The translations under genes were made by a program, and so were the position numbers. This document shows positions 1 to 10,356 of a stretch of 10,356 bases of DNA, piece by piece. Where the stretch lies: assembly GCA_030622125.1 (NCBI GenBank), contig JAUXGM010000078.1, positions 1 through 10,356 of the forward strand, given 5' to 3'. Position 1 is the stretch's first letter. Each line of letters begins with the position of its first letter. The notes below the pieces were generated by a model that worked only from the letters and a program-made list of their open reading frames with translations, was not told the origin of the DNA and searched no databases. The stretch comes from a bacterium (lineage in GTDB: Bacteria > AUK180).

Positions 1-1
1 A

Positions 2-67
2 TTACAGTGCTCCCCTTATGTAAAAAGAGTTCTTAAATCTTCTTTTAAACTTAGATATAAAGTTCAT
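2..67 (-). other. Short open frame behind promoter copy 1 (21 codons)
   Basis: An ATG lies at 67..65, the same distance behind a promoter as the start of the AlbA-type gene behind the other promoter copy. The frame runs 21 codons to a TAA at 4..2. The peptide is basic and aromatic (begins MNFISKFKRRFK) and I recognise no family. A weak GGAATG site precedes the ATG. It may be a small real peptide, the remnant of a lost gene, or chance. Its only support is that the duplicated leader places a start codon here. Confidence 0.15.
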
Positions 68-154
68 AAATCATTCCAGTATTCCTTTTTTTCATCTTAT
101 ATGACTATACCACTTTTTCCACTTTTTCTCAAATTCCAATCAATAAAATCTGAA
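63..154 (-). repeat. Direct repeat copy 1: duplicated promoter and leader
   Basis: This segment closely matches 1345-1437. Over the 51 bases 104-154 versus 1387-1437 I count only three mismatches. The remainder, up to the TTCATAAATCA next to the start codon, matches with small indels. The repeat contains a promoter reading leftward and ends at a start codon. Sequence outside the repeat differs between the copies. Confidence 0.85.
104..132 (-). promoter_or_regulatory. Sigma70-type promoter, copy 1
   Basis: Read on the minus strand: TTGAGA at 132..127, a 17-base spacer, and TATAGT at 109..104. The predicted start point is near 97, about 30 bases before the ATG at 67. It would transcribe leftward out of the window. 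Confidence 0.6.
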
Positions 155-175
155 ACTGTTAACCCCGTAGATATA

Positions 176-197
176 CTATCAGCGGGACTATCAGCGG
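176..197. repeat. Ten-base direct repeat (CTATCAGCGG twice)
   Basis: CTATCAGCGG occurs at 176-185 and again at 188-197, separated by GA. It lies in the 3' flank of the pseudogene, inside a GC-richer island (about 160-220) bounded by GTTAACCCCG and CGGTGTTAAAC, which are roughly complementary. It looks like part of a dispersed intergenic element. Nothing else coding or regulatory is visible between 155 and 222. Confidence 0.4.
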
Positions 198-222
198 TGT
201 TAAACCGGCAACATGGCATCTT

Positions 223-1349
223 TTATTTTATCTGCTTTCCTTTTTCGGTAATAATATATTTTTGCTTACTACTCCGTGGTTTTTCAGGAATGGTCATTTT
301 CAAAAGTCCTTGCTTAATAAGAGGATAAATCTTTCTCTTATAATTTAAGTAAACATTTGATAAATTTAAATGTTTTAATATTTCACTTTTAGAATGTGGT
401 ACATAACAAAATTTTAAAATAGAAATTACTTGCTCACCAACTTGCTCACCAACTTGCTCACTAACTTGCTCACTAATTCCGACTTCTTTTCTTTTGAAAA
501 TTACAACAAAATTGCCTGTTATTTCTTTATATGTTGGAATAGGAAGTTCATATATTTGCATTGATTTATTCATCTTTTCTATTCCACTTCCCCACCTTTC
601 AATATATCCGCTTAAAAAGAGAATTTCCGCGATAGTAGGATTTCTTAACACTGAAATATGTTTTTTAAAAAGATCACTTATTTTAATATTTAACGGCAAT
701 TCTCCCGGTGACCATATTTCTATTCTATCATCAAATATCATTATATCAATATGGCTCGGAATTCTATAATCTCTATGAGCTACTGCGTTTGCAACTGCTT
801 CCCTAATAGCAAGAATAGGTAATTCATATTGTTCTTCTCTTCTACCGGTTTGAGAATTAATCCGTGCAGATTTACGAATATTTCTTGCTACAAACTTTAA
901 TGATAGGTCAATCTGATTAAAAATATTACCTTTGATTTCAATATGATCAATAATTTTACCTGTTTTATCTATCCCCTCAAAAAAAGCACATTTAATAATA
1001 GTATCAGTAAAATACTTTTGAATTTCTTTACCAAAAGTCATTATGCCGGCAAAATTTAATTTACTTTGAGATAATAATCCAAGTTTGTTTAAAATTACTT
1101 TTTTATTTTCTTTGGTATCAATAGGTAAATTCCTTTCTTCCTTTGCTCAATTGAAGATAATATTGTTGTAGAAACTCTTTTTATTGTATCGTCACTAATT
1201 TTTTGACCAATAATATTTCCATCATCAGATATTCCAAAATATACTGTTCCTATACCATAATTCGCAAATGCACAAAGGTCTATCAGCGATTGATTCAATT
1301 CTGCGGTAGATTTTTTAAATTCAATTTTATCTGATTCTTTAAACTTCAT
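223..1349 (-). pseudogene. Broken AlbA_2 / GHKL-type ATP-binding transcriptional regulator
   Basis: Two open segments form one damaged gene. The first, 1349..1095 (84 aa), begins MKFKESDKIEFKKS and carries the front half of an AlbA_2 (Schlafen-type) putative DNA-binding domain (AELNQSLIDLCAFAN, YFGISDDGNIIGQ). The second, in the -1 frame, is open from about 1146 to 223. It carries the end of the linker (KLGLL, KLNFAGIMTFGKE), then the HATPase_c_4-type domain seen in RecG-like ATP-binding regulators (REAVANAVAHRDY, IEIWSPGELP, RNPTIAEILFLSGYIERWGSG). A QVGE tandem repeat and a C-terminal winged-helix-like region ending KYIITEKGKQIK follow. Intact relatives, as I remember them, run about 450-490 aa with roughly 100 or more residues between the two parts; that stretch (second half of AlbA_2 and linker) is missing here. 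The ATG at 1349 has GGTGA eight bases upstream and a promoter at 1387-1415. An A_AAA_AAG heptamer just before the first stop could allow some -1 frameshifting, but deletion and decay is the simpler reading. Confidence 0.8.
428..475 (-). repeat. Four tandem 12-bp units coding S/G-E-Q-V
   Basis: Four units of ACTTGCTCACCA or ACTTGCTCACTA lie at 428-439, 440-451, 452-463 and 464-475. On the minus strand they encode SEQVSEQVGEQVGEQV between the ATP-binding and winged-helix parts of the pseudogene. The period is a multiple of three, so unit number can change without shifting frame. Such repeats are known in this protein family. Confidence 0.85.
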
Positions 1350-1437
1350 AAATCACTTCACCATTTTTCTTTTTCATCTATAAGTAACTATACCACTTTC
1401 CCCACTTTTTCTCAAATTTCAATCAATAAAATCTGAA
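1345..1437 (-). repeat. Direct repeat copy 2: promoter and leader of the AlbA-type gene
   Basis: This is the partner of the repeat at 63-154. It includes the start codon region, ribosome site and promoter of the pseudogene. The two copies are about 1.28 kb apart in the same orientation, with the pseudogene between them. Confidence 0.85.
1387..1415 (-). promoter_or_regulatory. Sigma70-type promoter of the AlbA-type pseudogene
   Basis: Minus strand: TTGAGA at 1415..1410, a 17-base spacer, and TATAGT at 1392..1387. The predicted start point is near 1380, giving a leader of about 30 bases to the ATG at 1349, with GGTGA at 1362..1358 as ribosome site. Both hexamers and the spacer length are conserved in copy 1 despite mismatches between them. 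Confidence 0.7.
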
Positions 1438-1487
1438 GGAACCAGAGAAAAAGGTAATAAGGGAATAAGTTGATAAGAGAATGCGGG

Positions 1488-1536
1488 GTCATTCAGAGCC
1501 CCGAATTTTATTCGGGGTAAACTGCCCGTGGAATCC
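1488..1536 (+). repeat. Intergenic repeat module 1 (GTCATTCAGAGC - hairpin - GGAATC)
   Basis: GTCATTCAGAGC at 1488-1499 runs into a perfect 8-bp stem, CCCCGAAT at 1499-1506 and ATTCGGGG at 1510-1517, with a TTT loop. GGAATC follows at 1530-1535. The same arrangement recurs in module 2. No U-rich tract follows on either strand, so it is not a standard terminator. A plus-strand open frame across this area (1481-1729) is repeat-derived and not a gene. Confidence 0.7.
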
Positions 1537-1584
1537 AGTATTTTCTTTCTTCACCTGCTTTCTAATTGTCCATTATATTCAACT

Positions 1585-1619
1585 GTCATTCAGAGCAATT
1601 GAAAATTGCGTAGGAATCT
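1585..1619 (+). repeat. Intergenic repeat module 2 (GTCATTCAGAGC - hairpin - GGAATC)
   Basis: The same 12-mer, GTCATTCAGAGC, lies at 1585-1596. It runs into a 6-bp stem, GCAATT at 1595-1600 and AATTGC at 1604-1609, with a GAA loop. GGAATC follows at 1613-1618. The stem sequence differs from module 1 while the flanks are kept, as expected for a repeat family whose fold is preserved. GC-richer sequence continues to about 1640 and may belong to the element. From 1640 to about 1735 I see nothing beyond AT-rich spacer. Confidence 0.7.
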
Positions 1620-1772
1620 CATGGGGGACGCTGTTGCGATTATATCGGTTACATATTGTTTATTCCAAGTACACAATGAATTATACTAATATTTTGAAAT
1701 TTTGGCATAAAAACCCTAATAATTACTAAATCTTATTATATTGGTTTCTTTGGCAATTTTTCTACTTTTTCT

Positions 1773-1913
1773 ACCACCGTCCCCATTTTTAGAATGACGG
1801 GAAGGAAGGGGTTCTGAATGACCTCGTATCAAATATCAAGTACGGGGTAAACTCCATATAAATAAAAAATCAAACAAAAAAAAATATCAATTCACAAAAT
1901 CAACCACCGTCCC
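1773..1913 (-). mobile_element. Candidate MITE-like insertion with 11-bp direct repeats in the tonB 3' end
   Basis: ACCACCGTCCC occurs at 1773-1783 and 1903-1913 and matches exactly 11 bases, no more. The 119 bases between them contain inverted members of the local repeat family: GAATGAC at 1792-1798, GTTCTGAATGAC at 1811-1822, and CGGGGTAAACT, shared with 1513-1523. The inner ends are loosely inverted: ATTTTTAGAATGA from 1785 rightward, versus ATTTTGTGAATTGA read on the minus strand from 1900 leftward. Removing the 119 bases plus one repeat copy extends the tonB frame from GTVV into EKVEKLPKKPI and a TAA at 1738..1736. That fits a target-site duplication at an insertion. No transposase is present. 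Chance is not excluded. Confidence 0.45.
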
Positions 1914-2567
1914 TAATGAGAATTTGTAGGTAATACTTATTTCTACCTCAATAAATTTACCGTTTTGTATTGCAGGTGTAAAAATGCAATTTTTGGCACT
2001 ATTTAAGGCTGCCTTGTCAAGTATATCATATCCACTTGAACGACCCAATCTTACTTTTGATATTTTTCCGTTAATATCAAGCGTACAGATCACTTCTATA
2101 TTATCTTCAAGTCCCATTGATACGGCTATTTCAGGATATTCCGGAATTGCTTTTTTTATGACCACAGGAATTGAAATCTTTCCGGCAGGGTTTCCGCGAA
2201 AGCTCGGGCTACTCCCACCGGTTTCAAGAATTATTCTGTCAATATTTTTTTCAATATCATAAATTACGCTATCATTAGGTGGATTGGGAACATTTATCGG
2301 CACACTATGATTTCCCGGTCGGGAATATGATTGCAGTTTTTCTATGGGAACAATTGGAAGAGGTTTTTGAGGAGTTGGTTGAATTACTACGGGCATAAAT
2401 GTATCCTCAGGCTGAATTGGTTCAAATATAGTCGTTCCTGCATTTTTAAATTCAGCAATACCGATAAAAAGTAATGTATGAATAAATAATGCCAAAATGA
2501 CAGCAATTACATTGGTTTTTCTTTGTATCTTTTTTTCTTCTTTAAATTTTTTTATCAGGTTTCGCAT
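1887..2567 (-). CDS. TonB-like periplasm-spanning energy transducer
   Basis: The 226-aa product has the layout of TonB. A basic cytoplasmic N-terminus is followed by one membrane helix (about 20-38, with a His at 30, where TonB anchors also carry one). A Pro-rich periplasmic spacer (about 50-100) follows, then a C-terminal TonB domain (about 138-216). Marker stretches are IPEYPEIAVSMGLEDNIEV, DINGKISKVRLGRSSGYDILDKAAL and CIFTPAIQNGK. Known members couple proton motive force, via ExbB/ExbD, to outer-membrane receptors. No exbB, exbD or receptor gene is visible here, so the partner is unknown; a general TonB-domain envelope protein is also possible. The ATG at 2567 has AGGAGG at 2578..2573, five bases upstream. 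The last residues (DFVN) probably come from an inserted repeat, and the ancestral tail may have been longer. The gene is transcribed alone, divergently from the cyclase operon. Confidence 0.85.
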   Translation of the reverse strand: MRNLIKKFKEEKKIQRKTNVIAVILALFIHTLLFIGIAEFKNAGTTIFEPIQPEDTFMPVVIQPTPQKPLPIVPIEKLQSYSRPGNHSVPINVPNPPNDSVIYDIEKNIDRIILETGGSSPSFRGNPAGKISIPVVIKKAIPEYPEIAVSMGLEDNIEVICTLDINGKISKVRLGRSSGYDILDKAALNSAKNCIFTPAIQNGKFIEVEISITYKFSLGTVVDFVN

Positions 2568-2590
2568 TATTGCCTCCTCTATCTTATAAT

Positions 2591-2619
2591 ATTATAATTC
2601 AATTTTTCCGAAATGTCAA
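2591..2619 (-). promoter_or_regulatory. Perfect consensus sigma70 promoter of the tonB-like gene
   Basis: Minus strand: TTGACA at 2619..2614, a 17-base spacer, and TATAAT at 2596..2591. Both hexamers are exact consensus. The predicted start point is near 2584, giving a leader of only about 17 bases before the ATG at 2567, just enough for the AGGAGG site. No operator-like palindrome overlaps it, so expression is probably strong and constitutive. Confidence 0.85.
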
Positions 2620-2657
2620 CAAAAAGAAAATAAAAATTTGAGAAAAAATGGAAAGAT

Positions 2658-2759
2658 GGATTCCTGATTCCCCGATCAGGTCGAGGACAGGCAAGTCAGG
2701 AATGACGCTTTTTCACTCTGCGTTCTTTGCGTCTCTGCGGTGAAGTAGTTCTGAATGAC
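2658..2759 (-). repeat. Intergenic repeat cluster with CTCTGCG block (module 4)
   Basis: CCTGAT at 2663-2668 and ATCAGG at 2675-2680 form a 6-bp stem with a TCCCCG loop. TTCCTGA at 2661-2667 is also complementary to TCAGGAA at 2696-2702. GAATGAC follows at 2700-2706. A block of near-repeated units with a period of eight to nine bases (CTCTGCGTT, CTTTGCGTC, TCTGCGGTG) covers about 2717-2742. GTTCTGAATGAC at 2748-2759 is identical to 1811-1822. This composite fills most of the space between the two divergent promoters and is clearly GC-richer than its surroundings. Confidence 0.65.
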
Positions 2760-2809
2760 ACGGGGAATGTTTTTCTTTTGTCCGAATAAAAACTCTACAC
2801 GAGAGATAT

Positions 2810-2838
2810 TTGATTTTTAGTGTTAAAAATGTTAAAAT
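2810..2838 (+). promoter_or_regulatory. Promoter of the cyclase-hslU-obg operon, predicted leaderless
   Basis: TTGATT at 2810-2815, a 17-base spacer, and TAAAAT at 2833-2838. Only six bases separate the -10 box from the ATG at 2845, so transcription should begin at or within a base or two of the start codon. No Shine-Dalgarno site precedes that ATG. No other good promoter is seen between here and hslU. Confidence 0.6.
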
Positions 2839-2844
2839 TCCTTT

Positions 2845-4701
2845 ATGATAAATATAATTAGAGTTATTACATACTTAATATTGATGGCTTTGTTCTTTTT
2901 GTTCTATTCAAAAAAGGAAGGAAATTACAAGATACTACTTTTTCTGATATATTCGGGTTTTTTGTATGTAATATTTACTTCATTCTGGCAATTATCCGAT
3001 AGTGAATTCTATTTTTACACGATTTTTCCGATTATTATCGCGACTGTTTATGCAAAACTATTAAGTATATCACTCTATATATTTTTTGTATTGTATTCAA
3101 CGATATTTTTGAAAAAGGATATTTGTATCTATTCCTATCTCTATTCCTTGATTGGAATTTTGGTATTATTTTTCTTTTTAAATTATCTAACAATATTTGA
3201 AAATTCAAAGGGCAATGACCATTCTCTTAAAAAACTTTCAATAATTGATAATGATGAAGAAGTTCAAAATGGACTGATGAAAAAAATCAATCAAAATATC
3301 CATCAGAAAATGACTCTAATAACCGTATATGATAAAGAAGCATTATTTTTTTTATATACGATAAAAAACAAGAGACTTTTACTTCATTTTCCGAATAAGG
3401 GTCCACATCTAAAAAATGATATTCCTTATGATATGATTACTTTTTTAAAGGATATAATCAAATCAAAAAAGATATTTCTAAGTGATAATTTAGATAAGAA
3501 TATCCGAAAATACGGACTTTTTAAGGAAGATATCCTGTTAAATGGATTAATTGTTAAACCGATACTTATTGATGGTAATGTTACGGGAATTATCGGCATT
3601 GCAACAAGCAAAGAGAAGGAATTTAGTCGGAATGCAAAATTTTATGAAATGTATTTAAACGATATTATTGATTATTTGCTTGAAATCAATGTATATAAAA
3701 AATTATTAAAGGAAAAAAATGAATTCTTATTTTTTTATAAGGCACTTGAAAGACTAAATAGATTAAATAGAATAAAGGATATTTCCGTAGAATTTTATAG
3801 TCACCTGAGCAACATATTTACGATCACAAACTATAATTTTATTGAAATAGCCGATAGAGGGTACAGAATTATTGATTCCACTTCCGATACTGCAATTATC
3901 AACAAATGGTTCACAACAGAAGAAAGATCTTTTCTAAATAGGATAGGTAATGAGAAAGACATGAAAATATTACGGTTGGATAAAGATAAAATCGTTAAAT
4001 TAAATATATCGGGGAGTGTGGAAAGTCATTTTGATACCAACTACATAATTACAATGCCGATAAGAACAAAGATCGGTAAATTTTTATTGGTATTACTCGA
4101 AATAAAGGTAAAGAAGTTATCGGAAAATGAAAAAAGAATGCTCCGTATCATGGAGGATAACCTTACACAGATCATTGAGAACAGATCACTTTTGGAAAGA
4201 TTTGCAAATCTGGCGAATTACGACGGATTGACAGAAATATACAATCATAAAAAATTTCAGGAGACATTCGATGATATCTTGAAAAGATCAAAAAGTCCGA
4301 GAAGGGATTTTTGTGTTATAATGTTCGATATTGATTTCTTTAAAAGATTCAATGATACTTATGGACATAGGGTTGGTGATATTGTTTTGAAAAAAGTTGC
4401 AAGCAGCATAAAAAAATCAGTTAAAGATAATGATATTGTTGCAAGATATGGTGGCGAAGAGTTTATTGTCATCGTTTGCGATACCGATCTGAACACGGGG
4501 TTGGAGATCGCTGAAAGAATTAGAAAAAATATTGATAATATCCGAATTGATCATAAAAAAGATATTTTAAGGATCACTATAAGTGGTGGAATATCTCATT
4601 ACCCATCGATGGGACTCGATAAATCCACTTTAATAGGAAAAGCGGATAAAGCATTATATAAAGCGAAAAATGATGGTAGAAATAGAATAGCGATACTTTA
4701 G
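2845..4701 (+). CDS. Membrane-bound diguanylate cyclase (5 TM, GAF-like sensors, GGDEF)
   Basis: The 618-aa protein makes cyclic di-GMP from two GTP. About five hydrophobic helices occupy residues 4-117. Two weakly conserved GAF-like sensor regions follow (about 150-282 and 295-445), then a GGDEF domain starting at YDGLTEIYN (459). The active-site signature GGEEF is at 536-540 and the metal-binding Asp at 495 (FDIDFFKRFND). GGISHYP and ADKALYKAKNDGRN close the domain. The inhibitory I-site normally reads RxxD; here it is KDND (527-530), so product feedback may be weaker. There is no EAL or HD-GYP domain. The start at 2845 has no ribosome site, in keeping with a leaderless mRNA; an internal Met at residue 14 also lacks one. 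The stop codon overlaps the GGAGG of hslU, so the gene appears to lead a housekeeping operon. The ligand sensed is not evident. The GGDEF assignment is firm and the GAF assignment moderate. Confidence 0.92.
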   Translation: MINIIRVITYLILMALFFLFYSKKEGNYKILLFLIYSGFLYVIFTSFWQLSDSEFYFYTIFPIIIATVYAKLLSISLYIFFVLYSTIFLKKDICIYSYLYSLIGILVLFFFLNYLTIFENSKGNDHSLKKLSIIDNDEEVQNGLMKKINQNIHQKMTLITVYDKEALFFLYTIKNKRLLLHFPNKGPHLKNDIPYDMITFLKDIIKSKKIFLSDNLDKNIRKYGLFKEDILLNGLIVKPILIDGNVTGIIGIATSKEKEFSRNAKFYEMYLNDIIDYLLEINVYKKLLKEKNEFLFFYKALERLNRLNRIKDISVEFYSHLSNIFTITNYNFIEIADRGYRIIDSTSDTAIINKWFTTEERSFLNRIGNEKDMKILRLDKDKIVKLNISGSVESHFDTNYIITMPIRTKIGKFLLVLLEIKVKKLSENEKRMLRIMEDNLTQIIENRSLLERFANLANYDGLTEIYNHKKFQETFDDILKRSKSPRRDFCVIMFDIDFFKRFNDTYGHRVGDIVLKKVASSIKKSVKDNDIVARYGGEEFIVIVCDTDLNTGLEIAERIRKNIDNIRIDHKKDILRITISGGISHYPSMGLDKSTLIGKADKALYKAKNDGRNRIAIL

Positions 4702-4710
4702 GAGGAAGTG

Positions 4711-6048
4711 ATGAACCTAAATAATTATGAACCGAAAAAAGTGGTTAAAGAACTAAATAGGTATATTATCGGACAGGATAAAGCAAAAAAGATTGTGGCA
4801 ATAGCACTAAGAAATCGATGGCGACGCAAACAGCTTTCGTTAGATCTTCAACGGGATATTTACCCAAAGAATATTATAATGATAGGACCGACAGGTGTGG
4901 GAAAGACGGAGATTGCAAGACGTCTTTCTTCAATAACCTCATCTCCGTTTTTAAAGATCGAGGCTTCAAAATTTACGGAAGTAGGTTATATGGGCAGAGA
5001 TGTTGAGTCGATGGTCAGGGACCTTATTGAAATAGCGGTAAATATGGTGAAAAAAGAACAGACAACCAAGGTTGAAAAACAGGCGCAGCAAAGAGCAAAG
5101 AAAAGAATAATAAACTTTTTAATGGGAAAAACAAATGAAAAAAGTGAGTCGGAAAATGAATCAAAAACTCAGGCATTTATTACATCAAAGTTTGAAAAAG
5201 GAGAATTTGATGAAAAAGAGATAGAGATCGATGTCGAACAGATGATACCGCTGCCGAAATTGGAGTATATAACCAATCAAGGTGTGGAAGAGATCGATAT
5301 GTCCATCTCCGATATGTTTAAAAATCTTTTTCCAAAGGGAAAAAAGAAAAAAAGAAGAATGAAAATAAAAAAAGCGTACGAACTATTCATTGAAGAAGAA
5401 AAAAATAAGATGATAAATACGGACGATGTTATAATGGAAGCAAGAGATAGAACAGAAAATGAGGGTATAATATTTATTGATGAACTTGACAAGATCGCCG
5501 GAAATTACGGTAAGGGCAGCGGACCCGATGTTTCCCGTGAAGGTGTTCAAAGGGATCTTCTTCCGATCGTAGAGGGAACAAAGGTAACAACAAGATATGG
5601 TATCATAGATACTGCACATATTTTATTTATCGGGGCGGGAGCCTTCAATGTTTCAACTCCATCTGATCTTATTCCCGAATTACAAGGACGATTTCCGCTC
5701 AGAGTTGAATTAAATCCTCTTACGGCAAAGGATTTTGAAAGGATATTAAAAGAACCTGAAAACTCACTGATAAAACAGTATAAAGCACTTTTACAGGTGG
5801 AAAATCTTGAATTGGATTTCACAAATAAGGCAATTGAAAAGATTGCAAATATTGCTTATGAACTAAATCAAACAGCAGAGAACATCGGTGCAAGACGGCT
5901 ATTTACGATAATGGAATATCTCCTTGAAGATATTTCCTTTAAATCTCCCTATAAGATAGGAACAAAATTTGCCCTTGATGATAAATTTGTTGAAAATAGT
6001 GTAAAAGATTTTAGTGAAAATGAGGATCTCAGTAATTACATACTATGA
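4711..6048 (+). CDS. hslU: HslU, ATPase subunit of the HslUV protease
   Basis: HslU is the hexameric AAA+ unfoldase that feeds proteins to the HslV peptidase in the cytoplasm. The N-terminal signature is YIIGQDKAKKIVAIALRNRWRR. Walker A GPTGVGKT is at 59-66, the pore loop GYMG at 92-95 (usually GYVG), and the inserted I-domain at about 110-240. Walker B IIFIDELDK is centred on D257/E258, the arginine finger GRFP is at R327, and the sensor-2 motif GARRL is at 394. The C-terminus EDLSNYIL fits the tail that inserts into HslV. The length of 445 aa matches E. coli HslU (443). I chose the ATG at 4711 because GGAGG at 4701-4705 is five bases away; the GTG at 4708 would be only two bases from that site. 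hslV normally lies just upstream, but here a diguanylate cyclase does. HslV must be encoded elsewhere, or be absent. Confidence 0.97.
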   Translation: MNLNNYEPKKVVKELNRYIIGQDKAKKIVAIALRNRWRRKQLSLDLQRDIYPKNIIMIGPTGVGKTEIARRLSSITSSPFLKIEASKFTEVGYMGRDVESMVRDLIEIAVNMVKKEQTTKVEKQAQQRAKKRIINFLMGKTNEKSESENESKTQAFITSKFEKGEFDEKEIEIDVEQMIPLPKLEYITNQGVEEIDMSISDMFKNLFPKGKKKKRRMKIKKAYELFIEEEKNKMINTDDVIMEARDRTENEGIIFIDELDKIAGNYGKGSGPDVSREGVQRDLLPIVEGTKVTTRYGIIDTAHILFIGAGAFNVSTPSDLIPELQGRFPLRVELNPLTAKDFERILKEPENSLIKQYKALLQVENLELDFTNKAIEKIANIAYELNQTAENIGARRLFTIMEYLLEDISFKSPYKIGTKFALDDKFVENSVKDFSENEDLSNYIL

Positions 6049-6500
6049 AGAGTGTTGTAATCGATGGTTATAACCTTATTTTTAAGATGTTTTCCAAATG
6101 TCGGGATCTTCAAAAGATGCGAGAGGATCTCATAGAGAAGTTAAAAAAATACAGTGCATACAAAAAAGACCATAATTTTTACCTTATTTTTGATGGAAAA
6201 GAGAAAAAAGAACGACAATTAAGGATCAGTGATAATCTTTTCATAATTTTTACCGTCAAAGAAAAAATAGCGGATGATTGGCTTATCAAGTTTTCATATA
6301 TGAATAACGAAAACTTAATTGTGGTGTCATCCGATAAAAAAGTTTTTTCAAAGGCACAAAACCATCATTCCATATCCCTGTTTTCCGAGGAATTCCTGGC
6401 TATCTTGAAAAGTTTTTTAGAAAAAGAGGAATTCCATTATGTATTCAGAAATAAAAAAAATGAATCAAAAAGAGAGCAAATATTAAGAGAATTGTTATGA
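6045..6500 (+). CDS. YacP-type NYN-domain ribonuclease
   Basis: The 151-aa protein has the NYN (PIN-like) fold pattern of the YacP/Rae1 family. Acidic residues are at the usual places: D7 in VVIDGYNLIF, D50 in YLIFDGK, D77/D78 in ADDWLI and D97 in VVSSDK. These would bind the metal ions for RNA cleavage. Bacillus Rae1 (YacP) is a ribosome-associated endoribonuclease; the same substrate here is an inference. The family is usually about 170 aa, so this copy is slightly short at the C-terminus. Its ATG overlaps the hslU stop (ATGA at 6045-6048) and its own stop overlaps obg in the same way. That indicates translational coupling, and no strong ribosome site is seen. Its position next to obg, a ribosome-assembly GTPase, suits a role near ribosomes. 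Confidence 0.82.
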   Translation: MKSVVIDGYNLIFKMFSKCRDLQKMREDLIEKLKKYSAYKKDHNFYLIFDGKEKKERQLRISDNLFIIFTVKEKIADDWLIKFSYMNNENLIVVSSDKKVFSKAQNHHSISLFSEEFLAILKSFLEKEEFHYVFRNKKNESKREQILRELL

Positions 6501-7762
6501 GTAGTTTTTTAGATTATGTAGAGATTTATTTAAAATCCGGTACCGGTGGAAACGGTGCAATTGCTTTTTTGCGAGAAGCACTTAATCCCAAAGGCGGTCC
6601 TGCCGGCGGAAATGGAGGCAGCGGAGGTGATGTAATAATAAGATCCGATAAAAATATCAGATCGCTTTACCGTTTTAAATATATCCATCATCTAAAAGCG
6701 GAAAACGGCAAACATGGCGGGAATAACAATAAAAGCGGTGGAACGGGCAAAAATTTAGTTATTACTATTCCGGTTGGAACAGTGATATATGATGAAGAAA
6801 AAAAATTGATCTATGATTTTAAATATGACAATGAAACTATCGTTTTGTTAAAAGGCGGCAGAGGCGGATTGGGAAACAATGTTTTTAAATCATCTACAAG
6901 ACAACATCCGAGATTTGCATTGAAAGGAGAATTGGGAAACGAGAAAAAGTATATTTTTGAACTAAAAATACTCGCTGATATTGCGATAGTAGGCTTTCCA
7001 AATGCGGGGAAATCAACACTTATATCTCATGTTTCAAATGCAAAACCAAAGATAGCGGATTATCCTTTTACAACCTTAACTCCACATCAGGGGATAGTTT
7101 TTCTTGAAAATGGAATGGATTATGTTATAGCGGATATTCCCGGACTTATTGAAGGAGCACACATTGGGAAGGGTCTTGGATATAAATTCTTAAAGCATAT
7201 TGAAAGGTGCAGAGTAGTTCTCTATTTACTTGATCCGACGAATCAAGAACTCGGTGATGTCAAAAAACAATACGATAACCTTAGATATGAGCTTGCTCAT
7301 TATAAAAAAGAACTTGTATTAAATCCATATTTGATAGCAGTAAACAAGATCGATAGATTAGAGAAAGAAATTATTGAACAAATAAAAGATCAATTTGGTG
7401 AAGAAATATTTTTTGTTTCCGCCAGGGAACGACTTAACTTGAAACCATTGATCTATAAACTTGGTGATATTTTGAAGAGTAAACCGGTAGAGGTTGAAAA
7501 AACCAATATCAAGAAAGAGATATATGAAATCGAACCGGACATCGGTTCTATCGATAGATTGGATAGAAATAAATATATTATTAAAGGTAAGATCGTAAGA
7601 ATGATCGATCAAATTGATTTTAATCAATCGGATGCTCTTTACTATTTTCAAAGGTTTTTGAAAAAGAAAGGGATAGATAAGATCTTAAAGAAAAATGGAA
7701 TTCAAGATGGTGATATTATTATCATCGCTGATCATAAATTTACCTATTATGATGAGGAGTAA
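6497..7762 (+). CDS. obg: Obg/CgtA GTPase, 50S ribosome assembly factor
   Basis: All three Obg domains are present in 421 aa. The glycine-rich Obg fold covers residues 1 to about 158 (GTGGNGAIAFLRE, PKGGPAGGNGGSGGDV). The GTPase domain covers about 159-330: G1 GFPNAGKS at 166-173, the switch region DYPFTTLTPHQG, G3 DIPGLIEGAHIGKGLG, G4 NKID at 283-286, and G5 as SAR. A C-terminal OCT domain (about 345-421) ends FTYYDEE. Obg binds the large ribosomal subunit late in assembly and responds to ppGpp in studied species. The usual FRREK of the N-domain reads FLREA here. The start overlaps the preceding stop by four bases. A GAGGAG site in its last codons serves the next gene. Confidence 0.97.
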   Translation: MSSFLDYVEIYLKSGTGGNGAIAFLREALNPKGGPAGGNGGSGGDVIIRSDKNIRSLYRFKYIHHLKAENGKHGGNNNKSGGTGKNLVITIPVGTVIYDEEKKLIYDFKYDNETIVLLKGGRGGLGNNVFKSSTRQHPRFALKGELGNEKKYIFELKILADIAIVGFPNAGKSTLISHVSNAKPKIADYPFTTLTPHQGIVFLENGMDYVIADIPGLIEGAHIGKGLGYKFLKHIERCRVVLYLLDPTNQELGDVKKQYDNLRYELAHYKKELVLNPYLIAVNKIDRLEKEIIEQIKDQFGEEIFFVSARERLNLKPLIYKLGDILKSKPVEVEKTNIKKEIYEIEPDIGSIDRLDRNKYIIKGKIVRMIDQIDFNQSDALYYFQRFLKKKGIDKILKKNGIQDGDIIIIADHKFTYYDEE

Positions 7763-7765
7763 GAT

Positions 7766-9259
7766 ATGAACTACATATTTTCCGTTAAAGAAATGAGAGA
7801 ATGTGATAGAAAAGCAATTATAGATCATAGCATTCCCGGGATGATCTTAATGGAGAATGCGGCAAGGTTTTGCAGTGAAACAATTTTAAAATATTCTTAT
7901 AAAGATATTATTGTTATCTGTGGTCCTGGAAATAATGGCGGAGACGGATATGCACTTGCAAGACAATTGTATTCAAAAGGGAAAAATATCAGAGTGCTTT
8001 TTTTTGAAATACCCAAATCAAAAACAGATGGTTATAAAAATTATAGGATATGTAAAAAACTCGGCATTTCAATAAAAAAAATTGATAACAACTTACTCAT
8101 GGAAGAACTCAGGAAAACGATCATAGTTGATGGAATATTCGGGACAGGTTTGTCAAGATCCATCAAAGGAATGTATAAAAAAGTCATTAAGTGGATGAAT
8201 CTGAATAAAAAAGATGGAAATCTTATTTTTTCCATTGACATACCGTCCGGACTTTCGGGAGAGACAGGTGAGATATTGGGTGATTGTATCGATAGCGATG
8301 TTGTTTGTAGCTTCGGCGGTACCAAAAAAGGATTCTACCAGAATTACGGTGTTAATTTTCTTGATAAGATAATAGTTGATCCCATTTCAATACCTCCGGA
8401 GATAAGAACAACAAACACCATACTGTTTGAGAAACCAATTATTAAGAAAAGAAAACGAAACCTTAATAAATATGATTTCGGTAAGATCGGTATTCTCGGT
8501 GGAAGTGCAACATATCCGGGCGCTCCCGATATCGCTTCTTATGCGGCATTGAAATCAGGTAGTGGAATGGTATATAGGATCACACCCGACATTATTCAAA
8601 ACCGGCCGCTTTCACCTGAGATAATTCCAATATATTTTCATTCTACCAGGGGTTATTTTTCTGAAAAACTCAGTAAAGCCAATTATGAATTTATAAAAAA
8701 ATTGGATGTTCTGATCATTGGTCCCGGACTTGGAGCTTTTGATTGGAAAGATACGCTGATTGCCGATATACTTTCAAATTATAAGGGAAAACTGGTCATT
8801 GACGCCGATGGTATTGCTCCATTTTTTAGTTATTTAAAAAATAACAAATTGAAACAAGAATGTCTTATAACTCCACATCTTGGAGAATTTAAAAAAATTG
8901 CTACGAAACTTGATAGTGATATAATTAGGTCGCTAAGGGTATTTACTAAAAAATATTATATCCCGACCCTTTTAAAAAGCGGTTTGGCATACTTTTCATT
9001 TGGAGACGACAAGGTATTTATATCGGATAGAGGCAATCCCTTTATGGCAAAGGCAGGCACAGGAGACGGACTTAGCGGTATAATCGGCAGTTTTTGGGGG
9101 CAGGGCGACTATTCACTTTTTGATGCGGTGAATATTTCCACTTATTTAATGGGTAAAACAGCGGAAAATCTTTCTGAAGCCGGCCATAAATTAGATATGA
9201 GTGCGATTACCATTATTGATAATATTTATAGAACGGTAAATGATATCTATGAGAAATGA
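7766..9259 (+). CDS. nnr: Bifunctional NAD(P)H-hydrate epimerase / ADP-dependent dehydratase
   Basis: The protein repairs NAD(P)H damaged by hydration. The N-terminal YjeF_N half (about 1-215) epimerises R-NAD(P)HX to the S form; marker motifs are MILMENAAR, GPGNNGGDGYALAR (53-66), DGIFGTG and SIDIPSGLSGETGE. The C-terminal ribokinase-like half (about 225-490) dehydrates S-NAD(P)HX at the expense of ADP. It shows KYDFGKIGILGGS, GAPDIASYAALKSGSG, LIIGPGLG, VIDADG, TPHLGEF and NPFMAKAGTGD, with G431-T-G-D434 as the catalytic loop. The length of 497 aa fits the fused form (E. coli Nnr is 515). It follows obg by three bases, with GAGGAG at 7754-7759 six bases before the ATG. Its end overlaps thiL. 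In E. coli nnr lies directly before tsaE; here thiL sits between them. Confidence 0.96.
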   Translation: MNYIFSVKEMRECDRKAIIDHSIPGMILMENAARFCSETILKYSYKDIIVICGPGNNGGDGYALARQLYSKGKNIRVLFFEIPKSKTDGYKNYRICKKLGISIKKIDNNLLMEELRKTIIVDGIFGTGLSRSIKGMYKKVIKWMNLNKKDGNLIFSIDIPSGLSGETGEILGDCIDSDVVCSFGGTKKGFYQNYGVNFLDKIIVDPISIPPEIRTTNTILFEKPIIKKRKRNLNKYDFGKIGILGGSATYPGAPDIASYAALKSGSGMVYRITPDIIQNRPLSPEIIPIYFHSTRGYFSEKLSKANYEFIKKLDVLIIGPGLGAFDWKDTLIADILSNYKGKLVIDADGIAPFFSYLKNNKLKQECLITPHLGEFKKIATKLDSDIIRSLRVFTKKYYIPTLLKSGLAYFSFGDDKVFISDRGNPFMAKAGTGDGLSGIIGSFWGQGDYSLFDAVNISTYLMGKTAENLSEAGHKLDMSAITIIDNIYRTVNDIYEK

Positions 9260-10160
9260 AAATGAATTCATTGAACTTTTGAAAGCAAAGTTTGAAAAGA
9301 AGGATAAAGATCTAATATATGGGATCGGTGATGATTGTGCGGTGTTTAAAAAAAATGATTCGGAATCATATTTAATTACGGTTGATGGGCTAAAAGAGGA
9401 TATTCATTTTTTAAAAAAAGAAAAAATGGAAACCATAATAAGTAAACTCTTTATAAGAAATATTTCAGATATATATGCAATGGGCGGAATACCCAAATGG
9501 GCATTGATATATGCGTCGGTTCCAAGAAAATTAATTCAAAATACCACAGATGCAATTTTGGATATGGGAAACAAATTCAATATAAATATAATTGGCGGTG
9601 ATACGACAATTGCAGAGAATATGACCTTTACTATGACACTTATCGGAACCCAGAAAAATGAATATATTTATTATCGAAGTGGTGCAGAGATAGGAAATAA
9701 GGTTTATCTCTCTTCTTATACCGGATTGGCATACTGGGGAAGAAAAATAATTGAAAATAATATATTAGGTTTTGATAACTTGAAAAATAGGTACTACTAT
9801 TTTAATCTTCCCTCAAAACGATTTCTCAGTCATTTTCTTTTAAATAAAAGCATTACTGCTGCTATAGATATCTCGGATGGTATCTTAAAAGATGCCGAAC
9901 GACTTGCATTGAGTTCCAATGTAAAAATTATACTGAACAATAAACAAATACCGATCCACAGAGAACTCATTCACTTAAAAAAAAGAGAGAAAATAAATCT
10001 ATATGAAGGAATATTAGCCGGCGGTGATGATTATGAAATACTTTTTACAAGCCGGGAAAAACTAAATTTCGGGTTTGAAATAGGTAAAGTTGTGACCGGC
10101 AAAGGGCTTGTCATAGACAGTGTGGAATATGGGAAAGGATATGATCACTTTAAAAAATAG
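9240..10160 (+). CDS. thiL: Thiamine-monophosphate kinase
   Basis: ThiL phosphorylates thiamine monophosphate to thiamine pyrophosphate with ATP, the last step of the bacterial route. The protein belongs to the PurM/AIR-synthase-like superfamily. Motifs in order (306-aa numbering): GIGDDCAVF (28-36, metal-binding Asp pair), VDGLKEDIHF (usually DMLVEGVHF), NISDIYAMGGIPKWA, IIGGDTT (GGD at 119-121), RSGAEIGNKVYLS, IDISDGILKDAERLA (D210, D213) and LAGGDDYEILFT (GGDDYE at 261-266; often GGEDYE). The length is typical, a little short. Two starts are possible: ATG at 9240 (20-base overlap with nnr) and ATG at 9249 (11-base overlap, 303 aa). Neither has a clear ribosome site, so coupling to nnr is likely and the choice is uncertain. 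B. subtilis also has thiL directly before tsaE. No other thiamine gene is in the window. Confidence 0.95.
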   Translation: MISMRNENEFIELLKAKFEKKDKDLIYGIGDDCAVFKKNDSESYLITVDGLKEDIHFLKKEKMETIISKLFIRNISDIYAMGGIPKWALIYASVPRKLIQNTTDAILDMGNKFNINIIGGDTTIAENMTFTMTLIGTQKNEYIYYRSGAEIGNKVYLSSYTGLAYWGRKIIENNILGFDNLKNRYYYFNLPSKRFLSHFLLNKSITAAIDISDGILKDAERLALSSNVKIILNNKQIPIHRELIHLKKREKINLYEGILAGGDDYEILFTSREKLNFGFEIGKVVTGKGLVIDSVEYGKGYDHFKK

Positions 10161-10356
10161 GTACATTTCATTAAGTTCGGAAGAGACAGAAGAGATCGGT
10201 AGGATAATTGCCAAAACAAACAATCGGACAATCGGTTTGATCGGTGAACTTGGCAGTGGAAAAACAGTTTTTGCAAAGGGTTTTTTTTCTGAATTAGGAA
10301 TTTTAAAAAAAGATGTTACCTCACCATCATACATTATTGTGAACGAATACAGAAAA
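10141..10356 (+). CDS. tsaE: TsaE, tRNA t6A biosynthesis ATPase (N-terminal part, cut by window edge)
   Basis: The open frame starts at the ATG at 10141 and runs without a stop to the window end (72 codons, about half of a usual 140-160 aa protein). It contains LSSEETEEIGRIIA, Walker A GELGSGKT (residues 35-42) and the family motif TSPSYIIVNEY (usually TSPTF...Y). TsaE is the ATPase that works with TsaB and TsaD to install threonylcarbamoyl-adenosine at position 37 of ANN-decoding tRNAs. The start lies 20 bases inside thiL, with GGGAAAGG at 10131-10138 as a ribosome site, so the two are probably coupled. B. subtilis and other species place tsaB next, which would be expected just beyond the window. 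Confidence 0.93.
   Translation, partial: MITLKNRYISLSSEETEEIGRIIAKTNNRTIGLIGELGSGKTVFAKGFFSELGILKKDVTSPSYIIVNEYRK

Follow-up and report, generated by a model that had tools for sequence, protein, structure and literature searches.

The 3' end of tonB in the window, that is, in the whole stretch of 10,356 nucleotides that was analyzed, raises the question of why an 11-bp word, ACCACCGTCCC, is present there twice, with exact matches at 1773-1783 and 1903-1913. A sequence-only reading had explained the pair as the target duplication of a small mobile element, placed at 1784-1902 and assigned to the local GTCATTC repeats, whose insertion would have given TonB a new and shorter C-terminus. Based on the current evidence, it is very probable that the locus instead contains elements of the TIRYT kind, which are associated with Y1 (HUH) transposases, and their non-autonomous copies (MITEs), all ending in a core followed by boxes, and that one MITE lies beside a solo end which forms the TonB tail.

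The repeated word and the elements around it

The word ACCACCGTCCC, or GGGACGGTGGT on the other strand, is the terminal core of a family of the TIRYT/TIRtron type and not a duplicated target. The genome of the window (2.08 Mb in 192 contigs) contains 37 exact copies, compared with 1 copy of the reversed control and about 0.07 copies expected by chance from the base composition of that genome. The earlier argument that such a pair is unlikely to be accidental thus stands, but because the word is a genome-wide repeat, its double occurrence is uninformative on target duplication. Inverted pairs, GGGACGGTGGT...ACCACCGTCCC, are common among the copies in this genome, while pairs in the same orientation outside the window are spaced by 32, 81, 298 and 769 bp, with no fixed value. 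An 11-bp target duplication was rejected, since the 11-mer is an element terminus and adjoins unlike boxes at its two copies in the window; no direct repeat of this length was found that occurs only at this site and is lacking in the element. Among the element ends there was likewise no consistent duplication of a fixed dinucleotide, the outer bases being mostly T, followed by A or G. A search of the literature for the core sequence returned nothing relevant.

Table 1. Features of the window between the dispersed repeat at 1560 and the start of tonB
Feature	Position	Strand	Remarks
Another dispersed repeat, GTCATTC...GGAATCTCAT	1560..1622		Abuts the MITE; 63/63 identical to C176:249-311
Non-autonomous element (MITE), 161 bp, inverted ends	1624..1784		Related interiors in C183 and C50
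Left, diverged MITE end, GGGGACGCTGTTGCGATTATATCGG	1624..1648	+	Sequence comparison
Right MITE end, GGGGACGGTGGTAGAAAAAGTAGAAAAA: core and two tandem GTAGAAAAA boxes	1757..1784	-	Same as the end of the autonomous element in C141
Repeat copy 1, terminal core GGGACGGTGGT	1773..1783	-	Exact match
Spacer between the two element ends	1785..1893		Not a mobile element of this core-box family
tonB, 226 aa	1887..2567	-	TonB_C complete (PF03544, 2-79 of 79; residues 142-218)
Solo end: core GGGACGGTGGT and one GTTGATTTT-type box	1894..1913	-	20-bp exact matches elsewhere
Repeat copy 2, terminal core GGGACGGTGGT	1903..1913	-	Exact match

Judged from their boxes, the two copies in the window are same-orientation ends of different elements (Table 1). 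One core is followed by GTAGAAAAA twice and the other by GTTGATTTT, so the two cores do not flank one insertion. The first copy belongs to a short, non-coding element with inverted ends that is present in several copies, as is typical of MITEs. Its interior is 81% identical to C183:3580-3708 and 77% identical to C50:24116-24236, and the C183 relative, at 162 bp, matches it in overall length to within 1-2 bp and likewise ends in CACCGTCCCC. On single-strand folding the termini of 1624-1784 pair with each other, with a z of only -1.55 for the overall fold. The second copy belongs to the solo end, which is identical over 20 of 20 bases at two places in C91 and at one each in C182 and C29. The second box of this end is degenerate (GTGAATTGA), and a partner end for the core at 1913 was not found.

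The DNA between the two ends has a different character. GTCATTC-type repeats are present within 1784-1902, as had been noted, and 1807-1856 is a GTCATTC/CGGGGTAAACTCC unit, but the GTCATTC units constitute a different dispersed repeat and not the inserted element. The copy of the 1560-1622 repeat in C176 runs on differently past CAT. The weak inverted ends described for 1784-1902 are not element ends: unlike 1624-1784, neither this segment nor 1773-1914 pairs end to end on single-strand folding. Pieces of 1784-1902 also recur elsewhere without flanking ACCACCGTCCC, and both observations led to the rejection of this segment as the element. Although the two exact direct 11-mers lie in the same tonB frame, insertion of a 119-bp GTCATTC-family element with duplication of its target has next to no probability, given the copy number of the word, its unlike boxes, the recurrence of the pieces, the variable spacing of same-orientation pairs, and a predicted tail that appears in no orthologue.

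A further alternative is that both same-orientation ends are the remnant of one larger or nested element, extending for example from 1913 to about 1624, with the second end copied at 1784. Hybrid elements with unlike boxes at their ends do exist, both in C29 and in the window itself (1624/1784); an end in C57 has 70 bp in common with the 1784 end but a changed first box, and clustered ends also occur at C17 and C175. The MITE at 1624-1784 stands alone, however, in that same-length relatives such as the one in C183 are bounded at both ends, and the DNA at 1785-1893 is an unrelated dispersed repeat. A single remnant therefore seems improbable, and the preferred reading is that of a MITE and a separate solo end.

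Two other observations concern repeats. GTCATTC...GAATGAC and CGGGGTAAACTCCATATAAA units are widespread in this genome and end sharply at CTCAT (in the window at 1488, 1585, 1807-1856 and 2742). In addition, a minus-strand protein with Schlafen/AlbA_2, HATPase_c_4 and winged-helix domains is apparently split into ORFs at 1095-1349 and 223-1041 (84 and 272 aa), with a frame break near 1041-1140, and a tail repeat, CACTTTTTCTCAAATT..CAATCAATAAAATCTGAA, flanks it, at about 120-150 and again at about 1400-1435.

The C-terminus of TonB

The minus-strand frame through 1783 does read GTVVEKVEKLPKKPI up to a TAA at 1738..1736, as the sequence-only reading had it, and this peptide had been taken for the original end of TonB. 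The TAA falls inside the MITE, and the peptide is a translated GTAGAAAAA-type element end. A KVEKLPKKP-type tail was found neither in the paralogue encoded on C68 nor in any of the four orthologues compared, and KVEKLPKKP was accordingly rejected as the ancestral tail.

Past the YKFxL motif, the protein of the window reads YKFSL and GTVVDFVN and the C68 paralogue reads YKFLL and EGITIEEE, eight residues each, while the four orthologues from the same family have comparable, unrelated tails, with about eight variable residues past this motif. The C-terminus has thus not become shorter. The last eight codons of tonB, GTVVDFVN, and the stop consist of element-end and adjoining sequence. Because the tails are equally long but unrelated, it appears that a short variable tail gave way to the element end without any change in length. 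From these comparisons we infer that a solo end interrupted tonB just past the TonB_C domain and supplied the last eight residues. What survives of the earlier proposal is that a family of small mobile elements is present and that its end forms a new tail; the element itself is 1624-1784 rather than 1784-1902.

About eight other long genes (at least 160 codons) in the same genome run into an element end and stop there, for example one on C73 that ends in ...KSGTVVAKVAKL and a stop, indicating that a tail derived from an element end is a recurrent outcome. The C-terminus of a core gene can come from the end of an element, and a plausible inference of target duplication is corrected in the process. 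As separate observations, the 3' end of the gene upstream of the C172:3630 transposase (L103, 609) contains an in-frame solo end, GGGACGCCCCTCAACTATCTCAACTTT, and at about 1348-1378 of locus L094 (C181:16877) an element end seems to be the source of the start codon and of MKNQQNQPPSL in a TusA/SirA-like gene.

Transposases, MITEs, and tandem boxes

Inverted core pairs of 159-196 bp are MITEs (C34, C40, C45, C50 and C91), and pairs of 927-1040 bp (C73, C140 and C141) contain transposase genes of 280-299 aa. The latter encode a Y1_Tnp domain (PF01797; E values of 2e-14, 4e-12 and 6e-12), and the NHxH motif of the HUH signature is kept in the transposase alignment. The C-terminus of the C140 transposase matches HTH_23 (2.8e-6) and, weakly, Bac_DnaA_C (0.017), and C-terminal HTH matches in the C73 and C141 proteins are only weak; matches to the NCBIfam model REP_Tyr_transpos are below its curated cut-off. 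The box types of the MITEs, TTAGTTTG, TAGAAAAA and TTGCAAAA, are those of the three autonomous elements of the same genome, and Y1 (HUH) transposases with the same ends probably move the non-autonomous copies. At the level of the bacterial class, 20 of 24 loci have a terminal inverted repeat (TIR) score of at least 12, with long TIRs and no REPs flanking the gene. A further transposase subfamily, at C172:3630 (L103), has the core GGGACRCMC and boxes CTCRCNNTT.

The family of the window belongs to the TIRYT/TIRtron kind (TnpA-REP subclass 2.1). TIRtrons, or TIRYT, were named for RAYT-like genes located between inverted repeats with GGGGWSAS, a sequence stated for the majority of TIRs but not all, and occur along with dispersed TIR families (Di Nocera et al., 2013, PMC3733652). 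Most TIRYT fall in TnpA-REP subclass 2.1 and carry Bac_DnaA_C/HTH domains; it was doubted that these DnaA-like domains read the TIR, the core being unlike a DnaA box, and a new target was considered possible (Quentin et al., 2018, PMC6006769). As in those elements, a Y1/HUH gene of about 280 aa with a C-terminal HTH like Bac_DnaA_C or HTH_23 is bordered here by inverted repeats starting with GGGGAC, and TIR copies that lack the gene are dispersed, singly or in pairs, in the genome. The core of the window, GGGGACGG, differs from GGGGWSAS at position 7, while that of a relative, GGGGACAG (G006:C12), fits. Tandem 9-bp boxes and the re-use of sites are not in the text of either paper, although the TIRs in Figure 9 of the 2013 paper may show a similar pattern.

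Similarities to other systems are more limited. The short copies resemble MITEs in being 117-196 bp long, free of genes, and bounded by inverted ends in common with an autonomous element, but no consistent target duplication was observed, and they are related to Y1 rather than DDE transposases. Like REP/REPIN sequences and the in-frame palindromic elements of Rickettsia (RPE), they are dispersed near the 3' ends of genes and some are read into proteins. They differ in that their ends consist of a core and direct 9-bp repeats and not of a GTAG/CGTC-tagged palindrome, and in that it is the end of the element that becomes coding sequence. A separate repeat on C15, C27, C84 and C103, GGGACATTACCTCAACTTTCTGATTTTTAAAGTTGAGGTG, in which one of the boxes is inverted so as to form a hairpin, resembles a REP assembled from the same components.

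Two 9-bp boxes follow the core directly and in tandem, and an element usually has one box word at its two ends. In the genome of the window the words seen are GTAGAAAAA, GTTGCAAAA, GTTGATTTT, GTTAGTTTG/ATTAGTTTA and TTTCACTTA, and they differ between subfamilies, elements and genomes, with hybrids such as the 1624/1784 element and that in C29 having unlike boxes at their two ends. Ends with GTGAAGAGT are confined to the genus of G001 and G004 and ends with GTAGAAAAA are present in G000, G001, G002 and G004, while exact GTTGATTTT ends occur in G000 only. The 9-bp period is marked: among 47 distinct ends of the window's genome, lag-9 identity amounts to 0.52 compared with 0.32 after shuffling (z of 11.3), and the remaining lags reach a z of at most 1.1. 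For 20 transposase elements, picked by their inverted match alone in the window's genome and in six related ones, lag 9 gives a z of 6.8 with no other lag near it. Such boxes were rejected as a universal feature because 41 TIRYT loci of other phyla give a z of -1.9 at lag 9; the box architecture thus belongs to this bacterial class.

DnaA domains bind units of 9 bp. Since the boxes have the same length, they offer a concrete candidate recognition site for the DnaA-like HTH domains of the transposases, one that is open to a direct binding test. Among 19 elements, a partial Mantel test for covariation of HTH and box sequence gives a P of 0.047, but the catalytic domain performs equally well (P of 0.038).

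Element sites in sister species

Sites with and without elements were compared between G001 and G004, which are sister species of one genus, other than that of the window. For five sites (S1-S5), the joined flanks of an element were searched in the other genome with a query free of element sequence, and a sixth (S6) was found by alignment of loci. S1 is occupied in G004 by a transposase element of 894 bp and in G001 by only the 11-bp core, ACCAATGTCCC; one flank is 98.3% identical over 1024 bp, the other 95.9% identical over 1085 bp. At S2, a 117-bp MITE corresponds to only a 13-bp core, GGGACGCTGGTTA, and the unusual C of that copy is found in both genomes. S4 has a MITE in one species and the core GGGACGGTG, followed by unrelated sequence, in the other, with its flanks on two contigs. 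At S3, a 117-bp MITE stands at a shared right-hand junction in each species, one with GTTAAGAGT and the other with GTTGACAGT; homology extends to the left flank, which is more divergent. S6 has transposase elements with different boxes, TTCTGTTTT and TTTAGTTTT, at one locus, where the flanks are largely 95-99% identical and the gene is nearer 88%. S5 is weaker, with a GTTGAATTT MITE and a TTTCACTTC-type end nearby in G004.

The comparison of these sites suggests that the core stays in place while an element is absent or replaced, and that it may have a target role of the IS200/IS605 type. The differences come mostly from one box subfamily, and they fit both loss that leaves the core and insertion at a core. 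In IS200/IS605 elements, the left cleavage site is a short target sequence that is retained at the site. As with IS608 of that family, Y1/HUH chemistry is expected and a short target-like sequence stays behind. The elements described here differ from IS608 in having true inverted repeats and boxes in place of subterminal hairpins, and the retained sequence is 11-13 bp long and may come from either end.

A likely mechanism can be proposed. The HUH/Tyr domain would cut single-stranded DNA at the cores, and the C-terminal HTH of the transposase would read the 9-bp boxes. On loss of the element, one core would remain at the site and could be used again, comparable to the retained left target of IS200/IS605. 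We tentatively propose, with rather less than even confidence, that in the Y1-transposase elements of this bacterial class the fixed core is a target which is left behind and re-used, that the fast-evolving boxes define the acting transposase by way of its DnaA-like HTH, and that the core is recurrently joined to host proteins, TonB being one case. If so, sites would persist as elements of different specificity succeed one another, and retained cores and replacement at the same site would hint at how single-strand transposons with inverted ends pick and re-use their sites.

Random deletion of elements, with the cores at the sister sites as a by-product and no target role for the core, is a serious though not favored possibility. 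Deletion can leave pieces of an element behind, one of the sites is also missing 5 bp of flank, and S1, S2 and S4 all fit such an origin. Against it, the core is at the exact junction in all four clear sites, and the presence of two 117-bp MITEs with unlike boxes at one junction is unexplained by random deletion.

A different kind of composite was observed in the window's genome. At C17, C29, C181:4895 and C189 (L062, L253, L093 and L096), a hairpin unit, CCCGCACCTT...TGCGGGATAAA, separates the core GGGACGGTGG from the TTGCAAAA boxes in several copies, which gives the impression of one repeat inserted into another at an identical position.
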